A DNA stretch of 64,000 bases from Roseobacter weihaiensis. Lineage in GTDB: Bacteria; Pseudomonadota; Alphaproteobacteria; Rhodobacterales; Rhodobacteraceae. Each line of letters starts with the position of its first letter. Position 1 is the first letter of the stretch. The DNA lies in contig NZ_JACNMO010000015.1 in the NCBI RefSeq assembly GCF_020622345.1, positions 1 to 64,000 of the forward strand, read 5' to 3'. Below the pieces are notes generated by a model that saw only the letters and a program-made list of their open reading frames with translations, made no database searches and was not told the DNA's origin. A program made the position numbers and the translations under genes. Below are positions 1-64,000 of the stretch, in pieces.

Positions 1-80
1 AAGACGTGCTTGCCATCGGCATCAATCACGCAAACGGCCACAGATCGTAGCGACACGTCCAAACCCACATAGTAATCCAT
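1..80 (-). CDS. IS110-family transposase, N-terminal fragment (cut by window edge)
   Basis: Only the first 26 codons are in the window; the rest lies to the left. The translation opens MDYYVGLDVSLRSVAVCVID, the usual first strand of the RuvC-like DEDD nuclease domain of IS110-family recombinases, with Asp8 in the expected position of the first catalytic acidic residue. The ATG is at 78-80 and a purine-rich GAGGAGAAC lies just before it, a good ribosome binding site. The family inserts DNA without terminal inverted repeats, guided by an RNA made from the element's own end. The gene reads away from lhr. Whether it is intact cannot be judged from this window. Confidence 0.8.
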   Translation of the reverse strand, partial: MDYYVGLDVSLRSVAVCVIDADGKHV

Positions 81-296
81 CTCGTTCTCCTCAGGTTGCA
101 GTAATCACCGCAACTCTATCGAGAACCCAACCCAGCCATCAGGCCAGCCCGATTACTCATGCTATGTCCCGCCAAGCAATCAAATGCGGACATCCTAACA
201 AAGAAGCAAAAAAGGTGCGAGGAGGCATCGGTCTCCTACCGCACGTGCATCGGTTTCGAGGCTGGCTTACCGCATCCGCCGCGCTAAACTTCGTGT
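1..296 (-). mobile_element. Partial IS110-type element end with structured noncoding segment; right boundary unknown
   Basis: The roughly 215 bp between the transposase start and the lhr start have no convincing gene. In IS110-group elements the noncoding stretch upstream of the transposase encodes the bridge RNA that specifies target and donor, so this is where one would be expected. Two stem-loops are visible: GTTGC/GCAAC at 95-99 and 110-114, and a longer one at 215-244 (GTGCG-AGGAG pairing with CTCCT-CGCAC, with a 2-nt bulge). The outer limit of the element cannot be set by eye, because IS110 elements lack obvious inverted repeats, and part of this DNA may be the native lhr upstream region. 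Confidence 0.45.
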
Positions 297-2750
297 ATGC
301 GCGCACTTCCTATCTCATTCCACGACTGGTTCGCCTCAAAGGGATGGTCGATCCACCCCCATCAGCAACAGATGCTGGACCGGGCCGATGCGGCGGCCTT
401 GCTGCTGATCGCCCCCACCGGGGGCGGCAAGACACTGGCGGGCTTCCTGCCCACGCTCGTGGATCTGGCGGAGGCCCCGCGCGACGGGTTGCACACGCTT
501 TATATCTCGCCGCTCAAGGCCCTGGCGGCGGATATCAGGCGCAACCTGACCACGCCGGTGACCGAAATCGGCCTGCCGATCCGCATCGAGGACCGCACCG
601 GCGACACGCCCGCCAGCCGCAAGAAGCGGCAACGCGCCGACCCGCCGCATATCATGCTGACCACGCCCGAAAGCCTCGCCCTGCTGACGAGCTACGAGGA
701 TGCACCGCGTATCTTCCAAGGGCTCAAGCGGGTTGTGGTCGATGAAATCCATGCCTTGGCCGACTCCAAACGCGGGGACCAGCTGATGCTGGCCCTGGGT
801 CGGTTGCAGCGGCTCTGCCCCGACCTGCGACGGGTGGGCCTGTCGGCCACGGTCGAGGACCCTGCCGCCATCGCACGCCAGCTTGCCCGCCACCCTGATC
901 CTTGCGATATCCTGATGGCGGACCCCGGTCCTGCGCCCGATATCGCCATGCTCACCACCGCCGAGCCGCCACCCTGGTCGGGTGGCAACGCTGCCTATGC
1001 GATCCCGGCGGTGCTGACGGCTGTCAAGGCCCACAAGACCACGCTGATCTTTCACAACACCCGCGCGCAGGCCGAGATTTTCTTTCACAATCTGTGGCTT
1101 GCAAACGATGAAGGGTTGCCGATCGGAATCCACCACGGCTCCCTCGACCGGGTGCAGCGGGAGCGGGTTGAGGCGGCGATGGTGCGCGGTGACCTGCGGG
1201 CCATTGTCTGCACCGGCAGCCTTGATCTGGGGATCGACTGGGGGGACGTGGACCTTGTGATCCAGATCGGGGCCCCCAAAAACGTCAAGCGGCTCGTGCA
1301 ACGGATCGGGCGGGCCAACCACCGCTACAACGCACCGTCCAAGGCGCTGCTTGTCCCGGCCAACCGGTTCGAGGTGGTTGAATGCCACGCCGCCCTCGAT
1401 GCGGTGCGGGCGGGCACCCTGGATGGCGATCCGCGGGGGGCGGGCCCACGGGATGTGCTCTGCCAGCATATCCTGATCACCGCCTGCGCAGGCCCGTTCG
1501 ACGCCAATGCGCTTTATGACGAAGTGCGCACCGTTGGGGCCTATGCGGGTCTGAGCCGGGCGGCTTTTGACGCCTGTCTCGATTTTTGTGCAACCGGCGG
1601 CTATGCCTTGCGCGCCTACGACCAATGGCAGCGGCTTGTGCAACGCCCCGAGGACACCTGGCAGTTGCGCGACCCCAGGGCCACCCGTCAGATCCGCATG
1701 AACATCGGCACCATCCAGGATACGGATACGCTGAAAGTGCGGTTGCGGCGCAGCCGGGGGGGCAAGCCGCTGGGCGAGATCGAAGAGGGTTTCGCCGCCA
1801 CATTGACCCCCGGCGATACCTTTCTGATCGGCGGGCAGATCGTGCGCTACGAGGGGCTGCGCGACATGACGGTGGAGGTCAGTCGCAACGCGGCCAAAAA
1901 ACCCAAGGTGGCCACCTTTCTGGGGACAAAATTCGCCACCTCCACACAGTTGAGTGCGCGCGTTATCGAAATCTTTCAACAAGACGACTGGTCCGATCTG
2001 CCGGGTCACACCGCAGAATGGCTCGGCCTGCAACGCAGCCGCAGCCAATTGCCAAAACCCGGACGGCTGCTGATTGAGAGCTTTCCACATGATGGCCGCG
2101 AACAGACGGTGTTTTACGGTTTTGCCGGGCGCAATGGGCATCAAACCCTTGGCCTGCTGCTGACCAAACGGATGGAGGAGATGGGGCTCGACCCGCTGGG
2201 GTTTGTGGCAACCGACTACGCCACCTTGATCTGGGGGTTGAAACGGCTGCAGGATCCGGCGCCGCTGTTTGATCTTGCGGCGCTGGAAGACGGGATGGAC
2301 ACCTGGCTGGCCGGGAACGCTGTGATGAAGCGGACCTTTCGCGCCAGCGCCACCATCGCAGGCCTCATTCAGCGCAACACACCCTCGGCGCGCAAGACCG
2401 GGCGACAGGCCACCTTCAGCTCGGATATTCTCTACGACACCTTGCAGAAATACGACCCCAACCACCTGCTGTTGCAGATCACCCGCGAAGAAGCGCTGCG
2501 CGGGCTCGTGGATTTTGGCCGCATCCGGGAAATGGCCGAACGGGTGGCCGGGCGGATCGACCATCTGACCCTGCCGCGGGTGAGCCCGCTTGCAGCCCCC
2601 ATGCTGCTGGAAATGGGGCGCGTGCCCGTCAAAGGGGCCGCCGAGGAAAAGCTGTTGGCGGAAGAAGCCGCGCGCCTGATGGAGACAGCCGGTCTTGCCC
2701 AGATCACGCCGCCGCCCAGCGACAAACCGAAGTGGCGGGTGGGGTGGTGA
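297..2750 (+). CDS. lhr: Lhr-type, ligase-associated DEXH-box ATP-dependent helicase
   Basis: 817 residues. The superfamily 2 helicase signatures are in order: Walker A APTGGGKT at 39-46, TTPES at about 122-126, the DEIH box at 149-152, motif III GLSATV at 181-186, and QRIGRANHR in the second RecA domain. A long Lhr-specific C-terminal region follows. Lhr-core helicases move 3'-5' on single-stranded DNA and take part in DNA-damage responses; this subfamily is usually encoded with an ATP-dependent ligase, an exonuclease and PdeM. Only pdeM follows here. The expected upstream partners are absent from the window and an IS110 end sits there instead. There is no strong ribosome binding site at the ATG, so the start is reasonable but not certain. 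Confidence 0.9.
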   Translation: MRALPISFHDWFASKGWSIHPHQQQMLDRADAAALLLIAPTGGGKTLAGFLPTLVDLAEAPRDGLHTLYISPLKALAADIRRNLTTPVTEIGLPIRIEDRTGDTPASRKKRQRADPPHIMLTTPESLALLTSYEDAPRIFQGLKRVVVDEIHALADSKRGDQLMLALGRLQRLCPDLRRVGLSATVEDPAAIARQLARHPDPCDILMADPGPAPDIAMLTTAEPPPWSGGNAAYAIPAVLTAVKAHKTTLIFHNTRAQAEIFFHNLWLANDEGLPIGIHHGSLDRVQRERVEAAMVRGDLRAIVCTGSLDLGIDWGDVDLVIQIGAPKNVKRLVQRIGRANHRYNAPSKALLVPANRFEVVECHAALDAVRAGTLDGDPRGAGPRDVLCQHILITACAGPFDANALYDEVRTVGAYAGLSRAAFDACLDFCATGGYALRAYDQWQRLVQRPEDTWQLRDPRATRQIRMNIGTIQDTDTLKVRLRRSRGGKPLGEIEEGFAATLTPGDTFLIGGQIVRYEGLRDMTVEVSRNAAKKPKVATFLGTKFATSTQLSARVIEIFQQDDWSDLPGHTAEWLGLQRSRSQLPKPGRLLIESFPHDGREQTVFYGFAGRNGHQTLGLLLTKRMEEMGLDPLGFVATDYATLIWGLKRLQDPAPLFDLAALEDGMDTWLAGNAVMKRTFRASATIAGLIQRNTPSARKTGRQATFSSDILYDTLQKYDPNHLLLQITREEALRGLVDFGRIREMAERVAGRIDHLTLPRVSPLAAPMLLEMGRVPVKGAAEEKLLAEEAARLMETAGLAQITPPPSDKPKWRVGW

Positions 2751-2764
2751 CCCCTTGCCAACCC

Positions 2765-2793
2765 GGAGGGAATGCGTAATGAACAAATCATGA
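2765..2793 (+). promoter_or_regulatory. Ribosome binding site with a 4-codon leader frame overlapping the pdeM start
   Basis: GGAGGG at 2765-2770 is only 1 nt from the in-frame ATG at 2772 and 19 nt from the ATG at 2790, but ideally spaced (8 nt) from an out-of-frame ATG at 2779. That ATG opens MNKS-stop, and its TGA (2791-2793) overlaps the ATG at 2790. Ribosomes may load on this mini-frame and restart at pdeM. This is a reading of spacing alone. Confidence 0.4.
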
Positions 2794-3452
2794 ACTGCCA
2801 TAATTTTTCATTCTGCGACGCGGCCCTCAAGGCGATGCCATCCGGTGCGCTCTGGTGGCCAGCGGAGGAATTGCTCTGTGTCTCGGACCTGCATCTGGGC
2901 AAATCGGAACGGGTCGCCCGGCGGTCCGGCCAATCGCTGCCGCCCTACGAGACGCGCGATACGCTGACGCGGCTTGGCAGCGACCTTGACGCCACCAACG
3001 CGCGCAAGGTGATCTGCCTCGGGGACAGTTTCGACGATCTGACGGCTGCCCAAAGCCTGTCCGAGGACGAACGGCTCTGGATCGCCAGATTGCAGGCGGG
3101 CCGGCACTGGATCTGGATCGAAGGCAACCACGATCCGGGACCGGTCGAATTTGCCGGCGAGCACCTGCAACAGCTAACGCTGCAGTCCCTGACGTTCCGC
3201 CATATCGCGGAGACCTGCGGGCAGGGCGAGGTATCCGGCCATTATCACCCCAAGGTGCGCGTCGCGACCCGTGGGCGCCTGATTTCCCGCCCTGCGTTTC
3301 TGGTCGACGCCGCCCGGCTCATTCTGCCCGCCTACGGCACCTATACCGGCGGGCTGACCAGCGACGCCGCGCGCCTCAGCCAGATCATGCAGCCAAAAGC
3401 GCTTGCCATTCTGACCGGTCCGAGGCCCACTTGCGTGCCAATGCCACGTTAG
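2790..3452 (+). CDS. pdeM: Ligase-associated DNA damage response endonuclease PdeM (metallophosphoesterase)
   Basis: 220 residues from the ATG at 2790. A calcineurin-like metallophosphoesterase with all the metal-binding blocks: SDLHLGK near the N-terminus, LGDSFDD, EGNHDPGP and SGHYHPK. PdeM proteins are predicted nucleases that travel with Lhr helicase, ATP-dependent ligase and an exonuclease in proteobacteria. The gene follows lhr by 39 nt and is probably co-transcribed with it. An alternative in-frame start at 2772 would add six residues (MRNEQI) but has a ribosome binding site only 1 nt away. The start at 2790 gives the N-terminus MNCHNFSFC, which fits the family better. Confidence 0.88.
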   Translation: MNCHNFSFCDAALKAMPSGALWWPAEELLCVSDLHLGKSERVARRSGQSLPPYETRDTLTRLGSDLDATNARKVICLGDSFDDLTAAQSLSEDERLWIARLQAGRHWIWIEGNHDPGPVEFAGEHLQQLTLQSLTFRHIAETCGQGEVSGHYHPKVRVATRGRLISRPAFLVDAARLILPAYGTYTGGLTSDAARLSQIMQPKALAILTGPRPTCVPMPR

Positions 3453-3461
3453 GACACGCCG

Positions 3462-3881
3462 ATGGACGCCGCCGTAAAAGACCGTATTCACCAGAGTTTC
3501 AACGCGCAGAGCATGATGCAGACGCTCGGCGCGGAGCTTGCCGGGATTGCTGAAGGTCAGGTCACGATCAAAGCGCCCATTCTGCCGGGCAGCCTGCAAC
3601 AACAGGGGTTTGGGCACGCCGGGCTGACCTTTGCCATCGGCGACAGCGCGGCGGGCTACGCAGCACTCACGGGTATACCGCTCGAGATGGAAGTCGTAAC
3701 CGCCGAGATCAAGATCAACCTGCTGGCCCCGGCAAGGGGCGACTACCTGCTGGCCAAGGGCCGGGTTCTCAAATCAGGCCGCCGGTTGGTGGTCGTGGCA
3801 GCGGATGTCTATGCCGTAACAAACGATCGGGACGTTCCGATCGCGGTGCTGCAGGGCACGATGATGCCTGTGGCCCGCTAG
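3462..3881 (+). CDS. PaaI-family hotdog thioesterase
   Basis: 139 residues, the size of a single hotdog-fold subunit. The GFGHAGLTFAIGDSAAGYAAL stretch matches the active-site loop and central helix of PaaI/YdiI-type acyl-CoA thioesterases, where HGG(x)nD-like residues hold the thioester. The substrate is probably a small or aromatic acyl-CoA but cannot be named. The gene starts 9 nt after pdeM and may belong to the same transcript, although no functional link to DNA repair is obvious. It converges with folD, with only 2 nt between the stop codons and no terminator visible. Confidence 0.82.
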   Translation: MDAAVKDRIHQSFNAQSMMQTLGAELAGIAEGQVTIKAPILPGSLQQQGFGHAGLTFAIGDSAAGYAALTGIPLEMEVVTAEIKINLLAPARGDYLLAKGRVLKSGRRLVVVAADVYAVTNDRDVPIAVLQGTMMPVAR

Positions 3882-3883
3882 GG

Positions 3884-4786
3884 TCAGGCGGTCAGCCCTT
3901 CGGGCTCCTCCAGCCTGTTGGCGCGACAGCAGGCAGTCACGGTATTGGCCAAGAGGCAGGCGATGGTCATGGGCCCGACACCGCCCGGCACCGGTGTGAT
4001 CGCGCCCGCGACGGCCGCACAGCTTTCAAAATCCGCGTCCCCGACAAGCCGTGTCTTGCCCTCGCCTTTCTCCGGCGCGTCGAGACGGTTGATGCCCACA
4101 TCGATGACCGTGGCCCCCGGTTTGATCCAGTCCCCCGGCACCATCTCGGGGCGACCAACAGCCGCCACGACGATATCGGCGCGGCGCACCACATCGGCCA
4201 GATCCTTGGTGCGGCTATGCGCAATGGTCACCGTGCAGCTATCGCCCAGCAGCAACTGCGCCATGGGCTTACCCACGATGTTCGACCGGCCAATCACCAC
4301 CGCGTCCATCCCCGACAGCGACCCGTGATGGTCCCGCAGCATCATCAGACAGCCCAGCGGTGTGCAGGGCACCATGCTCTTCTGCCCCGTCCCCAACAGG
4401 CCCACATTCGAGATGTGAAACCCATCCACGTCCTTTTCCGGCGCAATAGCGTTGATCACCATGTCTTCATCCAGATGGTCAGGAAGAGGTAATTGCACAA
4501 GGATTCCGTGGATTTCAGGATCATTGTTCAGCTGGTTGATGACCGCCAGAAGGTCCTCTTGCGCGGTGGAGACATCCAGCTTGTGCTCGACCGATTTCAT
4601 CCCGACCTCGACCGTCTGCTTGCCTTTGGAGCGCACATAGACCTGACTTGCGGGGTCTTCTCCCACCAGGACGACCGCCAGGCCAGGGGTGATCCCATGA
4701 TCCGCTTTCAGACGCGCAACATGCTCTGCGACCTGGGTCCGCACGCGCCCGGCAAAGGCTTTTCCATCGATGAGGGTAGCTGACAT
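3884..4786 (-). CDS. folD: Bifunctional methylenetetrahydrofolate dehydrogenase / methenyltetrahydrofolate cyclohydrolase
   Basis: 300 residues, typical for FolD. It interconverts 5,10-methylene-THF, 5,10-methenyl-THF and 10-formyl-THF in the cytosol using NADP. The catalytic YVRSKGK block is at 50-56 with the essential lysine at 54, the cofactor site shows [14 protein letters not shown], and the C-terminal PGGVGPMT signature is present. It is the last gene of the leftward set fhs - unknown secreted protein - folD. The 13-nt gap to the preceding gene supports co-transcription, which places both THF one-carbon enzymes under common control. Confidence 0.97.
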
Positions 4787-4799
4787 TTAGTGTTTCCTG

Positions 4800-5273
4800 T
4801 TATCTTACAAAATTAACCCGGTGGGCCCAGTTCTGTCCGTCGCTGATGATGAGCTCATCAAAGGCCATCAGTTGCAGCAGATCGTAGAAAGTGGCGACGT
4901 ATTGCAGGTCCTCCTGCCGGAAATAGCCACCCCGGCGCACGCTGACGGTCAGTTGGGCCAGAATGGCGCGTGCGCGGTAAATCGTTGAAAAAACCTCGTC
5001 ATCAAGGGCAACCAGGATCAGCGTCTTTGCCCCCTCGCCCTTGGTGAAAAACACAAATCGCGGGCTTTCAGGCGCTTCGAGCTGGGCGGTGGTCAGAACG
5101 TTCACAAAATCGATCCGGACAGTCTTGTCGGCCCCTTCCGAGCTGCGCACCATGCGATCAAACGTCTCGTCGGTGGTCACCTCGGGGTAGTAATACCCGA
5201 CGTAGCGGTCTTGCGCGGCAACAGGTGAAGCGAGAACAAGGCTTAGTAAAACTGCAAAGACTCTGGTCATCAT
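4800..5273 (-). CDS. Conserved secreted protein of unknown function between fhs and folD
   Basis: 157 residues. The start at 5273 is favoured by AGAGGAAAAC directly upstream and by the N-terminus MMTRVFAVLLSLVLASPVAA, a textbook Sec signal peptide with cleavage after AQ or AA; a longer frame reaching 5354 has no such support. The mature part begins DRYVGYYYPEV and looks like a small soluble alpha/beta domain with no motif I can assign. Similar exported proteins occur in other Roseobacter-group bacteria. Its place inside a one-carbon operon is unexplained, because the neighbours are cytosolic enzymes and this product should be periplasmic. Confidence 0.75.
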   Translation of the reverse strand: MMTRVFAVLLSLVLASPVAAQDRYVGYYYPEVTTDETFDRMVRSSEGADKTVRIDFVNVLTTAQLEAPESPRFVFFTKGEGAKTLILVALDDEVFSTIYRARAILAQLTVSVRRGGYFRQEDLQYVATFYDLLQLMAFDELIISDGQNWAHRVNFVR

Positions 5274-5317
5274 GTTTTCCTCTTCTGGATCATGCGCACA
5301 GCTTGCGAGCAGTTTAG

Positions 5318-5344
5318 GCAGAGGGCAAGCGATTTGCCCTCTGC
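5318..5344 (-). terminator. Stem-loop between fhs and the downstream secreted protein gene
   Basis: A perfect 11-bp stem, GCAGAGGGCAA at 5318-5328 with TTGCCCTCTGC at 5334-5344, and a 5-nt loop. It lies 25 nt past the fhs stop codon in the direction of transcription. No U-tract follows on the minus strand, so it may stabilise the fhs 3' end or partly attenuate transcription rather than terminate it fully. Confidence 0.45.
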
Positions 5345-5368
5345 ATCCCGGCAATCAGACCGGCAGCC

Positions 5369-7045
5369 TCAGAACAGACCTTCCACATCGCCGTCGGCAT
5401 TCAGTTTGATCGCTTCGGCGGAAGGAACGCGCGGCAGACCTGGCATGGTCATGATCTCGCCGCAGATGGCAACCACGAAACCCGCTCCGGCGCTCAGACG
5501 CACTTCGCGCACAGGAATGTCAAAGCCGGTTGGCGCGCCACGCTCATTGGGGTCGGTGGTAAAGCTGTATTGCGTCTTGGCCATACAGACCGGCAGGCTT
5601 CCATAGCCCTGATCTTCCCAATCCTTCAACTGAGTGAGGATCTTCTGATCCATCACCGCGGCATCGGCGCGGTAGATCTTGGTCGCAATCGTGTTGATCT
5701 TGTCGGCCAGGCTCATCTCGTCAGGGTAGATCGGCGCAAAATCGGCCTCACCCTTCTCGATGGTGTCGACCACCTTGGTCGCCAGATCGGCGGACCCTTC
5801 GGAACCCAGTTCCCAGTGGCGCGACAGCACCGCTTCCGATCCTTGCCCGGCCACGTAGTCCTTGACCGCCTGCACCTCGGCATCGGTATCGGTGACGAAA
5901 TGGTTGATCGCCACAACCACCGGCACGCCAAAGCTCTTCACGTTCTCGATGTGACGGCCCAGGTTCGCACAGCCGTTCTGCACCGCCTCCACGTTTTCCG
6001 CGCCGAGGTCCGCCTTGGCCACGCCGCCGTTCATCTTCATCGCACGCACGGTGGCCACGACCACCACGCAGGAGGGCGCGAGGCCTGCCTTGCGGCACTT
6101 GATGTTGAGGAACTTCTCGGCTCCGAGGTCCGCGCCAAAGCCCGCTTCGGTCACAACGTAATCGGCCAGTTTCAGTGCCGTGGTGGTGGCGATCACCGAA
6201 TTACATCCATGCGCGATATTGGCAAATGGACCGCCGTGCACGAAGGCGGGGTTGTTTTCGAGTGTCTGTACGAGGTTGGGCTGCATCGCATCCTTGAGCA
6301 GCACGGTCATCGCACCATCCGCCTTGATGTCACGGGCATAGACAGGGCTACGGTCACGGCGGTAGGCCACGATCATGTCGCCCAGACGTTTTTGCAGATC
6401 ATCGAGGTCTTTGGACAGACAGAGGATCGCCATCACCTCGGAAGCCACGGTGATGTCAAAACCCGTTTCACGCGGGAAGCCATTGGCCACGCCCCCAAGA
6501 GAGGTGGTGATCTGACGCAATGCGCGGTCGTTCATGTCTACCACGCGACGCCAGACAACGCGCCGGGTGTCGATTTCAAGGCTGTTGCCCCAGTAGATGT
6601 GGTTGTCGATCATCGCGCTCAGCAACGAGTGCGCAGAGGTAATCGCGTGGAAGTCGCCGGTGAAATGCAGGTTCATCTCTTCCATCGGCACGACCTGAGC
6701 GTGCCCGCCACCCGCCGCGCCGCCCTTCATGCCAAAGTTCGGGCCAAGAGAGGCTTCGCGGATGCAGACCGCCGCCTTTTTACCGATGCGGTTGAGGCCA
6801 TCGCCCAGCCCCACGGTGGTTGTGGTCTTACCCTCGCCCGCCGGCGTCGGGTTGATCGCGGTCACAAGAATCAGCTTGCCGTTTTCATTGCCCTGCACGG
6901 AGTTGATGAAGCTCTGCGACACCTTGGCCTTGTCGTGGCCGTAGGGCAGCAGATCATCGCTGGAAATGCCCAGTTTGGTGCCGATCTCCTGGATCGGCAG
7001 CTTGTTTGCTGCGCGCGCAATTTCGATATCGGTTTTGTAAGCCAT
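5369..7045 (-). CDS. fhs: Formate-tetrahydrofolate ligase
   Basis: 558 residues, the standard length. It makes 10-formyl-THF from formate, THF and ATP. The nucleotide-binding loop TPAGEGKTT is at about 67-75, and the family blocks [21 protein letters not shown] and [19 protein letters not shown] are intact. The start at 7045 ([10 protein letters not shown]) is chosen because AGGGGA lies 9 nt before it; an upstream ATG at 7159 would add 38 unlikely residues. With folD two genes downstream this forms a reversible formate to methylene-THF route. In marine Roseobacters such a route serves oxidation or assimilation of C1 units from methylated compounds; that role here is inference. Confidence 0.97.
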
Positions 7046-7172
7046 GAAAGAATCCCCTGAACATGCCGCATGGGCTTTGGTGCCACCGTCTGCATACAGG
7101 GGTGCCCTACCGCCCAAGAAGGGCATTTCCGACATTTTCAAAGCATGTTGCGGCGACAAACGGCTCTGGCGT

Positions 7173-7189
7173 TTCGTTTCGGAAACGAA
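7173..7189. promoter_or_regulatory. 17-bp perfect palindrome upstream of fhs, possible operator
   Basis: TTCGTTTCGGAAACGAA is symmetrical over 8 bp on each side of a central G. It lies in the gap between the MOSC gene, whose stop is at 7192, and the fhs start, about 128 bp before the fhs ATG. The symmetry and place suit an operator for a dimeric repressor controlling the one-carbon operon. The cognate protein is unknown. Confidence 0.4.
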
Positions 7190-7191
7190 TG

Positions 7192-7788
7192 CTACCCGCG
7201 CGCCGCCTCCAGGTGCGCCCAGACCGGTTGGTCGGGGACATGAAGGGTGATGCTGTCCCCAAGCGCCACCGGCCCTTCCCGCTCCACCCAGGCGGTGACG
7301 CCGCGACGATTTTCAGCGGCGGGTTTAAAGCGCGGCCCAAAGCCTTTGCGGTCCTTCTCGATCTCGCGACCGGGGTAGATGCAGGGGCGGTTTTCCATGT
7401 CAACCGTCAGGCTGGCACCGCTCGCGGCCTGCAAGCGGGAGGACGGCGGCACGTGAGAGAAATCCGGGATGCCCTTCACCACCATGGAGGCGCCCAACCA
7501 GGCCGGATCAAGGCTGTCGAGCCCCATGTCGGCGGCGATCCCGTCAAGCTCCTCCTGCGACAGGATCGTCAGTTGCCGCACGTTGCGGATTTCAGTGCCC
7601 TTTGGGTATTGCGCCTTGGTCCGCACACAGGCGGGTCGGGTCAGGCCGCCGTGGCACTCCCCTTCGATCCCGGCAAACCCCAGATAGACGTCGTTCAACC
7701 TCTCTGAGCGCAACGTGGTCTCGATGTCGGTGACACGGCCCAGCCAGACCACTTGGCCAGCGAAAGATGTCGGTTTCAAAGCAGGCAT
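7192..7788 (-). CDS. MOSC domain-containing protein
   Basis: 198 residues from the ATG at 7788, which has AGGAG about 10 nt upstream. The MOSC features are a beta-rich domain with a conserved central cysteine ([16 protein letters not shown]) and the [11 protein letters not shown] segment seen in YiiM- and YuaD-like proteins. MOSC proteins bind the molybdenum cofactor, carry sulfur, or reduce N-hydroxylated compounds; the stand-alone type here cannot be assigned a substrate. It lies between the ftsH terminator and fhs and reads in the same direction as fhs. The palindrome just after its stop suggests that fhs has its own promoter. Confidence 0.85.
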
Positions 7789-7848
7789 CGCGGGACACTC
7801 CTGTTGGTGATCTGGACGCAAGGATGCAAAAGGGATGCCCAAAAGAAA

Positions 7849-7881
7849 AGGCCCCGCTGCCGCGGAGCCTCATGATTTTTT
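7849..7881 (-). terminator. Rho-independent terminator of the tol-tilS-ftsH block, possibly bidirectional
   Basis: Stem AGGC-C-CCGC with GCGG-A-GCCT (7849-7857 and 7862-7870), loop TGCC and one internal mismatch. On the minus strand it is followed by a TTTTCTTTT run (7840-7848) and lies about 37 nt past the ftsH stop. A T-run at 7876-7881 would also let it work on the plus strand. Confidence 0.75.
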
Positions 7882-7906
7882 GTGACGCAGCCATCGCCAT
7901 GCCTGA

Positions 7907-9832
7907 TCAGGTTGACGGCTCCGGCTCCAGCCCGCCGTCGGAAGGGGGCCTTTTCTTGGCTTTCGCCTTGGCCTTCGGAATGCCCGTCAGGCTTGGGGCA
8001 GAGCCACTGTCGGGCTTGTCTTCTTCATCAGAGGGCGGCACCGGCGGCTCTCCGTTCATCACGCGTTTGATCTCCTCGCCGGTCAGGGTTTCATATTCCA
8101 AGAGGCCCTGGGCCAGGCGTTCGAACTCCGTCTCGTTCTCCTGGATGATTTTCAGCGCCCAGTCATAGCCGTCCTGGATAAAGCGCTGCACCTCTTCCTC
8201 GATCAGCTCCTTGGTGTTGGCCGAGACGGAAAAGCCCGCCGTGTTGCCTTGGTAGCCCTCGGCGGCCTCTGAGTAGTCGATGTTGCCGACCTTGTCCGAC
8301 ATGCCCCAGCGCAGCACCATCGCGCGCGCCAGACCGGAGGCCTGCATGATGTCGCCCGCAGGCCCGTTCGAGACAGCATCGGGACCATATTTGTGGATCT
8401 CCGCCGCCTTGCCCGCCATGGTCATGGCCAGACGCTGGTGGCATTCATCCTTGAACATATTCAAACGGTCCATCTCGGGCAGGCTCATCACCATGCCAAG
8501 GGCGCCGCCGCGCGGGATGATCGTTGCCTTGTAGACCGGGTCGCATTTCGGCAGCTTGATCCCGACGAGCGCATGGCCCGCCTCGTGGTAGGCGGTCATC
8601 TCTTTCTGCGCATCGGTCATCACCATGGAGCGACGCTCCGCGCCCATCATGATCTTGTCCTTGGCCTGTTCAAAATCCAGCATCGCCACGAAACGCCGTC
8701 CGACACGGGCGGCACCCAAAGCTGCTTCATTCACCAGGTTGGCCAGATCCGCCCCGGAAAAGCCCGGTGTCCCGCGCGCGATGATGCGCAAATCCACATC
8801 AGGCCCCAGGGGCGTTTTACGGGCATGCACGCCGAGAATCTTCTCGCGGCCTTTAATGTCCGGATTGCCCACGGTCACCTGACGGTCAAACCGGCCCGGA
8901 CGCAACAAGGCCGGGTCCAACACATCCTTGCGGTTGGTGGCCGCGATGATGATAACACCCTCGTTGGCCTCGAACCCGTCCATCTCGACCAGCAGTTGGT
9001 TGAGCGTTTGTTCGCGCTCGTCATTCCCGCCACCGTAGCCAGCACCCCGGTGCCGCCCGACCGCGTCAATCTCGTCGATGAAAACGATGCAGGGTGCGTT
9101 TTTCTTGGCCTGCTCGAACATGTCGCGCACGCGGCTCGCGCCGACGCCGACGAACATTTCAACGAAATCGGACCCCGAGATGGTAAAGAACGGCACGCCC
9201 GCTTCACCCGCAATTGCCCGCGCTAGAAGGGTTTTACCTGTTCCGGGAGGGCCTTCAAGCAATGCCCCTTTGGGAATTTTACCGCCCAGGCGGCTGAACT
9301 TCTGCGGGTTGCGCAGAAACTCGACGATCTCTTCAAGCTCTTCCTTGGCCTCGTCGATGCCCGCGACATCGTCAAAGGTCACGCGGCCATGCTTTTCGGT
9401 CAGCATCTTGGCCTTGGATTTGCCAAACCCCATCGCGCCACCTTTGCCGCCGCCCTGCATCCGGTTCATGAAGTAGATCCAGACGCCGATCAGCAGCAGG
9501 AACGGCAACAGCGACATCAGGAAGGTCTGAAAGCCCGACTGTTGCTGCTGTTCTGCCCGCATGGCTACGTCATTCGCGATCAGCAGCTGCGTGATCTCTG
9601 CATCCGACGGTTTGATCGTCACGTAGTCCGTGCCGTCAGACTGGCGGAAGCGTACCTGCTCTCCGTCCAGGGTCACATTGCTGACTTCGCCGGCTTCGAC
9701 CGCCTCAACAAATTCCGAATAGCTGATTTCACGGCTTTGCATCGTGCTGCCCGGACCACTGAACAGATTGAACAGTGCGAGTATCAGCAGGAATAATACG
9801 ACCCAAAAGGCGATGTTGCGTGCGTTCCCCAA
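7907..9832 (-). CDS. ftsH: ATP-dependent zinc metalloprotease FtsH
   Basis: 641 residues. The start is taken as the TTG at 9830-9832, 7 nt after TTAGGAG, giving [10 protein letters not shown]; the upstream ATG (9871) would add 13 residues without support. Two membrane helices (about 7-25 and 106-123) flank a periplasmic loop. Then come the AAA+ Walker A GPPGTGKT (194-201), Walker B FIDEIDA (251-257), the second region of homology [21 protein letters not shown], and the zinc site HEAGH (416-420). FtsH forms inner-membrane hexamers that degrade membrane and short-lived cytosolic proteins. Here it ends the operon and is followed by the terminator at 7849-7881. Having ftsH directly after tilS is the classic arrangement. 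Confidence 0.97.
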
Positions 9833-9912
9833 GGAAAATCTCCTAAATCTGCGGGTGGTGTGCATCGGCATGATAGCACCACATACCTAAGATAGACACT
9901 TCGCGCGCAGGT

Positions 9913-11160
9913 TCAATGCGAGAAAACTGCGGCAAAAAAGGACCTCTCCCCGTCTTTGAGCCGCGCGTGCCACCCGGATGCGGGGTCGGCCAGCGGTGCC
10001 GCGACCAACTCCCCGCCCCGCCAGACGGCCGGGGTTGCCAGCAAAAGAGCCCGCGGCAGGCCCCTGTCGCGCCAGTCGGGGCAGGCCGCGAGGCCCTGTT
10101 CCCCCAGAGCGGCAACCCGCAGATCCGCGCCCTCCTCAGGGCCTGTGACGACCCAGCGCCCATCCCAAAGCGCCCCCAGCGGAACGGATGCAGCCTCGAC
10201 CGCCTTCAATTCCCGGAAAATCCAGAGCGTGTTGTTGATGACCTTCAGGTGACACTCTTCCAGTGTCGCGCTGCCAGCCGCGCGCAACGCCGCCATCACC
10301 GCCGCGATGCTGCGTTGGCGCGGCGCATAGACAGCACCGCTGATCCATTGGAGCGCCTGCACGATCAGCCGTCGGCTGATCTCTTTGGGCAGGTGCTGGA
10401 CGGCGGGCCAATCCAGGCTCAGCGCCCCGCCTTTCACGTCGGCGATGTCGCGGGCCGCCGCCGCTGTCTGTTGTGACAGGGCCGTCCGGGCCTCTGCCAT
10501 ATTCCCGGCCACCTGCGCCAATGTCTCACGGGTCAGTCCAAAAGGCGCCAAATGATCCAGCGCTTGTCGGGCCTTGATCCGGTCATAGCGGGTGTCGTCG
10601 TTGGTCGGGTCCTCGATCCACGACTGATCCCGCGCCGTCAGATAGGCCCGCAAGGCCGCCCGCGAGACATGGAGCAACGGGCGCAGCCATGTTACCCCCC
10701 AGCGGTCGCTTTTCGGGGACATTGCGCTCAGCCCGTCCACACCGGCCCCGCGCGCCAGCCGCATTAACACGGTTTCAGCCTGATCGTCCTGCGTATGGCC
10801 GAGAGCAATGGTGGAGACACCGCACCGCCGCGCCCAATCTGACATGAGAGTATAGCGCGCAACGCGGGCGGCATTTTGCGTGTTGCCACTGCCGTCCCAG
10901 TCTTTCCAGATCAGGGTCTCATGGCGCACACCAAGCTGTTGACAGACCTCCGCCACCCTGCGCGCTTCATCCGCCGCCTCTTTGCGCAATCCGTGATCAA
11001 CCGTCACGCAGAAAAGCGCGATGGGATGGTCTTGTGCAAAATCATGCAGCAGCCGCAAGAGCGCCATGGAATCGCTCCCCCCGGACACCGCAACACCAAG
11101 AGACGCCGGCGGATCCGGCAGCAGATGCTCTTCGATCTGCTGAGCGAGGCTTCGGGTCAT
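9913..11160 (-). CDS. tilS: tRNA(Ile)-lysidine synthase
   Basis: 415 residues. An N-type ATP pyrophosphatase with the PP-loop SGGSDS at 26-31, the ALGHTQDDQAETVLMRLARG segment and IEDPTNDD, all diagnostic of TilS. The enzyme converts C34 of the AUA-reading tRNA-Ile to lysidine, changing both codon reading and charging identity, and is essential. The C-terminal half is less conserved, as usual. The gene follows cpoB with a 5-nt gap and precedes ftsH by 80 nt. Its charging partner IleS lies elsewhere in the window at 30733-33762. Confidence 0.95.
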   Translation of the reverse strand: MTRSLAQQIEEHLLPDPPASLGVAVSGGSDSMALLRLLHDFAQDHPIALFCVTVDHGLRKEAADEARRVAEVCQQLGVRHETLIWKDWDGSGNTQNAARVARYTLMSDWARRCGVSTIALGHTQDDQAETVLMRLARGAGVDGLSAMSPKSDRWGVTWLRPLLHVSRAALRAYLTARDQSWIEDPTNDDTRYDRIKARQALDHLAPFGLTRETLAQVAGNMAEARTALSQQTAAAARDIADVKGGALSLDWPAVQHLPKEISRRLIVQALQWISGAVYAPRQRSIAAVMAALRAAGSATLEECHLKVINNTLWIFRELKAVEAASVPLGALWDGRWVVTGPEEGADLRVAALGEQGLAACPDWRDRGLPRALLLATPAVWRGGELVAAPLADPASGWHARLKDGERSFFAAVFSH

Positions 11161-11165
11161 GGCCC

Positions 11166-12026
11166 CTAGGAGCAGGCCAGCGCGCGTCGGGTTTCCGCCG
11201 CCTGCGCCACGGCCGCATCACCGGGAAAGCGGATACCAACCTCGGCCAGCGTCACACAGGCCTCCTGGGTCTGACCAAGCGCGCCCAGTGATCGCCCAAG
11301 CCGAAACAGCGCCTGTGGTGCCATGGGTCCTTCGGGATCCGCGCTGAAGCTGGAAAGGTAGGCGCGTGCGGCCTCCCGCGTGTTGCCCAGCCCTTCGAGA
11401 GCCTCCCCCCGGCCCAGATCCGCGCCCGCTGCCAGCGGGCCGCCCGGATAGGTGACCGAAAACGCGGCAAACTGATCTGCGGCCTGCTGATACTCACCAT
11501 CGGCCAGAGCCGCCTGCGCCCGTTTGAAGTCATCCTCTTCGCCAACTGCCAACTGCGTGCCGGTGGCCGCCCCGAGGGGCGCCTGGCCGCTGCTTGCCGT
11601 GCCGGTGGCAGGCGCAATGGTGTCGCCGGTTGTCACAGGCGCCTCGCCGGTGTCTCCGCCCAGCGTCGTGGTCTCCCCCAGGGCCGCGATATCGCCGCCT
11701 TCCAGCTCAACCAGCCGAAACTCAAGATCCCCGATCCGGTTGGTGCCATCCTCTACAATGCGGCTCACGCGGAACTCCAACTGCTCGGTCTTGGAGGTCA
11801 GGCGCTGGAGCTCCGCCTCCATGGCCGACATCCGCTCCAGCACCGTTTCGCCACCGGTGGCCACCGAAGGGCCTCCGGTGGTCGAGAGTTCGCGTTTGAG
11901 CCGCTGGACCTCGACATAAAGCACCGTCAGCTCCTGCCGGATATCGGCAAGGGTCTGGTCATCCTGAGCGGCCGCCGCCAGCGGCCACAGCGTCAAAGAG
12001 AGCAAAGAGGCAAGGATAAACCGCAT
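11166..12026 (-). CDS. cpoB: Tol-Pal system protein CpoB (YbgF)
   Basis: 286 residues. Signal peptide MRFILASLLSLTLWPLAAAA, then a predicted coiled coil (about 23-85, TLADIRQELTVLYVEVQRLK), a linker rich in Thr, Gly and Ala, and a C-terminal TPR region (about 165-280) with repeated FKRAQAALADGEYQQAADQF-type helices. CpoB is periplasmic and couples outer-membrane constriction by Tol-Pal to peptidoglycan synthesis during division. It starts 4 nt after pal, in the usual place at the end of the tol cluster. Confidence 0.93.
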   Translation of the reverse strand: MRFILASLLSLTLWPLAAAAQDDQTLADIRQELTVLYVEVQRLKRELSTTGGPSVATGGETVLERMSAMEAELQRLTSKTEQLEFRVSRIVEDGTNRIGDLEFRLVELEGGDIAALGETTTLGGDTGEAPVTTGDTIAPATGTASSGQAPLGAATGTQLAVGEEDDFKRAQAALADGEYQQAADQFAAFSVTYPGGPLAAGADLGRGEALEGLGNTREAARAYLSSFSADPEGPMAPQALFRLGRSLGALGQTQEACVTLAEVGIRFPGDAAVAQAAETRRALACS

Positions 12027-12030
12027 CAGA

Positions 12031-12546
12031 TCACCCGGTCAGACCACCCGCCAGCACGGTGACCGCACGACGGTTTTTCTGGTAGCAGGCCTCGCTGCTG
12101 CAAATCTCGATGGGGCGTTCCTTGCCATAGCTGACTGTGCGCAGACGGTTGCCCGCAACCCCGCGCGAGATCAGATATTCGCGCACCGCATTGGCCCGGC
12201 GGGCACCAAGGGCGACGTTATATTCGCGGGTGCCCTGCTCATCGGCGTGGCCTTCGATCACGGCGGTGAAGTCGGTGTTGGCCAGCAACCATTGCGCCTG
12301 CCCTTCCAGCGTGGTGCGCCCTGCGTCATTGATGTCGGACTGATCCACGGCAAAAAGCACGCGATCTCCGACCGTCTGGTTGAAGAACGCGGTCGATGTC
12401 GGATCGTTCGCGCTGCCCGGCACAATCGGGCCACCGGCCCCTGCGCCGCCTGCTCCCGTGCCGTCCGCGCCAAATCTCGTGGCATCCGTACAGGCCGCCA
12501 GGGCCAACCCGGCCACGAGGAGGAGGATATTTCTTGTCAGTTTCAT
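12031..12546 (-). CDS. pal: Peptidoglycan-associated lipoprotein Pal
   Basis: 171 residues. A lipoprotein signal peptide ends in LALAAC with the lipidated cysteine at 19. A glycine-rich spacer follows, then an OmpA-like peptidoglycan-binding domain with IEGHADEQGTREYNVALG and RANAVREYLISRG, the residues that hold meso-diaminopimelate. Pal anchors the outer membrane to the wall and binds TolB. It sits between tolB and cpoB. A possible separate promoter lies in the 94-nt gap upstream (12591-12619). Confidence 0.96.
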   Translation of the reverse strand: MKLTRNILLLVAGLALAACTDATRFGADGTGAGGAGAGGPIVPGSANDPTSTAFFNQTVGDRVLFAVDQSDINDAGRTTLEGQAQWLLANTDFTAVIEGHADEQGTREYNVALGARRANAVREYLISRGVAGNRLRTVSYGKERPIEICSSEACYQKNRRAVTVLAGGLTG

Positions 12547-12590
12547 GCTCTTTGCCTCTTTCGGTCAAAAGGGTTCTTTTTATTACAGGT

Positions 12591-12619
12591 GTTTTACCAC
12601 AGTGCGTGGCGCATTGAAA
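12591..12619 (-). promoter_or_regulatory. Candidate sigma-70-type promoter for pal
   Basis: On the minus strand TTTCAA (12614-12619) and TAAAAC (12591-12596) are separated by exactly 17 bp in the AT-rich tolB-pal gap. Each hexamer matches the consensus at four of six positions. It would allow abundant Pal to be made in excess of the Tol proteins. Confidence 0.35.
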
Positions 12620-12640
12620 CGGTCTGTCTTGCCTGCGCGC

Positions 12641-13972
12641 TCATTGCAACAAAGGTGACCATGAGGGATCGGACCCGCCCTCCGGCGTGCGGACAGGCCG
12701 AAGGTTGCGGCCCGTGATATCCACGGAATAGAGCGTCGAGCGCCCCTGTTCGCCTTGGGTTTCGCGGGTAAACATGATAACCCGACCGTTCGGTGCCCAG
12801 GTTGGCCCCTCATCAAGGAAGGAGGCGGTCAGCAACCGCTCTTCCGACCCATCGACGCGCATCACACCAATGTGAAAGCGGCCACTGTTCTGCTTGGTGA
12901 ATGAGATCAGATCCCCGCGCGGCGACCACACCGGCGTGCCGTAGCGTCCCGGCCCGAACGAGATGCGCCGGGCCTCACCGCCCCGCGCAGGCATGATGTA
13001 GAGCTGCTGCGAGCCCGACCGGTCGCTTTCAAAGACGATCTGGCTGCCATCGGGCGAAAAGCTCGGCGCGGTTTCGATCGAGGGGGCCGACGTCAGCCGG
13101 GTGACGTTTCCGCCGTTGATGTTCATCGCATAGATGTCCGTATTGCCGCCCTGGCTGAGCGAGTAGACGATGGTCTGACCATCCGGGGCAAAGCGCGGGG
13201 CAAAGCTCATGGTGCCCTCCTGGCTTTCGAGCACGCGGCGCTGGACCGATCCCACATCGAGCACGTAAATGCGCGGGAAGCCGGTCTCGTAACTGGTATA
13301 GAGCACGCGGCGACCATCGGGCGAAAACCGAGGGGCCAGGACAATGGCACTGCTGTCGGTCAGGAACTGCACGTTGGCCCCGTCGTAATCCATAATGGCC
13401 AGACGCTTTTGTCGGGCATCCTTGGTGCCGGTCTCGGACACGTAAACCACGCGGCTGTCAAAGTATCCGCCCTCACCCGTGATCCGGCTGTAGACCGCAT
13501 CCGCGACCTTATGGGCCATGCGACGCCACCCCTCGACGGTGCCGGTAAACTGCAGGCCGTCGCCCATCTCTGCGCCCGAAAAGACGTCATAGAGGCGGAA
13601 TTTCACGTTCACTTGCGTGCCCTGCACCGCGACAGCACCGGTAATCAGGGCCTGCGCGTTGATGGCCTTCCAGTCCGCATATTGGATCGGGGCGGCAAAG
13701 CTCGTGACATTGCTGATAAAGGCCGACGGCGCGATTTCGCGAAAAAGGCCGGTGCCGGTCAGATCAGCGGCGACCACCTGGCTGATCTGGGTTGCCAGAG
13801 CGCCCGCATCCCCGGTTTCCGCCTCAAAGACGGGCAAGGCAAAGGGCAAGGGTTCTATCACCCCTTCGGTAATCTCGATCCGCAGAGGGCCGTCCTGCGC
13901 CGCGGCGAAGGTCCCGCCCCAACTCGCTGCCACCACCAGTGCCACCATCATAAGTGCTGCCTGAAATCTCAT
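12641..13972 (-). CDS. tolB: Tol-Pal system protein TolB
   Basis: 443 residues. Signal peptide (about 1-25, ending FAAAQ), an N-terminal alpha/beta domain, and a six-bladed beta-propeller seen as repeated [20 protein letters not shown] and [20 protein letters not shown] blocks. TolB is periplasmic; its N-terminal tail binds TolA and its propeller binds Pal. The start overlaps the tolA stop by 4 nt (ATGA), so translation is coupled. The length is normal and no residues are obviously missing. Confidence 0.97.
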
Positions 13973-15072
13973 TTGACCCGCATCCTTTCGGGATTGAATG
14001 TCATCTCAATCTCTTGCCATTGACTATATTTCTCAACCGGTAATTCAAAGCCGCGCGCACCACAGCGGATGATCGCACGCCGCGCGGCCTCGAAGGCCTG
14101 CCTCGCCGCAACCTCTGATCCCCCCGAACTCGACGCCATGCGGATCGATCCGGTGATGGGTCGGCCATCCTGCGACATGGAGACCTCGACCACAACGGTG
14201 GTGCCCAAAGCATCCGTTGACAGGGACCCGACGTTCCAGCAGCTCGACACCGCCACCCGCAGCGATTCCTTTTCGCCCGCAGAGAGCGGCGGGCCCTGGG
14301 GGGCTGCGGGCGCGTCGCTGTCGGCTGTAAGTGCTTCTTGCAGGGCGGCAGTGACCGCATCCTCGTTGGAGGGCGTCTCCGCCGGGGCCGGCGGCGTGGC
14401 GGCTGTTTGCACCGGAGCCTCGGGCCGGCGCGCGGGCGGACGTCGGGATTGCTCCGGCGCGCGGGCGGGCTCCTCGGCTTCGGTCACGATCTCGGTCGCG
14501 GCGGCCTCGGGGGCGGTCGCCTCGGAGGGGTCCTGCTCAACTTCGCCCGCCGCGTCAGGGGTGACCGCCTCTTGCTCGACCGGATCGGGAATTGCTTCGG
14601 GCTCGGGCGGCGCGACAGCCTCGGGGGCCACGCGGTCTGCGGCCTGGGGCACAGGTTGATCGCTCACTTCGGGGACCAGAACCGCGATGTCGGCCGAAGG
14701 CTGATCGAGAACAGGGGCCTGATCGGAGATATCCGCTGGCGGCGGCAAGGGGTCGATTTCTGAGACATCGGGCGGTGTTTCCACATCCGGTGTCTGCGTC
14801 GGCGCAGGCGTGACAAGCTCCGTCTGCTCCTCTGGCGGTGTCGGCAGGTCGGGGGTTTCCGGAACGATCTCGGGATCAGCGGGTTGCGCCACCTCCGTGG
14901 CCTGCTCCGGCGGTTGGCCGGCGGCCACGAGAGCTTCATACTCCGCACTTGAAATCACCGAGACATCGGTGGCTTCAAAGGGCAATGGCTCGGAGGCGAA
15001 GACATCACCAAAGACCATGAACCCGAGCAGAAACAGATGCCCCGCGCCTGAGATATAATGTCCGGTGTGCAC
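13969..15072 (-). CDS. tolA: Cell envelope integrity protein TolA
   Basis: About 367 residues from a GTG at 15070-15072 ([13 protein letters not shown]), 7 nt after the tolR stop with GGTAGG upstream. An in-frame ATG at 15126 is also open but would overlap tolR by 47 nt. One membrane helix (about 10-28) is followed by a long linker of Pro, Glu, Ala and Val repeats (to about 265) and a compact C-terminal TonB-like domain (from about 275, [20 protein letters not shown]). TolA links the inner-membrane TolQR motor to TolB and Pal. The linker is acidic and proline-rich, unlike the Lys/Ala-rich helix of enteric TolA. Confidence 0.92.
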
Positions 15073-15079
15073 CGCGCGC

Positions 15080-15583
15080 CTACCGATCCGCCCCGTCAGA
15101 AGCGCCGTCAGACGCATCCGTCCCATCCAGCGTCGGACCGCCGATATCCGTCACCAGCCCGATGTTGGAAAAGCCCCCGGCGTTGAGCGCGCCCATCACT
15201 TCCATCACCCGGGCATATGGCACGCCGCCATCGGCCCGCAGAAACACCCGGTCTGAGGTCCGCTCTGCAGCGATGGCCCGCAGCTTTGGGATCAGCTCGT
15301 TTCCGGCTGTCTCTGTCGTCTGGATCTGAATGCCCCCGTCTGCCGTGATAGTTACGGTCAGGGGCTCTTCCTGATCTGTGGGCAAGGCGCCGGCGGCGGT
15401 TCTGGGCAGCTCCACCGGGACGCCGACCGTCAGCAGGGGGGCGGCCACCATAAAAATGATGAGCAGCACCAGCATCACGTCGACAAAGGGCGTCACATTG
15501 ATCTCTGACATGGGCTGCGACCGCGACGTGCGCCGCCGCCGCTTGGTGCTGCCGCCCGCCTTCTGGATAACCCCGGCTCCCAT
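15080..15583 (-). CDS. tolR: Tol-Pal system proton-channel protein TolR (ExbD family)
   Basis: 167 residues. A basic N-terminus (KRRRRTSRSQ) and INVTPFVDVMLVLLIIFMVA, which is the ExbD/TolR membrane helix carrying the conserved protonatable aspartate (FVD). A periplasmic domain follows (VPVELPRTAAG onward). With TolQ it forms the proton-driven stator that energises TolA. The C-terminus runs on past the usual end as a tail rich in Asp, Gly and Ser (GGPTLDGTDASDGASDG). It lies 3 nt after tolQ. Confidence 0.95.
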   Translation of the reverse strand: MGAGVIQKAGGSTKRRRRTSRSQPMSEINVTPFVDVMLVLLIIFMVAAPLLTVGVPVELPRTAAGALPTDQEEPLTVTITADGGIQIQTTETAGNELIPKLRAIAAERTSDRVFLRADGGVPYARVMEVMGALNAGGFSNIGLVTDIGGPTLDGTDASDGASDGADR

Positions 15584-15586
15584 ACC

Positions 15587-16282
15587 CTAACCGTCCAGCT
15601 GGCGGCTGAGGATGGTGGCAAATTCATCCGCGAAGGATTCATAACCGGTCAGGATGCGGTCCGCATCCGCGCTCAGCTTGTTGTAATAGATCACCGCCGG
15701 GATCGCCGCAAAGAGCCCCAGTCCCGTGGCCAGGAGCGCCTCCGCAATGCCCGGTGCCACCACGGCAAGGTTGGTGTTTTGCTGCTCAGCAATCTCGATA
15801 AAGGCATTCATGATCCCGATCACCGTGCCAAAAAGACCGATGAACGGCGTCGAAGAGCCAATCGTCGCCAGCACCGTCAACCCGTCGCGCAGATGCTCGG
15901 ATTCCTTGTTGATCGCCACATCCATCGACCTGTCGATCCGCTGTGTGGCCCCCGCAATCAGCCCGCCGTCATCGTGGTGAGAGCGTTGCCACTCGGTCAT
16001 CCCGGCAGCAAATATCTTTTCACTGCCGCCCGAGGGCGCCGGTCCGACCTGCTGAAAAAGACCGTCCAGCGGCTCCCCCGACCAGAACGACCGGTCAAAG
16101 GCCGCTGCCTCGGTGCGGGCCTTGCGATAGAGGATCAGCTTGATGATGATCACCGACCAGGCCCAGAACGAAGCCACGATCAGCATGATCATCACGATTT
16201 TTACGATTAAAGTGGCGCGCGCGAATAACCCGAAGAACGAGAAATCGATCTCGTGCGCCATTGCCAGCGTTTCTGCTTCCAT
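15587..16282 (-). CDS. tolQ: Tol-Pal system protein TolQ (MotA/ExbB family)
   Basis: 231 residues from the ATG at 16282 (MEAETLAMAHEIDFSFFGLF); an upstream ATG (16306) would add eight residues. Three membrane helices: about 20-42, 133-155 and 165-190, with the conserved ATIGSSTPFIGLFGTVIGIM and GLGLFAAIPAVIYYNKL segments that line the proton path. TolQ forms the pentamer of the TolQR motor. It follows ybgC after 98 nt, the typical ybgC-tolQ-tolR-tolA-tolB-pal-cpoB order. Confidence 0.96.
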   Translation of the reverse strand: MEAETLAMAHEIDFSFFGLFARATLIVKIVMIMLIVASFWAWSVIIIKLILYRKARTEAAAFDRSFWSGEPLDGLFQQVGPAPSGGSEKIFAAGMTEWQRSHHDDGGLIAGATQRIDRSMDVAINKESEHLRDGLTVLATIGSSTPFIGLFGTVIGIMNAFIEIAEQQNTNLAVVAPGIAEALLATGLGLFAAIPAVIYYNKLSADADRILTGYESFADEFATILSRQLDG

Positions 16283-16380
16283 ATGCCTGCTCTTTGCCCA
16301 ATACACCCAGGGTCGATTGTTTCGACCTCCATTACGCCTGATTCTAGCCCAGCAACATCCAGAAAGCTATCACTATGGTG

Positions 16381-16779
16381 TTATTCAGCAGGGGTGATGG
16401 GAAGTAAGCGAAGATTTGCTGGCAATTTGACGGGTTTTCCCCCCGCGCCGATGCAGACAATCGTGACATCTGCCGCAAAGATCAGCTTGTCATCGCGGTA
16501 GAGGTTCTGCCTCATGACCATCCGCACGGCGCTCCGCCGGGTCAGCGTTGTGCGCACCTCCAGCCTGTCGTCGAACCGGGCCGGAGCGATGTAGTCGGCC
16601 GCGATCCGGCGCACCACAAAGACGATGCCGTCCGCTTTCATCGCAAGCTGGTCGATGCCGATCTCGCGCACCCAGTCGCTGCGGGCCCGTTCAATATACC
16701 GCAGGTAATTGGCGTGATAGACGATGCCCGCCATATCGGTGTCTTCATAATAGACCCGGATCGGAAAAACATGGCTCAT
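16381..16779 (-). CDS. ybgC: Tol-Pal-associated acyl-CoA thioesterase YbgC
   Basis: 132 residues, a single hotdog domain. The YYEDTDMAGIVYHANYLRYIERARSDW region holds the 4-hydroxybenzoyl-CoA-thioesterase-type motif with catalytic Asp (the D of DTDMAG) and the HxNYL block. YbgC hydrolyses short acyl-CoAs or acyl-ACP in the cytosol and is almost always the first tol gene; its link to Tol function is unclear. The start overlaps the previous gene's stop by 4 nt (ATGA). Confidence 0.94.
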   Translation of the reverse strand: MSHVFPIRVYYEDTDMAGIVYHANYLRYIERARSDWVREIGIDQLAMKADGIVFVVRRIAADYIAPARFDDRLEVRTTLTRRSAVRMVMRQNLYRDDKLIFAADVTIVCIGAGGKPVKLPANLRLLPITPAE

Positions 16780-17423
16780 TGCGCCAACCCGACGCGCGCC
16801 ATCAGCCGCAGGGCATGGCTGACGTCAGTGGACTGCGCGGGCAACACCGGATCATAGGCCGCGCGGATGAGCCCCGCAATCTCGGGGCGCAGGATGGTTC
16901 TTTCGCCCACAACAGCCAGGGGTGAGCGGTCTTTGAACGCGGTGTCGGACCACAGCAGCACAGATTGCACGATCTGGCTCAGCGCCAGTGTTTCGGCGGG
17001 TACGGCGCTGAGGTTTTCATCCATGCGCAGAAACACAAAGCAGGCCTTGATCGCCCCGTCAGGTTCAAAATGGAAAATCCGGTACTGGTTGGCGTCCACC
17101 GCTTTCAGACGGTCCAGGAGCGGGCCCAGATCAAGGATCAGCCGGTCCAGCCCCGGCACCTCTGGCAGCTCGTCCCAGTCGCGAAAGAAAAACAGCATCA
17201 TGTTGCTGCCCAGTTCCGGGTCGGTCTCTGCCATCTTGTGACCCGAGAGCGCCATGACCGCTTCCAGCGCGCCCTTAACCACTGCCAGCGTCTCGTCCTT
17301 GACGCCAAAGACCACCGGTGCGATGGGCCGCCCCCAGCGGGCAAAGGCGAACTGCCCGTCACCGCGGGTAAAGAGCGCTTCGACCTCTGCCGCCGCCATC
17401 ATCGGTGTTGCGGGTTCCGCCAT
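16776..17423 (-). CDS. Conserved protein of unknown function between ruvB and ybgC
   Basis: 215 residues, no signal peptide or membrane helix. The sequence is well formed (AFARWGRPIAPVVFGVKDETL, MMLFFFRDWDELPEVPGLDRL, YRIFHFEPDGAIKACFVFLR) and reads as a soluble alpha/beta protein, but I recognise no domain. The start is 2 nt after the ruvB stop and the stop overlaps ybgC by 4 nt, so its synthesis is tied to both. It bridges the Holliday-junction genes and the Tol operon and appears to be specific to this bacterial group. Confidence 0.78.
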   Translation of the reverse strand: MAEPATPMMAAAEVEALFTRGDGQFAFARWGRPIAPVVFGVKDETLAVVKGALEAVMALSGHKMAETDPELGSNMMLFFFRDWDELPEVPGLDRLILDLGPLLDRLKAVDANQYRIFHFEPDGAIKACFVFLRMDENLSAVPAETLALSQIVQSVLLWSDTAFKDRSPLAVVGERTILRPEIAGLIRAAYDPVLPAQSTDVSHALRLMARVGLAQ

Positions 17424-17425
17424 CT

Positions 17426-18448
17426 CTACCCCCCGAACAGATCGGTCTGGGCCTTGGGCGCGTCAAGGCCCAGATGCGCCCAGCCCTTGTGCGCCAGCAT
17501 CCGGCCACGGGGGGTGCGCTGGATCAGGCCCTGTTGCAACAGGAACGGCTCGATGACTTCCTCCAGCGCGTCACGGCTTTCGCTCAGGGCCGCACTGAGC
17601 GTCTCGATCCCCACCGGCCCGCCGCTGTAGTTCTCCGCGATCAGCGTGAGGTACCGCCGATCCGCGCCGTCCAGCCCCAGGTGATCGACGCCCAGACGGG
17701 TCAGCGCCATATCCGCCAGGTCACGGGTCACCTTACCGTCCCCTTCGACCACGGCAAAATCCACGACGCGGCGCAAAAGCCGCCCCGCAATCCGTGGCGT
17801 ACCGCGCGCGCGCCGGGCAATCTCGCGCGCACCACCTTCGTCAGCGGGGGCACCGAGCTTGCGGGCATTGCGGTCGACAATCACGAAAAGCTCGTCGTTG
17901 GTGTAGAACTGCAGCCGGGTGGGGATGCCAAAACGGTCGCGCAAGGGGGTGGTCAAGAGGCCCATCCGCGTGGTGGCACCGACCAGCGTGAAGGGCTGCA
18001 ATTCGATGCGCACGGTGCGCGCGGCGGGGCCTGCCCCGATCACCAGATCGAGCTCGAAATCCTCCAGCGCGGGGTAGAGCACTTCTTCGACCGCCGGGTT
18101 CAGGCGGTGAATTTCGTCAATAAAGAGAACATCGCGCGCCTCAAGGTTGGTCAGGATCGCCGCCAGATCGCCCGCCTTGGCCAGCACCGGACCGCTGGTC
18201 ATGCGAAAACTCACGCCCAATTCGCGCGCCATGATCTGCGCCAGCGTGGTTTTCCCCAAGCCGGGCGGGCCATGAAACAACGTGTGGTCCATCGCTTCGC
18301 CCCGGTGGCGCGCGGAGGCGATAAAGACGGCAAGATTGGCGCGCGCTTCAGCCTGACCCACGAACTCGTCCAGCATCTGCGGGCGCAGCGCGCGGTCACG
18401 GTCCTCTGGCAGCGGGTCGGGCCGGACGGTGGGGTCAATATCGCTCAT
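17426..18448 (-). CDS. ruvB: Holliday junction branch migration ATPase RuvB
   Basis: 340 residues. Walker [12 protein letters not shown], Walker B FIDEIHRL, sensor [18 protein letters not shown] with the arginine finger region, and the C-terminal winged helix ending [13 protein letters not shown]. RuvB hexamers drive branch migration with RuvA. The gene lies 26 nt after ruvA in the ruvC-ruvA-ruvB operon and runs on into the tol block. Confidence 0.98.
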
Positions 18449-18474
18449 GAGGTATCCTGCCTAGCTGACGCACC

Positions 18475-19134
18475 CTAGCCCTTTGGCGCGAGGAGTTTCA
18501 ACGCAGCGCGAATGAGCGCGGTGGTATCCGCATCAGGGTCATCGCCAGCGGCCTGCGCGATGGCACTGGCCGCATCGGAGGGGCTGTAGCCCAGATTGCC
18601 GAGAGCCGACAGCGCGTCTGCCTGGGCCGAAGGGTTTTGCGGCGCGGGTGCGGGGGCCGCTGCTACATCCTGCAACACCGCTGCCGCTGCCTCGCCGCTC
18701 GCCTGCGCGACCGTACCGCCCATCGCCATGACACCGGGCGCTTTATCCTTGAGGTCGAGGACCACACGCTGTGCAATCTTCGGCCCGACCCCTTTGGCCG
18801 CCTTGACCGCGCTCCAGTCGCCCAGTGCAATGGCGCGGCCCACCCCATCTGCCCCCAGCGTGCCGAGGATCGCCAGCGACGCCTTGGCCCCAACGCCCTG
18901 CACGGAGGTCAGCAGCCGGTGCCATTCTTTCTCTGCCAGCGTGGTGAAACCATAAAGCTGCATCAGGTCTTCGCGCACCACCAGATCGGTAAAAAGGGCG
19001 ACAACCTCGCCATTGCCCGGCAGCGCGGCCAGCGTCCGCTCGGAACAATAGACCAGATACCCCACGCCCTGAACATCCACGAGCACGTGATCTGCAGCAC
19101 GGTGCTCCAGCCGCCCGGTAATCTTGCCGATCAT
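18475..19134 (-). CDS. ruvA: Holliday junction branch migration protein RuvA
   Basis: 219 residues from the ATG at 19134 ([12 protein letters not shown]), which overlaps the ruvC stop by 4 nt; an upstream ATG would sit inside ruvC. N-terminal OB fold, then two helix-hairpin-helix motifs ([17 protein letters not shown] and [17 protein letters not shown]) that hold the junction arms, a flexible linker rich in Ala and Pro, and a C-terminal domain that docks on RuvB ([20 protein letters not shown]). Confidence 0.98.
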
Positions 19135-19637
19135 GCGCGGGCCCTCGCCAGCGCTGCACTCAGCCCGCCGGCCCCGCTGTGGTGCGCATGGCAAATGGCA
19201 ATCGCAAGCGCATCTGCAGCATCCGCCCCCTCGATCACGGCGCCCGGCAGTTGAAGCCGGACCATATGCAATACCTGCGCCTTGTCGGCATGGCCAACCC
19301 CGACCACGGTTTTTTTGATTTTATTGGGCGCATATTCTCCCACGGGCAGCCCCGCCTGCGCTGGAACCAGCATCGCGATGCCGCGCGCCTGCCCAAGCTT
19401 GAGCGTGCCTGCTCCGTCCTTGTTGACAAAGGTCTGTTCTACCGCGGCGACCTGCGGCAGGTAGCGCGCCACCACGGAGGTAAGCTGTTGGTGCAAGGAC
19501 AGCAAACGATCGGCCAGCGCCTCACCCTGCGACCGACAAACACCGTTCGCCACATGCGTCAGCTTGCTGCCGGCTACGTCGATGATGCCCCACCCGAGAT
19601 TGCGCAACCCCGGATCAATGCCAATTACACGTGTCAT
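19131..19637 (-). CDS. ruvC: Crossover junction endodeoxyribonuclease RuvC
   Basis: 168 residues. RuvC resolves Holliday junctions. The catalytic acidic residues are visible: Asp in [12 protein letters not shown] at the N-terminus, Glu in [11 protein letters not shown], and the paired Asp in [15 protein letters not shown]. It is the first gene of the leftward ruvCAB operon; upstream is a 331-bp divergent gap shared with the DUF1127 gene. Confidence 0.98.
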
Positions 19638-19968
19638 GCCGCCTGCCCTGCCAATTTATCTCTTTTTTGATGCACTAGCACGAAAGGCGAACATCCGCCA
19701 AGCAGTTCCTTTTTTGGCAGAATATTCGCGCCGTTTGTTCAAAACACCCGGACCAAGGCGCAAAAGCGTCGGTAATTGACCTGTCTACGACAATTCAAAA
19801 GCATTATTTTCTTTTTATTTACGGCAATTTAACCATGCACAATACCTATGCAAGAATTGCATATCGACCTTGCGTTTTCTCATCTTGCTTAAAATTCAGG
19901 CACACCCTATCTGCCCCTCACAACGCACCGGCATGACCGGTTCACTCTCAGATAAAAGGACGGCTATC
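19638..19968. promoter_or_regulatory. Divergent AT-rich control region between ruvC and the DUF1127 gene, with a palindrome
   Basis: No gene is supported in these 331 bp. The DNA is clearly more AT-rich than its surroundings and must hold the ruvC and DUF1127 promoters. The clearest signal is TATGCAAGAATTGCATA at 19847-19863, 7-bp arms around a 3-bp centre, about 105 bp before the DUF1127 start and likely an operator. I could not fix promoter hexamers with confidence. Confidence 0.45.
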
Positions 19969-20187
19969 ATGGCTATTTTCGATACCACACGCACTACTTA
20001 CGGTTCCGCCACAGCAGCGAGCCGTCTCTTTGGCAAGCTCAACACGGTCTTCGCCGCCGCTGTTGCCTGGAATGACGCACGCGTCACCCGCAACGCACTG
20101 AGCGCCCTGACAGATCGCGAACTGGCAGATATCGGTCTGACCCGGAGCGACATCGACGCTGTTGCAGAGAACAAGATCACACGATGA
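19969..20187 (+). CDS. DUF1127 domain-containing small protein
   Basis: 72 residues from the ATG at 19969, which has AAAAGGA about 9 nt upstream; a longer frame from 19870 lacks a ribosome binding site. The C-terminal part RNALSALTDRELADIGLTRS is a standard DUF1127 (YjiS-like) motif, arginine-rich and helical. Short DUF1127 proteins are abundant in alphaproteobacteria and have been linked to phosphate or carbon stress and to RNA-level control; no specific role can be given here. It is a single-gene transcription unit with its own palindrome upstream and strong terminator downstream, which suggests high and regulated expression. Confidence 0.88.
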   Translation: MAIFDTTRTTYGSATAASRLFGKLNTVFAAAVAWNDARVTRNALSALTDRELADIGLTRSDIDAVAENKITR

Positions 20188-20217
20188 CGCAGTCGGTCTA
20201 TCCGGTTGATGGAAAAG

Positions 20218-20257
20218 AAAAAGCCGCGCCTTCCAACAGAGAAGGGCGCGGCTTTTT
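20218..20257 (+). terminator. Rho-independent terminator after the DUF1127 gene
   Basis: Stem GCCGCGCC (20223-20230) with GGCGCGGC (20245-20252), extended by TTC/GAA with a one-base bulge, flanked by AAAAA before and TTTTT after. A strong terminator that could act in both directions; it lies 30 nt past the stop. Confidence 0.9.
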
Positions 20258-20329
20258 AACAGTCGAAATCCTTGGAGGGACTTTCGATACTCATCACAAA
20301 AACGGCACTTTGACCGTTCTTACCAAACG

Positions 20330-20674
20330 CTAACCAAATACACTCAACAACAGACCCGCCAACTGGGACGTGACCGGGTCGACCTGCATGATCCAGGCGC
20401 AGGCCTGCTCGAACGAGGTGCCCAAGCTCAATGCCTCAATGCGTCCCGCGTAGGTCGCAGGACCAACGGCAGCCAGTGTCACCGCCTTGAAGAACGCAAA
20501 TCCAATAATGGCGGCAGCAAGGATGCGCAGGCGCAGCCCCGTGCGCCCCTTTTTCGGCTCAACCGTAATCAGCCCATCGGGATTGATCTTTGCCACATAC
20601 CCCTTCGCAAGCTCCTTGTGCTTGCGCTCAAGGCTATCGAGGCGTTTCTCAAATTGAGCGAATGCGTCAGACAT
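20330..20674 (-). CDS. Small membrane protein of unknown function
   Basis: 114 residues. A charged N-terminal helix (MSDAFAQFEKRLDSLERKHK), a short beta segment (GLITVEPKKGRTGLRLR), and a first membrane helix at about 50-68 (LAAAIIGFAFFKAVTLAAV). The C-terminus has a second hydrophobic stretch. It looks like an inner-membrane protein with a cytosolic coiled-coil start. No family is recognised. It stands alone between the DUF1127 terminator and prmA. Confidence 0.68.
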   Translation of the reverse strand: MSDAFAQFEKRLDSLERKHKELAKGYVAKINPDGLITVEPKKGRTGLRLRILAAAIIGFAFFKAVTLAAVGPATYAGRIEALSLGTSFEQACAWIMQVDPVTSQLAGLLLSVFG

Positions 20675-20781
20675 CCAACTCTCCCACTAATCAGGCCCCC
20701 ACCGGATCGGAAAACAAGATGCTCTGTAATTGACTAAAATTCAAGGAATACTGGCTGAATATGACGAAAATGGGGCCGATT

Positions 20782-21657
20782 TCAAGGGTTTCTACTTAGG
20801 GTAAGCGTGGTCCAGTCAACAATCTCTGCGCGGTGAATAAGATTGAAGCCGGAGCGTGTATAAACCTTGATCACATCCTCTGCCTGTTCGTTCAGAATTC
20901 CGGACAGAATCGCATATCCACCGGGCTGAACATGGGTTGTCATATCCGGCGCAAGCGCGACAAGCGGTCCCTTGAGGATGTTGGCAAAGACCAGATCAAA
21001 GGGCGCGGCCCCGGTCAGCTTCGGATGCGCGAAACCGGCAGCCTCGACGCAGGCCACCCGGCCCTCCAGACCATTGGCCCGCACATTGCTGCGCGCAACC
21101 TCGACGGCGACGGCGTCTATATCGCTGGCGAGGACCGGCTCTTCCCAGATCCGTGCGGCGGCCATGGCGAGCACAGCCGTCCCACAGCCGATGTCCGCGA
21201 CGTTGCGCCCTTCAACCCCCCCTTCAATCAAGCGATCAAGCGCCTGCAGGCAGCCCAGGGTTGTGCCATGGTGCCCGGTGCCAAAGGCCATCGCCGCCTC
21301 GATCAGCAGCGGCTCTGCACCAGCAGGCACCTTGTCGGCGTCATGGCTGCCATAGACAAAGAACCGCCCGGCTTCCACCGGGGCCAGTTCCCGGCGGACA
21401 TGCGCCACCCAGTCGGTTTCCGGCAGTTCCGACACCACAAAAGGGTTGGCCTGCATCGCGGCGGCCAGCAACATCAAGGCGGTTTCGTCAGGCTTTTCGG
21501 TGAAGTACCCGCCGACCTCCCAAAGCCCCGAGCCGTCTTCGACCTCAAAAACGCCGACACCTGTGGGTTCAGGCAGGAGGTTTTCCATAGCCGCGCCCAG
21601 CTTTTCCGCAGCGGGTTTGCCGCGCAGGGTGGTCAGAGCAGTAAAGGTCGGCATCAT
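20782..21657 (-). CDS. prmA: Ribosomal protein L11 methyltransferase
   Basis: 291 residues. The C-terminal two-thirds is a class I SAM methyltransferase with NVADIGCGTAVLAMAAARIW (motif I) and DLVFANILKGPLVALAP, where the NxL block is typical of PrmA; the N-terminal substrate domain is poorly conserved. GTGHHGTT precedes motif I as expected. PrmA trimethylates ribosomal protein L11. Its ATG overlaps the stop of the MATE gene by 4 nt, so it is translationally coupled to an exporter with no obvious functional link. Confidence 0.93.
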   Translation of the reverse strand: MMPTFTALTTLRGKPAAEKLGAAMENLLPEPTGVGVFEVEDGSGLWEVGGYFTEKPDETALMLLAAAMQANPFVVSELPETDWVAHVRRELAPVEAGRFFVYGSHDADKVPAGAEPLLIEAAMAFGTGHHGTTLGCLQALDRLIEGGVEGRNVADIGCGTAVLAMAAARIWEEPVLASDIDAVAVEVARSNVRANGLEGRVACVEAAGFAHPKLTGAAPFDLVFANILKGPLVALAPDMTTHVQPGGYAILSGILNEQAEDVIKVYTRSGFNLIHRAEIVDWTTLTLSRNP

Positions 21658-23045
21658 CTTCTCCGGTATCGGTCGGGGTTCGGGTAGGGCCGCGGCGGTC
21701 CCGCGTCAAGTACAGCATCAGACACAGTGTCGAGCCTGCACACAAAACGCCAGGCCCAGAGACAGCCGGCAGCGCCCACAAGCGCGCTAGCCGTGGCCTG
21801 CCCATAGATCACACCGGGCGCACCGTAAAGCGTGGCAAGGGTCGCGGCGGCAGGCCAGCCCAGCAGGGCTTCCTTGCTCCAGTTGAGAAAGGTCGACCTT
21901 CCGGGTCGCCCCAGATTGTTGAAGGCGGCATTTGCAACAAAAAGCGTTCCGACAAAGACAAAACCCCCAACGCCAACGGTCGTAAACGCCCAAAGCACCT
22001 CCGCCCCCTGACCTGACAAGCCAAAAAGCGCGATGACCTGCGGTGTTGCAAAGATCAGCGCGCCCCACATGACAAGCGTGTAGCCCAGGCAAAAGATCAA
22101 AGCGTCACGGTAGGCTGAGCGTACACGGTCCAAATGCCCCGCACCGAAGTTCTGGCCAAAGATGCCACCGATCGCGCCTGAAAGCGCAAAGACCCCGCCA
22201 AAGGCCACCACGGTCAGACGCCCAACCACGGCCCAGGCCGCAACCGCGTCGTCGCCGAAGGCGGCGATGACCATGGTCAGCAGGTAATTGCCCACCGGCG
22301 TTGCCAATTGGGTCGCAATGGCAGGCATGGCAATCAGCATGTAGGGTCGGGTGAGGCTCAGAAACTCCCCTCGGGACGGCTTCGCAATCAGGCTGTGCTG
22401 CACAATGGCAAAGTAGAGCCCAAGCGCCATCAGGGCGATGCGGAACGCAAAAAGCCCGATTGCCGCACCATCCAGCCCCCAGCCCAGCCACAGGATCAGG
22501 ATGGGATCAACCATCATCAGCAGGCCGCCGGACAGCAAGGTGACATACATCGCCTTGGCCCCCAGACCTTCGGCACGCAGCACACCGGAGGCAATCATAC
22601 CGACGGCCATCAGCGGCAGCGACGGCATGGTTATCAGCAGATAGCGCGCCGCCAGCGCCGCCGTCTCACCGGTGGCCCCTGCAAGGTGGACAAGCTCGTA
22701 CCGGAACAGCACAACAAGGGTTGCCACGCAGGTCTGAAACCCTGCCGCGGTTATCATTGCCGCCCCCGCTTGCCGACGCGCCAGCGGTCGGTCGCGGGTG
22801 CCAATGCTGCGCGACACCATCGCGGTCGAGGCGATCATCAGCCCCACGCCGGAAGAGACCGAAAAGAACTGGATCGCGAAGGCAAAGCCAATGGCCGCGA
22901 CCAGCCTCGGGTCGCCAAGCTTGGAAATCCACACCAGGTTTACGGCATCGACCAGAAACACGAAGGTGATGCCAAAGGCTCCGGTCGCCGTCATCCGGAT
23001 CACATGGCCCATAGTGGATCCGGTCAGGAAGCGGCCTTCGCTCAT
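21654..23045 (-). CDS. MATE-family multidrug/toxin efflux transporter
   Basis: 463 residues from the ATG at 23045 (MSEGRFLTGSTMGHVIRMTA), which overlaps the stop of the MFS gene by 4 nt. About 12 membrane helices in two related halves, with FLVDAVNLVWISKLGDPRLVA in helix 2 and a matching GALSGAIGGIFGQNFGAG-like segment in the second half, as in the MatE fold. It would export cationic compounds in exchange for H+ or Na+. The set MFS - MATE - prmA forms one tightly overlapping leftward unit. The substrate is unknown. Confidence 0.88.
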   Translation of the reverse strand: MSEGRFLTGSTMGHVIRMTATGAFGITFVFLVDAVNLVWISKLGDPRLVAAIGFAFAIQFFSVSSGVGLMIASTAMVSRSIGTRDRPLARRQAGAAMITAAGFQTCVATLVVLFRYELVHLAGATGETAALAARYLLITMPSLPLMAVGMIASGVLRAEGLGAKAMYVTLLSGGLLMMVDPILILWLGWGLDGAAIGLFAFRIALMALGLYFAIVQHSLIAKPSRGEFLSLTRPYMLIAMPAIATQLATPVGNYLLTMVIAAFGDDAVAAWAVVGRLTVVAFGGVFALSGAIGGIFGQNFGAGHLDRVRSAYRDALIFCLGYTLVMWGALIFATPQVIALFGLSGQGAEVLWAFTTVGVGGFVFVGTLFVANAAFNNLGRPGRSTFLNWSKEALLGWPAAATLATLYGAPGVIYGQATASALVGAAGCLWAWRFVCRLDTVSDAVLDAGPPRPYPNPDRYRRR

Positions 23046-24274
23046 TCCGCCGGGGCGGCGATCGGGCGGGCAAAGATCGTCTCGTTTCCCTTTTCGGGAT
23101 GGCGCGGGATCAGCATCGCCAGCATGAAAGAGATCGCCGCCATGCCTGCGGCCAGAAAGAATACCGCTGCCGGAGACCAGAGCCACAACAGCCCCAGAGA
23201 GACCGGCAGAAACACCGCCGCGATGTGGTTGATGGTAAAGGCCACAGCGGCCGTGGGGGCGATATCACCGGGGTCCGCGATCTTTTGAAAGTAGGTCTTG
23301 AGCGCCAGCGCCAGCCCGAAAAAGATATGGTCCAGCACATAGAGTGTGGCCGCGACCGCCACCCCCCAGCCCAGATAATAAACCCCGCCGTAGCACAAAA
23401 ACACCGTGACAAGGCCGATGTATTCGACGCCAAGTGTGTTGCGTTCGCCAAAATGGCCGACGGCCCGCCCCAGCAAAGGCGCCACCAGCATGTTGATGAC
23501 AAGGTTTATCAGATAGAGCAGCGTGATCTCATGCACGTCATAGCCGAATTTCTCGACCATCATGAAACCCGCAAAGACCACGAAAATCTGCCGCCGCGCG
23601 CCCGACATGAACTGCAACGCGTAGTAGAGCCAGTATCGCTTGCGCAGCACCATCTTCTTGGTCTGGGGGTTGGGGGCCTCGAACTGCGGATAGGCGATCA
23701 TGGCAAAGAGAGCGATGGCCACCGTCATGCCACCGCCCACCATATAGACGGTGTTGTAGGACAGCGACAGGGTCTCCCAGAGCGCCATGATCGTCAGATA
23801 GGCCACCAAGGTGGCCGCTGAGCCTGCGGCGAGAAGCCAGCCGAGCATTTGCGGCGCTTCTTCCTTTTTGAGCCACTGCAGTTGCAGCGATTGATTGACC
23901 GTCTCGTAATAGTGAAACCCGATGGAGCTGAGCATGGTGATTGCCAGAATACCGCCCATCGAGGGGAACCACGCGGTCACCGCCGTGGCCGCCCCCAGCA
24001 GGATCAGAGATACAAGGCCCAGCACCTGCTCGCGCACAAAGATGATGATGGCGATCACCCCCACCGCCAGAAAGCCGGGGATTTCGCGCACGGTGTGCAA
24101 CAGGCCAATGTCAGAGCCGTCGAAACTGGCCGCGTCGATCACGAAGTTATTGAGCAGGGCAGACCATGTATTAAAGGCAATCGGCATCGCCAGCGCCATC
24201 AGAAACAACAGCGCGATGGGCCGTCGCCAAAACGGCAGATGTCGTGCATCGGCGAGGGGAACCAAACGGGCCAT
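23042..24274 (-). CDS. Major facilitator superfamily (MFS) transporter
   Basis: 410 residues, about 12 membrane helices with a cytosolic loop in the middle (EAPNPQTKKMVLRKRYWLYY), the normal MFS layout. The first helix pair carries FDGSDIGLLHTVREIPGFLAV. There is no ligand-specific motif. A short, charged C-terminal tail follows the last helix. It begins a three-gene unit with the MATE exporter and prmA. The direction of transport and the substrate cannot be told. Confidence 0.85.
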   Translation of the reverse strand: MARLVPLADARHLPFWRRPIALLFLMALAMPIAFNTWSALLNNFVIDAASFDGSDIGLLHTVREIPGFLAVGVIAIIIFVREQVLGLVSLILLGAATAVTAWFPSMGGILAITMLSSIGFHYYETVNQSLQLQWLKKEEAPQMLGWLLAAGSAATLVAYLTIMALWETLSLSYNTVYMVGGGMTVAIALFAMIAYPQFEAPNPQTKKMVLRKRYWLYYALQFMSGARRQIFVVFAGFMMVEKFGYDVHEITLLYLINLVINMLVAPLLGRAVGHFGERNTLGVEYIGLVTVFLCYGGVYYLGWGVAVAATLYVLDHIFFGLALALKTYFQKIADPGDIAPTAAVAFTINHIAAVFLPVSLGLLWLWSPAAVFFLAAGMAAISFMLAMLIPRHPEKGNETIFARPIAAPAE

Positions 24275-24356
24275 AAAATGTGCATATGCCCTTTATGCCG
24301 ATTTGACGAGGTACAATTTTTGCCTTGAAGCGCTAACGAAAGCTGTCCCGTGGCCC

Positions 24357-24575
24357 CTATCTGGCCGTCTTATCAGCGACACCTGATGAGGCTGCGACAT
24401 TCCCGTGCCAGTCCTCAACTGAGGTCTGAGGGGCGGTGCCCAGCGACATCACCACCAGCAGCGTCCCAAACAAAAAGCCAATGACCAAAGCCCAACCGGC
24501 GGGCAGTGGCGTCACCGCCGGTTCCAGCGCCCAAAGCTGTGCAGAGGAAGTGCGATCTGTCTCTTGGAATGACAT
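24357..24575 (-). CDS. Small single-helix membrane protein of unknown function
   Basis: 72 residues. The start is strong: AAGGAGAAATCAA directly before the ATG. A polar N-terminus (MSFQETDRTSSAQLWALEP), one membrane helix at about 27-45 (WALVIGFLFGTLLVVMSLG) and a polar C-terminal tail. It resembles small subunits or stabilisers of membrane complexes by architecture only. It stands alone, 82 nt before the MFS gene; a TATAAT-like sequence occurs about 80 nt upstream. Confidence 0.65.
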   Translation of the reverse strand: MSFQETDRTSSAQLWALEPAVTPLPAGWALVIGFLFGTLLVVMSLGTAPQTSVEDWHGNVAASSGVADKTAR

Positions 24576-24700
24576 TTGATTTCTCCTTTGACCGTCCTCG
24601 ACCCCGTGGTGCGAGCGACATCATCAGAGATAGCCCCTGCAGAAACATAACTAAAACGAATATTTATTATAGCCGACATCATAATTCGTGATGCTTGGGA

Positions 24701-26947
24701 TTAATAGAAGCTTTGCGGATCAATATCGACGGCCACGCGCAGATCGCCCTTGATCCGCAAGTGCCCTACCCATCGCGCCAGCGCATCCTGCAAGGGCGCG
24801 CTCTTTTCCGCCTTGACCAGCAACCGGACACGATGCCGCCCGCGGACCCGTGCAATAGGGGCAGGCGCGGGCCCGAACACCTGCGCCCCGATCTTGCGGA
24901 GGGGAGCGTCCTGCCGGGCCAGCAGATTGCCCGCGTCAAAAACCTGCGCCACATCTGTTCCGCTCAGAATGATGCCCGCCATCCGACCATAAGGTGGCAC
25001 GCCCGCCGCTTCCCGTTCGCGCGCCTCTGCCGCCCAGAATTCCTCCTCGTCTCCGGCGAGAATGGCGCGGATCACCGGATGCTCGGGCTGATAGGTCTGC
25101 AACAGCGCCGTGCCGGGTTTCTCCGCCCGCCCCGCGCGCCCGGCCACCTGACGCATCAGTTGAAAGGTACGCTCCGCCGCGCGCAGGTCTGACCCCTGCA
25201 AGCCGAGGTCTGCATCGATGACCCCCACCAGGGTGAGCTTTGGAAAGTTGTGGCCCTTGGCCACCAGCTGCGTGCCGATGATGATGTCTGCGGCCCCCTC
25301 GGCAATCGATTCGATCTCGGCCTTGAGCGCGCGGGCGGAGCCATACATGTCCGAGCTTAGCGTCGCGATCTTTGCGTCGGGGAAAAGCAATGCGGCTTCC
25401 TCACCCAGTCGCTCGACGCCGGGCCCCACCGGGGCCAGACGGTCCTCCGCAGCACAGGCGGGGCAGACCGTCGGCATCGGTTTGCTTTCACCGCATTGAT
25501 GACAGACCAGACGCTTGAGAAACCGGTGCTCGACCATCCGGGCATCACAATCGTCACAGCCAATCTGATGCCCGCAAGCGCGGCAGAGTGTGATCGGCGC
25601 GTATCCCCGCCGATTGATAAACAGCATGGATTGTTCATCACGCGCCAGACGTGCCTCGACCGCGCGCTGCAGATCCCCCGAGACCCAGCGGTTCGCAGGC
25701 AGGCTTTCGCCGCGCATGTCGATCGCGCGCATCTCGGGCAGCACCGCCGGCCCGAACCGCGACGTCAGCTCAAGGCGCGCGTATTTGCCTGCCTGCGCGT
25801 TGGCCCAGCTTTCCAAAGACGGTGTGGCGGAGGCAAGCACCACCTGGCAGCCCGCGATCGACGCGCGCAGCACCGCCATATCGCGGGCGTTATAGAGCAC
25901 ACCCTCTTCCTGTTTGTAGGAGGTATCGTGCTCTTCATCCACGACGATCAACCCGAGGTTCTGAAACGGCAGAAACAGCGCCGATCGCGCGCCGATCACC
26001 AGTTGTGCGCCCCCCTGCCCGACCATCCGCCAGATGCGCCGCCGCTCGGTCATGGTGGCGCCGGAATGCCACTCCGCAGGGCGCGCGCCGAACCGTGCCT
26101 CGACCCGCGTGAGAAACGCCGCCGTCAGCGCGATCTCAGGCAGGAGCACCAAGGCCTGACGCCCCGCTGACAAGGCTGCGGCCACCGCTTCGAGGTAAAC
26201 TTCGGTTTTGCCGGATCCGGTCACCCCGCGCAGCAGGGTGGTGCCATAGCGCTCCGACCGGACAGCCTCGGCCAGCCTTGTGGCACCGGTCGCCTGATCG
26301 GGTGTCAGCGCGTTGCCCGGCAGGTTCGGGTCCAGCCGCGCAAAGGGCAGATCGCGCGGGCTGTCTTCTTCCCGCACCACGCCTTGTGCCACGAGACCCT
26401 TGATAACCGATGGGCCAACTCCCGCCATCTCGGCCAGTTCCTTGAGGGTGAACGACAGATCCCCGTAGTGTGCCAAGGCCTCCAGCACTTTGGTCCGGGC
26501 GGCGGTCTTCTTGTCGGGCAGTCCGCTCCCCCGGCGGTAGATCTTGCGCATCGACGGCGGATCGCCCAGACCCGGCGCGCGCGTCGCCAGCCGCAGCATC
26601 GCCGGCAGCGGCGTCAGCGTATAAGCTGCGGCCCGCTGCAGAAAATCACGCATCTCCTCGCGCATCGGGGCCGCATCCAGAACCCGGTAGGCCGCCCGGA
26701 TCTTTGACAGGTCATAGTCGCCCTTGCCCGGCCCCCAGACCACTCCCAGCACCTTGCGCGGCCCCAGCGGCACCTCTACAAAGGCCCCCAGAGGACACCC
26801 GCCTTCGGGGGCGCGATAATCCAGCGCGCGTCCCAAAGGCTGGGTTGTCAGCACGGCAATCAGGCAGCCCTGGTCATAAAATTGCGGCAGGCTCAACAGG
26901 CTGTCTTTCGAAATAGGGCGTTTGAGGGTTTCAGCATCGCAGATCAT
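24701..26947 (-). CDS. priA: Primosomal protein N' (replication restart helicase PriA)
   Basis: 748 residues from the ATG at 26947; the true start is uncertain because neither this ATG nor one at 26995 has a clear ribosome binding site, and the family core begins near YDQGCLIAVLTTQPLGRALD. N-terminal DNA-binding domain, Walker A GVTGSGKTEVYL, DEEHD box (VVDEEHDTSYKQEEG), and the eight-cysteine zinc insert (CRACGHQIGCDDCD, then CHQCGESKP and CPACAAED). PriA reloads the replisome at stalled forks. It is divergent from the transaldolase gene, with which it shares a 68-bp gap. Confidence 0.94.
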   Translation of the reverse strand: MICDAETLKRPISKDSLLSLPQFYDQGCLIAVLTTQPLGRALDYRAPEGGCPLGAFVEVPLGPRKVLGVVWGPGKGDYDLSKIRAAYRVLDAAPMREEMRDFLQRAAAYTLTPLPAMLRLATRAPGLGDPPSMRKIYRRGSGLPDKKTAARTKVLEALAHYGDLSFTLKELAEMAGVGPSVIKGLVAQGVVREEDSPRDLPFARLDPNLPGNALTPDQATGATRLAEAVRSERYGTTLLRGVTGSGKTEVYLEAVAAALSAGRQALVLLPEIALTAAFLTRVEARFGARPAEWHSGATMTERRRIWRMVGQGGAQLVIGARSALFLPFQNLGLIVVDEEHDTSYKQEEGVLYNARDMAVLRASIAGCQVVLASATPSLESWANAQAGKYARLELTSRFGPAVLPEMRAIDMRGESLPANRWVSGDLQRAVEARLARDEQSMLFINRRGYAPITLCRACGHQIGCDDCDARMVEHRFLKRLVCHQCGESKPMPTVCPACAAEDRLAPVGPGVERLGEEAALLFPDAKIATLSSDMYGSARALKAEIESIAEGAADIIIGTQLVAKGHNFPKLTLVGVIDADLGLQGSDLRAAERTFQLMRQVAGRAGRAEKPGTALLQTYQPEHPVIRAILAGDEEEFWAAEAREREAAGVPPYGRMAGIILSGTDVAQVFDAGNLLARQDAPLRKIGAQVFGPAPAPIARVRGRHRVRLLVKAEKSAPLQDALARWVGHLRIKGDLRVAVDIDPQSFY

Positions 26948-27015
26948 GCGGTAAAGCCAAGCGCAAGAAAGTAATATGTTAGCGTTCACATTCACTTTTC
27001 GAAAGGACCCGACCC

Positions 27016-27669
27016 ATGAAATTCTTTGTCGACACAGCGGACACGCAGGCGATCTCTGAACTGAACGACCTTGGCATGGTGGACGGGGTCACCACGAACC
27101 CTTCACTGATCCTGAAGTCCGGTCGCGACATCCTCGAAGTGACCAAGGAGATCTGCGACATCGTTTCCGGCCCGGTCAGCGCCGAAGTGGTGGCGCTGGA
27201 GGCAGACGCGATGATCGCCGAGGGCCGTAAACTGGCCAAGATAGCCGAGAACATCACCGTTAAACTGCCCCTGACCTGGGACGGGCTGAAAGCCTGCAAG
27301 GTGCTGTCGGATGAAGGCAAAATGGTCAATGTCACCTTGTGTTTCTCCGCCAATCAGGCGCTTTTGGCGGCCAAGGCGGGCGCATCCTTCATCAGCCCTT
27401 TCATTGGACGGCTGGATGACATGAGCCTTGATGGTGTCGAGCTGATCGAAGACATCCGCACGATCTATGACAACTACGGGTTTGCGACCGAAATCCTCGC
27501 AGCCTCCATCCGCTCGGTCAACCACGTCCAGCAGGTCGCGCTTGTCGGGGCGGATGTCATGACCGCCCCCCCGGAGGTCATCAAAAAGCTCGCCAGCCAC
27601 CCGCTGACGGACAAGGGGCTGGAGCAATTCATGGCCGATTGGGCAAAAACCGGGCAGAAAATCCTCTGA
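27016..27669 (+). CDS. tal: Transaldolase (TalC/FSA-type)
   Basis: 217 residues, the small transaldolase or fructose-6-phosphate aldolase form. TIM barrel starting [17 protein letters not shown] with the GVTTNPSL signature (24-31) and the Schiff-base lysine at 83 in ITVKLPLT. It transfers dihydroxyacetone units in the pentose phosphate pathway. The ribosome binding site AAAGGA lies 9 nt before the ATG. It is a single-gene unit followed by a stem-loop. Confidence 0.95.
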
Positions 27670-27682
27670 TCTGCGGGCAGAA

Positions 27683-27717
27683 TTGCATCTGCGCGCCCTT
27701 CGATGGCGCGCAGGCAA
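27683..27717 (+). terminator. Strong stem-loop downstream of transaldolase
   Basis: CTGCGCGCC (27689-27697) pairs perfectly with GGCGCGCAG (27705-27713) over a 7-nt loop, extended by TTGC/GCAA with a 2-nt bulge. It begins 14 nt after the stop. No U-tract follows, so it may protect the mRNA end or act with Rho. Confidence 0.55.
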
Positions 27718-27813
27718 CACATACGCGCGGGAAACCTCTGATCGGCACGTAAAGGCAGATTTCATCCAGGACGCGTGCTAGGCTGGCCAAAACAAACAAA
27801 AAATGAGCAGCAC

Positions 27814-28506
27814 ATGACAACAAAGCCCAAGATCAAAGACGACCTGCGCGATGCGATCCTGTCGCACCCCGATGCGATCCTCGACGACAAAGACGTGATG
27901 CACGCCCTGATTGCCGCCAATGAAAAAGCGATGGGGCACAACATCATCGACCTGCGCGGCATCGCCATGGACCGGTTGGAAACGCGCCTTGACCGGCTGG
28001 AAGATACCCACCGGTCGGTGATTGCCGCGGCCTATGAGAATGTCGCGGGCACGCAGCAAATCCATCGCGCCATTCTGCGCCTGCTGGAAGCTGCAGATTT
28101 TGACGCGCTCTTGCGCGACCTCAGCGGAGATGTGGCCGAGATCTTGCGCATCGATGCGGTGCGACTTGTCCTCGAGACGGAGGGGAAGGCGCGCGTCGGG
28201 GCGGATGTTCTGTCCGAGCGCCCGATGGGTTACATCGACCGCTACCTCACGCAGGACCGGGGCGGGGAGGCCCGGCATATCACCTTGCGTCCCGTGCAAC
28301 CCTGCGCGGACAGCCCCTATGGTCGTCCGCCGCGTCGCATCGCCTCGGAGGCGTGCCTGAAACTTGATCTGGGCCCGGCGCGACGCCCCGGCCTGCTGGT
28401 GCTGGGGTCGGAAGATGCCCAAATGTTCGCCGCACAGCAAGGCACCGATCTGCTGGTCTTTTTCGGGGGCGTTGTCGAACGGCTTCTGCGGCGCTTTCTG
28501 ACATGA
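27814..28506 (+). CDS. DUF484 family protein
   Basis: 230 residues from the ATG at 27814 (MTTKPKIKDDLRDAILSHPD). An N-terminal helical part with a short coiled coil (DRLETRLDRLEDTHRSVIAA) and a GAF-like domain (ADFDALLRDLSGDVAEILRI onward) are the hallmarks of DUF484. In proteobacteria these proteins are encoded directly before the chromosome-dimer recombinase gene, as here: the stop overlaps the xerC ATG by 4 nt. The function is unknown; the conserved pairing points to recombination or division. Confidence 0.9.
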   Translation: MTTKPKIKDDLRDAILSHPDAILDDKDVMHALIAANEKAMGHNIIDLRGIAMDRLETRLDRLEDTHRSVIAAAYENVAGTQQIHRAILRLLEAADFDALLRDLSGDVAEILRIDAVRLVLETEGKARVGADVLSERPMGYIDRYLTQDRGGEARHITLRPVQPCADSPYGRPPRRIASEACLKLDLGPARRPGLLVLGSEDAQMFAAQQGTDLLVFFGGVVERLLRRFLT

Positions 28507-29423
28507 GCCTCGTCAGCCCAGCGGCAGCGGATGCGCTGCAGGCCTGGCTGGCACACCAACGCGCGATCAAAGGCGCGGCGGAGAACACGCGGATCGCCTA
28601 TCAGGGCGATGTCATCGACTTTCTGTCCTTTATCACCGCGCACAAGGCCGAACCTCAGGGCCTGCGGGCGCTGGCGCGCATCACGGTGACAGACATGCGC
28701 GCCTGGATGGCGCAGACACGCGGCACCGGCGTTTCCGCAAGGTCGCTGGCGCGCAAGCTCTCCGCGGTCAAGGCCTTCTACAAATGGCTGGCGGCGCGCG
28801 AAGGGTTTGAACCAACCGCCGTTCTATCCACCCGCGCGCCCAAATTTCAAAAGAAACTCCCGCGTCCGCTGGCCGAAGACGCCGCACGCAATCTCATTGA
28901 CGCCATCGAAATCCAGTCCGAAAAGCCCTGGGTGGCCGCGCGGGATGTCGCGGTGGTCACCCTTCTCTGGGGCTGCGGGCTGCGGATCTCCGAGGCGCTG
29001 TCGCTGACCGGCGCAGATGCGCCTCTGCCGGCCACCCTTCGGATCACCGGCAAGGGCGGCAAGGAACGTGTCGTGCCGGTTCTGCCCGCCACACAACAGG
29101 CTGTGGCAGCATACCTGCGGCTCTGCCCCTACCCCACCGCTGCGGGTGAGCCGCTGTTTCGGGCGGTGCGGGGCGGCGCGCTGCGGCCGGGGGCGATCCA
29201 GAAGGTAATGGCGCGCGCGCGCATGCAGCTTGGCCTGCCCGCAAGTGCAACACCGCACGCCATGCGCCATAGCTTTGCAACCCACCTGCTGAACGCGGGT
29301 GGAGATTTGCGGGCGATCCAGGAACTGCTGGGGCATGCGTCGCTCTCCACCACGCAGGCCTACACCGGCGTGGACACCGCCAGGCTGATGGAAGTCTATG
29401 ATCGCGCGCACCCAAAGGCATGA
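28503..29423 (+). CDS. xerC: Tyrosine recombinase XerC
   Basis: 306 residues. N-terminal SAM-like DNA-binding domain (to about 105), then the catalytic domain with all expected residues: Arg in CGLRISEAL, Lys in GKGGKERVVP, HxxR in HAMRHSFATHLL, His in GHASLSTTQ and the nucleophilic Tyr in AYTGVD. XerC with XerD resolves chromosome dimers at dif. The gene is coupled to DUF484 by an ATGA overlap, which supports XerC rather than a phage integrase. Confidence 0.95.
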   Translation: MSLVSPAAADALQAWLAHQRAIKGAAENTRIAYQGDVIDFLSFITAHKAEPQGLRALARITVTDMRAWMAQTRGTGVSARSLARKLSAVKAFYKWLAAREGFEPTAVLSTRAPKFQKKLPRPLAEDAARNLIDAIEIQSEKPWVAARDVAVVTLLWGCGLRISEALSLTGADAPLPATLRITGKGGKERVVPVLPATQQAVAAYLRLCPYPTAAGEPLFRAVRGGALRPGAIQKVMARARMQLGLPASATPHAMRHSFATHLLNAGGDLRAIQELLGHASLSTTQAYTGVDTARLMEVYDRAHPKA

Positions 29424-29496
29424 CGCTTCCCTTGATTAATCCAAAAGCCCATTATTTCCTTTTGCATACCTCGACGCCATAGGCCAAAAAGCACGT

Positions 29497-30195
29497 ATGA
29501 ACACTCGACTAGCCGCCCTTGGCGTACATCTTTTGACCGCCACGGGTGCTGTTTTCGCGATGCTGGCCATGCTGGCAGCGGTCGATGAAAAATGGGACCT
29601 GATGTTCCTGTGGCTCGTGGTGGCCTTTTTCGTCGATGGGATCGACGGGCCTCTGGCGCGCAAATACCACGTCAAGGTCAACGCGCCGGAGTTTGATGGC
29701 GTTCTGCTGGACCTCATCATCGACTACCTGACCTATGTGTTCATCCCCGCCTTCGCCCTTTTCAAGTCCGGGCTGATGGACGGCTGGACCGGCTGGTTTG
29801 CGATCATCATCATCACCTTTACCTCCGCCATGTATTTCGCCGATACGCGCATGAAAACAAAGGATAACTCCTTTTCGGGATTCCCCGGGTGCTGGAATAT
29901 GCTGGTGCTGGTCATCTTTGCGCTGGAGCCGAACTTCTGGGTCAGTCTGGCGCTCGTCTCGGCCCTCGCCGTCGCCATGTTTGTGCCGTTGAAATTCGTC
30001 CATCCGGTGCGGACAAAGCGCTGGCGCACGGTCACCCTGCCGATGGCCCTGGCCTGGACCTTCTTTGCAGGCTGGGCCGCCTGGGTCGATTTTCACCCGG
30101 AAAGCTGGGCGCACTGGGGTCTTGTCGTGTCGAGCGTCTATCTGACCTTTGCCGGGATCGCGCAGCAGATCATCCCCGCCAAGGGCGAGGCCTGA
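29497..30195 (+). CDS. pcs: Phosphatidylcholine synthase (CDP-alcohol phosphatidyltransferase family)
   Basis: 232 residues, about seven to eight membrane helices. The CDP-alcohol motif is complete: DGIDGPLAR, then DGVLLDLIIDYLTY with the final catalytic aspartates. Pcs joins choline directly to CDP-diacylglycerol, a one-step route found in alphaproteobacteria. The overall length and the short loop between the DG and D-D parts fit Pcs better than PssA or PgsA. It converges with ogt, 5 nt apart. Confidence 0.88.
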   Translation: MNTRLAALGVHLLTATGAVFAMLAMLAAVDEKWDLMFLWLVVAFFVDGIDGPLARKYHVKVNAPEFDGVLLDLIIDYLTYVFIPAFALFKSGLMDGWTGWFAIIIITFTSAMYFADTRMKTKDNSFSGFPGCWNMLVLVIFALEPNFWVSLALVSALAVAMFVPLKFVHPVRTKRWRTVTLPMALAWTFFAGWAAWVDFHPESWAHWGLVVSSVYLTFAGIAQQIIPAKGEA

Positions 30196-30200
30196 CGGGG

Positions 30201-30656
30201 TCAGATCAGAAAACCGCCCGCCTTTTCATGCTTGAGAAGCGCCACTTTTGTCTCGACCCCGCCCGCTCCCGAAAACCCGGTGAGCCCCTTGGCCCCCATC
30301 ACCCTGTGGCACGGGATGATGATCGGGATCGGGTTTGCGCCACAGGCCTGGCCCACCGCCTGCGCCGGTGCGCCCAGGGATCTGGCGATGTCGCCATAGG
30401 TACAGGTCTCGCCAAACGGGATCGCATAGATCGCGTCGCAGACCGCCCGCTGAAACGCGCTCCCCTCGATCTTGAGAGGCAGGTCAAACGCCTCAAGGGT
30501 GCCTTGGTCGTACGCCGTCAACTGCCGTGCCGCCTCTTCGAGAAGCGCGGATGTCGCCTCCTGCCGGGCCCGCCCCCAATGCACGGCCGCAAGCGCGCCC
30601 GCCTCCTCCACAAGCACAAGATCACCAAACTGGGTTGTTACGGTTCTTTCCAACAT
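30201..30656 (-). CDS. ogt: Methylated-DNA-[protein]-cysteine S-methyltransferase
   Basis: 151 residues from the ATG at 30656 (MLERTVTTQFGDLVL). The acceptor site PCHRV is intact within PIIIPCHRVMGAKGLTGFSG, with the helix-turn-helix TYGDIARSLGAPAQAVGQAC ahead of it. The protein removes alkyl groups from O6 of guanine onto its cysteine in a single-use reaction. There is no Ada-type N-terminal domain, so it is the stand-alone Ogt form. Confidence 0.95.
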   Translation of the reverse strand: MLERTVTTQFGDLVLVEEAGALAAVHWGRARQEATSALLEEAARQLTAYDQGTLEAFDLPLKIEGSAFQRAVCDAIYAIPFGETCTYGDIARSLGAPAQAVGQACGANPIPIIIPCHRVMGAKGLTGFSGAGGVETKVALLKHEKAGGFLI

Positions 30657-30732
30657 GACCCCATGCTGCCGCCGTGTCGCGCGCACGGCAACCCGTTTCC
30701 TGCGGGAAGGTCTGATCCGCCCCGCGACGTCC

Positions 30733-33700
30733 TTAGCCTACTGCGGCATCGCACCGCCCGCAGACACCCGCGTGGCCATGCTGACCCACATCCGGCAGCA
30801 CTTTCCAGCAGCGCGCGCATTTCTCACCTTCGGCTTTTGCAAACTGCACCGCAATGCCGTCGATCTCGGGCATCTTGAAGGCCTGCGCCGGGGCGGGAGC
30901 GTCGCTGACGGTGATCTGCGAGGTGATGCAGATATCCTCAAAGGGCACAGCCGCCAGCGCCGACCGGACAGCATCGTCGGCGACATAGACCACCGGGGCC
31001 GCCTCAAGCGACGCGCCGATCACCTTGTTGGTGCGTTCGATCTCCAGGGCCGCCGTCACGACCCGGCGGGCCGCCCGGATGCCCGACCACTTGGCCGCCA
31101 GTTCCGGGTTCGACCAGGCCTTGGGCGTCTCGGGAAAGTCCTGTAAATGCACGGAGCTGCCTTCTTCCCCGAACCGCTCCAGCCAGACCTCTTCCATGGT
31201 AAAGACCAGCACCGGGGCGAGCCAGGTGGTCAGCCGGTGAAAGAGGATATCGAGTACGCTGCGGGCGGACCGCCTTTGCAGCGTATCCCCGTCACAATAA
31301 AGCGCATCCTTGCGGATATCGAAGTAGAAGGCCGAGAGATCCACCGTCGCAAAAGTAAAGACCGCCTGAAACACGCCCTGAAAGTCGTATTTCGCGTAGC
31401 CATTACGCACGGTCTGGTCCAGTTCGGTCAGGCGGTGCAGCACCCAGCGTTCCAGCTCGGGCATGTCCTCGGGTGCGGTCCGGTCTGCGTCGCTGAAGTC
31501 TGACAGGGAGCCCAGCATATAGCGCATGGTGTTGCGCAACCGGCGGTAACTATCGGCCACCCCCTTGAGGATTTCCGGCCCGATACGCTGATCCAGCGTA
31601 TAATCCGTCTGCGCCACCCAGAGGCGCAGGATATCCGCGCCATACTGCTGCACGACCTTTTCCGGCACGATGGTGTTGCCGAGACTTTTGGACATCTTCA
31701 TGCCCTTCTCATCCAGCGTGAACCCATGGGTCAGCACCCCGCGATAGGGTGCGCGGCCCTGAGTGCCGCAGGATTGCAACAGCGAAGAGTGAAACCAGCC
31801 ACGGTGCTGGTCGGTGCCTTCCAGATAGAGATCGGCAATCCCGTCTTCGGACCCGTCCGCGCGGTCGCGCAGGGTAAAGGCGTGGGTCGACCCGCTATCG
31901 AACCACACATCGAGAATATCGGTGACCTGCTCATAGTCATCGGGGTTCACCAGATTGCCCAAAAACCGCTCTTTCGCCCCGTACTTGTACCAGGCATCAG
32001 CGCCTTCAGCTTCAAAGGCTTCGACGATCCGCGCGTTCACTTCCGGGTTGCGCAGCAGGAAATCCGCATCCGTGGGCAGCGCGCCCTTCTTGACAAAGCA
32101 GGTCAGTGGCACGCCCCAGGCCCGTTGCCGCGACAGCACCCAGTCGGGCCGCGTCTCCATCATCGAATAGAGCCGGTTGCGGCCCGATTTCGGGGTCCAT
32201 TGCACATTGTCGATCTCGGTCAGCGCCCGCTCGCGGATCGTGGTCCCATGCTGGTCCTGCCCGTCCCCCACGGGTTTGTCGATGGCGGCAAACCACTGCG
32301 GCGTATTGCGATAGATCACCGGCGCCTTGGAGCGCCATGAATGCGGATAGCTGTGCTTGATCTTACCGCGCGCGAGCAGCCCGCCAACCTCGGCCAGCTT
32401 GCTGATCACGGCGCTGTTGGCGTCGCCTTCCTTGCCCTTGCGGTTCAGGATGTATTTGCCGCCAAAAAACGGCAAATCGGCGCGGAACATGCCTTCATCG
32501 GTGACATTATAGGTGATCACCTGCTCCAGCATGCCCAGATCACGATAGAGCTCGTATTCCTCTATGCCGTGAGACGGCGCGCAGTGGACAAAGCCGGTGC
32601 CTTCGGTGTCGGTCACAAAATCCGCCGCGCGGAAATCACGCACGTCATCCCATTCACCCTGGCTACCCTCCGCGCCCTTCAGCGGATGGGTCAACTTGAG
32701 CGTTTCAAGCTCATCGTTCGTGATGTTCGAAACTCGATGGTACATGCTTTTATCTAAGCGCGCACGCGCGAACACATCGTCTGCCATTTTGTCGGCAAGG
32801 ATGAAGCGATCACCGGCTTCTACCCAGCATTCCTCCGGGCAATCCGTGACTTTGTACAGACCATATTCTACGTCTTTGCCATAGACGACAGCTTTGTTTG
32901 AAGGAATTGTCCAAGGCGTAGTCGTCCAGATCACGACATTTGCGCCGATCAAGTGCTTGTTTCTGTTTCGAGAGTAATTTTCTTGGGATGATCTCAGATC
33001 TGCCTTCTCTTCTGCAGTAGCTTCTGGATTACCAGCCGCGAACTTTCCTGTGAATTCTACTTCGCTTTCGTCTTCGAGCGTATCAACAACTTGAAACTTG
33101 ACCCAGATCGTGAAGCTTTCCTTGTCGTGGTACTCGACCTCTGCCTCAGCCAGCGCGGTCTGTTCGATGGGCGACCACATCACCGGCTTGGAGCCCTGAT
33201 AGAGCGTGCCGTTCATCAGGAATTTCATGAATTCCTCGGCGATCACCCGTTCGGCGTGGAAATTCATCGTCAGGTAGGGATCGGCCCAGTTGCCGGTGAT
33301 CCCCAGCCGCTTGAACTCCTCGCGCTGGATATCGACCCAACCCTCGGCAAACTTGCGGCACTCCTGCCGGAAATCGACGACATCCACGTCGTCCTTGTCT
33401 TTCCCCTTGGCGCGATACTGCTCTTCGATCTTCCATTCGATGGGCAGACCGTGACAATCCCAGCCGGGGATATAGCGCGCGTCACGCCCCATCATCTGCT
33501 GGCTGCGCACCACCATATCCTTGAGCGTCTTGTTCAGCGCGTGCCCGATGTGCAGATGGCCGTTGGCGTAAGGAGGCCCGTCATGCAGCGTGAAAGGCGT
33601 GCGGCCGGTTTTCTCGCGCAGCCGGTCGTAGATGCCGATCCTTTCCCAGCGCGCCAGCCAGTCCGGTTCGCGCTTGGGCAAGCCTGCGCGCATCGGAAAG

Positions 33701-33762
33701 TCGGTCCTAGGCAGATTCAAAGTCGATTTATAGTCAGGGGTCTCTGTCGTTTCGGCGCACAT
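30733..33762 (-). CDS. ileS: Isoleucyl-tRNA synthetase
   Basis: 1009 residues, slightly long for bacterial IleRS. Class I signatures: HIGH motif as HLHIGHALNK near the N-terminus and KMSKSLGNT; CP1 editing domain with TTTPWTIPSNKAV (near residue 277); C-terminal zinc finger CARCWKVLPD and CGRCDA. Residues about 215-354, the CP1 domain, are encoded by DNA that is visibly AT-richer (about 47 percent GC by hand count against about 60 percent nearby) and include an extra charged segment (ATAEEKADLRSSQENYSRNR). The frame stays open and the motifs are kept, so the enzyme is probably active and mosaic in origin. Confidence 0.97.
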   Translation of the reverse strand: MCAETTETPDYKSTLNLPRTDFPMRAGLPKREPDWLARWERIGIYDRLREKTGRTPFTLHDGPPYANGHLHIGHALNKTLKDMVVRSQQMMGRDARYIPGWDCHGLPIEWKIEEQYRAKGKDKDDVDVVDFRQECRKFAEGWVDIQREEFKRLGITGNWADPYLTMNFHAERVIAEEFMKFLMNGTLYQGSKPVMWSPIEQTALAEAEVEYHDKESFTIWVKFQVVDTLEDESEVEFTGKFAAGNPEATAEEKADLRSSQENYSRNRNKHLIGANVVIWTTTPWTIPSNKAVVYGKDVEYGLYKVTDCPEECWVEAGDRFILADKMADDVFARARLDKSMYHRVSNITNDELETLKLTHPLKGAEGSQGEWDDVRDFRAADFVTDTEGTGFVHCAPSHGIEEYELYRDLGMLEQVITYNVTDEGMFRADLPFFGGKYILNRKGKEGDANSAVISKLAEVGGLLARGKIKHSYPHSWRSKAPVIYRNTPQWFAAIDKPVGDGQDQHGTTIRERALTEIDNVQWTPKSGRNRLYSMMETRPDWVLSRQRAWGVPLTCFVKKGALPTDADFLLRNPEVNARIVEAFEAEGADAWYKYGAKERFLGNLVNPDDYEQVTDILDVWFDSGSTHAFTLRDRADGSEDGIADLYLEGTDQHRGWFHSSLLQSCGTQGRAPYRGVLTHGFTLDEKGMKMSKSLGNTIVPEKVVQQYGADILRLWVAQTDYTLDQRIGPEILKGVADSYRRLRNTMRYMLGSLSDFSDADRTAPEDMPELERWVLHRLTELDQTVRNGYAKYDFQGVFQAVFTFATVDLSAFYFDIRKDALYCDGDTLQRRSARSVLDILFHRLTTWLAPVLVFTMEEVWLERFGEEGSSVHLQDFPETPKAWSNPELAAKWSGIRAARRVVTAALEIERTNKVIGASLEAAPVVYVADDAVRSALAAVPFEDICITSQITVSDAPAPAQAFKMPEIDGIAVQFAKAEGEKCARCWKVLPDVGQHGHAGVCGRCDAAVG

Positions 33763-33831
33763 TGCGGGCGTCCTTTTAAAGTCTCGTCACATCGGGAAAA
33801 GCGGTCGGTGCGAATGGCTCAAACACCTTGG

Positions 33832-33861
33832 CCCGGCGTCTCATCAGGTCAGAGCGCCGGG
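33832..33861 (-). promoter_or_regulatory. Stem-loop in the ileS leader
   Basis: CCCGGCG (33832-33838) pairs with CGCCGGG (33855-33861), extended by CTC/GAG past a one-base bulge. It lies 70-100 nt upstream of the ileS ATG, next to an AT-rich ATTATA-like stretch that could be the -10 box. If so the transcript would start with this hairpin. There is no sign of a T-box. Confidence 0.35.
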
Positions 33862-33982
33862 GATATAATTCGAATAATGATCGCGGTAAAACCCGTCATG
33901 GCTGCCTTATAGGCACCTGACTGGCGCGCCACAAGTCCTCTGTCAAATCGCCTCGCCGCGACAGACCTGGGCCCTGCCATTG

Positions 33983-35599
33983 CTACGCGTTGACATGCGA
34001 CCAGACTGCCGACATCACAACGGACCCCTCACCGACAGCCGAGGCCACCCGTTTCACGGACCCCGCACGGACGTCTCCGACAGCGAAAATACCCGGACAG
34101 GAGGTTTCATACTGGCTGCGGCCGCCCGCCTCCGCGCCGGTGAGAACAAATCCCTTGTCATCCAGCGTGATCATGCCGCTCAGCCAATCGGTATTCGGGG
34201 CGGCCCCGACCATCACAAAGACGGCCTGTGTCGACAGCCGCCAGTCCTGCCCGGAGGCTTTGTCGGAAATCGTGATCCCCTCCAACCGCTCCTCGCCGTG
34301 TAGGGCGGTCACCTCGGTACGCGTATGGATCGTAATGAGCGGATGCGTTTCAAGCCGTTGCAGGAGGTAATCCGACATCGTCTCTGTCAGGCTGTCGCGC
34401 CGCACCAGAACGTGGACGTGGCGACAGGTCCGCGCAAGGAACATGGCTGCCTGCCCCGCAGAGTTCCCGCCGCCCACCACCGCAACCTCGCTGTCCTTGC
34501 ACCACCGTGCCTCCACTTCGGTTGCGGCATAGTAGACACCGTTGCCTTCCAGATGTTCCAAGCCTTCAAGCGGGAGTTTGCGATACTGAACCCCCGTGGC
34601 CACGATCAGCGATTTGGCGGTCACCTCGCGCCCGTCTTCGAGGGTGGCATGAAAATAGCGGTCTTGGCACTGGCGCAGCGCGGAGACACGGCGCGGGACC
34701 GAAAAGCGTGTGCCAAACTTCATCGCCTGCACCTCGCCGCGCCCCACAAGATCGCCCCCGGAGATGCCAGTGGGAAAACCCATGTAATTCTCGATCCGGC
34801 TTGAGGTGCCCGCCTGCCCGCCAATGGCCAGATCCTCAAGCACAAGCGCATTGAGGCCTTCGGCCCCGGCATAGACCGCCGCCGCCACGCCCGCAGGCCC
34901 GCCGCCGACGATCAAGACGTCAAAGGTTTCCTCTGCGCCCACGGCCAGATCAAGCCCGATCGTCTCTGCCAGCCCCTGAGGCGTCGGAGGCTCGATCTTC
35001 TGCGTCCTGTTAAAGACCACACCGGGCTGCAAATGCGCCATCCCGCACTCCGACGCAATCTGGTGCGCTTCTTTAGAGGACACTTCAATCTCGCGGTAGG
35101 GGATGCGATTGCGTGCCGCAAAGCTGGCCACCTGGCGAATGTCGCGGCTCACTTCGGCCCCCACGAGCGTCAGACCACCGTCGGACTGTTCCATGGCACG
35201 CCGCCGGCGCGCGGCAAGCACCGTCACGATGATATCGCTCATCTCGGGGATGTCAGACATCAGCTGCAGCATTTTTATCCGCGGAACGCAAAGCAGCTCA
35301 CTTGGTTGAACGGCCCGCGACCCGGCCAGAGAGACCCCGCCGGACAAAAACTGCAGATCGCCGAAAAACTGGCCCGGCCCAAGTGTGGCGGCACCCAGAC
35401 GCGCATTCGTCACCGGGTCGACCGCCTCAAGCTCGCCCGACACGACATAGTGAAAGAGATCCATGACGGCCCCCGGCTCCTGCACCATGTCACCCACATC
35501 GACATGAACAATCGTGCCCAGTTTGCGCATGGCTGCGACGTGCTCGGGCTCCAGCGGTCGGCGCACCATGGTGGCAAGATCAGCAGCAAAACTCTCCAT
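33983..35599 (-). CDS. FAD-dependent oxidoreductase fused to a cyclic nucleotide-binding domain (thioredoxin-reductase-like)
   Basis: 538 residues from the ATG at 35599, 7 nt after AAGGAT. Residues about 15-125 form a cyclic-nucleotide-binding beta-roll (FHYVVSGELEAVD, GPGQFFGDLQFLSGG). A short thioredoxin/glutaredoxin-like linker domain (about 140-215) follows, then a thioredoxin-reductase fold with FAD site VGGGPAG (231-237) and NADPH site VVGGGNSAGQAA (about 374-385). The redox CxxC that TrxR carries just before the second site is replaced by AATE (358-361), so it cannot pass electrons to thioredoxin in the usual way. It probably senses a nucleotide or fatty ligand and reduces another partner. 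Single gene after ileS. Confidence 0.85.
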   Translation of the reverse strand: MESFAADLATMVRRPLEPEHVAAMRKLGTIVHVDVGDMVQEPGAVMDLFHYVVSGELEAVDPVTNARLGAATLGPGQFFGDLQFLSGGVSLAGSRAVQPSELLCVPRIKMLQLMSDIPEMSDIIVTVLAARRRRAMEQSDGGLTLVGAEVSRDIRQVASFAARNRIPYREIEVSSKEAHQIASECGMAHLQPGVVFNRTQKIEPPTPQGLAETIGLDLAVGAEETFDVLIVGGGPAGVAAAVYAGAEGLNALVLEDLAIGGQAGTSSRIENYMGFPTGISGGDLVGRGEVQAMKFGTRFSVPRRVSALRQCQDRYFHATLEDGREVTAKSLIVATGVQYRKLPLEGLEHLEGNGVYYAATEVEARWCKDSEVAVVGGGNSAGQAAMFLARTCRHVHVLVRRDSLTETMSDYLLQRLETHPLITIHTRTEVTALHGEERLEGITISDKASGQDWRLSTQAVFVMVGAAPNTDWLSGMITLDDKGFVLTGAEAGGRSQYETSCPGIFAVGDVRAGSVKRVASAVGEGSVVMSAVWSHVNA

Positions 35600-35632
35600 C
35601 CGAGATCCTTTCAAGGGTCTGTGGCGTCTGCG

Positions 35633-36634
35633 TTAAGATTTAGGTGTCGTAAACATTCCGCCAAGGCTGCGTTTGATAATATCGCGCACCTTTGGGCGCT
35701 TCTCCGCGCCAAAGGGCATCGGGCGGCACACCTCCATGGCCGCGACCCCCACCCGCGCGGTCAAAGCCCCGTTCACCAGCCCTTCGCCAAAGCGCCGCGA
35801 CACCTTGCCGAGGATAGACCCGCCCAGGATGGGCTCCAGCAGGTCGTCGCCGACGGCGACCGCCCCTGTCGCCACCATATGACTGAAGACCGCGCGCGTC
35901 AGCCGCCAGCTGCCCAGGGTGCCGGAGCGGCCACCGTAAACTTCGGCGATCCGGCGGATCATGCGGATGTTGGCGGTCAGGGCGGCGGCCACATCGGCCA
36001 GGGCCAACGGCACGAGGGCTGTCACCGCGGCCACCTGCCGGGCAGCGGCCTCGACCTCGCGCGCGGCGAGTTGATCCAACGGGGCCATGAGTTCGGCTTC
36101 GGTCAGCGCCAGCAATCCTGCGGCGTCAAGTTGATCCTTGCCGAGCTCGGCCAACCGCTCGCGGCTCCAGCGGGTCTCTTCCCGGCTGCGGTAGAGGCTC
36201 TCCAGGCGGGCCATCAGCGCGCGTGCCGCGGTCAGGTCATTCTCGGCCAGAGCCACATCTGCAGCCCGCCGCAGCCCGTCAATCCGCGACAAGCGGCCCA
36301 GGGCGGCCACTTCGCGCAGGCAGATGATGGCAAGCACGGTCATGAAGGCCGCAAAGAGCCCCGCAATCCCCCAGCCCAAGAGCGGCATCCGCGCAACGAG
36401 ACCGGTGACAAAATCCCAGGCCGCCACCGCGACAACCGCGCCCAGCAACCCCGCTCCCAGGCCCAAAAGCCAGCGCCCCAGTCTGGAGGGTCTGCGCGCC
36501 GCGAGCTGTGCTGCGCTCTGCATCGCCTGCCCCTCCGGCATCAGCGGGGCGGTCTCGGGGACCGGCGGGGCCTCTGCCACCGAAGCGGCAGGCCGGTCTG
36601 CGTCAATCTCGATCAGGACCGGACCTTTGGCCAT
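35633..36634 (-). CDS. DUF697/TIGR01620-type inner-membrane protein (YcjF-like)
   Basis: 333 residues from the ATG at 36634. A proline-rich start, two membrane helices (about 51-73 and 82-104, LGLGAGLLGAVVAVAAWDF and LLGWGIAGLFAAFMTVLAII), a helical cytosolic middle and the C-terminal DUF697 region (TRAVFSHMVATGAVAVGDDL, GALTARVGVAAMEVCRPMPF). YcjF-like proteins are almost always paired with the YcjX GTPase-like protein, found here two genes upstream. The start overlaps the GNAT stop by 1 nt (TGATG). Confidence 0.85.
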   Translation of the reverse strand: MAKGPVLIEIDADRPAASVAEAPPVPETAPLMPEGQAMQSAAQLAARRPSRLGRWLLGLGAGLLGAVVAVAAWDFVTGLVARMPLLGWGIAGLFAAFMTVLAIICLREVAALGRLSRIDGLRRAADVALAENDLTAARALMARLESLYRSREETRWSRERLAELGKDQLDAAGLLALTEAELMAPLDQLAAREVEAAARQVAAVTALVPLALADVAAALTANIRMIRRIAEVYGGRSGTLGSWRLTRAVFSHMVATGAVAVGDDLLEPILGGSILGKVSRRFGEGLVNGALTARVGVAAMEVCRPMPFGAEKRPKVRDIIKRSLGGMFTTPKS

Positions 36635-37095
36635 CAGCCCTTGCCCTTGCGTTTGCCCTTTGTCCACTCAAACCGGATGTCGGGCAATCCGGCGTCGTTC
36701 CCGCTGCCATCGGTGCGCTGTGTCTCGAGAAACCCGCGCTGCTGGTAGAAATGCGCCGCAACCCCGTTTGCCTCATAGCTCCACAGCATCAGCTTATCGC
36801 ACACCGCCTTGGCGTCCTCCAAAAGGGCCGTGCCCACCCCTTTGTCCTGTGCTTCGGGCAGCACGTAGAGGGCGTGTATCTCTGTTTCATGCCGGGCCAG
36901 AAAGCCCACGACCTTGCCATCGACCTTGGCCACCCGCACCCAGCCTGCATCGATCATATCGCCCGCATACATGATCTCTTCAGCGGCGGAGTGGACGCGG
37001 GGCAACCAGGGCATCGCATCATTTGAGACAGACAGGATATGGCCTATTGCCCCCGCATCAAGGGCGCGCGCGGATGAAATCGTGACGTCAATCAT
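36634..37095 (-). CDS. GNAT-family N-acetyltransferase
   Basis: 153 residues. The acetyl-CoA-binding segment HALYVLPEAQDKGVGTALLE shows the Q/R-x-x-G-x-G/A motif as QDKGVGTA. The substrate is unknown. It sits between the YcjX-like and DUF697 genes with an ATGA overlap upstream and TGATG downstream, which suggests it may modify a component of that membrane system. Confidence 0.85.
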   Translation of the reverse strand: MIDVTISSARALDAGAIGHILSVSNDAMPWLPRVHSAAEEIMYAGDMIDAGWVRVAKVDGKVVGFLARHETEIHALYVLPEAQDKGVGTALLEDAKAVCDKLMLWSYEANGVAAHFYQQRGFLETQRTDGSGNDAGLPDIRFEWTKGKRKGKG

Positions 37096-38507
37096 AGCCT
37101 ATCCCCTAAAAGGAATTGGGCCGCCTTATCAAGCCGGATATGGGGTGGGCCGTCTCCGGGGCGCAAACTGAGCACGGATGGTGCGAAATTCATCACACGG
37201 TAGTCGTCGTCCAGCCATTTCTCGGCACCGTCCCTGGCCGGGGTCAGCAGGCGCGCGGGATCCTGCGGCAGCTCTCCGGGGAAGAACGCCACCTGTTTGC
37301 CGGTCTCCAGCAGATGGCCGCGCACCACGTCGAGCGTTTGCCCCTTGTGGGTCACGGTGTCTTCGGTCGTGGCGCGCAGGGCGGCCAGCGACAGCGCCAG
37401 CGTTTGCGCCCCGGCAAACCGCGCCCGGTCGCGCGCCGCGCGCAGCAGCGCCTCCATGATCGCGGTAAGCTTGTCGTGTTGCTTGTGATGCAAATGGTCC
37501 GCCTTGGTGGCCGCAAAGAGGATTTTTTCCACCCGCTTGCCGGCAAAGAGCTGCGTCAGAAAGGCGTTTTGACCCGGACGAAAGGCCCCCAGGATATCCG
37601 CCATCGCGCCGCGCATGTCTTCGACCGCCTGCGGTCCCTTGTGGATCGCCCCCAAGGCATCCACCAGCACGACCTGACGGTCGATCCGCGCAAAGTGGTC
37701 GCGAAAGAAGGGACGGACCACGGCGCGTTTATAAGCCTCGTACCGCCGTTCCATCTCACGACGCAGCGACCCCCGCGCACCGCGGCCATCGCCGGGCAGG
37801 GGCGCGAAAGTCAGCGCCGGAGAGCCTTCCAGGTCACCGGGCAACAGGAAACGCCCCGGTGTACAGTCGTAATAGCCCGCGGCCCTTGCTGCGTTCAGAT
37901 AGCCGGTGAAGCCCGCCGCAAGCGCCTTGGCCTGAGGCTCGTCAAGCTTGGCGGTTCCATCCACCTGCCCGACCTGTGCCAGATACGCGGCAGCTTCCTG
38001 ACGTGCCTGCGCGCGCGCCAGCGTCTCAGCCACCCATTGCTCGTAGGGTTTGTCCAGCAGGGCAAGATCCAGCAGCCACTCTCCGGGATAATCGATGATA
38101 TCCACATGGATCGTGCGCGGCCCTTGCAGGCCCGCCAGCAGCCCCGCCCGCCGCACGCGGAGAGACAAACGCAACTCTGAGACCGCGCGCGTACTGTCCG
38201 GCCAGCGCGGCGTTGCGGAGGTCAGATCGCCCAGATGCGCCTCGTAATCGAACCGCGGCACGGTGTCGTCGGGCTGAGGTTGCAAAAATGCTGCCTCGAT
38301 CCGGCCCTCGGCCACCGCCACCAGATGCGGCATGCGGCCCCGGTCCAGCAGGTTGGCCACCAGCGACGTGATGAAAACCGTCTTGCCGGAGCGCGCAAGC
38401 CCGGTGACGCCGATGCGGATGACCGGCTCGAACAACGTCTCGTTGACGGTGTCTTGTATGGATTCGATCTGGCGCAGCACCGTATCGGCTAGTGTGGAAA
38501 TGACCAA
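37092..38507 (-). CDS. YcjX-family P-loop NTPase (DUF463)
   Basis: 471 residues if translation starts at TTG 38505-38507 ([16 protein letters not shown]), the most upstream position that avoids an unlikely basic/tryptophan-rich extension; AGGGA lies 10 nt before. Walker A GLARSGKT at 36-43, and a G-domain-like [20 protein letters not shown] and [17 protein letters not shown] further on, are typical of YcjX. This family is linked to the phage-shock and envelope-stress response in gamma-proteobacteria and is paired with a DUF697 protein. The gene is divergent from truA across 112 bp. Confidence 0.85.
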
Positions 38508-38619
38508 AGCGTGTCTGTCCCTGAACGTCGCGTTGCCTCTACATAAACCCGCCCGGCCCTGCACGCCAGTGGCAGAAAGCCATTTGACGCCATCCCGCCA
38601 GTTGGCTAGGCCCGGCACC

Positions 38620-39390
38620 ATGCCCAGATACGCCCTCAAAGTGGAATACCACGGCGCGCCCTTTGCCGGGTGGCAGCGTCAGAAAGATCAGCCGACCGTT
38701 CAGGGTGCGATTGAAACGGCCCTGGGCCGGATCACACCGGGGCCGCATACGATTGCAGCCGCCGGGCGCACCGATGCGGGTGTGCATGCCACCGGTCAGG
38801 TCGCCCATTGTGACCTGCCTGACCCCTGGGATCCTTTCCGGCTGTCGGAGGCGCTGAATCATCATCTCAAACCGGCCCCGGTGGCCATTACCGCCTGCGC
38901 GGAAGTGGCCGAGGACTGGCACGCCCGTTTTTCGGCGCGCGAGCGGCAGTATCTCTTTCGCATTCTCTGCCGCCGGGCACCGGCAACGCATCAGAGCGGG
39001 CTGGTCTGGCAGGTCAAGACCCTGCTCGACGTGCCCACGATGCAGGAGGCGGCAAACCATCTGGTGGGGCAGCACGATTTCACCACCTTCCGCTCAACGA
39101 TCTGTCAGGCGGAAAGCCCGGTGAAAACCCTCAACCGGCTGGCGGTGCGGGCCGTTGAGACGCCGCACGGCCCTGAGGTGCATTTCGATGTGCGCGCGCG
39201 ATCCTTTCTGCACAATCAGGTCCGCAGTTTTGTCGGCACGCTGGAACGGGTGGGCGCGGGATCCTGGACCCCCGCCGATGTGGCGCAGGCCCTGGCGGCC
39301 AGGGACCGTGCGGCCTGCGGGCCGGTCTGCCCGCCACAAGGGCTCTACCTTGCACATGTTACCTATGAGGGACCTCCCTTTGGTACCTAG
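38620..39390 (+). CDS. truA: tRNA pseudouridine(38-40) synthase TruA
   Basis: 256 residues from the ATG at 38620 ([20 protein letters not shown]); the frame is open far upstream but those residues look random. Catalytic aspartate in [16 protein letters not shown] and the [15 protein letters not shown] block are intact. TruA makes pseudouridines at positions 38-40 of many tRNAs. It converges with the DUF3726 gene with a 4-nt overlap of the stop ends, so any terminator must lie inside coding DNA. Confidence 0.97.
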
Positions 39391-39887
39391 TCGTTGTCGG
39401 TCAGCCTCGCACCGGCCCCCACCCGCCGCGAGCTGTCACTGTCCGGCACATAGGTGCGGTCGGCCAGCTCTGTCATCTGCGCGATCAACCCATCGCAGCC
39501 CGTGATCCGGCGCGGCACGCCATGGGGGCGGGGCGTTGCCAGATCGACGCGCAATCGCAAGCCGTCCGTCCCCGTCGCCTGCAAGCTGGCCTGAAACGGC
39601 AGGGCTTCCACGAAACTGACAAGCAGCGCGTCCTGCTCCAGGCCTGGCAAGGCTGCGGGCAAGCCCTGCCCTGCGTCGCTCAGCGCCTGGTCCAGCACGA
39701 GGGGGTAAGCCAGAATGGGCCCCTCCGGCAATGCCTCCAGCGCCGCCGACAGCACTGCGACATCCCGCGCCGCTGTCAGATGCACGACGACAACCTGACC
39801 AAACCGCGCCGCTTGCGCAGGCGGCGCGCCCGCCCCGCGCGCCGCTTTACCGGCAAGTGTCATGATTTCAGTGGCAGACCAGCTCAT
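39387..39887 (-). CDS. DUF3726 family protein
   Basis: 166 residues from the ATG at 39887, which overlaps the preceding stop by 4 nt. The N-terminus [20 protein letters not shown] is the usual DUF3726 opening, where a helix leads into a KAARGAG segment. The rest is an alpha/beta domain rich in Ala, Leu and Pro ([33 protein letters not shown]). No catalytic motif is visible. It is the last gene of a coupled set with the 550-residue unknown and the M19-like protein, so it probably belongs to their pathway or complex. Confidence 0.75.
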
Positions 39888-41536
39888 TGCCCGAAAACAG
39901 GCAACCACCAGTCATCCGCGCGATTGCCGAGTTCATCGTCCAGTGGCGCGCCCTGACACAGGGTGATGCGTGTCCAGCGATCTGACTTGGGATCGAACTT
40001 GCTGGCCCCGAAAAACGACAGCTTGCAGCGCAGCATATCGATGGGCAGGCAGGTTTCGGCAATCAGGTTGTCGCGGATTTCGCCGTAAGGATAGCGCGAG
40101 AGGCCCGCGACCCGCGTGGCGGCCATCATATGGTCAGGATGGCGGGCCAGAAACGCTGTGAGGGGCTCGGGGGCGTCCGGCAGATCGGCGTAAAGCGCCT
40201 TGATCCGGCGCCCGATATCCAGAGGGCTTTCCAGATCGGCCCCGGCCTCGTCAAAGCGGTTGCCAAGGCGCGGCTCCTGCTTGGCGGCACTCACGTACCA
40301 GAATTGGCGAGATGCCGCCCTGCTCTCATAGGCAGGGGAGAGCGCCCAAAGCGCGTGATGTTCTATCTCTTGTTTGAGGGTCTGCGTGTCCGGAAACGGC
40401 ACAACCTGCGGCCCAAACGGATCGGACATGGTGTCTGCAAGATCGTCCACAAGATCCCCAAAGGGCTCCAGAACCAGCGCACAGAGCAGCTCTTGCAGAT
40501 CGACGCTCTGGCGGGCGGACCCGTCAAAGAGCGCCGCGATGGCCCCGCCTTTTGCAAAAGCCTCGGCGCGAAAGAGGGGCGCGGCCGCCCGCCACGCCGC
40601 GCGCAGCCGGTCGATCCGTTTTTGATGGTCCGGGTCAGGCACCTGCCATTCTTCCAGATGCTGCGCCGCACGCGCCGCCAGCGCCGCGAGCCGCTCGGCC
40701 TGGGCCCTGTTGATTTGTCGTTGTCCGCGCACGCGGGCCAGTGCCGTTTCGCGCGCCATCATCCAGTTGTTCAGCAAAACCGGGTGGTTGACCAGAAAGG
40801 GCGCCATCCCCAGCCCGGTCGAGTTGCCAATGCCCAGATGCCGTTTGAGCGCGCGCGTCAGCGGCCTGCCCCCGACATGTTCCACCAGATCATGGGTAAA
40901 GTGACGGATCAGCCAGACCGTCAGCATCTCAGCCATGAAAGGCCCGCCAAGGCCGGGTCGATCCTTGAAAACAGCGCGATCCGCGATACCGAACTTGCCA
41001 TTGCCATAGACGGCTGTGGTACGCATCAGATACCCGGTCTGGCGCACGAGGTTCTCATCGGGCTGGTGACCTGCGCGCAGCCGTTCCACCACATGCGCGA
41101 AGAGCCGAACCGATTTGTTGGCCCGGCTGAGCACGAGGTCTTGCTCGGTAAACCGGGCGGCTTCCTGTTTGGGGGCGGTGGCACAAATCCGGGCCAGCGC
41201 CGCCGCATCGGGCACCCCGTCGTAAAGCACATAGGCGGTGTCCCAGGCAGTTGCGATGACGCGGTCGGTGCGCTGATCTGCGGGCAAATCCGTGGATACC
41301 GCGACCAACGCATAGTCATAGCCGCCAAAACGCAGCTGATAGACCGCGTGGCCAAACCCCGCTGCGTCGATCTGCCAGACCGTGCATTTGACCTCAACCT
41401 TGTCAGCCGCCAAGGCGCGCATCAGCGTGCGCAGAAACGACAGGCGCGTGGGAAACATCGCCCCCATCCGCGCCAACCGCATCACCGTGTCGGGCGTGCG
41501 CAGGGGCACCAAGGGGATATCCACACCGTCTTTCAT
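39884..41536 (-). CDS. Conserved 550-residue protein of unknown function
   Basis: 550 residues, soluble, with no signal peptide or membrane helix. Well-conserved-looking segments are MFPTRLSFLRTLMRALAADK at the start, TAVYGNGKFGIADRAVFKD and HVGGRPLTRALKRHLGIGNS in the middle, and WTRITLCQGAPLDDELGNR near the end; aromatic and His residues are frequent. I know no domain for it. It overlaps both neighbours by 4 nt (ATGA), the M19-like gene before and DUF3726 after, so the three proteins are made together and probably in fixed ratios. It could be an enzyme of a new fold or a scaffold. Confidence 0.75.
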   Translation of the reverse strand: MKDGVDIPLVPLRTPDTVMRLARMGAMFPTRLSFLRTLMRALAADKVEVKCTVWQIDAAGFGHAVYQLRFGGYDYALVAVSTDLPADQRTDRVIATAWDTAYVLYDGVPDAAALARICATAPKQEAARFTEQDLVLSRANKSVRLFAHVVERLRAGHQPDENLVRQTGYLMRTTAVYGNGKFGIADRAVFKDRPGLGGPFMAEMLTVWLIRHFTHDLVEHVGGRPLTRALKRHLGIGNSTGLGMAPFLVNHPVLLNNWMMARETALARVRGQRQINRAQAERLAALAARAAQHLEEWQVPDPDHQKRIDRLRAAWRAAAPLFRAEAFAKGGAIAALFDGSARQSVDLQELLCALVLEPFGDLVDDLADTMSDPFGPQVVPFPDTQTLKQEIEHHALWALSPAYESRAASRQFWYVSAAKQEPRLGNRFDEAGADLESPLDIGRRIKALYADLPDAPEPLTAFLARHPDHMMAATRVAGLSRYPYGEIRDNLIAETCLPIDMLRCKLSFFGASKFDPKSDRWTRITLCQGAPLDDELGNRADDWWLPVFGQ

Positions 41537-42513
41537 AGAGGCTCAAAGCCTTCCTCGAAGAACCGCAGCCAGTTGCCGCCCATGATCCCCTCCACCTCCG
41601 CCTGGGTCAATGATGTTTGCAAGAGGCCGTTCCGGATTCGCCCAAAATCGCGGTTGTCCTTGAACCAGTCGGGCATAGGCGGGAAGCCTGCGTTGCTGGC
41701 GGACCCCTCGCCGTAATCGATAACTTTGGACCAGCGCCCGACCCGCATCCATTCTACCACGCTGTCGGGCTGGTCCTGACAAAGATCGGTGCCGATACCC
41801 AGATGCGCGGCACCATACCGGCCCGCGGCCTCTTCGATCATGCTGCAAAAGCTCTCCAACGTGCAGGCGGAGCCATCTTGCAGGTGGTGCGGATAGACCG
41901 AAAAACCGAGCATGCCGCCCGACCCGGTCAACGCGCGGAAGACGGTGTCTGATTTGTTGCGCAGGGCCGCATGCCACCAATGCGGATTGGCATGGGTGAT
42001 TGCGATGGGTCGCGATGACTGGTCAATCGCCTCCAGGGTGGACCGCTCACCGGAATGGGACATGTCGACCACCAGGCCGACGCGGTTCATTTCCCGCACA
42101 ACCTGCCGCCCCATGCGGGTGAGGCCGGTGTCCTCCGCCTCATAACAGCCGGTCGCCAGAAGAGACTGGTTGTTGTAGGTCAACTGCATGAAGCGGATGC
42201 CAAGCTGGTGACAGATTTCCACCAACCCGATGTCATCCTCGATGGGGCTGGGGTTCTGAAAACCGAAAAAAATGGCGGTGCGGTTGGTGTCCTGCGCGCG
42301 GCGCACGTCCGCTGCCGAGGTTCCTTTGAAAATCAGATCCGGATGCGCCTCGAACCATCTGTTCCACTGTTCGAGATTGAGTACCATTTCGCGAAAGTTC
42401 TCGTGGTAGGCGATGGTCACATGTACCGCATCCACGCCCCCTGCCCGCATCTGCCTGAAAATCTCCTCGGAGAAATTCGCATATTGCAGGCTATCAATCC
42501 GGGGGGCTTTCAT
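41533..42513 (-). CDS. M19 (renal dipeptidase)-like protein with altered metal site
   Basis: 326 residues with the TIM-barrel layout of family M19. The second-half residues are kept: DMSHS (His153), THANPH (His174), RNKSD (185-189) and GIGTD (Asp243). The first-half ligands are not: the N-terminal HxD motif is replaced by RIDSLQY (5-11), and the bridging Glu of the usual EGG segment is Gln86 in FFGFQNPSP. There is also no export signal, although classic members are extracytoplasmic or processed. The protein may bind one metal, or none, and act on something other than dipeptides. It overlaps the 550-residue gene by 4 nt; upstream is a 234-bp AT-rich gap. Confidence 0.82.
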   Translation of the reverse strand: MKAPRIDSLQYANFSEEIFRQMRAGGVDAVHVTIAYHENFREMVLNLEQWNRWFEAHPDLIFKGTSAADVRRAQDTNRTAIFFGFQNPSPIEDDIGLVEICHQLGIRFMQLTYNNQSLLATGCYEAEDTGLTRMGRQVVREMNRVGLVVDMSHSGERSTLEAIDQSSRPIAITHANPHWWHAALRNKSDTVFRALTGSGGMLGFSVYPHHLQDGSACTLESFCSMIEEAAGRYGAAHLGIGTDLCQDQPDSVVEWMRVGRWSKVIDYGEGSASNAGFPPMPDWFKDNRDFGRIRNGLLQTSLTQAEVEGIMGGNWLRFFEEGFEPL

Positions 42514-42747
42514 CTCTGCATCCTGAAAGATTATCCCCGATGCCTCAATTGCAAAAGCGACAGAGCGCCTGTGAATTCGGAAAAGCTCAGGGCGTTTTGG
42601 CCCCGCTGACGGGTCAATTCATTCTTTTCTCCTACTTCAAGATATCACAAAACCGATATATTTGGAGAAAATATAGTGCTGAAAGAGACAAAAATATCAA
42701 TTAAGACACCTAACTTCGAAAACCAACCGATCCTTGCCCCTTCGGTA

Positions 42748-43977
42748 CTAGACTTTCTGCTGCGTGTGCTTGCGCAGCTCTGCGCGCGCCACCTGTCGGC
42801 GATGAACCGCGTCAGGCCCATCCGCCAGCCGGAGGGTCCGGACATGGGTCCAGGCCTGCGCCAGCGGAGTGTCCTGACTGATGCCCTGGGCACCATGCAT
42901 CTGCACCGCTTCGTCAATGACCTTGAGCGCCATCAGCGGTGCGACCACCTTGATCTTGGAAATCCAGGGGGCGGCAGCACGCGCGTCGCCCTGATCCATC
43001 ATCCAGGCCGCCTTGAGGCACAAGAGCCGCGCCTGCTCGATCTCCATCCGCGCCTCGGCGATAATATCGAAATTGGCCCCGAGCTGCGCCAGCGGCTTGC
43101 CAAAGGCCTCGCGGGCGAGCGCCCGCTTGCACATCAACGCCAACGCGGCCTCCGCCTGACCGATGGCGCGCATGCAATGGTGGATACGCCCCGGCCCCAG
43201 CCGCCCTTGGGCGATCTCAAAACCGCGCCCTTCCCCGAGCAGCAGGTTCTCTGCCGGCACGCGCACATCCGTAAAGCGGATATGCATGTGCCCGTGCGGC
43301 GCATCATCGCGGCCATAGACCTCCATCGGGCGCAACACCTCAATCCCCGGCGTCGCGGCATCCACGACAATCATCGACTGCCGGTTGTGTTTGGGCAGTC
43401 CCTCACCGCCGGTCTTCACCATCACGATATAGACCTTGCAGCGCGGATCACCTGCCCCGCTGGCCCACCATTTCTCACCGTTGAGCACATAGGCGTCGCC
43501 GTCGCGCAGGCAGGAAAGCCGCACATTGGTCGCATCGGAGGAAGCCACATCCGGCTCCGTCATCAGATAGGCCGAGCGGATCTCGCCCTCCAGAAGACGT
43601 GACAGCCATTTGGTTTTCATCTCGGGGGTGCCGTAGCGTTCGAACACTTCCATGTTGCCGGTGTCGGGGGCCGAGCAGTTGAACACTTCCGCGCCCAGGG
43701 GCGTCTTGCCCATCTCCTCTGCAAAATAGGCGTATTCGACCGTGCTGAGCCCAAAGCCCTTGTCGCTGTCTGTCAGCCAGAAGTTCCACAGGCCCGCAGC
43801 TTTTGCCCGGGCCTTTAACCCTTCGAGAATTTCCGCCTGCCGCGCGGTGTACTGCCAGCGATCCTCCTTGCCGATCTCGGCATGATAGGCGGCCTCCATC
43901 GGCACCACCTCGTCGCGGATCATCGCGACCACCTGGTCGAGCAGGGCGCGGTTTTCGGGGCGCATGCCCAAATTCAT
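42748..43977 (-). CDS. Acyl-CoA dehydrogenase, ACAD10/ACAD11-like
   Basis: 409 residues from the ATG at 43977. Starts at TTG 43983 (best-spaced from GGAGGA) or 43965 are also possible. An N-terminal helical domain, the FAD/beta domain with MTEPDVASSDATNVRLS and WWASGAG, and the C-terminal helical domain ending in QGISQDTPLAQAW and LRLADGPDAVHRR. This ending is characteristic of the ACAD10/ACAD11 branch, which acts with a kinase domain on 4-hydroxyacyl-CoA. The matching APH-like kinase is divergently encoded 106 bp away, so the two are likely expressed from one control region. No other beta-oxidation genes are nearby. Confidence 0.9.
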   Translation of the reverse strand: MNLGMRPENRALLDQVVAMIRDEVVPMEAAYHAEIGKEDRWQYTARQAEILEGLKARAKAAGLWNFWLTDSDKGFGLSTVEYAYFAEEMGKTPLGAEVFNCSAPDTGNMEVFERYGTPEMKTKWLSRLLEGEIRSAYLMTEPDVASSDATNVRLSCLRDGDAYVLNGEKWWASGAGDPRCKVYIVMVKTGGEGLPKHNRQSMIVVDAATPGIEVLRPMEVYGRDDAPHGHMHIRFTDVRVPAENLLLGEGRGFEIAQGRLGPGRIHHCMRAIGQAEAALALMCKRALAREAFGKPLAQLGANFDIIAEARMEIEQARLLCLKAAWMMDQGDARAAAPWISKIKVVAPLMALKVIDEAVQMHGAQGISQDTPLAQAWTHVRTLRLADGPDAVHRRQVARAELRKHTQQKV

Positions 43978-44083
43978 CTCCAAGGTCTGATCCTCCGCTG
44001 GTGTCAACTTGTGCTTTTCCCCGCCCCCCAGACTTGCTTAGATCCCCTGTGGATGTCCATAAGCCAATTGAGGAGGAAGCCGC

Positions 44084-45103
44084 ATGCACCGCTATGACCA
44101 CGCCACGCTCGAGGCATACCTCGCCCGGCATGTTCCCGGTTTCGGGACCCTGGACGCCATTGAAAAATTCTCGGACGGGCAATCGAACCCGACCTATAAA
44201 CTGCGCAGCGGACCCCGCACCTTTGTGCTGCGCGCCAAGCCCCCCGGTGCGCTGCTCAAATCCGCCCATGCGGTCGATCGGGAGTTTCGGGTGATGCAGG
44301 CACTGGCCCGCACCGATGTGCCGGTGCCGCAGGTGTACCATCTGAGCGCAGAGCAGAGCCCCATGGGCCCGCAGTTCATGGTGATGGAGATGGTCGCGGG
44401 CCGCATTTTCTGGGACCCCGCATTGCCGGAGCTGGGCAAAGAGGATCGCACTGCCGTCTATGACGCGATGAACGCAACCCTTGCCGCCCTGCATGACGTG
44501 GACCCGGCCCGCGTGGGGCTGGCCGACTTCGGCAGGCCGGGCAATTACTTTGAGCGGCAGGTCACGCGCTGGTCGGGACAATACCGTCAGGCCACCCGCG
44601 ATCCCTTGCCGGACGCAGAGTGGGTCATGGCCTGGCTGGCCGACAACATGGTTGCCGACGATCACGCGAGCAGCATCGTGCATGGCGATTACCGCATCGA
44701 CAACATGATCTTTGCCCCGGACGCGCCGGTGGTGCGCGCATTGCTGGATTGGGAGCTGTCGACCTTGGGCCACCCGCTGGCCGATCTGGCCTATCAGTGC
44801 ATGCACTGGCGATTACCCCACGCCGGGCACTTTCGGGGCCTGGGCGGGTTGGATCGGGGTGCATTGGGCCTGCCATCCGAAGAGACCTATGTGGCACAAT
44901 ACTGCGACCGGCGGGGCCTGAAGCCCCCTGACAACTGGGCGTTCTACGTGGTCTTTTCCTATTTCCGCCTGCTGGCCATTCTGCAAGGGGTCCGCCGCCG
45001 CGGGTTGGACGGCAATGCCTCGAACCCAAAGGACACGGACCGGCTGCGCGACGTCATCGCCCTGCTGGCGCGCGATGCCCGTTTATTGGCCCGGAACGCC
45101 TGA
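44084..45103 (+). CDS. APH-like phosphotransferase (ACAD10/11 kinase-domain type)
   Basis: 339 residues. Kinase fold with HGDYRIDN (200-207, the catalytic loop of aminoglycoside phosphotransferases) and DWELSTLGHPLADLAY (222-237, metal-binding Asp). The N-terminal lobe shows EKFSDGQSNPTYKL and FVLRAKPPGALLKSAHAVDR. The segment pattern is that of the kinase domain fused to acyl-CoA dehydrogenase in ACAD10 and ACAD11, where it phosphorylates the 4-hydroxyl of acyl-CoA before elimination. Here it is a separate gene next to the dehydrogenase. The ribosome binding site GAGGA lies 9 nt before the ATG, and the product is cytosolic. Confidence 0.88.
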   Translation: MHRYDHATLEAYLARHVPGFGTLDAIEKFSDGQSNPTYKLRSGPRTFVLRAKPPGALLKSAHAVDREFRVMQALARTDVPVPQVYHLSAEQSPMGPQFMVMEMVAGRIFWDPALPELGKEDRTAVYDAMNATLAALHDVDPARVGLADFGRPGNYFERQVTRWSGQYRQATRDPLPDAEWVMAWLADNMVADDHASSIVHGDYRIDNMIFAPDAPVVRALLDWELSTLGHPLADLAYQCMHWRLPHAGHFRGLGGLDRGALGLPSEETYVAQYCDRRGLKPPDNWAFYVVFSYFRLLAILQGVRRRGLDGNASNPKDTDRLRDVIALLARDARLLARNA

Positions 45104-45188
45104 TACACCGTCGCCCTGGCGCGACAATGCTTGACGCCGCCGCATGTCATGTGTTCCTGAAATGACAGGACAAAGACGGGGGACACTG

Positions 45189-46382
45189 ATGGCACCAGTA
45201 CACGACAGCTATGACGTTGTGATCGTTGGCGGTGCGATCTACGGCTCCAGCGTGGCATGGTGGCTGACGCAGATGGCCGGGTTCACTGGCCGCATTCTGG
45301 TGGTCGAACGGGACCCGAGCTATGAAAGGGCGGGCACCAGCCTGACAAACAGTTGCATCCGGCAGCAATTCTCCAACAAGGCGAACATCAGCGTGTCCCA
45401 ATTCGGGGCGGAGTTCATCCGGAACTTCCGCGACTTCATGGGCGGCGACCCGGAGGTCCCTGCGTTGACGCTGCAAAGCTACGGCTACCTCTATCTCGCG
45501 GATACACCTGAATTTGCCCAGGACCTCAAGGACAGTCAGAAAGTGCAGGCAAGCCTCGGGGCTGGCACCAGATACATGACCGCGGCGGAGATTGCCGCCG
45601 ACTACCCGTTCTACCAGCTCGACGACATTCTGGGGGCCAACCACAATCTGGTGAACGAGGGCTATTTTGACGGGGGCACGATGTTTGACTGGTTCAAACG
45701 CATGGCCCGCAAAAACGGGGTGGAGTACCTGACAGATGAGGTGGTGGCCATGACCTGCACCCGCACCCGCGTCGAGCGCGTGATGCTGAAATCCGGCGCG
45801 GAGGTCGCCTGCGATGTGGTGGTGAATGCCTCGGGAACACGCGGTGCCTTAACGGCTCGGATGGCAAACCTTGATATCCCCATAGAACCGCGCCGCAGGT
45901 ACACCTACATCTTTGACGCCGCACACCCGCTTGACCGCGACCTGCCCCTGACCATCGACCCGTCCGGCGTTCATATGCGCACCGATGGGCGCTACTATCT
46001 GGCAGGTGGTCCCCCCGATGAGGATCCGGCGGTTGATTTTGACGACTTTGATGCGGATCACAGCCTTTGGGAGGCGAAATTCTGGCCCATCATTGCAAAC
46101 CGCATTCCGCAGTTTGAAGAAATCAAGCTTATCAACATGTGGGTGGGCCACTACGACTATAACACGCTGGATCAGAATGCCATTGTCGGACCGCACCCGG
46201 AGATGTCGAACTTCATGTTCGTCAACGGCTTTTCGGGACACGGGTTACAACAATCGCCAGCCTTGGGACGCGGGCTGGCCGAACGGATCGCCTACGGGGA
46301 ATATCGCAGCCTCGATCTGACGCCCTTTGCCGTTGACCGCGTGCTGAGCGGTGAGAAATTCTTGGAGAAAGCCGTCATCTGA
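45189..46382 (+). CDS. FAD-dependent oxidoreductase of the DAO family
   Basis: 397 residues from the ATG at 45189, with GGGGGAC upstream; the frame is open further left without support. N-terminal FAD site YDVVIVGGAIYGSSVAWWL and VVERD; C-terminal DAO block WVGHYDYNTLDQNAIVGPHP and FVNGFSGHGLQQSPALGRG, the latter contacting the flavin. The family includes sarcosine-, glycine-betaine- and D-amino acid oxidases and FOXRED1-like proteins; the substrate is likely a small amine or amino acid but is not determined. It is the second gene of the rightward half of the locus. Confidence 0.88.
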   Translation: MAPVHDSYDVVIVGGAIYGSSVAWWLTQMAGFTGRILVVERDPSYERAGTSLTNSCIRQQFSNKANISVSQFGAEFIRNFRDFMGGDPEVPALTLQSYGYLYLADTPEFAQDLKDSQKVQASLGAGTRYMTAAEIAADYPFYQLDDILGANHNLVNEGYFDGGTMFDWFKRMARKNGVEYLTDEVVAMTCTRTRVERVMLKSGAEVACDVVVNASGTRGALTARMANLDIPIEPRRRYTYIFDAAHPLDRDLPLTIDPSGVHMRTDGRYYLAGGPPDEDPAVDFDDFDADHSLWEAKFWPIIANRIPQFEEIKLINMWVGHYDYNTLDQNAIVGPHPEMSNFMFVNGFSGHGLQQSPALGRGLAERIAYGEYRSLDLTPFAVDRVLSGEKFLEKAVI

Positions 46383-46396
46383 CGAGGGAGTACGAC

Positions 46397-47233
46397 ATGA
46401 CGAAGATTGTTCTGACCGGGGCCGCCGGGCGCTTGGGGTCATACCTGCGCGAACCTCTGCTGGCCCTCTGTGACGAGCTGGTCAGCACCGATATCGTGGA
46501 GGACATCGGCAAGCTTTATCCAAGGGAGACCTATGTAAAAGCCGATCTTGCCCGGATGGACCAGATCGCGCCGCTGATGGAGGGCGCCGACATGGTGGTG
46601 CATTTCGGGGCCATCGTTGACGAAAAACCCTTCGAAGAGCTTCTAGGGCCGAACTTCATCGGCTCCTACAATGTCTGGGAGGCCGGCTATAAGGCAGGCG
46701 TGCGGCGCATCGTCTATGCCTCTTCCATCCATGCGGTGGGCATGCATCTGAAGTCGGAGTTTATCGGGACGGATGCGGAACACCGACCCGACACATTTTA
46801 CGGCCTCGCCAAATGCTTTACCGAAGATCTGGGCCGGATGTACTGGGACAAGCGCGGCATGGAATCGGTGCACCTGCGCATTCTGTCCTGTGCCCAGGTC
46901 AACAACACCCGCGCGCTGGGATCCTGGCTCAGCTACACGGACCTTATCCAACTGGTCACCCGCGCCATCGACACACCATCGGTCGGATTCGCGATCATCT
47001 ACGGCGTCTCGAACAACGACCGTGCCCCGGTGGACAACAGCAAGGCCTCCTTTCTGGGATACCGCCCGGTTGACAACGCCGAAATTTTCGCAGCCCAGCT
47101 GCTGGCCGAGGAAACCACAGTGGACACCTCGGATCCCGGCCAGATGTGCCAAGGCGGCCCCTTCGCCAAAGTCGATCTGGGGCAAAGCGGCCTGGCACAA
47201 ATGAATGTCGTCAACGACAAGAAAGAAATCTGA
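46397..47233 (+). CDS. NAD-dependent SDR, uronate-dehydrogenase-like
   Basis: 278 residues. Extended SDR with Rossmann motif GAAGRLG (8-14), Ser110 in ASSIHAVG, and catalytic Tyr135/Lys139 in TFYGLAKCFTEDLGR. The SSxHxVG and YGLxKCFxEDLGR patterns are those of uronate dehydrogenases, which oxidise hexuronates to aldaro-lactones. No other uronate genes are near, so the actual substrate may be another hydroxy compound. It starts 14 nt after the FAD oxidoreductase gene, with GAGGGAG 8 nt before the ATG. Confidence 0.85.
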   Translation: MTKIVLTGAAGRLGSYLREPLLALCDELVSTDIVEDIGKLYPRETYVKADLARMDQIAPLMEGADMVVHFGAIVDEKPFEELLGPNFIGSYNVWEAGYKAGVRRIVYASSIHAVGMHLKSEFIGTDAEHRPDTFYGLAKCFTEDLGRMYWDKRGMESVHLRILSCAQVNNTRALGSWLSYTDLIQLVTRAIDTPSVGFAIIYGVSNNDRAPVDNSKASFLGYRPVDNAEIFAAQLLAEETTVDTSDPGQMCQGGPFAKVDLGQSGLAQMNVVNDKKEI

Positions 47234-47341
47234 ACCACCTGACTCGAAAGACAGCCAGACGCGAGCCTCAATGAAGGATGATTGGTGCAGGTCAGCGACC
47301 CTGACCACGGCCTGCCCCCTTAAAAGAGAGATAAAAAAAAC

Positions 47342-48145
47342 ATGCCGGTCGATGTCATTCTGGGAGACAGCCCTCTTGTCCTCTCCCTGCCCTACAAGGG
47401 CACCAATATGCAGAACGTACTGGTTCAGCGACTGATCGACAGACATCACTTCATCAACGTTCCGGACCGCTACCTTGACCGGTTGCTGGAAGGCCTGACC
47501 GATGAGGCAACTGTCGTGCAGGCCAACTTCCATCGCTATGTTTCAGATGTTGAGCATCCCTCGCAAGGACCGGCTGAGAAGGCGGAAAATGGGATGATCG
47601 GCGTCGTGCCGCTATTGGACCTCGAAGGGGCAGCCATCTGGGACAGACCTCCGACAAGAGCCGAGGCGGCACGCTGGCGGTCGATTTACTATGCGCCCTA
47701 TCACGCGGCTCTTGCCACCCAGATCGCGCGGGCGCGGGCGCTCTATGGCCATGCGGTACTGGTCACCTGCCATGCCCTGCCCTCGGACATGGTGCGCCGC
47801 AATACCGCCGGTCTGCAGGACATCAATCTGGCAACCTTCCTGGGCGCCTCCTGCTCATTGGATCTCTCCACCAAGCTGGTCGCGCTGTGTCAGACACATC
47901 AGGCATTTGGCACCAAAGTAGATAGCGGTATCAAGACCGGGTGGGCCACCCGCCGCTATGGTCGCCCCCGTGCAAAGGTACACGCGCTTGATTTGAGGCT
48001 GAACGAGGCCTGCTACCTCTCGGCCGACGGCGAAGCGGACCACTATGACGAGACCCAGGCAGAGCCGTTTCGCGAAATGTTGCGCGACGTGATGGGCTTA
48101 CTGGCGTCCTGGCGACCCCTGCGATCATCGGGGCGGTCACCATAG
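47342..48145 (+). CDS. N-formylglutamate amidohydrolase-like protein with altered active site
   Basis: 267 residues matching HutG-family layout throughout (HRYVSDVEHPSQ, YYAPYHAALATQ, DINLATFLGAS). Key positions differ from active HutG: the PHxGT metal motif is PYKGT (17-21), the DTDWH block has become VPDRY (40-44), DAHSI is TCHAL (142-146, His kept), and GGHITRHYG is TGWATRRYG (199-207). With so many ligands lost, classical zinc amidohydrolase chemistry is doubtful. It may be a binding protein or use other chemistry. The gap to the SDR gene (108 nt) ends in AGAGAGATAAAA before the ATG. Confidence 0.8.
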   Translation: MPVDVILGDSPLVLSLPYKGTNMQNVLVQRLIDRHHFINVPDRYLDRLLEGLTDEATVVQANFHRYVSDVEHPSQGPAEKAENGMIGVVPLLDLEGAAIWDRPPTRAEAARWRSIYYAPYHAALATQIARARALYGHAVLVTCHALPSDMVRRNTAGLQDINLATFLGASCSLDLSTKLVALCQTHQAFGTKVDSGIKTGWATRRYGRPRAKVHALDLRLNEACYLSADGEADHYDETQAEPFREMLRDVMGLLASWRPLRSSGRSP

Positions 48146-48208
48146 CTGCTTGGCGAGACCCCTGCGCAGCACAGATCTGGAAATTGCTGATGATCGGCAA
48201 TGTCTTTT

Positions 48209-49573
48209 CTAAGGGTGCGCGGCTTTCAGATCCCGCAATGTGACCACCCAAAACCGCACAGAGAGCAGCACCGCCGCCAATGCCAGACCGACCACGAGAC
48301 CCAACCAGACACCAATGCCGTCGAATCCAAGAACAAAGCCAAAGAAATAGGAGCAGGGAATCCCCACGCCCCAATAGCTCACCGCGGCAAAGATCATCGG
48401 CATGCGCGTGTCCTGAACGCCGCGCAACAGACCCAAGGCGATGACCTGCGCACCATCCACCAGCTGGAACAGCGCCGCCATCGCCAAAAGGCCCACGCCG
48501 ATCGCGAGTATCTCAAGCCGCTGCGGGTCATCCTCCTGCATGAAGAGGGACAAAAGCATTTCGGGAAGGGCCAGATAGAGGACAATCGTGGCCACCGCAA
48601 AACCAAGCGACAGGGCTGTCACCATCTTGCCGCCCCGCTCCATCTGCAAGGGATCATGACGCCCGAACGCATTGCCCGCACGGATGGTGGCGACATTGGC
48701 AAGACCCAGATGGACCATGAAAGTGATCGCGGCCAGTTGCACCGCGATGCCATGCGCTGCGAGCGGCACAGTGCCGAGCCATCCCATCATCATCGCCGAG
48801 GCCGCAAAGAGCCCGACTTCGGACAGGGACGTCAACCCAATCGGCCAGCCCAGCATGAAAACCCGCACAATCATCTGTGGATCTGCACGCCACAGGCGCT
48901 GAAAAATCGCATGCTCCGGCAGGCTGAGCCGGGCATAGATCACCACCCCGATGAGCGACACCGTCTGGGTCACGATGGAGGCCATCGCCGCCCCCCTGAT
49001 CCCCAGTTCAGGTGCCCCCCAATTGCCGAAAATCAGTGCATAGTTCGCCGCCGCATTCACAACCGCCGCAAGCACCGTGATCCACAAAACCACCTGCGTC
49101 CGCTCCAACGCAGCCAGATAGGATTTGAGAACCATGACCAGAAGGGCGGGGACAATCCCGAAACCCGCAATCTCAAGATAAGCGCTAGCGCCCCGCACGA
49201 CGACGTCGCCCTGTCCGATCAACCGCAAGATCGGTTCGGACCATATCATCAGAGGCAGCGCCACCAAGGCAAAGCCAAGGCTGAGCCACAGCCCCATCCG
49301 CGTGGCGCGGCGCAGGCCCGTTTCATCCCCTTCGGCAGCGTATGATGCGACCATCGGCATAACCGCCCAGGCAAAGCCAGAGCCAAAAATGAAAAGCACA
49401 AAGAAATAGGTCGACCCCAGCGTCACGGCCGCCAGTGCCTCAACACTGTACCATCCCAGCATCACCGTATCAGTCACGCCGATTGCCATCTGCGCCAGAT
49501 GACCCCCAACCAACGGCAGACCAAGGACCAGTATCGCACGGGCGTGCTGCGGATATGTCATCGCGTAATGCAT
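48209..49573 (-). CDS. MATE-family efflux transporter (NorM-like)
   Basis: 454 residues with 12 predicted membrane helices. LGLPLVGGHLAQMAIGVTDT at the start is the classic first-helix segment of NorM/DinF-like proteins, and EVGLFAASAMMMGWLGTVPL marks the second half. Likely a Na+ or H+ antiporter for cationic toxins. AAGG lies 7 nt before the ATG; a start four residues later is also possible. It differs in sequence from the MATE protein at 21654-23045. It converges with the HutG-like gene, 63 nt apart. Confidence 0.9.
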   Translation of the reverse strand: MHYAMTYPQHARAILVLGLPLVGGHLAQMAIGVTDTVMLGWYSVEALAAVTLGSTYFFVLFIFGSGFAWAVMPMVASYAAEGDETGLRRATRMGLWLSLGFALVALPLMIWSEPILRLIGQGDVVVRGASAYLEIAGFGIVPALLVMVLKSYLAALERTQVVLWITVLAAVVNAAANYALIFGNWGAPELGIRGAAMASIVTQTVSLIGVVIYARLSLPEHAIFQRLWRADPQMIVRVFMLGWPIGLTSLSEVGLFAASAMMMGWLGTVPLAAHGIAVQLAAITFMVHLGLANVATIRAGNAFGRHDPLQMERGGKMVTALSLGFAVATIVLYLALPEMLLSLFMQEDDPQRLEILAIGVGLLAMAALFQLVDGAQVIALGLLRGVQDTRMPMIFAAVSYWGVGIPCSYFFGFVLGFDGIGVWLGLVVGLALAAVLLSVRFWVVTLRDLKAAHP

Positions 49574-49704
49574 CTCTCTGCCTTACGCCTGTCATTGTTC
49601 GAACGGAAGAGGGCCTCGGCAGGGCGCGCACTGATTTGCATGTTTTTTGTCTTGTCAGATCGCAGAAATACGACCATAGGTAGAACCCTGATATATATGG
49701 AAAC

Positions 49705-49733
49705 TTGACCGTTTAGATCGGATACCGTCTTAA
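49705..49733 (+). promoter_or_regulatory. Candidate promoter for the secreted hydrolase gene
   Basis: TTGACC (49705-49710) and TCTTAA (49728-49733) with a 17-bp spacer lie about 75 bp before the ATG at 49808, in AT-rich DNA divergent from the MATE gene. The -35 box is nearly perfect; the -10 is weaker. Confidence 0.4.
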
Positions 49734-49807
49734 GCTCTTGATTTTCAGCGAAAACATGCCATGTTTGATGTGCAGGCGAAGATGTCTGCCTCCGACGGAG
49801 CACGACG

Positions 49808-51091
49808 ATGAAGACTTCCGGCATAATAGCCATTGTGGCTGTCACCCTGGCCGCCGCCACCTACGCAAACCCCATTGACCGGATACGCCCCGATGCGCCG
49901 GAGCTGGCAGAATACGGCACCTTGCCGGTAGGCGTTCAGACATTGACCTTCATCCATCCCGACCAAATCGATGTTGTCGCGATCAACGGACAGGACGCGC
50001 CGCGCTATGACCGGCCCCTGGTGGTGGAGGTCTGGTACCCCGCCGCAGAACCTGCGCCTGCGCGTGGCACCTATACCGCCATGATGCGCGACGGTGTTAC
50101 AGAAGTGAGCCTGACAGGTCGCGCGACCCGCGACGCGGCCCCGATAACCGGTGAACGGTTTCCGCTTGTGGTCATCAGCCATGGCTATCCAGGCAACCGT
50201 TACCTGATGTCGCATCTGGGCGAAAACCTCGCCTCCAAAGGGTACGTCACCGTATCGATTGACCATGCCGACAGCACCTATTCCGACCAAGAGACCTTTG
50301 GATCAACCTTGCTGAACCGTCCCATCGACAAGCGGTTTGTCATCGACCAGATGGCCAGTCTGGAGGGCCCGTTGGGGCAGATCATCGATGCCAACGCCAC
50401 CGGCGTGATCGGGTATTCGATGGGGGGTTACGGGGCGCTGGTGTTTGGCGGCGCGGGCGTGACCCAGGCTGCTACGGAATATAGCTGGGGCACCCCCAAC
50501 AGGCTTTTGGAGCGCCACCTCGCAGGCTCGGAAAGCCATGAGGCTCTGATTGATCCGCGTGTCCGCGCCATCGTTGCAATCGGTCCTTGGGGCCGCAACG
50601 CGGATCTTTGGGACGCCGGGGGCATGGCAGGGTTACGCAAGCCCACCCTTTTTATGGCAGGAGACTCTGATGACGTCTCGGTCTACGAAGCAATCCGGAC
50701 CATTTTCAGGGAGGCCGTCGGCACCGACAGGCACTTGCTGACTTTTGAGAATGCAAACCACAACGCCGCGGCCACGATGCCCGCCCCCGCAGAAAGCTGG
50801 CAGCCGGTAGAAGAGCTGGATTTCGTGCCCTTCGAGCATTACGCCGATCCGGTCTGGGACACGGTGCGCATGAACAACATCGCCCAGCATTTCACCACCG
50901 CCTTTTTCGACATTCACCTGAAAGGGGACACGACGAAACGCCCCTTCCTTGATCTGATCCCCACCGCTGCCGACGGGGTCATTGCACTGGATGAGGACGC
51001 AAACCCGACCGAGGATCATACCTATTGGACGGGTTTCGGCCCCCGCACCGCCAAGGGTCTCAGATTTGAGACCCGGCTGAACGGCGAATAA
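49808..51091 (+). CDS. Secreted alpha/beta hydrolase (dienelactone/PAF-acetylhydrolase-like)
   Basis: 427 residues. Signal peptide (MKTSGIIAIVAVTLAAATYA). Alpha/beta-hydrolase core with the oxyanion segment FPLVVISHGYPGNRYLMSHL and nucleophile elbow GYSMGG (202-207, Ser204); an acidic residue in LFMAGDSDDVS and His in TFENANHNAA complete a plausible triad. Proteins of this type cleave ester bonds of lipids, plastics monomers or lactones outside the cytosol; the natural substrate is not evident. GGAG lies 8 nt before the ATG. The C-terminal 60 residues form an extra domain after the core. Confidence 0.85.
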   Translation: MKTSGIIAIVAVTLAAATYANPIDRIRPDAPELAEYGTLPVGVQTLTFIHPDQIDVVAINGQDAPRYDRPLVVEVWYPAAEPAPARGTYTAMMRDGVTEVSLTGRATRDAAPITGERFPLVVISHGYPGNRYLMSHLGENLASKGYVTVSIDHADSTYSDQETFGSTLLNRPIDKRFVIDQMASLEGPLGQIIDANATGVIGYSMGGYGALVFGGAGVTQAATEYSWGTPNRLLERHLAGSESHEALIDPRVRAIVAIGPWGRNADLWDAGGMAGLRKPTLFMAGDSDDVSVYEAIRTIFREAVGTDRHLLTFENANHNAAATMPAPAESWQPVEELDFVPFEHYADPVWDTVRMNNIAQHFTTAFFDIHLKGDTTKRPFLDLIPTAADGVIALDEDANPTEDHTYWTGFGPRTAKGLRFETRLNGE

Positions 51092-51145
51092 GAAATTTCA
51101 TACCAAGCCTCCCCGCACATTCCGCGCGAGGGGTGCCGCCCTCTT

Positions 51146-51471
51146 TCAAACATTTTGCGGACGCTGACGCCGTACTGCCGGCACACCAGGGCCAGGGACG
51201 TCCACCGCCGGCGCGGTCACCGTTGCAGACGACCCGAGAGTCGGGAGGACGGCGCTGATGTTAAGATGTTTGAGGCTCTGGTCGAGGCCAACGCTTTGCC
51301 CCATAGGCCCCAGCGTCGCGATGTTGAAAAGGCGGAAGGCGCCCAGACTGGTCCGGACGTCAACCGGCTGGGGATCGATATTAGCGTGCCCAGCACGGTA
51401 GCGGCCTGCGCCAAACCTGCCGTCAAGAATAGCACGGCGACAAGAGAATTGACTTGATCGACAGGGCTCAC
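51146..51471 (-). pseudogene. Possible frameshifted remnant of a small secreted protein; rest of the 533-bp gap shows nothing
   Basis: The gap 51092-51624 has no intact gene I can support. On the minus strand a frame from GTG 51471 encodes NSLVAVLFLTAGLAQAA, a convincing signal peptide, but then turns into unlikely sequence ending at 51217. The neighbouring frame, entered near 51380, reads DPQPVDVRTSLGAFRLFNIA and ends near APAVDVPGPGVP at 51146, which looks more protein-like. One frameshift would join the two into a secreted protein of about 110 residues. It may be decayed, or the match may be chance. The remainder (51472-51624) is presumably the parE promoter region. Confidence 0.3.
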
Positions 51472-51624
51472 GTCCTTCTTTGCGTTTTTGACAGGCTCCG
51501 GATCGGCGGACCTGTGGCCGCCGTTCGACGCTGATGTAAAGGTGCGATGACAACGGGCTGCCTCTTTCCCCGCCCCGCCCACTCTGCCATAGTTGCAGCC
51601 AATCAATAATGAGGTTCGAGCCCC

Positions 51625-53583
51625 ATGCCAAACGATCTGCTCAGCAATACCGATGCGCCTGACTACAATGCCTCCTCTATCGAGGTGCTGGAAGGGCTGG
51701 AGCCTGTGCGCAAGCGCCCCGGCATGTATATCGGCGGCACCGATGAGCGCGCGCTGCACCACCTGGTGGCCGAGGTGCTCGACAACTCCATGGACGAGGC
51801 CGTCGCCGGCCACGCCACCCGCATCGAGGTGGAGCTGCACGAAGACTATTCCGTCACCATCCGCGACAACGGGCGCGGCATCCCCATCGACCCACACCCC
51901 AAGTTTCCCGACAAATCCGCGCTCGAGGTCATCCTCTGCACCCTGCATGCGGGCGGCAAATTCTCCGGCAAGGCCTATGAGACCAGCGGCGGTCTGCACG
52001 GGGTGGGGGCCTCCGTGGTCAATGCGCTGTCGGATTCGATGGTCGTGCAGGTCGCGCGCAACAAGGAGCTTTACGAGCAGCGCTTCTCGCGTGGGCTGCC
52101 GCTCGGCCCGGTGGAGAAGGTTGGTGCAGCCCCAAACCGCCGTGGCACGACCGTGACCTTCCATGCAGATGCCGAGATCTTTGGCGTGCACAGGTTCAAG
52201 CCTGGGCGGCTCTTCAACTCGATCCGCTCCAAGGCCTATCTCTTTTCCGGCGTGGAAATCCGCTGGAAGTCCGCCATCAACGATGGCGAGACACCCACGG
52301 AGGCGACGTTCCATTTTCCCGGCGGCCTCTCTGATTACCTGCGCGAAACACTGGGGCCCGCCACCACCTATGCCGATCAGCCCTTTGCCGGAACCGTCGA
52401 TTTCAAGGACAAGTTCGCGGAAGCAGGCAAGGTCGAATGGGCCATCAACTGGACCCCTTCGCGCGACGGCTTCATCCAGTCCTATTGCAACACTGTGCCC
52501 ACGCCGGAGGGCGGCACCCATGTGGCGGGTTTCTGGTCTGCGATCCTCAAGGGCATCAAGGCATACGGTGAGCTGTCGAACAACCGCAAGGCCGCCCAGA
52601 TCACGCGCGAAGACCTCATCTCGGGGGGCTGTGCGCTGGTCTCCTGTTTCATCGCCGACCCCGCGTTTGTCGGCCAGACCAAGGATCGGTTGTCGACCGA
52701 GGCCGCGGCGAAAATGACCGAAGGCGCCGTGCGCGACCATTTCGACAACTGGCTCGCCGCCGATACGAAATCCGCCGGCGCCATCCTCGATTTCCTCGTG
52801 TTGCGCGCCGAAGAACGCCTGCGCCGTCGGCAGGAAAAGGAAACCGCCCGAAAATCCGCCACCAAGAAACTGCGCCTGCCCGGCAAGCTGACCGACTGCA
52901 CGTCCAAAGACCGCGCGGGCACCGAATTGTTTATCGTCGAGGGCGATTCTGCGGGTGGGTCCGGCAAGGGCGCGCGCAACCGCGAAACACAGGCGCTGCT
53001 GCCGCTCAAGGGCAAGATCCTGAACGTGCTGGGCGCGGCCTCCAGCAAGCTGGGGACCAACGCGGAAATCTCGGACCTCTGCGAAGCGCTTGGCTGCGGC
53101 ATGGGCACCAAGTTCAACCTTGATGATCTGCGCTATGACAAGATCATCATCATGACCGACGCCGATGTGGACGGCGCCCATATCGCCGCCCTGCTGATGA
53201 CGTTTTTTTTCACCCAGATGCGCCCGCTGATTGATGCAGGGCATTTGTACCTCGCCTGCCCGCCGCTCTTTCGCCTGACACAAGGGGCCAAGCGGGTCTA
53301 CTGCCTCGACGAGGCGGAAAAGGACGCCTGGCTCGAAAAGGGCCTCGGCGGCAAAGGCAAGATCGACGTGAGCCGCTTCAAGGGCCTCGGCGAGATGGAC
53401 GCCAAGGATTTGAAAGAGACCACCATGGACCCGAAAACCCGCAAGCTCATCCGCGTCAGCATCGACGAAGACATGCCGGGTGAGACCGGAGACCTCGTCG
53501 AGCGCCTCATGGGCAAAAAACCCGAACTGCGGTTCCAGTACATTCAGGAGAACGCGAAGTTCGTGGAGGAGTTGGATGTTTGA
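51625..53583 (+). CDS. parE: DNA topoisomerase IV subunit B
   Basis: 652 residues. GHKL ATPase domain (VLDNSMDEAVAG, DNGRGIP, GLHGVGASVVNALS), transducer, and TOPRIM domain with EGDSAGGSGKGARNRETQ and DADVDGAHIAALLMTFFF. The length and the SGKGARNR variant fit ParE rather than GyrB. With ParC it decatenates daughter chromosomes. Its last bases overlap the start of the low-GC gene that follows, although parE itself appears complete. Confidence 0.95.
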   Translation: MPNDLLSNTDAPDYNASSIEVLEGLEPVRKRPGMYIGGTDERALHHLVAEVLDNSMDEAVAGHATRIEVELHEDYSVTIRDNGRGIPIDPHPKFPDKSALEVILCTLHAGGKFSGKAYETSGGLHGVGASVVNALSDSMVVQVARNKELYEQRFSRGLPLGPVEKVGAAPNRRGTTVTFHADAEIFGVHRFKPGRLFNSIRSKAYLFSGVEIRWKSAINDGETPTEATFHFPGGLSDYLRETLGPATTYADQPFAGTVDFKDKFAEAGKVEWAINWTPSRDGFIQSYCNTVPTPEGGTHVAGFWSAILKGIKAYGELSNNRKAAQITREDLISGGCALVSCFIADPAFVGQTKDRLSTEAAAKMTEGAVRDHFDNWLAADTKSAGAILDFLVLRAEERLRRRQEKETARKSATKKLRLPGKLTDCTSKDRAGTELFIVEGDSAGGSGKGARNRETQALLPLKGKILNVLGAASSKLGTNAEISDLCEALGCGMGTKFNLDDLRYDKIIIMTDADVDGAHIAALLMTFFFTQMRPLIDAGHLYLACPPLFRLTQGAKRVYCLDEAEKDAWLEKGLGGKGKIDVSRFKGLGEMDAKDLKETTMDPKTRKLIRVSIDEDMPGETGDLVERLMGKKPELRFQYIQENAKFVEELDV

Positions 53584-54389
53584 GTGATGCAGGCAATTAC
53601 GGTTTTGAATGGTTTGAACTTATAACCAAGGCTCTTAACTCCAGTTTCGGAACAGCACTGGCGGGCGCGTTTTTTGGCGCTGTAGCGGCCAACTATTTTG
53701 CAATAAGAACCGAGAGTAGACAAGCACTTACCGAGCGCTTGTTAGCTGGCAACGCCGCTACTTCATTTTCAATCGCGATCTTTCAGCATGCCTTAGGTTT
53801 TAAAGATCAGATGTACGAAGTTCTGGTTGAAGACTACTTTCGTGATCGCGAGCGCTACATGAACTTCGTGGATGCTAAACTGCAAAGTCCGACAGAAGAA
53901 GTTAACTTCGTTGTTCAATACAATTTCGGTTCTGTCCCTGCTTTCAGAACTGACGCGGACAGAATTTCGGAACTAATTGCATTGAAAGCTGGCGCTGCTC
54001 AGAAAGTCCTTATGGCGGCTTCAACACTACAGCAAGTTGTTGACTCGCTAGCGAGGTGCATTTCGGCGCGAAACGAACAACTTGCCCTACTTTCTCAACA
54101 AAAAGACAGTATGAACGATGACGAATTTGCTAGAGCCTATTTTGGAGTAGAAGATAGTGAGGGAAACATTGATGTTCGGCTATTTGAAGCAGTGAAGGGT
54201 CTGCAGCACCAATTGGATGATACGATTTTCTTCAGCAAATACATTGCTCAGAATCTGGCGATCCAAAATGAAGCGCTGGCAATGAAGATTGGCAAATCAT
54301 CACCGCCTCCGACAAAGCTCATATTTGACCAAGAGCGAGTAGCACAACTTTTGCCAGATGAAATGGAATACCCAGACTGGTTGGACTAG
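53580..54389 (+). CDS. Low-GC gene of unknown function, membrane-anchored helical protein
   Basis: 269 residues from TTG 53580, 8 nt after AGGAG and overlapping the parE stop by 4 nt. The DNA is far more AT-rich than its neighbours (about 45 percent GC by eye), uses codons such as AGA, TTA and ATA, and is clearly foreign. An N-terminal membrane helix at about 24-43 (GTALAGAFFGAVAANYFAI) is followed by a helical domain with coiled-coil tendency (NAATSFSIAIFQHALGFKDQ, ALKAGAAQKVLMAASTLQQV). This layout resembles a widespread uncharacterised family often carried on islands. A defence or signalling role is a guess. Confidence 0.75.
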   Translation: MSDAGNYGFEWFELITKALNSSFGTALAGAFFGAVAANYFAIRTESRQALTERLLAGNAATSFSIAIFQHALGFKDQMYEVLVEDYFRDRERYMNFVDAKLQSPTEEVNFVVQYNFGSVPAFRTDADRISELIALKAGAAQKVLMAASTLQQVVDSLARCISARNEQLALLSQQKDSMNDDEFARAYFGVEDSEGNIDVRLFEAVKGLQHQLDDTIFFSKYIAQNLAIQNEALAMKIGKSSPPPTKLIFDQERVAQLLPDEMEYPDWLD

Positions 54390-54413
54390 AGGTTGTCGAA
54401 TGGCGTGGTGCTC

Positions 54414-54558
54414 GCCCGAGGCCCCGCCTCGGGCCGCGCCCGACCTCCCCCCGGGGAGGGCGCACTGCGTGCCCCCTGATACTTCCGCATCCCTCCGGGC
54501 TCAAACGCGCCACTGGCGCGTTTGCAAGACAACCTTCAGCCTGAGGTCGGGCGCGGCC
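54414..54558. repeat. Nested inverted-repeat element between the low-GC gene and the glycosyltransferase
   Basis: The gap 54390-54647 holds a 16-bp perfect inverted repeat, GGCCGCGCCCGACCTC (54432-54447) with its complement at 54543-54558, enclosing AAACGCGCC-ACT-GGCGCGTTT (54503-54523) and CCTCCC/GGGAGG (54444-54459). A further hairpin GCCCGAGG-CCCCG-CCTCGGGC (54414-54434) overlaps the outer arm, so alternative folds are possible. This could be a bidirectional terminator array, a repetitive intergenic element or a structured RNA. Nothing protein-coding is seen in it. Confidence 0.6.
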
Positions 54559-54647
54559 GCTCTGCCGTTTCAAACAAACATATTCGCGCCTGTAGAGAGC
54601 TCCGCCCTGAATTGGGCGCGGCGCTGACGTTCTGTCAATCGCCCAGA

Positions 54648-55493
54648 TCACCGCCGCATCGACCATGCGCCCTGCAGCCGACCCAGCGCGTAGTGGTGCT
54701 TGCGCGCGCCAAAAGGCATCCAGAGCCGAAGCGACAGACAGCGGCGCAGCGCGCTGGCAAGACCGGTCAGAAACGGCGCTCTGCGGCCGAGTTTGCGGAG
54801 CATGTAAATCTGCGAGCGCGCGTAGTGGTAGCCCTTGAACCGCGCCAGCTCCGGTGACGGCGGCGAGCTGCCATCCTGCGCGTGGGTCACCTTGGCCGCC
54901 GGGATGTAGTAGAGCGGGCCAACCTCCCGGGCGAGCCGTAGGGTCAGGTCATCATCCTCGAAATACATGAAAATCCCCGGATCAAATCCGCCCACCTGGC
55001 GGAAGGCCGCCGCCCGCACGAAAAGCGCCGCGCCGCTGAGCGACGGCACCTGCGTATCCCTGTCGGGAAAGCTCTTGCGGGGCTGCTGGGGCCCGCGCCG
55101 GATCAGCGTGCTGGGCCGCAGGCTGACCGGTTTACCGGAGGGTCTGCGGATCTCCGGCCCGAAGGCAGAGGCCGCCGGATAGCGCTCAGCTGCGGCCAGA
55201 AAAGCGGCCACGGTGTCGGGCATCAGCCGTGCATCGGGGTTGAGAAAGAAATAGAACGCCGCCTCCGGCACCGCCTCGGCCCCCAGATTGCAGCCGACGC
55301 CAAAGCCCACGTTCTGGGGCGGCACAATAAGCGGAACGCCTTGCGCCGCGGCCCAGGCGCGCAACCCGTCGTCGGGGCCGTTATCGACCACCTGCAGCGC
55401 CACACCCTCTGGCAGGGACGCGGCCATCGCCGGGATCTCATCAAAGCTGTTGTAGGCAACCGCGATCACGGCGACGCTTCTGCTGTTGTCCAT
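54648..55493 (-). CDS. Family 2 glycosyltransferase
   Basis: 281 residues, GT-A fold. AVIAVAYNSFDEIPAMAASL at the start binds the nucleotide sugar, NPDARLMPD supplies the DxD-like metal site, and IFMYFEDDDLTLRLAREVG carries the catalytic-base segment typical of rhamnosyl- and related GT2 enzymes. No membrane helix is obvious. It would add a sugar to a lipid-linked or surface glycan. It stands alone, with no other polysaccharide gene nearby. Confidence 0.88.
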   Translation of the reverse strand: MDNSRSVAVIAVAYNSFDEIPAMAASLPEGVALQVVDNGPDDGLRAWAAAQGVPLIVPPQNVGFGVGCNLGAEAVPEAAFYFFLNPDARLMPDTVAAFLAAAERYPAASAFGPEIRRPSGKPVSLRPSTLIRRGPQQPRKSFPDRDTQVPSLSGAALFVRAAAFRQVGGFDPGIFMYFEDDDLTLRLAREVGPLYYIPAAKVTHAQDGSSPPSPELARFKGYHYARSQIYMLRKLGRRAPFLTGLASALRRCLSLRLWMPFGARKHHYALGRLQGAWSMRR

Positions 55494-55565
55494 ACCGCAC
55501 CTCTTGCACCTGGGGTCTGATACCTCCGAAGGTGCCGAAAAGACAATCGGAATGAGGTGCGCCTG

Positions 55566-55970
55566 CTATCCGTCCTGAAGCGACTGCAGATAAGTCACCA
55601 GATCAATAACCGCAGGCGAGGTCAGCACCGGCTGGCCGGTCTCGGATTTCAGCGCCAGGGCCTCCCCTTCGAAAAAGTTGCCGTAAACCGGCATCGGCGA
55701 TCCGTGGCTGACCAGCGGATCGCGCCCGTCAATGCGCATGACCACCCGTGTGACCGGGAAAACACCTTCGTTCCGCGCGCTCAGGACCGTCAAATCCGGC
55801 GGCTGCAGCACAAGCACAGGGGCCATCGGTCCATTGCCTGTGGCCTCCGCACCGTGACAGGTCGCACAGTGACGCGCATAAAGCTCAGCACCCTCTGCAA
55901 GGTCCTGCGCCACAACGCCACCCGCGGCCAGTAACAGCGCGCCGGTCATAGATAGAAAACCCTTCATCAT
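55566..55970 (-). CDS. Small periplasmic c-type cytochrome
   Basis: 134 residues. Signal peptide MMKGFLSMTGALLLAAGGVVAQ, heme-binding CATCH at about 36-40, and a likely Met ligand in HGSPMPVYG. The motif PPDLTVLSARNEGVFP is closely matched (PPDLTLLSFRAGGTFP) in the cytochrome at 56811-57215, so the two are paralogues. A class I cytochrome c electron carrier; no oxidase or dehydrogenase partner gene is adjacent. Confidence 0.88.
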   Translation of the reverse strand: MMKGFLSMTGALLLAAGGVVAQDLAEGAELYARHCATCHGAEATGNGPMAPVLVLQPPDLTVLSARNEGVFPVTRVVMRIDGRDPLVSHGSPMPVYGNFFEGEALALKSETGQPVLTSPAVIDLVTYLQSLQDG

Positions 55971-56129
55971 CAGCTCCTTACTCTGCCTTTGGAGATCATA
56001 GCACAGCCCTATGCGCGCGTCCTCTGATCTCGATCAATTCTTGGTCGAAAGCCCTCCGCACACCGCCTTTTATCCGGGGTCGTCCATGCGGGGCTTGATA
56101 TGACTTCCAGCATTGGGCACTTATGGGGT

Positions 56130-56810
56130 ATGCGATTTTTCCTGCTTGCCTGTCTTATGTGTCTGGCCGCCTGCGGTCGTCCCCTGACCGAGACGGAGAC
56201 AGCCTTTGCCCACACCCTGCATGGCGATACGCTCGATACCTCGCGCGTCAGGATCGTCGACGGGGCACCGACCCGCGCCGTCACGTTCAGGCGCGCGCCC
56301 CGGCCCCGCACGACCTGCCGCGAGCGCATCCTGCCCCCGATCACGGACGAGATTGTGACATCCAAGCCCGCCGCTGTGGCGGTGTTCAACCATATCCTTT
56401 TCGACGAAGACTGGTATCTTGAGGACTACATGCCCGACTATCCCGACCAGATCGGGCTGATTGCGGCAATGCTCTTTGCCCATGAGCTGACCCACGCCTG
56501 GCAATGGCAGAACCGGCGCACAACCGGATACACGCCGTGGCGGGCCGCTTTTGAGCATGGCGGCGCGCAGGACCCTTATCTGTTTGACCTCGACCACGCC
56601 CCCGCCTTCGACGATTTCGGGTATGAGCAGCAAGGCGCCATCGTCGAGGAGTTCGTCTGCTGTCGCGCCCTTGATCCCACCGCCCCGCGCACTGCGCGGC
56701 TGCATGCGCTGATCTCTCAGGTCATGCCCGTTGCCCCCCTGCCCAAAGGCAGACCCTACGCGGTGGGCCTGCCATGGGAAGGCGTGGAGATCGACGGTAT
56801 CTGCCGATGA
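56130..56810 (+). CDS. Lipoprotein with a HExxH zinc-metalloprotease-like motif
   Basis: 226 residues from the ATG at 56130. Lipoprotein signal MRFFLLACLMCLAAC with lipobox LAAC. The segment LFAHELTHAWQWQNRR holds the HELTH zinc motif, and a conserved EQQGAIVEEF about 55 residues later could give the third (Glu) ligand, the gluzincin pattern of DUF4157-like proteins. Such proteins are thought to be wall- or toxin-associated peptidases; the target is unknown. It is encoded between the two paralogous cytochromes but on the opposite strand. The ribosome binding site is poor (GGGG very near the ATG). Confidence 0.75.
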   Translation: MRFFLLACLMCLAACGRPLTETETAFAHTLHGDTLDTSRVRIVDGAPTRAVTFRRAPRPRTTCRERILPPITDEIVTSKPAAVAVFNHILFDEDWYLEDYMPDYPDQIGLIAAMLFAHELTHAWQWQNRRTTGYTPWRAAFEHGGAQDPYLFDLDHAPAFDDFGYEQQGAIVEEFVCCRALDPTAPRTARLHALISQVMPVAPLPKGRPYAVGLPWEGVEIDGICR

Positions 56811-57215
56811 TCAGGGCTGTTGTACCGTTTCCAGATAGGTCAGCAACGCCACCTGCGGTTCCGGCGCGCGCAGCCGTCCTGCTTCGGTCCTGATCCGCTG
56901 GCGCGCATCTGCCGTCAAATGCGCAAAGGGCCGCATCCGTCGGCCCGATTGGGTCCCCTGCGCATAGTCTTGCAGGATTGCCAGCACCTCAGCACGCGGA
57001 AATGTACCACCGGCCCGAAACGACAACAGCGTGAGATCCGGTGGCGTCTTGCTCAGCCCGATGATCCCCGCACCACCGCCGCCGCGCTTGTCCGCGCCGT
57101 GGCAGACCGCGCAGTGATCTGCGTAAAGGGCAGCCCCGCGCGTGACGGCGCGGTCCTCGCTACAGGCAGCCAGGGCAAGGCTAATCAAAACCAGAATGCG
57201 CCAACGGGATCGCAT
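56811..57215 (-). CDS. Small c-type cytochrome lipoprotein
   Basis: 134 residues from the ATG at 57215, with GGGAGGA 9 nt upstream. The N-terminus MRSRWRILVLISLALAAC is a lipoprotein signal. Heme motif CAVCH, then PPDLTLLSFRAGGTFP and a Met in GRRMRPFAHL. A paralogue of the cytochrome at 55566-55970, but lipid-anchored. The stop is adjacent to the stop of the HExxH lipoprotein gene, converging with no gap. Confidence 0.87.
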   Translation of the reverse strand: MRSRWRILVLISLALAACSEDRAVTRGAALYADHCAVCHGADKRGGGGAGIIGLSKTPPDLTLLSFRAGGTFPRAEVLAILQDYAQGTQSGRRMRPFAHLTADARQRIRTEAGRLRAPEPQVALLTYLETVQQP

Positions 57216-57324
57216 GGCATCGTCCTCCCTCAGGTTCGATAGCCCCATGTTACCCGAATAGTCTTGCTGATCTCGTAACAGCCCGCCATGGTGCGCAAGA
57301 TGCTCACCCAGACAGGAAACGGAC

Positions 57325-57759
57325 ATGGCACAATACGCACTCATCATGTTGCTGGCGGGCATCGGCATACCGGTCCTGGCGGCCCTCAACGCGGCCCTCG
57401 GCGTGCGGATCGGATCACCGGCCGCGGCCGCCACTGTGCTCTTTGTCGTGGCCTTCCTGTGTTGTGCCGCCGTCCTGCTGGTGACGGGGCCATCTGCGCT
57501 TACCCGTCTGGCAGGGACACCGAAATACCTCTTTCTTGCCGGGGCGCTGATCGCCTTTTACGTCCTGACAATCACCTTTGTCGCCCCGACGTTCGGCGTC
57601 GGGAATGCGGTATTCTTTGTGCTGTTAGGACAGCTTATCAGTGCCGCTGCGATCGATCACTTTGGCCTTTTTGGCGCACGTATCAGCCCGCTGAGTACAA
57701 CCCGTGCCCTTGGTATCGCCGTCATGGCAACAGGTGTCTTTATCACGCAGAAGGCCTAG
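57325..57759 (+). CDS. YdcZ-family (DMT superfamily) small membrane transporter
   Basis: 144 residues, five hydrophobic helices. LLAGIGIPVLAALNAALGVR and LLGQLISAAAIDHFGLFG are the YdcZ (formerly DUF606) signatures. These five-helix proteins form half-size DMT transporters that work as dimers. Substrate unknown. It overlaps the Ldh-family gene by 17 nt at the stop ends, in convergent orientation. Confidence 0.85.
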   Translation: MAQYALIMLLAGIGIPVLAALNAALGVRIGSPAAAATVLFVVAFLCCAAVLLVTGPSALTRLAGTPKYLFLAGALIAFYVLTITFVAPTFGVGNAVFFVLLGQLISAAAIDHFGLFGARISPLSTTRALGIAVMATGVFITQKA

Positions 57760-58738
57760 GCCCCTGCGCCAACGCCTCAAGGCGTGCCCATACCTTTGGG
57801 GCGACCTCTACCGCATCGGCCATCCGGCGCGACTGGCCCGGTATTCTGACCCCCTCGTCAACAGTCGCATATCCGGCCAGAGCCGACACCCGGTTGGCAA
57901 AGGCCTCTGACGTGGCGGGATCAATCAGAATATAGAACTGCCCAAGATCATGCGGGCCGCCCTGGGGCGACTTCAGAGGTTTGACGTCATGCGACAAAGC
58001 CGACCCGGTCATGCCAGCGGCCAGAATCTCCGCCATCAGGCCAAAGCCCCACCCTTTGTAGCCCCCCATCGACACCAGCGAGCCCTGCAGTGCCGCCTCC
58101 GGGTCGGTGGTGGGGTCCCCGGCGGCATCCAGCGCCCAGCCCAGGGGAATGTCCTGCCCCGTCGCCTTGGCCATCGTGATCTTGCCAAGAGCCACGGTGG
58201 TGGTGGATTGATCAAGGTGCATCGCCACGCCGCCCCTGCCATCAGGCACGGTCAAGGCGATCGGATTTGTGCCGATCACCCGCGTCTTGCCGCCCGGTGC
58301 CGCCACAATCGGCGAGGCGTTGGTAAACCCGATGCCGATCAACCCCTCTGCCACGATCTGCTCTGTAAAATATCCCAGCGAGGTGCAGGTATGCGCATGC
58401 CCGACAGCCAGTGTGGCCGTCCCCAGACGGCGGGCCGCGTCCAAGGCTGGAACCAGCCCATGCGTGAAGGCAGGCTGGGCAAAGCCATAGCCCGCATCAA
58501 CGTGGATCGCCCCCGGACGCGGCACGCTCACAACCGGGTTGACGGTTCCGTTCACACGACCGGTCTCAAGTTGCAGGCAATAGCTCTCGACATAATAAAG
58601 ACCGCAGATCTTGTTGCCATGCCCCTCCGCGATCCGCACCGCGCGGGCGACCTCTGCCGCCACAAAGGGTGCTGCCCCATAGGCAACCAATGCCTGGCGC
58701 GTCAGGGCTTCGATCTGATCCAGACTGTAAAGCGGCAT
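57743..58738 (-). CDS. Ldh-family (malate/lactate dehydrogenase type) NAD(P)-dependent oxidoreductase
   Basis: 331 residues from the ATG at 58738 (MPLYSLDQIEALTRQAL), with AAAGGA upstream. The type-2 malate/L-sulfolactate/ureidoglycolate dehydrogenase fold: VGHAHTCTSLGYFTEQIVAE, GFTNASPIVAAPGGKTRVIG and GYKGWGFGLMAEIL. The family reduces or oxidises 2-keto or 2-hydroxy acids, and the exact substrate cannot be read from sequence. It is 64 nt downstream of lolD and may be read through from it. Confidence 0.87.
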   Translation of the reverse strand: MPLYSLDQIEALTRQALVAYGAAPFVAAEVARAVRIAEGHGNKICGLYYVESYCLQLETGRVNGTVNPVVSVPRPGAIHVDAGYGFAQPAFTHGLVPALDAARRLGTATLAVGHAHTCTSLGYFTEQIVAEGLIGIGFTNASPIVAAPGGKTRVIGTNPIALTVPDGRGGVAMHLDQSTTTVALGKITMAKATGQDIPLGWALDAAGDPTTDPEAALQGSLVSMGGYKGWGFGLMAEILAAGMTGSALSHDVKPLKSPQGGPHDLGQFYILIDPATSEAFANRVSALAGYATVDEGVRIPGQSRRMADAVEVAPKVWARLEALAQGPRPSA

Positions 58739-58802
58739 GGCCGTCCTTTCGTCAAAAGGCTTGCCGCATATCTTGGTCGCCTGCCCGCCCGTCGTCTCAT
58801 TG

Positions 58803-59486
58803 TCATACGGGAACAATCAGCCCCGCGTCGAGTCGGATTTGACGGTCCATACGCGCGGCAAGATCGAGGTTATGAGTGGCAATCAACGCCGAAAGCCCGG
58901 TGGATCTTACCAGCGCCATCAACGCCTCAAAAACCTGATCGGATGTCGCCGGATCAAGATTGCCTGTCGGCTCATCGGCCAGAAGAAGCTTGGGCGCATT
59001 GGCCAGTGCCCGGCAGAATGCCACACGCTGCTGCTCTCCCCCCGACAGCGCTGCAGGGCGGTGAGACGCCCGTTCCGCAATGCCGACCTCTGCCAGCAAG
59101 GCCTGTGCGCGGGTCTCGGCAGCAGCGCGAGCCGTCCCCTTGGCCAGTTGTGGCAGCACGATGTTCTCTGCAGCCGTGAACTCCGGCAAGAGATGGTGGA
59201 ACTGGTAGATGAAGCCCACATCTTCCCGGCGCGCGGCAGTGCGGCGCGCATCGCTCAGACCGGTCATGTCTTCGCCCGCAATGACAACGGCCCCGGCATC
59301 CGGCAGATCGAGCAGGCCCGCAATGTGCAACAAGGTGGATTTTCCAGCCCCTGAGGGCGCCACAAGGGCCACGACCTCGCCCACGGCCAGCGTGACATCA
59401 ATGCCGCGCAGGACGCTCACCTCGTTCGGCTGGCCTGCGTTGTAGGATTTGGTAACCCCTTTAAGGTTCAGAACCGGATCACTCAT
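58803..59486 (-). CDS. lolD: Lipoprotein-releasing ABC transporter ATPase LolD
   Basis: 227 residues. Walker [12 protein letters not shown], signature [15 protein letters not shown], Walker [13 protein letters not shown] and switch His in [10 protein letters not shown]. LolD drives transfer of outer-membrane lipoproteins (such as Pal here) from the inner membrane to LolA. It overlaps lolC by 8 nt. Confidence 0.93.
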
Positions 59487-60765
59487 ATCGCAGGGCCTCG
59501 ACAGGGTTCATCCGGGCCGCGCGCCGGGCCGGAAAAATCGTGACCACAAAGGAGAGCCCCAGCGACAGGGCCACCGCCGACAGCACATCGCGCAGATGGA
59601 GTTCCGCCGGCAGCGCATAGATGCCCCGGATCGACGGGTCCCAAACCCCGCCGCCCATCATGACATTGACGAAGGAGAAAATCGGATCGATGTAGATTGC
59701 AAAGAGCGCGCCCAGAATGACGCCCGCCGCTGTCCCGATCACGCCGGTGAAGGCGCCACAGATAAAGAAGACCCGCAGCACCGACCCTTCGCTCAATCCC
59801 ATTGTGCGCAGGATGCCGATGTCACGCCCCTTGTTCTTGACCAGCATGATAAGGCCTGAAACGATGTTCATCGCCGCGATCAGCACAAGGATCGACAGGA
59901 TGATGAACATCACGTTATCCTCTACTTCGAGCGCTCGCAGAAATCCGCCCGAGGCGTCCTGCCAAGTCCAGATCTGCCCCCGGTCGCCCGCCGCGCGCAA
60001 GAGCTCAGGTCGCAGCTGGTCAATGCGTTCGGGGGCCTCAACCATCACTTCAAGTTCGTCTGCTATGCCCTCTCTGTTAAAGAATATTTGCGCCTCTTCA
60101 AAAGGAAGATACGCGCGAACACGGTCGATATCGTAGCGTCCGGCGGTAAAGATATAGGTGACCTCATAGGCGTTGACCCGCGGCGAGGTGCCGAAGGCCG
60201 TTCTGACGCCGTCGGGTGAGATCAGCCGCACCCGGTCGCCCACGCGCACGCCAAGCTCGCGGGCCACCCCGGACCCAAGGGCGATGCCCTCGCTGAAACG
60301 TGCGATGTCGCCCCGCGACGTGTCGGGATCAGCGATCCGCGGCAATGTGGCGAGGTCCTGCGGCGCGATGCCAAAGACCTCGACGCCCGCGTTGCGCCCC
60401 TGATGGGCTGTCATGACCTGTCCTCGGATCAAGGGTGCCACACGTGTCACGCCCGGCACCTGCGCCACCTCGGCGGCCATCTCAGCGTAGTTGGGGATTG
60501 TGCGGTCGATACGGCCGGTTTCGGAGACCGTACCGATCGAATAGACCGTCACATGCGCATTCGCCCCCAGGATCGTATCGACAAATTCGGCCCGAAACCC
60601 CGACCGGACAGACAGCGTGGCGATCAGCGCAAAAACCGCCAGCGTGATCCCGATGAGGCTGATCCATGTCATCGTACTCACCCCGCCTTCGGAGCGGCGC
60701 GCGCGCAGATAGCGCCAGGCGATCATCCATTCGAAAGCGGCAAACGGGGGGGGAGATTTGGCCAT
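59479..60765 (-). CDS. lolC: Lipoprotein-releasing ABC transporter permease LolC/LolE
   Basis: 428 residues. Four membrane helices (one near 25-48, three in the last 170 residues) with a large periplasmic domain between, as in the LolC/E-MacB fold. [20 protein letters not shown] at the start and [20 protein letters not shown] (coupling helix) are typical. A single permease gene with lolD suggests a homodimeric LolF-like arrangement, as in many alphaproteobacteria. Confidence 0.92.
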
Positions 60766-60818
60766 TCAGCCTCCTTTGGCTCACAGTCCGCGCAACCTGC
60801 GGCACCCAGCCCAGAGGG

Positions 60819-61316
60819 TCAAGCAGCCATTGGACGCTTGCGGCGGCCCGGCCGCAGCATGCCCAAAAGCGCGCCACCGCCCAGGGCTGAAACACAAAAC
60901 CCGAAAGCCGCAAAAGCCAGACTTGCAAAGCTCATCGGCAAGGCGGGCTCAAACGCCTCCCAAGCCCCTTGCGCCACCTCCCGGTCGGTCAGACGCGTTG
61001 CGTGATAGGCACGCATGAAAGGCCCCAGATCCTGCAAAACCTCCAGATCTTCTCTCAGGACGTCGAAACGGGTGAAGGTCTGCTCCATGTCGTGACGGCG
61101 CGCCTCGACAAAGGCCGTGCCCTGCATCTGCGCCAGCGCCTGATGCCGGGTCAGCCCGAGGGCCGCAGCAGAGGCGTCAAAATCCGCAACCACCTGCGCC
61201 AGCGCATCCACAGCGCCCCCAAGGCGTTGCATGTACTGTTGCGAATAGGCGGGAAACTGGGCGGCCCCGAGGCCACCCGCCAGCCCAAGGGCCAGCACAA
61301 CACTGCGAAGGATCAT
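60819..61316 (-). CDS. DUF2937 family membrane protein
   Basis: 165 residues from the ATG at 61316, with CAGGAGCAGGAC directly upstream. A membrane helix or signal at the start (LRSVVLALGLAGGLGAAQFP), a helical stretch with QQYMQRLGGAVDALAQVV, and a second membrane helix near the C-terminus (FASLAFAAFGFCVSALGGGA). The layout matches DUF2937 proteins, whose function is unknown. It lies between lolC and proS on the same strand. Confidence 0.78.
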   Translation of the reverse strand: MILRSVVLALGLAGGLGAAQFPAYSQQYMQRLGGAVDALAQVVADFDASAAALGLTRHQALAQMQGTAFVEARRHDMEQTFTRFDVLREDLEVLQDLGPFMRAYHATRLTDREVAQGAWEAFEPALPMSFASLAFAAFGFCVSALGGGALLGMLRPGRRKRPMAA

Positions 61317-61382
61317 GTCCTGCTCCTGCTCTCCCCCAGGAGGCGGGTGCAGGATAGCAGAGTGAGCGGGCAAGGCAAAGCC

Positions 61383-62774
61383 TCAGATATAGGTGTGAAA
61401 CGACCGGGTTTTCATCATTTCCACATGTTCGGCCGGGTGAGCGCCGCGATAAATCTCGGCAATCTTTTTCACCGCCGCCTCGGGGGGCAGCTCCTCGCTC
61501 TCGCCGGTGCGGCGGCTGGTCAGTTCGACCACACCGTTTTTGAGGCCCCGCGGGCCCACAGTGATCCGCCAGGGCAGGCCAATCAGGTCCATGGTGGCAA
61601 ATTTACCCCCGGCCCGTTCATTGCGGTCATCATAAAGCGGCTCCAGTCCCAGCGCGGTCAGCGATGTGTAGAGCGTATCACAGGCCGCATCTGCCGCTGC
61701 ATCGCCTTGCTTGAGGTTGACGATCCCACAGTGGAAGGGTGCCACGCCTTCGGGCCAGATGATCCCCTTGTCGTCGTGGCTGGCCTCGATGATGGCCCCC
61801 ACCAATCGGCTGACACCAATCCCGTGGCTGCCCATGTGAACGGGTGTGGGTTTGCCGTCCGGCCCCTGCACGGTGGCCCCCATGGCCTCGGAATACTTGG
61901 TGCCGAAATAGAATATCTGTCCCACCTCGATGCCCCGCGCCACTTTGCGACGCTCTTCGGGGATCTGGTTGAAAAGCGCTTCGTCGTGGGTCTCATCCGT
62001 ACGGGCGTATTTCGAGGTGAACTCCTCCAGCACACCGGCGCATTGCGCGACATTGTCGTAGTCGATCGCGCGGTCGCCAAAGGTCAGATCGGTGACTGCA
62101 CTGTCGTAAAAAACCTCGGATTCGCCGGTCTCGGCCAGGACCAGAAACTCATGTGTGTCATCGCCGCCGATGGGGCCTGAATCCGCCCGCATCGGGATCG
62201 CCTGCAGACCCATCCGCTCATAGGTGCGCAGGTAGCTGACCAGGTGGCGGTTGTAGGCGTGCAGCGCGTCTTCCTTTGTCAGATCAAAGTTGTAGCCGTC
62301 TTTCATATAGAACTCCCGGCCCCGCATTACCCCAAACCGAGGCCGAATCTCGTCGCGGAATTTCCACTGGATATGATAGAGCGTCAGCGGCAGATCCTTG
62401 TAGCTGCCCACGTGGCTGCGAAAGATGTCGGTGATCATTTCCTCATTGGTGGGACCATAGAGCATATCGCGGTCCTGCCGGTCGCGCACGCGCAGCATCT
62501 CGGGTCCGTAGGCGTCATAGCGCCCGCTCTCGCGCCACAGATCGGCAGGTTGCAGCGTCGGCATCAGCATGGGGATGTGGCCCGCCCGCATCTGTTCTTC
62601 ATGCACGATTCTTTCGATCTTGCGCAGCACCTTGAACCCCAGCGGCAACCAAGAATAGATCCCCGCCGCGTTTTGCTTGATCATGCCCGCCCGCAGCATC
62701 AACCGGTGGCTGACGATCTGCGCCTCGGCAGGGTTTTCGCGCAGCACTGGCATAAAATATCGGGTCAGGCGCAT
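61383..62774 (-). CDS. proS: Prolyl-tRNA synthetase (short form)
   Basis: 463 residues from the ATG at 62774 ([20 protein letters not shown]), with AGAGGA 8 nt upstream. Class II motifs are present: motif 1 region [16 protein letters not shown], motif 2 [21 protein letters not shown], and motif 3 near [15 protein letters not shown]. It is the short form without the large editing insertion found in the roughly 570-residue E. coli enzyme, normal for alphaproteobacteria. Those organisms rely on separate trans-editing proteins for mischarged alanine. Confidence 0.96.
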
Positions 62775-63113
62775 TGGGGATCCTCTCAGCTCAGATATTT
62801 CCATTGATTAGGCGAAAGCGCCCTGCCCCGCAATCGCGAAACAGGCCTCCCCGGGCAGGCGCAAGGCGCTGGCGGAGCCGGAAAACATCGCAAAGACCGG
62901 TCTATACCCCATCTTCTGGGCAAATGCTGCCGCACGCCGCATGGCATGCCCTTCACCGGGCGGATTTGACCCCGAAAAAGCATGAGCGCGGGGGCGAGGC
63001 CTTTTGTCTTGCAAACCGCGATGCGCGGAGCCCGGACGGGTTTTTCGCCGCTGCCCCTTGCAACGCGCTGCCCGATGCGCGATGTGAACGCCAGTCAGAA
63101 CCGGAGAGCGTGA
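62775..63113. other. Intergenic region between proS and the AI-2E transporter gene
   Basis: 339 bp with divergent genes at each side, so it should contain both promoters. I see no repeat or RNA gene. A 44-codon minus-strand frame (62808-62942, starting MRRAAAFAQKMGYRPVF) has a ribosome-site-like GAAGGG 7 nt upstream but no recognisable product; I do not count it as a gene. Confidence 0.4.
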
Positions 63114-64000
63114 ATGGCCCTGCCCGTGCGCGAACAAGTGACCTACTGGGGGATCGCGACAGCGGTCTTTCTTGTGGCGCTCTGGTCTCTGGGTCATGTG
63201 CTTTTGCCGTTTGTGCTGGGCGGCGCCATCGCCTATTTTCTCGACCCGGTTGCCGACCGGATGGAGCGGATGGGGTTGAGTCGCGTCGCCGCGACTGCCA
63301 TGATCACGCTGGCAGGTGTCTTGTTGTTTGTGGTTCTGGCCCTGCTGGTCATCCCCACCTTGGTGGATCAGGCCTTGCAACTGGTCAATGTGGCGCCCGA
63401 ATACGCCAGAAACATCGCCAACTTTCTGACGGAGCGCTTCCCCACCCTGCTCGACGAAGGCTCGGCCCTGCGTCAATCGATCCAGTCCATCGGCGAGACG
63501 ATCCAGAGCCGCGGAGCGGCGCTGCTTGAAACCGCGCTGACCTCGGCGCTGTCGCTGGTGAACGTGCTGGTCCTGCTGGTGATCGCCCCCGTCGTGGCAG
63601 TCTATCTACTGCTCGACTGGGACAATATGATCGCCAAGATCGACACGCTGCTGCCGCGCGACCATGCCCCGACGATCCGTCAGCTTGCCCGCGAAGTGGA
63701 CGAAACCCTGGCCTCGTTCATCCGCGGGATGGGCACCGTCTGTCTGATCCTGGGCTCGTATTACGCCATCGCCCTGATGATTGCAGGCCTTCAATTCGGG
63801 CTGGTCGTGGGGTTTGTCGCAGGTCTAGTCACCTTCATCCCATATCTCGGGGCGCTGATCGGCGGCGCCTTGGCCATTGGTCTGGCGCTCTTTCAATTCT
63901 GGGGCGATTGGGTGTCCATCGGCATCGTGGCCGGTATTTTTGCGGTGGGACAGGTGCTGGAAGGCAATGTCATCACCCCCAAGCTTGTCGGCAACTCCGT
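63114..64000 (+). CDS. AI-2E family transporter (PerM-like), 3' end beyond the window
   Basis: At least 295 residues; the frame runs off the right edge. It starts at ATG 63114 (MALPVREQVTYWGIATAVFL), with GGAG 8 nt upstream. The family layout is seen: an N-terminal helix pair (LPFVLGGAIAYFLDPVADRM), a long periplasmic or amphipathic segment, then AREVDETLASFIRGMGTVCL, GLVTFIPYLGALIGGALAIG and EGNVITPKLVGNSV, the characteristic end of the conserved domain. Members export small molecules or act as Na+/H+ antiporters, and the substrate is not known. Divergent from proS. Confidence 0.93.
   Translation, partial: MALPVREQVTYWGIATAVFLVALWSLGHVLLPFVLGGAIAYFLDPVADRMERMGLSRVAATAMITLAGVLLFVVLALLVIPTLVDQALQLVNVAPEYARNIANFLTERFPTLLDEGSALRQSIQSIGETIQSRGAALLETALTSALSLVNVLVLLVIAPVVAVYLLLDWDNMIAKIDTLLPRDHAPTIRQLAREVDETLASFIRGMGTVCLILGSYYAIALMIAGLQFGLVVGFVAGLVTFIPYLGALIGGALAIGLALFQFWGDWVSIGIVAGIFAVGQVLEGNVITPKLVGNS

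Follow-up and report, generated by a model that had tools for sequence, protein, structure and literature searches.

Several gene modules at one chromosomal site in Roseobacter, including a three-gene cassette shared with SAR11 bacteria

Introduction

Do genes that lie side by side in a single genome also serve a single pathway? An eight-gene locus in Roseobacter weihaiensis raises this question. It lies on a stretch of 64,000 nucleotides (contig NZ_JACNMO010000015.1, positions 1 to 64,000), referred to as the window in the following, and is flanked by truA, the gene for a tRNA pseudouridine synthase, and by a MatE gene. A previous sequence-only reading described it as a catabolic locus with two divergent arms, in which eight genes were suggested to serve the stepwise oxidation of a hydroxylated, perhaps N-containing or lactone-like compound. 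Here, we describe the components of this locus, their distribution in other genomes and the chemistry that they may perform.

Results

Layout of the locus

All eight ORFs were found to be present, and their content bears out the earlier statement that the locus includes no transporter or regulator:

A, 39387–39887, minus strand: 166-residue protein, a divergent DUF3726 member with the C-terminus AGAxLTDND
B, 39884–41536, minus strand: 550-residue protein of an orphan family, presumed partner of A
C, 41533–42513, minus strand: predicted M19-fold amidohydrolase without the HxD metal ligands
C-D intergenic gap, 42514–42747, no strand: AT-rich, likely start region of a C-B-A unit
D, 42748–44007, minus strand: putative acyl-CoA dehydrogenase of the ACAD10/11 (LvaC) type, with Asp in the base position
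E, 44084–45103, plus strand: putative kinase of the LvaA/ACAD10/11 type, with an HGDxxxDN motif
F, 45144–46382, plus strand: DAO-type FAD oxidoreductase
G, 46397–47233, plus strand: SDR resembling uronate dehydrogenase, two of its substrate residues altered
H, 47342–48145, plus strand: N-formylglutamate amidohydrolase fold, metal motifs apparently lost in the window's sublineage

None of the eight looks like a chance ORF, because dN/dS (NG86) lies at 0.03–0.40 for every gene in all computable pairs among eight congener pairs; these values are rough, with dS above 1 in several pairs. Pfam domains were found in six of the eight proteins (M19, ACAD, APH, DAO, SDR/epimerase and FGase). The genes C and B as well as B and A overlap by four bases (41533–41536 and 39884–39887), and the gap between C and D, with a GC content of 0.37 compared to 0.53–0.71 on its two sides, is a putative promoter region of the C-B-A unit. 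For A, the ATG at 39887 is most likely the start, rather than the GTG at 39908, because the N-terminus then aligns with DUF3726 proteins.

The locus is not inherited as one

At the same truA site in 18 congeners, tblastn, the basis of the locus counts throughout, found D-E in all genomes; 17 of them have H, 15 have F-G and 14 have C-B. F-G are missing together in three of the 18, and A-B-C are absent as a block in four, while D-E stay. Beyond the genus, 23 loci carry a B at 53–69% identity to that of the window (near-type B, as opposed to the more distant far type; the split was made by identity to the window's B and not by clade, so that L060 and L061 count among the 23 despite lying outside the near clade in the B tree). 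Long loci were retrieved for the near-type genomes, 25 in number, other than G190 and G098. All eight genes are found in none of the 23 loci and seven in one; D is present in four, E in two, F-G in one and H in none, and in 19 loci D is not in the fetched stretch. A single eight-gene pathway is thus not supported, either outside the genus or within it, where A-B-C and F-G are each missing from some congeners. Instead, the locus consists of several gene modules placed side by side at a fixed chromosomal site in one genus.

The expected co-inheritance of the two arms is largely missing elsewhere. What speaks against a complete separation of the modules is that four further genera (L039, L041, L051 and L054) have D next to A-B, a recurrence that chance would hardly explain in genomes of about 4 Mb. 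L039 holds seven of the eight genes, L041 has a GDPD gene in between, and in L051 D lies beside A-B without C. Searches for E and F orthologs covered 74 of the 248 family genomes, namely the window's own, 25 near-type, four intermediate, 25 far-type and 19 B-less genomes. E orthologs (at least 59% identity) occur in seven of the near-type and in none of the far-type or B-less genomes, the four intermediate genomes being pooled with the non-near group in this test, whereas F orthologs (at least 60%) occur in 15 near-type, five far-type, two B-less and one intermediate genome. D-E may hence be tied to the C-B-A genes after all, or the pattern of E may only reflect relatedness.

Components of the C-B-A cassette

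C matches the M19 family (PF01244, 238 bits), with 2i5g as its best PDB match (E 8e-56). It has LxY where dipeptidases have an N-terminal HxD, which we take to provide metal ligands in M19 membrane dipeptidases. HxD is absent in all 12 aligned members, that of the window included, and likewise in the solved relative 2i5g; judging from these sequences, its loss in C is a family trait.

B has no Pfam or NCBIfam match, and its best PDB-sequence match has an E-value of 0.12. Its homologs are found in 115 of 248 family genomes (including the window's own), in 53 of 385 class genomes (with a TM1040 query), and in 579 or more stretches from named genomes. With a partial model of B (pLDDT 68), in which several of the lowest-confidence stretches coincide with the most conserved motifs, Foldseek returned nothing at E≤0.001 and VIA-align two rows with Z≥5, the best with Z 5.7 over 71 residues in the helical part. 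Because this model is partial and has no clear fold match, no reaction can be derived from it.

The Pfam model of DUF3726 (PF12525) alone misses the window's A. However, a profile of 14 A proteins of the genus, including the window's, matches all 30 DUF3726 proteins compared, with 1e-5 as the poorest E-value, and none of 600 shuffled sequences, and A finds an Aminobacter protein annotated as DUF3726 with a BLASTP E-value of 2e-10. By this significant profile match, we classify A as a divergent DUF3726 member; its identity to SAR11 DUF3726 proteins is 18–27%, and its predicted model is poor (pLDDT 48.5). A literature search found no mention of DUF3726 in the papers that it covered. The earlier description of A and B as two proteins of unknown function therefore holds, and we know of no reaction or fold for either B or DUF3726. 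On a Mesorhizobium plasmid (L083), B and DUF3726 are fused into one protein, which would lend itself directly to expression, and the presumed partners B and A may act as one complex.

The cassette in other genomes

We define the cassette as M19-fold C, B and DUF3726 lying adjacent on one strand in that order, and by their sequences C, B and A of the window form such a cassette. Of 80 named SAR11 loci, 79 show this arrangement; the sole exception, L180, ends just after B, and a C homolog is found in all 80. A gene for sarcosine oxidase alpha (at least 40% identity) lies in 59 of the 80 loci or, among loci reaching 7 kb or more before C, in 59 of 67; without the 40% threshold the tally is 65 of 80, which takes in matches of 26–31%. 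D, E, G and H were matched in none of the 80 loci around the cassette.

In Ruegeria TM1040, Aminobacter, Roseateles (from a record flagged UNVERIFIED_ORG) and Mesorhizobium, the cassette shares an operon with genes for ALDH, Ldh, LysR and transporters, and BCCT or ProXWV transporter genes adjoin several cassette operons. Among the holders are also bacteria of soil and plants, for example Aminobacter, Mesorhizobium and Sinorhizobium. In the B tree, the B proteins of Aminobacter and Roseateles, 56–57% identical to the window's, group weakly (support 87) with the window's side, so that a near-like B also occurs within a complete operon. Across four annotated cassette regions, the named candidates for N-demethylation are limited to sarcosine oxidase genes in two and, in L083, to FAD oxidoreductases and a gene of the trimethylamine methyltransferase family.

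Near and far types probably replace each other

In the 19 genomes of the genus, near-type B is found in 15 and far-type B in five, with both in one and neither in none; P(both≤1) is 0.0013, a statistic that ignores relatedness. Across the family sample, both types occur together in two genomes compared to 9.2 expected, again ignoring relatedness; here every non-near B genome was scored as far, even where its B was a fragment or a weak match. A-B-C is missing at truA in exactly those four genomes of the genus that have only the far type, and the far B sequences of the genus are spread over three positions in the B tree. Of two genomes whose D proteins are 98% identical, G255 keeps A-B-C, whereas G260 is without it and has the far operon. 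The two types are probably interchangeable. Between them, B is about 43–52% identical, and the C proteins of 13 far-type loci from the family (L065–L075, L077 and L078) share 71–76% identity with that of the window.

Within the genus, an ALDH with 72–84% identity to that of TM1040 is confined to the five genomes that have a far operon, and the near-only genomes have none above 55% identity at E≤1e-80. Neither ALDH nor Ldh_2 nor LysR lies beside the window's C-B-A. We considered whether the Ldh_2 gene at 57743–58816, 41% identical to that of TM1040, might supply the Ldh that the cassette lacks, and rejected this: a match of 40–44% is found in all 19 genus genomes, near or far, and the gene adjoins ABC-transporter and cytochrome genes.

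The D-E and F-G pairs and H

D matches ACAD11 (8v3u, E 2.5e-118) along almost all of its length, and E (PF01636; 3dxp, E 1e-102) matches the kinase part (8v3v, E 9e-73), with the catalytic Asp in both; within its own genome, E is the only match at E≤1e-60. The HGDYRIDN stretch of E fits the kinase motif HGDxxxDN with its catalytic Asp. One study describes animal ACAD10/ACAD11 and Pseudomonas putida LvaA/LvaC as 4-hydroxyacyl-CoA kinase plus ACAD, and Asp1040 of ACAD10 as the base of the ACAD domain (PMC11342911). By alignment of a ‘ladgpd’ stretch common to D and ACAD11, D has Asp instead of Glu as base, and we read the Asp within this stretch as that residue. The earlier assignment to an ACAD10/11-like pair thus agrees with kinase motif and base Asp, and D-E are a putative 4-hydroxyacyl-CoA pair of the ACAD10/11 (LvaC/LvaA) type. 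Unlike those systems, D and E are two separate, divergently read genes, and no CoA ligase is found in the locus.

F matches PF01266 and scores below every NCBIfam cut-off listed. Its homologs sit in hyuAB operons together with G homologs; F-G is a reusable oxidoreductase pair. G matches the uronate dehydrogenase 3rft (E 2.6e-56 over 257 residues) and keeps YxxxK, which supports its earlier description as a uronate-dehydrogenase-like SDR. In its substrate pocket, however, Ser is changed to Val and Asn to Ile, presumably at the substrate-binding Ser75 and Asn112 of 3rft.

H matches the FGase family (PF05013), but unlike a HutG-type N-formylglutamate deformylase it stays below the TIGR02017 cut-off (169.1 versus 278.75 bits) and lacks metal motifs; two incomplete congener pieces of 218 residues each also score below this cut-off. 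The motifs PH, DTDW and DCH, which we take to be the metal motifs of the family, are all intact in eight of the 17 congeners with H. PH and DTD are lost in the window, where PY replaces PH and DTD is missing, and in four congeners (L093, L096, L097 and L100); the remaining five have lost some motifs. From this pattern, H appears to be an amidohydrolase that lost its metal motifs in the window's sublineage. The ‘damaged metal sites’ noted earlier in two hydrolase-fold proteins are thus real alterations of different kinds, apparently a family trait in C and a sublineage loss in H.

A possible link to homarine

Ferrer-Gonzalez et al. are said to have described, in Nat Microbiol in 2026, a homarine operon homABCDER with five structural genes and a regulator, reportedly placed in Rhodobacterales, SAR11 and SAR116. 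The operon ALDH–M19–B–DUF3726–Ldh_2 with LysR is probably this operon, and C-B-A of the window would be its core. The window's core differs in having no adjacent ALDH, Ldh_2 or LysR, in the divergence of its B from the far type and in that of its A from SAR11; because adjacent ALDH and LysR genes are missing, we do not file the locus as a homABCDER operon. Nor was the reported five-gene operon seen in the 80 SAR11 loci, none of which showed Ldh_2, nor any ALDH beyond one match of 33%. The ALDH of TM1040 scores best with models of 2,5-dioxovalerate and alpha-ketoglutarate semialdehyde dehydrogenases, under their cut-offs, a type that would fit a route to N-methylglutamate. According to one study, N-methylglutamate dehydrogenase takes part in homarine catabolism (PMC13390433). 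This study, which cites Ferrer-Gonzalez et al. (doi 10.1038/s41564-026-02313-7), was the sole lead to homarine genes that our literature searches yielded. The homarine passages of two others name no homarine genes (PMC12817926, PMC9038784), and a literature search by operon gene names gave nothing relevant among the matches listed. The cassette probably degrades a marine compound that resembles betaines, and homarine is a rather likely candidate for it.

Discussion

We slightly favor an interpretation of the locus as a composite island at a fixed site, made up of the cassette C-B-A, the pairs D-E and F-G, and the accessory H. C-B-A would probably be a separate transcription unit and a version of the cassette that others carry with ALDH, Ldh_2, LysR and often a betaine transporter. 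With B and A as one complex and C performing an amide hydrolysis step, it would most likely open and hydrolyze a betaine-type N-methyl heterocycle, at best guess homarine (N-methylpicolinate), toward N-methylglutamate. As a separate pair, E would phosphorylate a 4-hydroxyacyl-CoA and D would eliminate the phosphate to give an enoyl-CoA. F would oxidize an amine and G then the resulting cyclic hemiaminal or lactol, while H would be an accessory amidohydrolase. The locus as a catabolic one, as previously suggested, is supported, and an N-containing substrate remains a ‘perhaps’ that fits part of it. As far as we know, no described pathway has exactly this gene set; among its parts, D-E match a described enzyme pair, and A-B-C belongs to a widespread cassette that is probably the described homarine cassette.

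All eight proteins could still act stepwise on one N-containing, hydroxylated compound if the pieces missing in other genomes are encoded elsewhere. The presence of D-E at the site in every congener, the four genera with D beside A-B, including the seven-gene locus L039, and the restriction of E orthologs to near-type genomes among the 74 searched speak for such a pathway. Nonetheless, we consider it quite improbable, given the absence of A-B-C or of F-G in congeners that keep D-E, the SAR11 cassettes without D, E, G or H, the F orthologs in far-type and B-less genomes, and the F homologs in hyuAB operons. A bolder proposal, by which B and A form a new enzyme class without a recognized fold that opens the ring of an N-methyl pyridinium or related betaine and that this genus has wired with D-E, so that C-B-A and D-E work in one new ring-to-acyl-CoA route, appears fairly unlikely.

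Within the composite island, the substrate of A-B-C could also be another betaine, such as trigonelline, proline betaine or a further N-methyl heterocycle, with the genes forming a SAR11-type cassette for it. BCCT or ProXWV transporters would suit any betaine, soil and plant bacteria are among the holders, and the SAR11 loci lack the reported five-gene homarine operon; the type of the ALDH and the N-demethylation candidates in the four annotated regions, from sarcosine oxidase to the L083 genes, argue in the other direction and make this alternative somewhat unlikely. A drift of the near-type A-B-C to a new substrate after its move beside truA, with a loss of equivalence to the far type, would account for the low identity of B between the types, the shortened A and the missing ALDH and LysR neighbors. 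It is at odds with the well-conserved C of far-type loci and with the tendency of both types toward mutual exclusion, and we hold it to be just as improbable as the single pathway.

At this locus, the proximity of genes in a single genome made the case for a pathway look stronger than it is. SAR11 bacteria count among the most abundant marine bacteria, and many of their genomes carry this cassette, for whose B and DUF3726 components we know of no reaction or fold. The swap cases within the genus, in which the window's type is absent and the other present, suggest that the functional unit is the cassette.

Composition of the locus

All eight open reading frames proposed by the sequence-only reading are present in the window:

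A: 39387-39887, minus strand, open reading frame
B: 39884-41536, minus strand, open reading frame
C: 41533-42513, minus strand, open reading frame
D: 42748-44007, minus strand, open reading frame
E: 44084-45103, plus strand, open reading frame
F: 45144-46382, plus strand, open reading frame
G: 46397-47233, plus strand, open reading frame
H: 47342-48145, plus strand, open reading frame

Pfam assigns domains to six of the eight, and a domain search of the window proteins, with Pfam among the models, gave no significant match for A and B. Four-base overlaps join C to B and B to A. The genome containing the window measures 5.35 Mb. In comparisons with congeners, dN/dS stays below 0.41 for each gene in each computable pair (eight pairs; rough values, as dS exceeds 1 in several).

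We searched F and B in 18 congeners and examined the surroundings of each site over as much as 20 kb (fetched loci carry L numbers, genomes G numbers). D and E are present at the site in all 18 congeners and H in 17 of them; 15 have F and G, 14 have C and B, and 13 have A (the L098 stretch ends inside B). The fetched stretch includes truA in 16 and a MatE gene in 15. E and F are separated by a DsbA-family gene in ten congeners (L086-L089, L091, L092, L094, L095, L139, L140); the window has none there. F and G are jointly missing in three congeners (L139-L141), of which two, G248 and G263, carry an F homologue of 56-58% elsewhere; four congeners (L088, L089, L090, L094) lack A, B and C together. 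Because F-G and A-B-C are each missing as blocks, we divide the locus into the modules A-B-C, D-E, F-G and H, gained or lost separately, and consider its modular nature almost certain. The earlier idea of a single eight-gene pathway is thus largely not borne out.

In the family sample, 115 of 248 genomes carry B, the own genome included. Of 23 loci that were fetched from other genera and have a B of 53-69% identity (L039-L061), truA lies nearby in 15, C is present in 20, D in four (L039, L041, L051, L054), E in two, F and G in one, and H in none of the fetched stretches, some of which end at contig ends. The C-B neighbours named in three loci are Omp85 with TamB, a peptide-binding protein and GDPD. 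E orthologues (at least 59%) were found in 7/25 genomes with a B close to that of the window (near type), 0/25 with the more distant B (far type) and 0/19 B-less genomes searched, a restriction that may reflect relatedness. For F orthologues (at least 60%), the corresponding numbers are 15/25, 5/25 and 2/19, with 1/4 in intermediate genomes.

The D-E, F-G and H modules

The likeness to ACAD11 is divided between two proteins: D aligns with the dehydrogenase over nearly its full length (8v3u, E 2.5e-118) and E with the kinase part (E 9e-73). D and ACAD11 have in common the stretch with an Asp that we take for the catalytic base; E carries HGDYRIDN and stands alone in its own genome at E<=1e-60. 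A kinase-then-elimination mechanism, and bacterial proteins performing it, are described in PMC11342911. The D-E pair very probably acts on 4-hydroxyacyl-CoA.

Six of the seven F loci examined away from this site (L039, L079, L080, L081, L102 and L103; not L101) have a G homologue within about 2 kb of F, 42% identical to G in L081; five of the seven contain hyuA-hyuB, and an aminotransferase or HpcH aldolase often accompanies them. In four loci (L079, L080, L081 and L102), homologues of F and G belong to hyuAB operons that also have an aminotransferase, HpcH aldolase or TPP enzyme. F would likely oxidise an amine and G then the resulting cyclic hemiaminal or lactol, with hydrolysis of a lactam or lactone as the likely last associated step. 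Compared with uronate dehydrogenase, G is altered at two residues, which we take to be substrate residues. The own genome and its congeners each also give weak F matches in many open frames, about 800-940 residues long; by length, these look like dimethylglycine-dehydrogenase-type flavoproteins.

H is the least conserved of the genes (36-49% identity between congener and window proteins). The motifs PH, DTDW and DCH are all intact in 8 of the 17 congeners with H; the window protein and those of L093, L096, L097 and L100 have PY in common and no DTD, and in L088, L089, L091, L094 and L141 other motif positions are changed (the start used for the L088 protein is short). Since its dN/dS is 0.07-0.29, H still looks like a coding gene. 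H (47342-48145 in the window; L086-L100, L139-L141) has lost metal motifs in several lineages of one genus at low dN/dS; it is perhaps devoid of hydrolase activity and possibly a young pseudoenzyme. Nearby, an alpha/beta hydrolase (49808-51091) matches the PET hydrolase-like family PF12740.

The C-B-DUF3726 cassette

Pfam does not recognise window A as DUF3726. A profile built from 14 A proteins of the genus matched each of 30 DUF3726 proteins, at E 1e-5 in the worst case, but none of 600 shuffled sequences, and the C-terminal tail AGAxLTDND is common to proteins from window A through SAR11 (N for T in 1 of 26 SAR11 proteins). By sequence, A is a DUF3726 protein. A single 814-residue open frame of a Mesorhizobium plasmid (L083:9950-12394) encodes B fused to DUF3726, the latter placed by Pfam at residues 596-660; this fusion is good evidence that B and A would act as one complex. 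Several motifs conserved in the B alignment (39887-41536), among them TGLGMAPF and FDPxSDRW, are located in low-confidence parts of the structure model, as might be expected of binding sites for a partner or cofactor.

We further examined 80 named Pelagibacterales loci, the best of at least 579; since the ranking was by similarity to a SAR11-like query, their taxonomy is given by construction. In 79 of these best-ranked 80, C, B and DUF3726 stand side by side on the same strand, the remaining one ending just after B; D, E, G and H occur in none of the 80, and we therefore regard exactly C-B-A as the minimal conserved unit. A sarcosine-oxidase alpha gene (at least 40%) is present in 59 of them, an ALDH in one (at 33%) and Ldh_2 in none.

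On named plasmids, the gene order is LysR / ALDH - M19 - B - DUF3726 - Ldh. The operon of Ruegeria sp. TM1040, whose B matches 53 of 385 class-sample genomes, has a BCCT gene inside; those of Aminobacter and Roseateles (the Roseateles record carries the flag UNVERIFIED_ORG) have ProXWV-type genes behind, and that of Mesorhizobium a branched-chain type transporter. A sarcosine-oxidase operon lies near the cassette operon in TM1040 and Roseateles. The full operon is not limited to the far type, since Aminobacter and Roseateles have a B with 56-57% identity to that of the window. Ldh_2 enzymes are of a type that reduces cyclic imines adjacent to a carboxylate, and the operon ALDH is closest to the 2,5-dioxovalerate and alpha-ketoglutarate semialdehyde dehydrogenase models, below their cut-offs. 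With a betaine transporter, Ldh_2, an amidohydrolase, this ALDH type and sarcosine-oxidase-type genes nearby, the parts fit homarine (N-methylpicolinate), a substrate we favour by a modest degree. The homarine operon, reportedly named homABCDER, is said to be present in Rhodobacterales, SAR11 and SAR116; the best-ranked 80 SAR11 loci, being without Ldh_2 and a close ALDH, argue against a simple match to it.

Near and far types appear to substitute for each other. Of the 19 genomes in the genus, 15 carry the near type, five the far type, one both and none neither, and the four far-only genomes are precisely those without A-B-C beside truA. The genus far operons are ordered LysR-ALDH-C-(BCCT)-B-DUF3726, with a matching ALDH (72-84%) only in the five far-type genomes. 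Their B genes occupy three separate places in the B tree, which suggests, without being proof, that far B was gained separately within the genus. G255 retains A-B-C, and G260, with a 98% identical D protein, has the far operon and no A-B-C. In the wider family sample, two genomes carry both types versus 9.2 expected. These counts ignore relatedness. Taken together, we read the pattern as replacement of one cassette type by an equivalent other type. The equivalence of the two types is probable, and the C-B-DUF3726 cassette is the part of the locus worth following.
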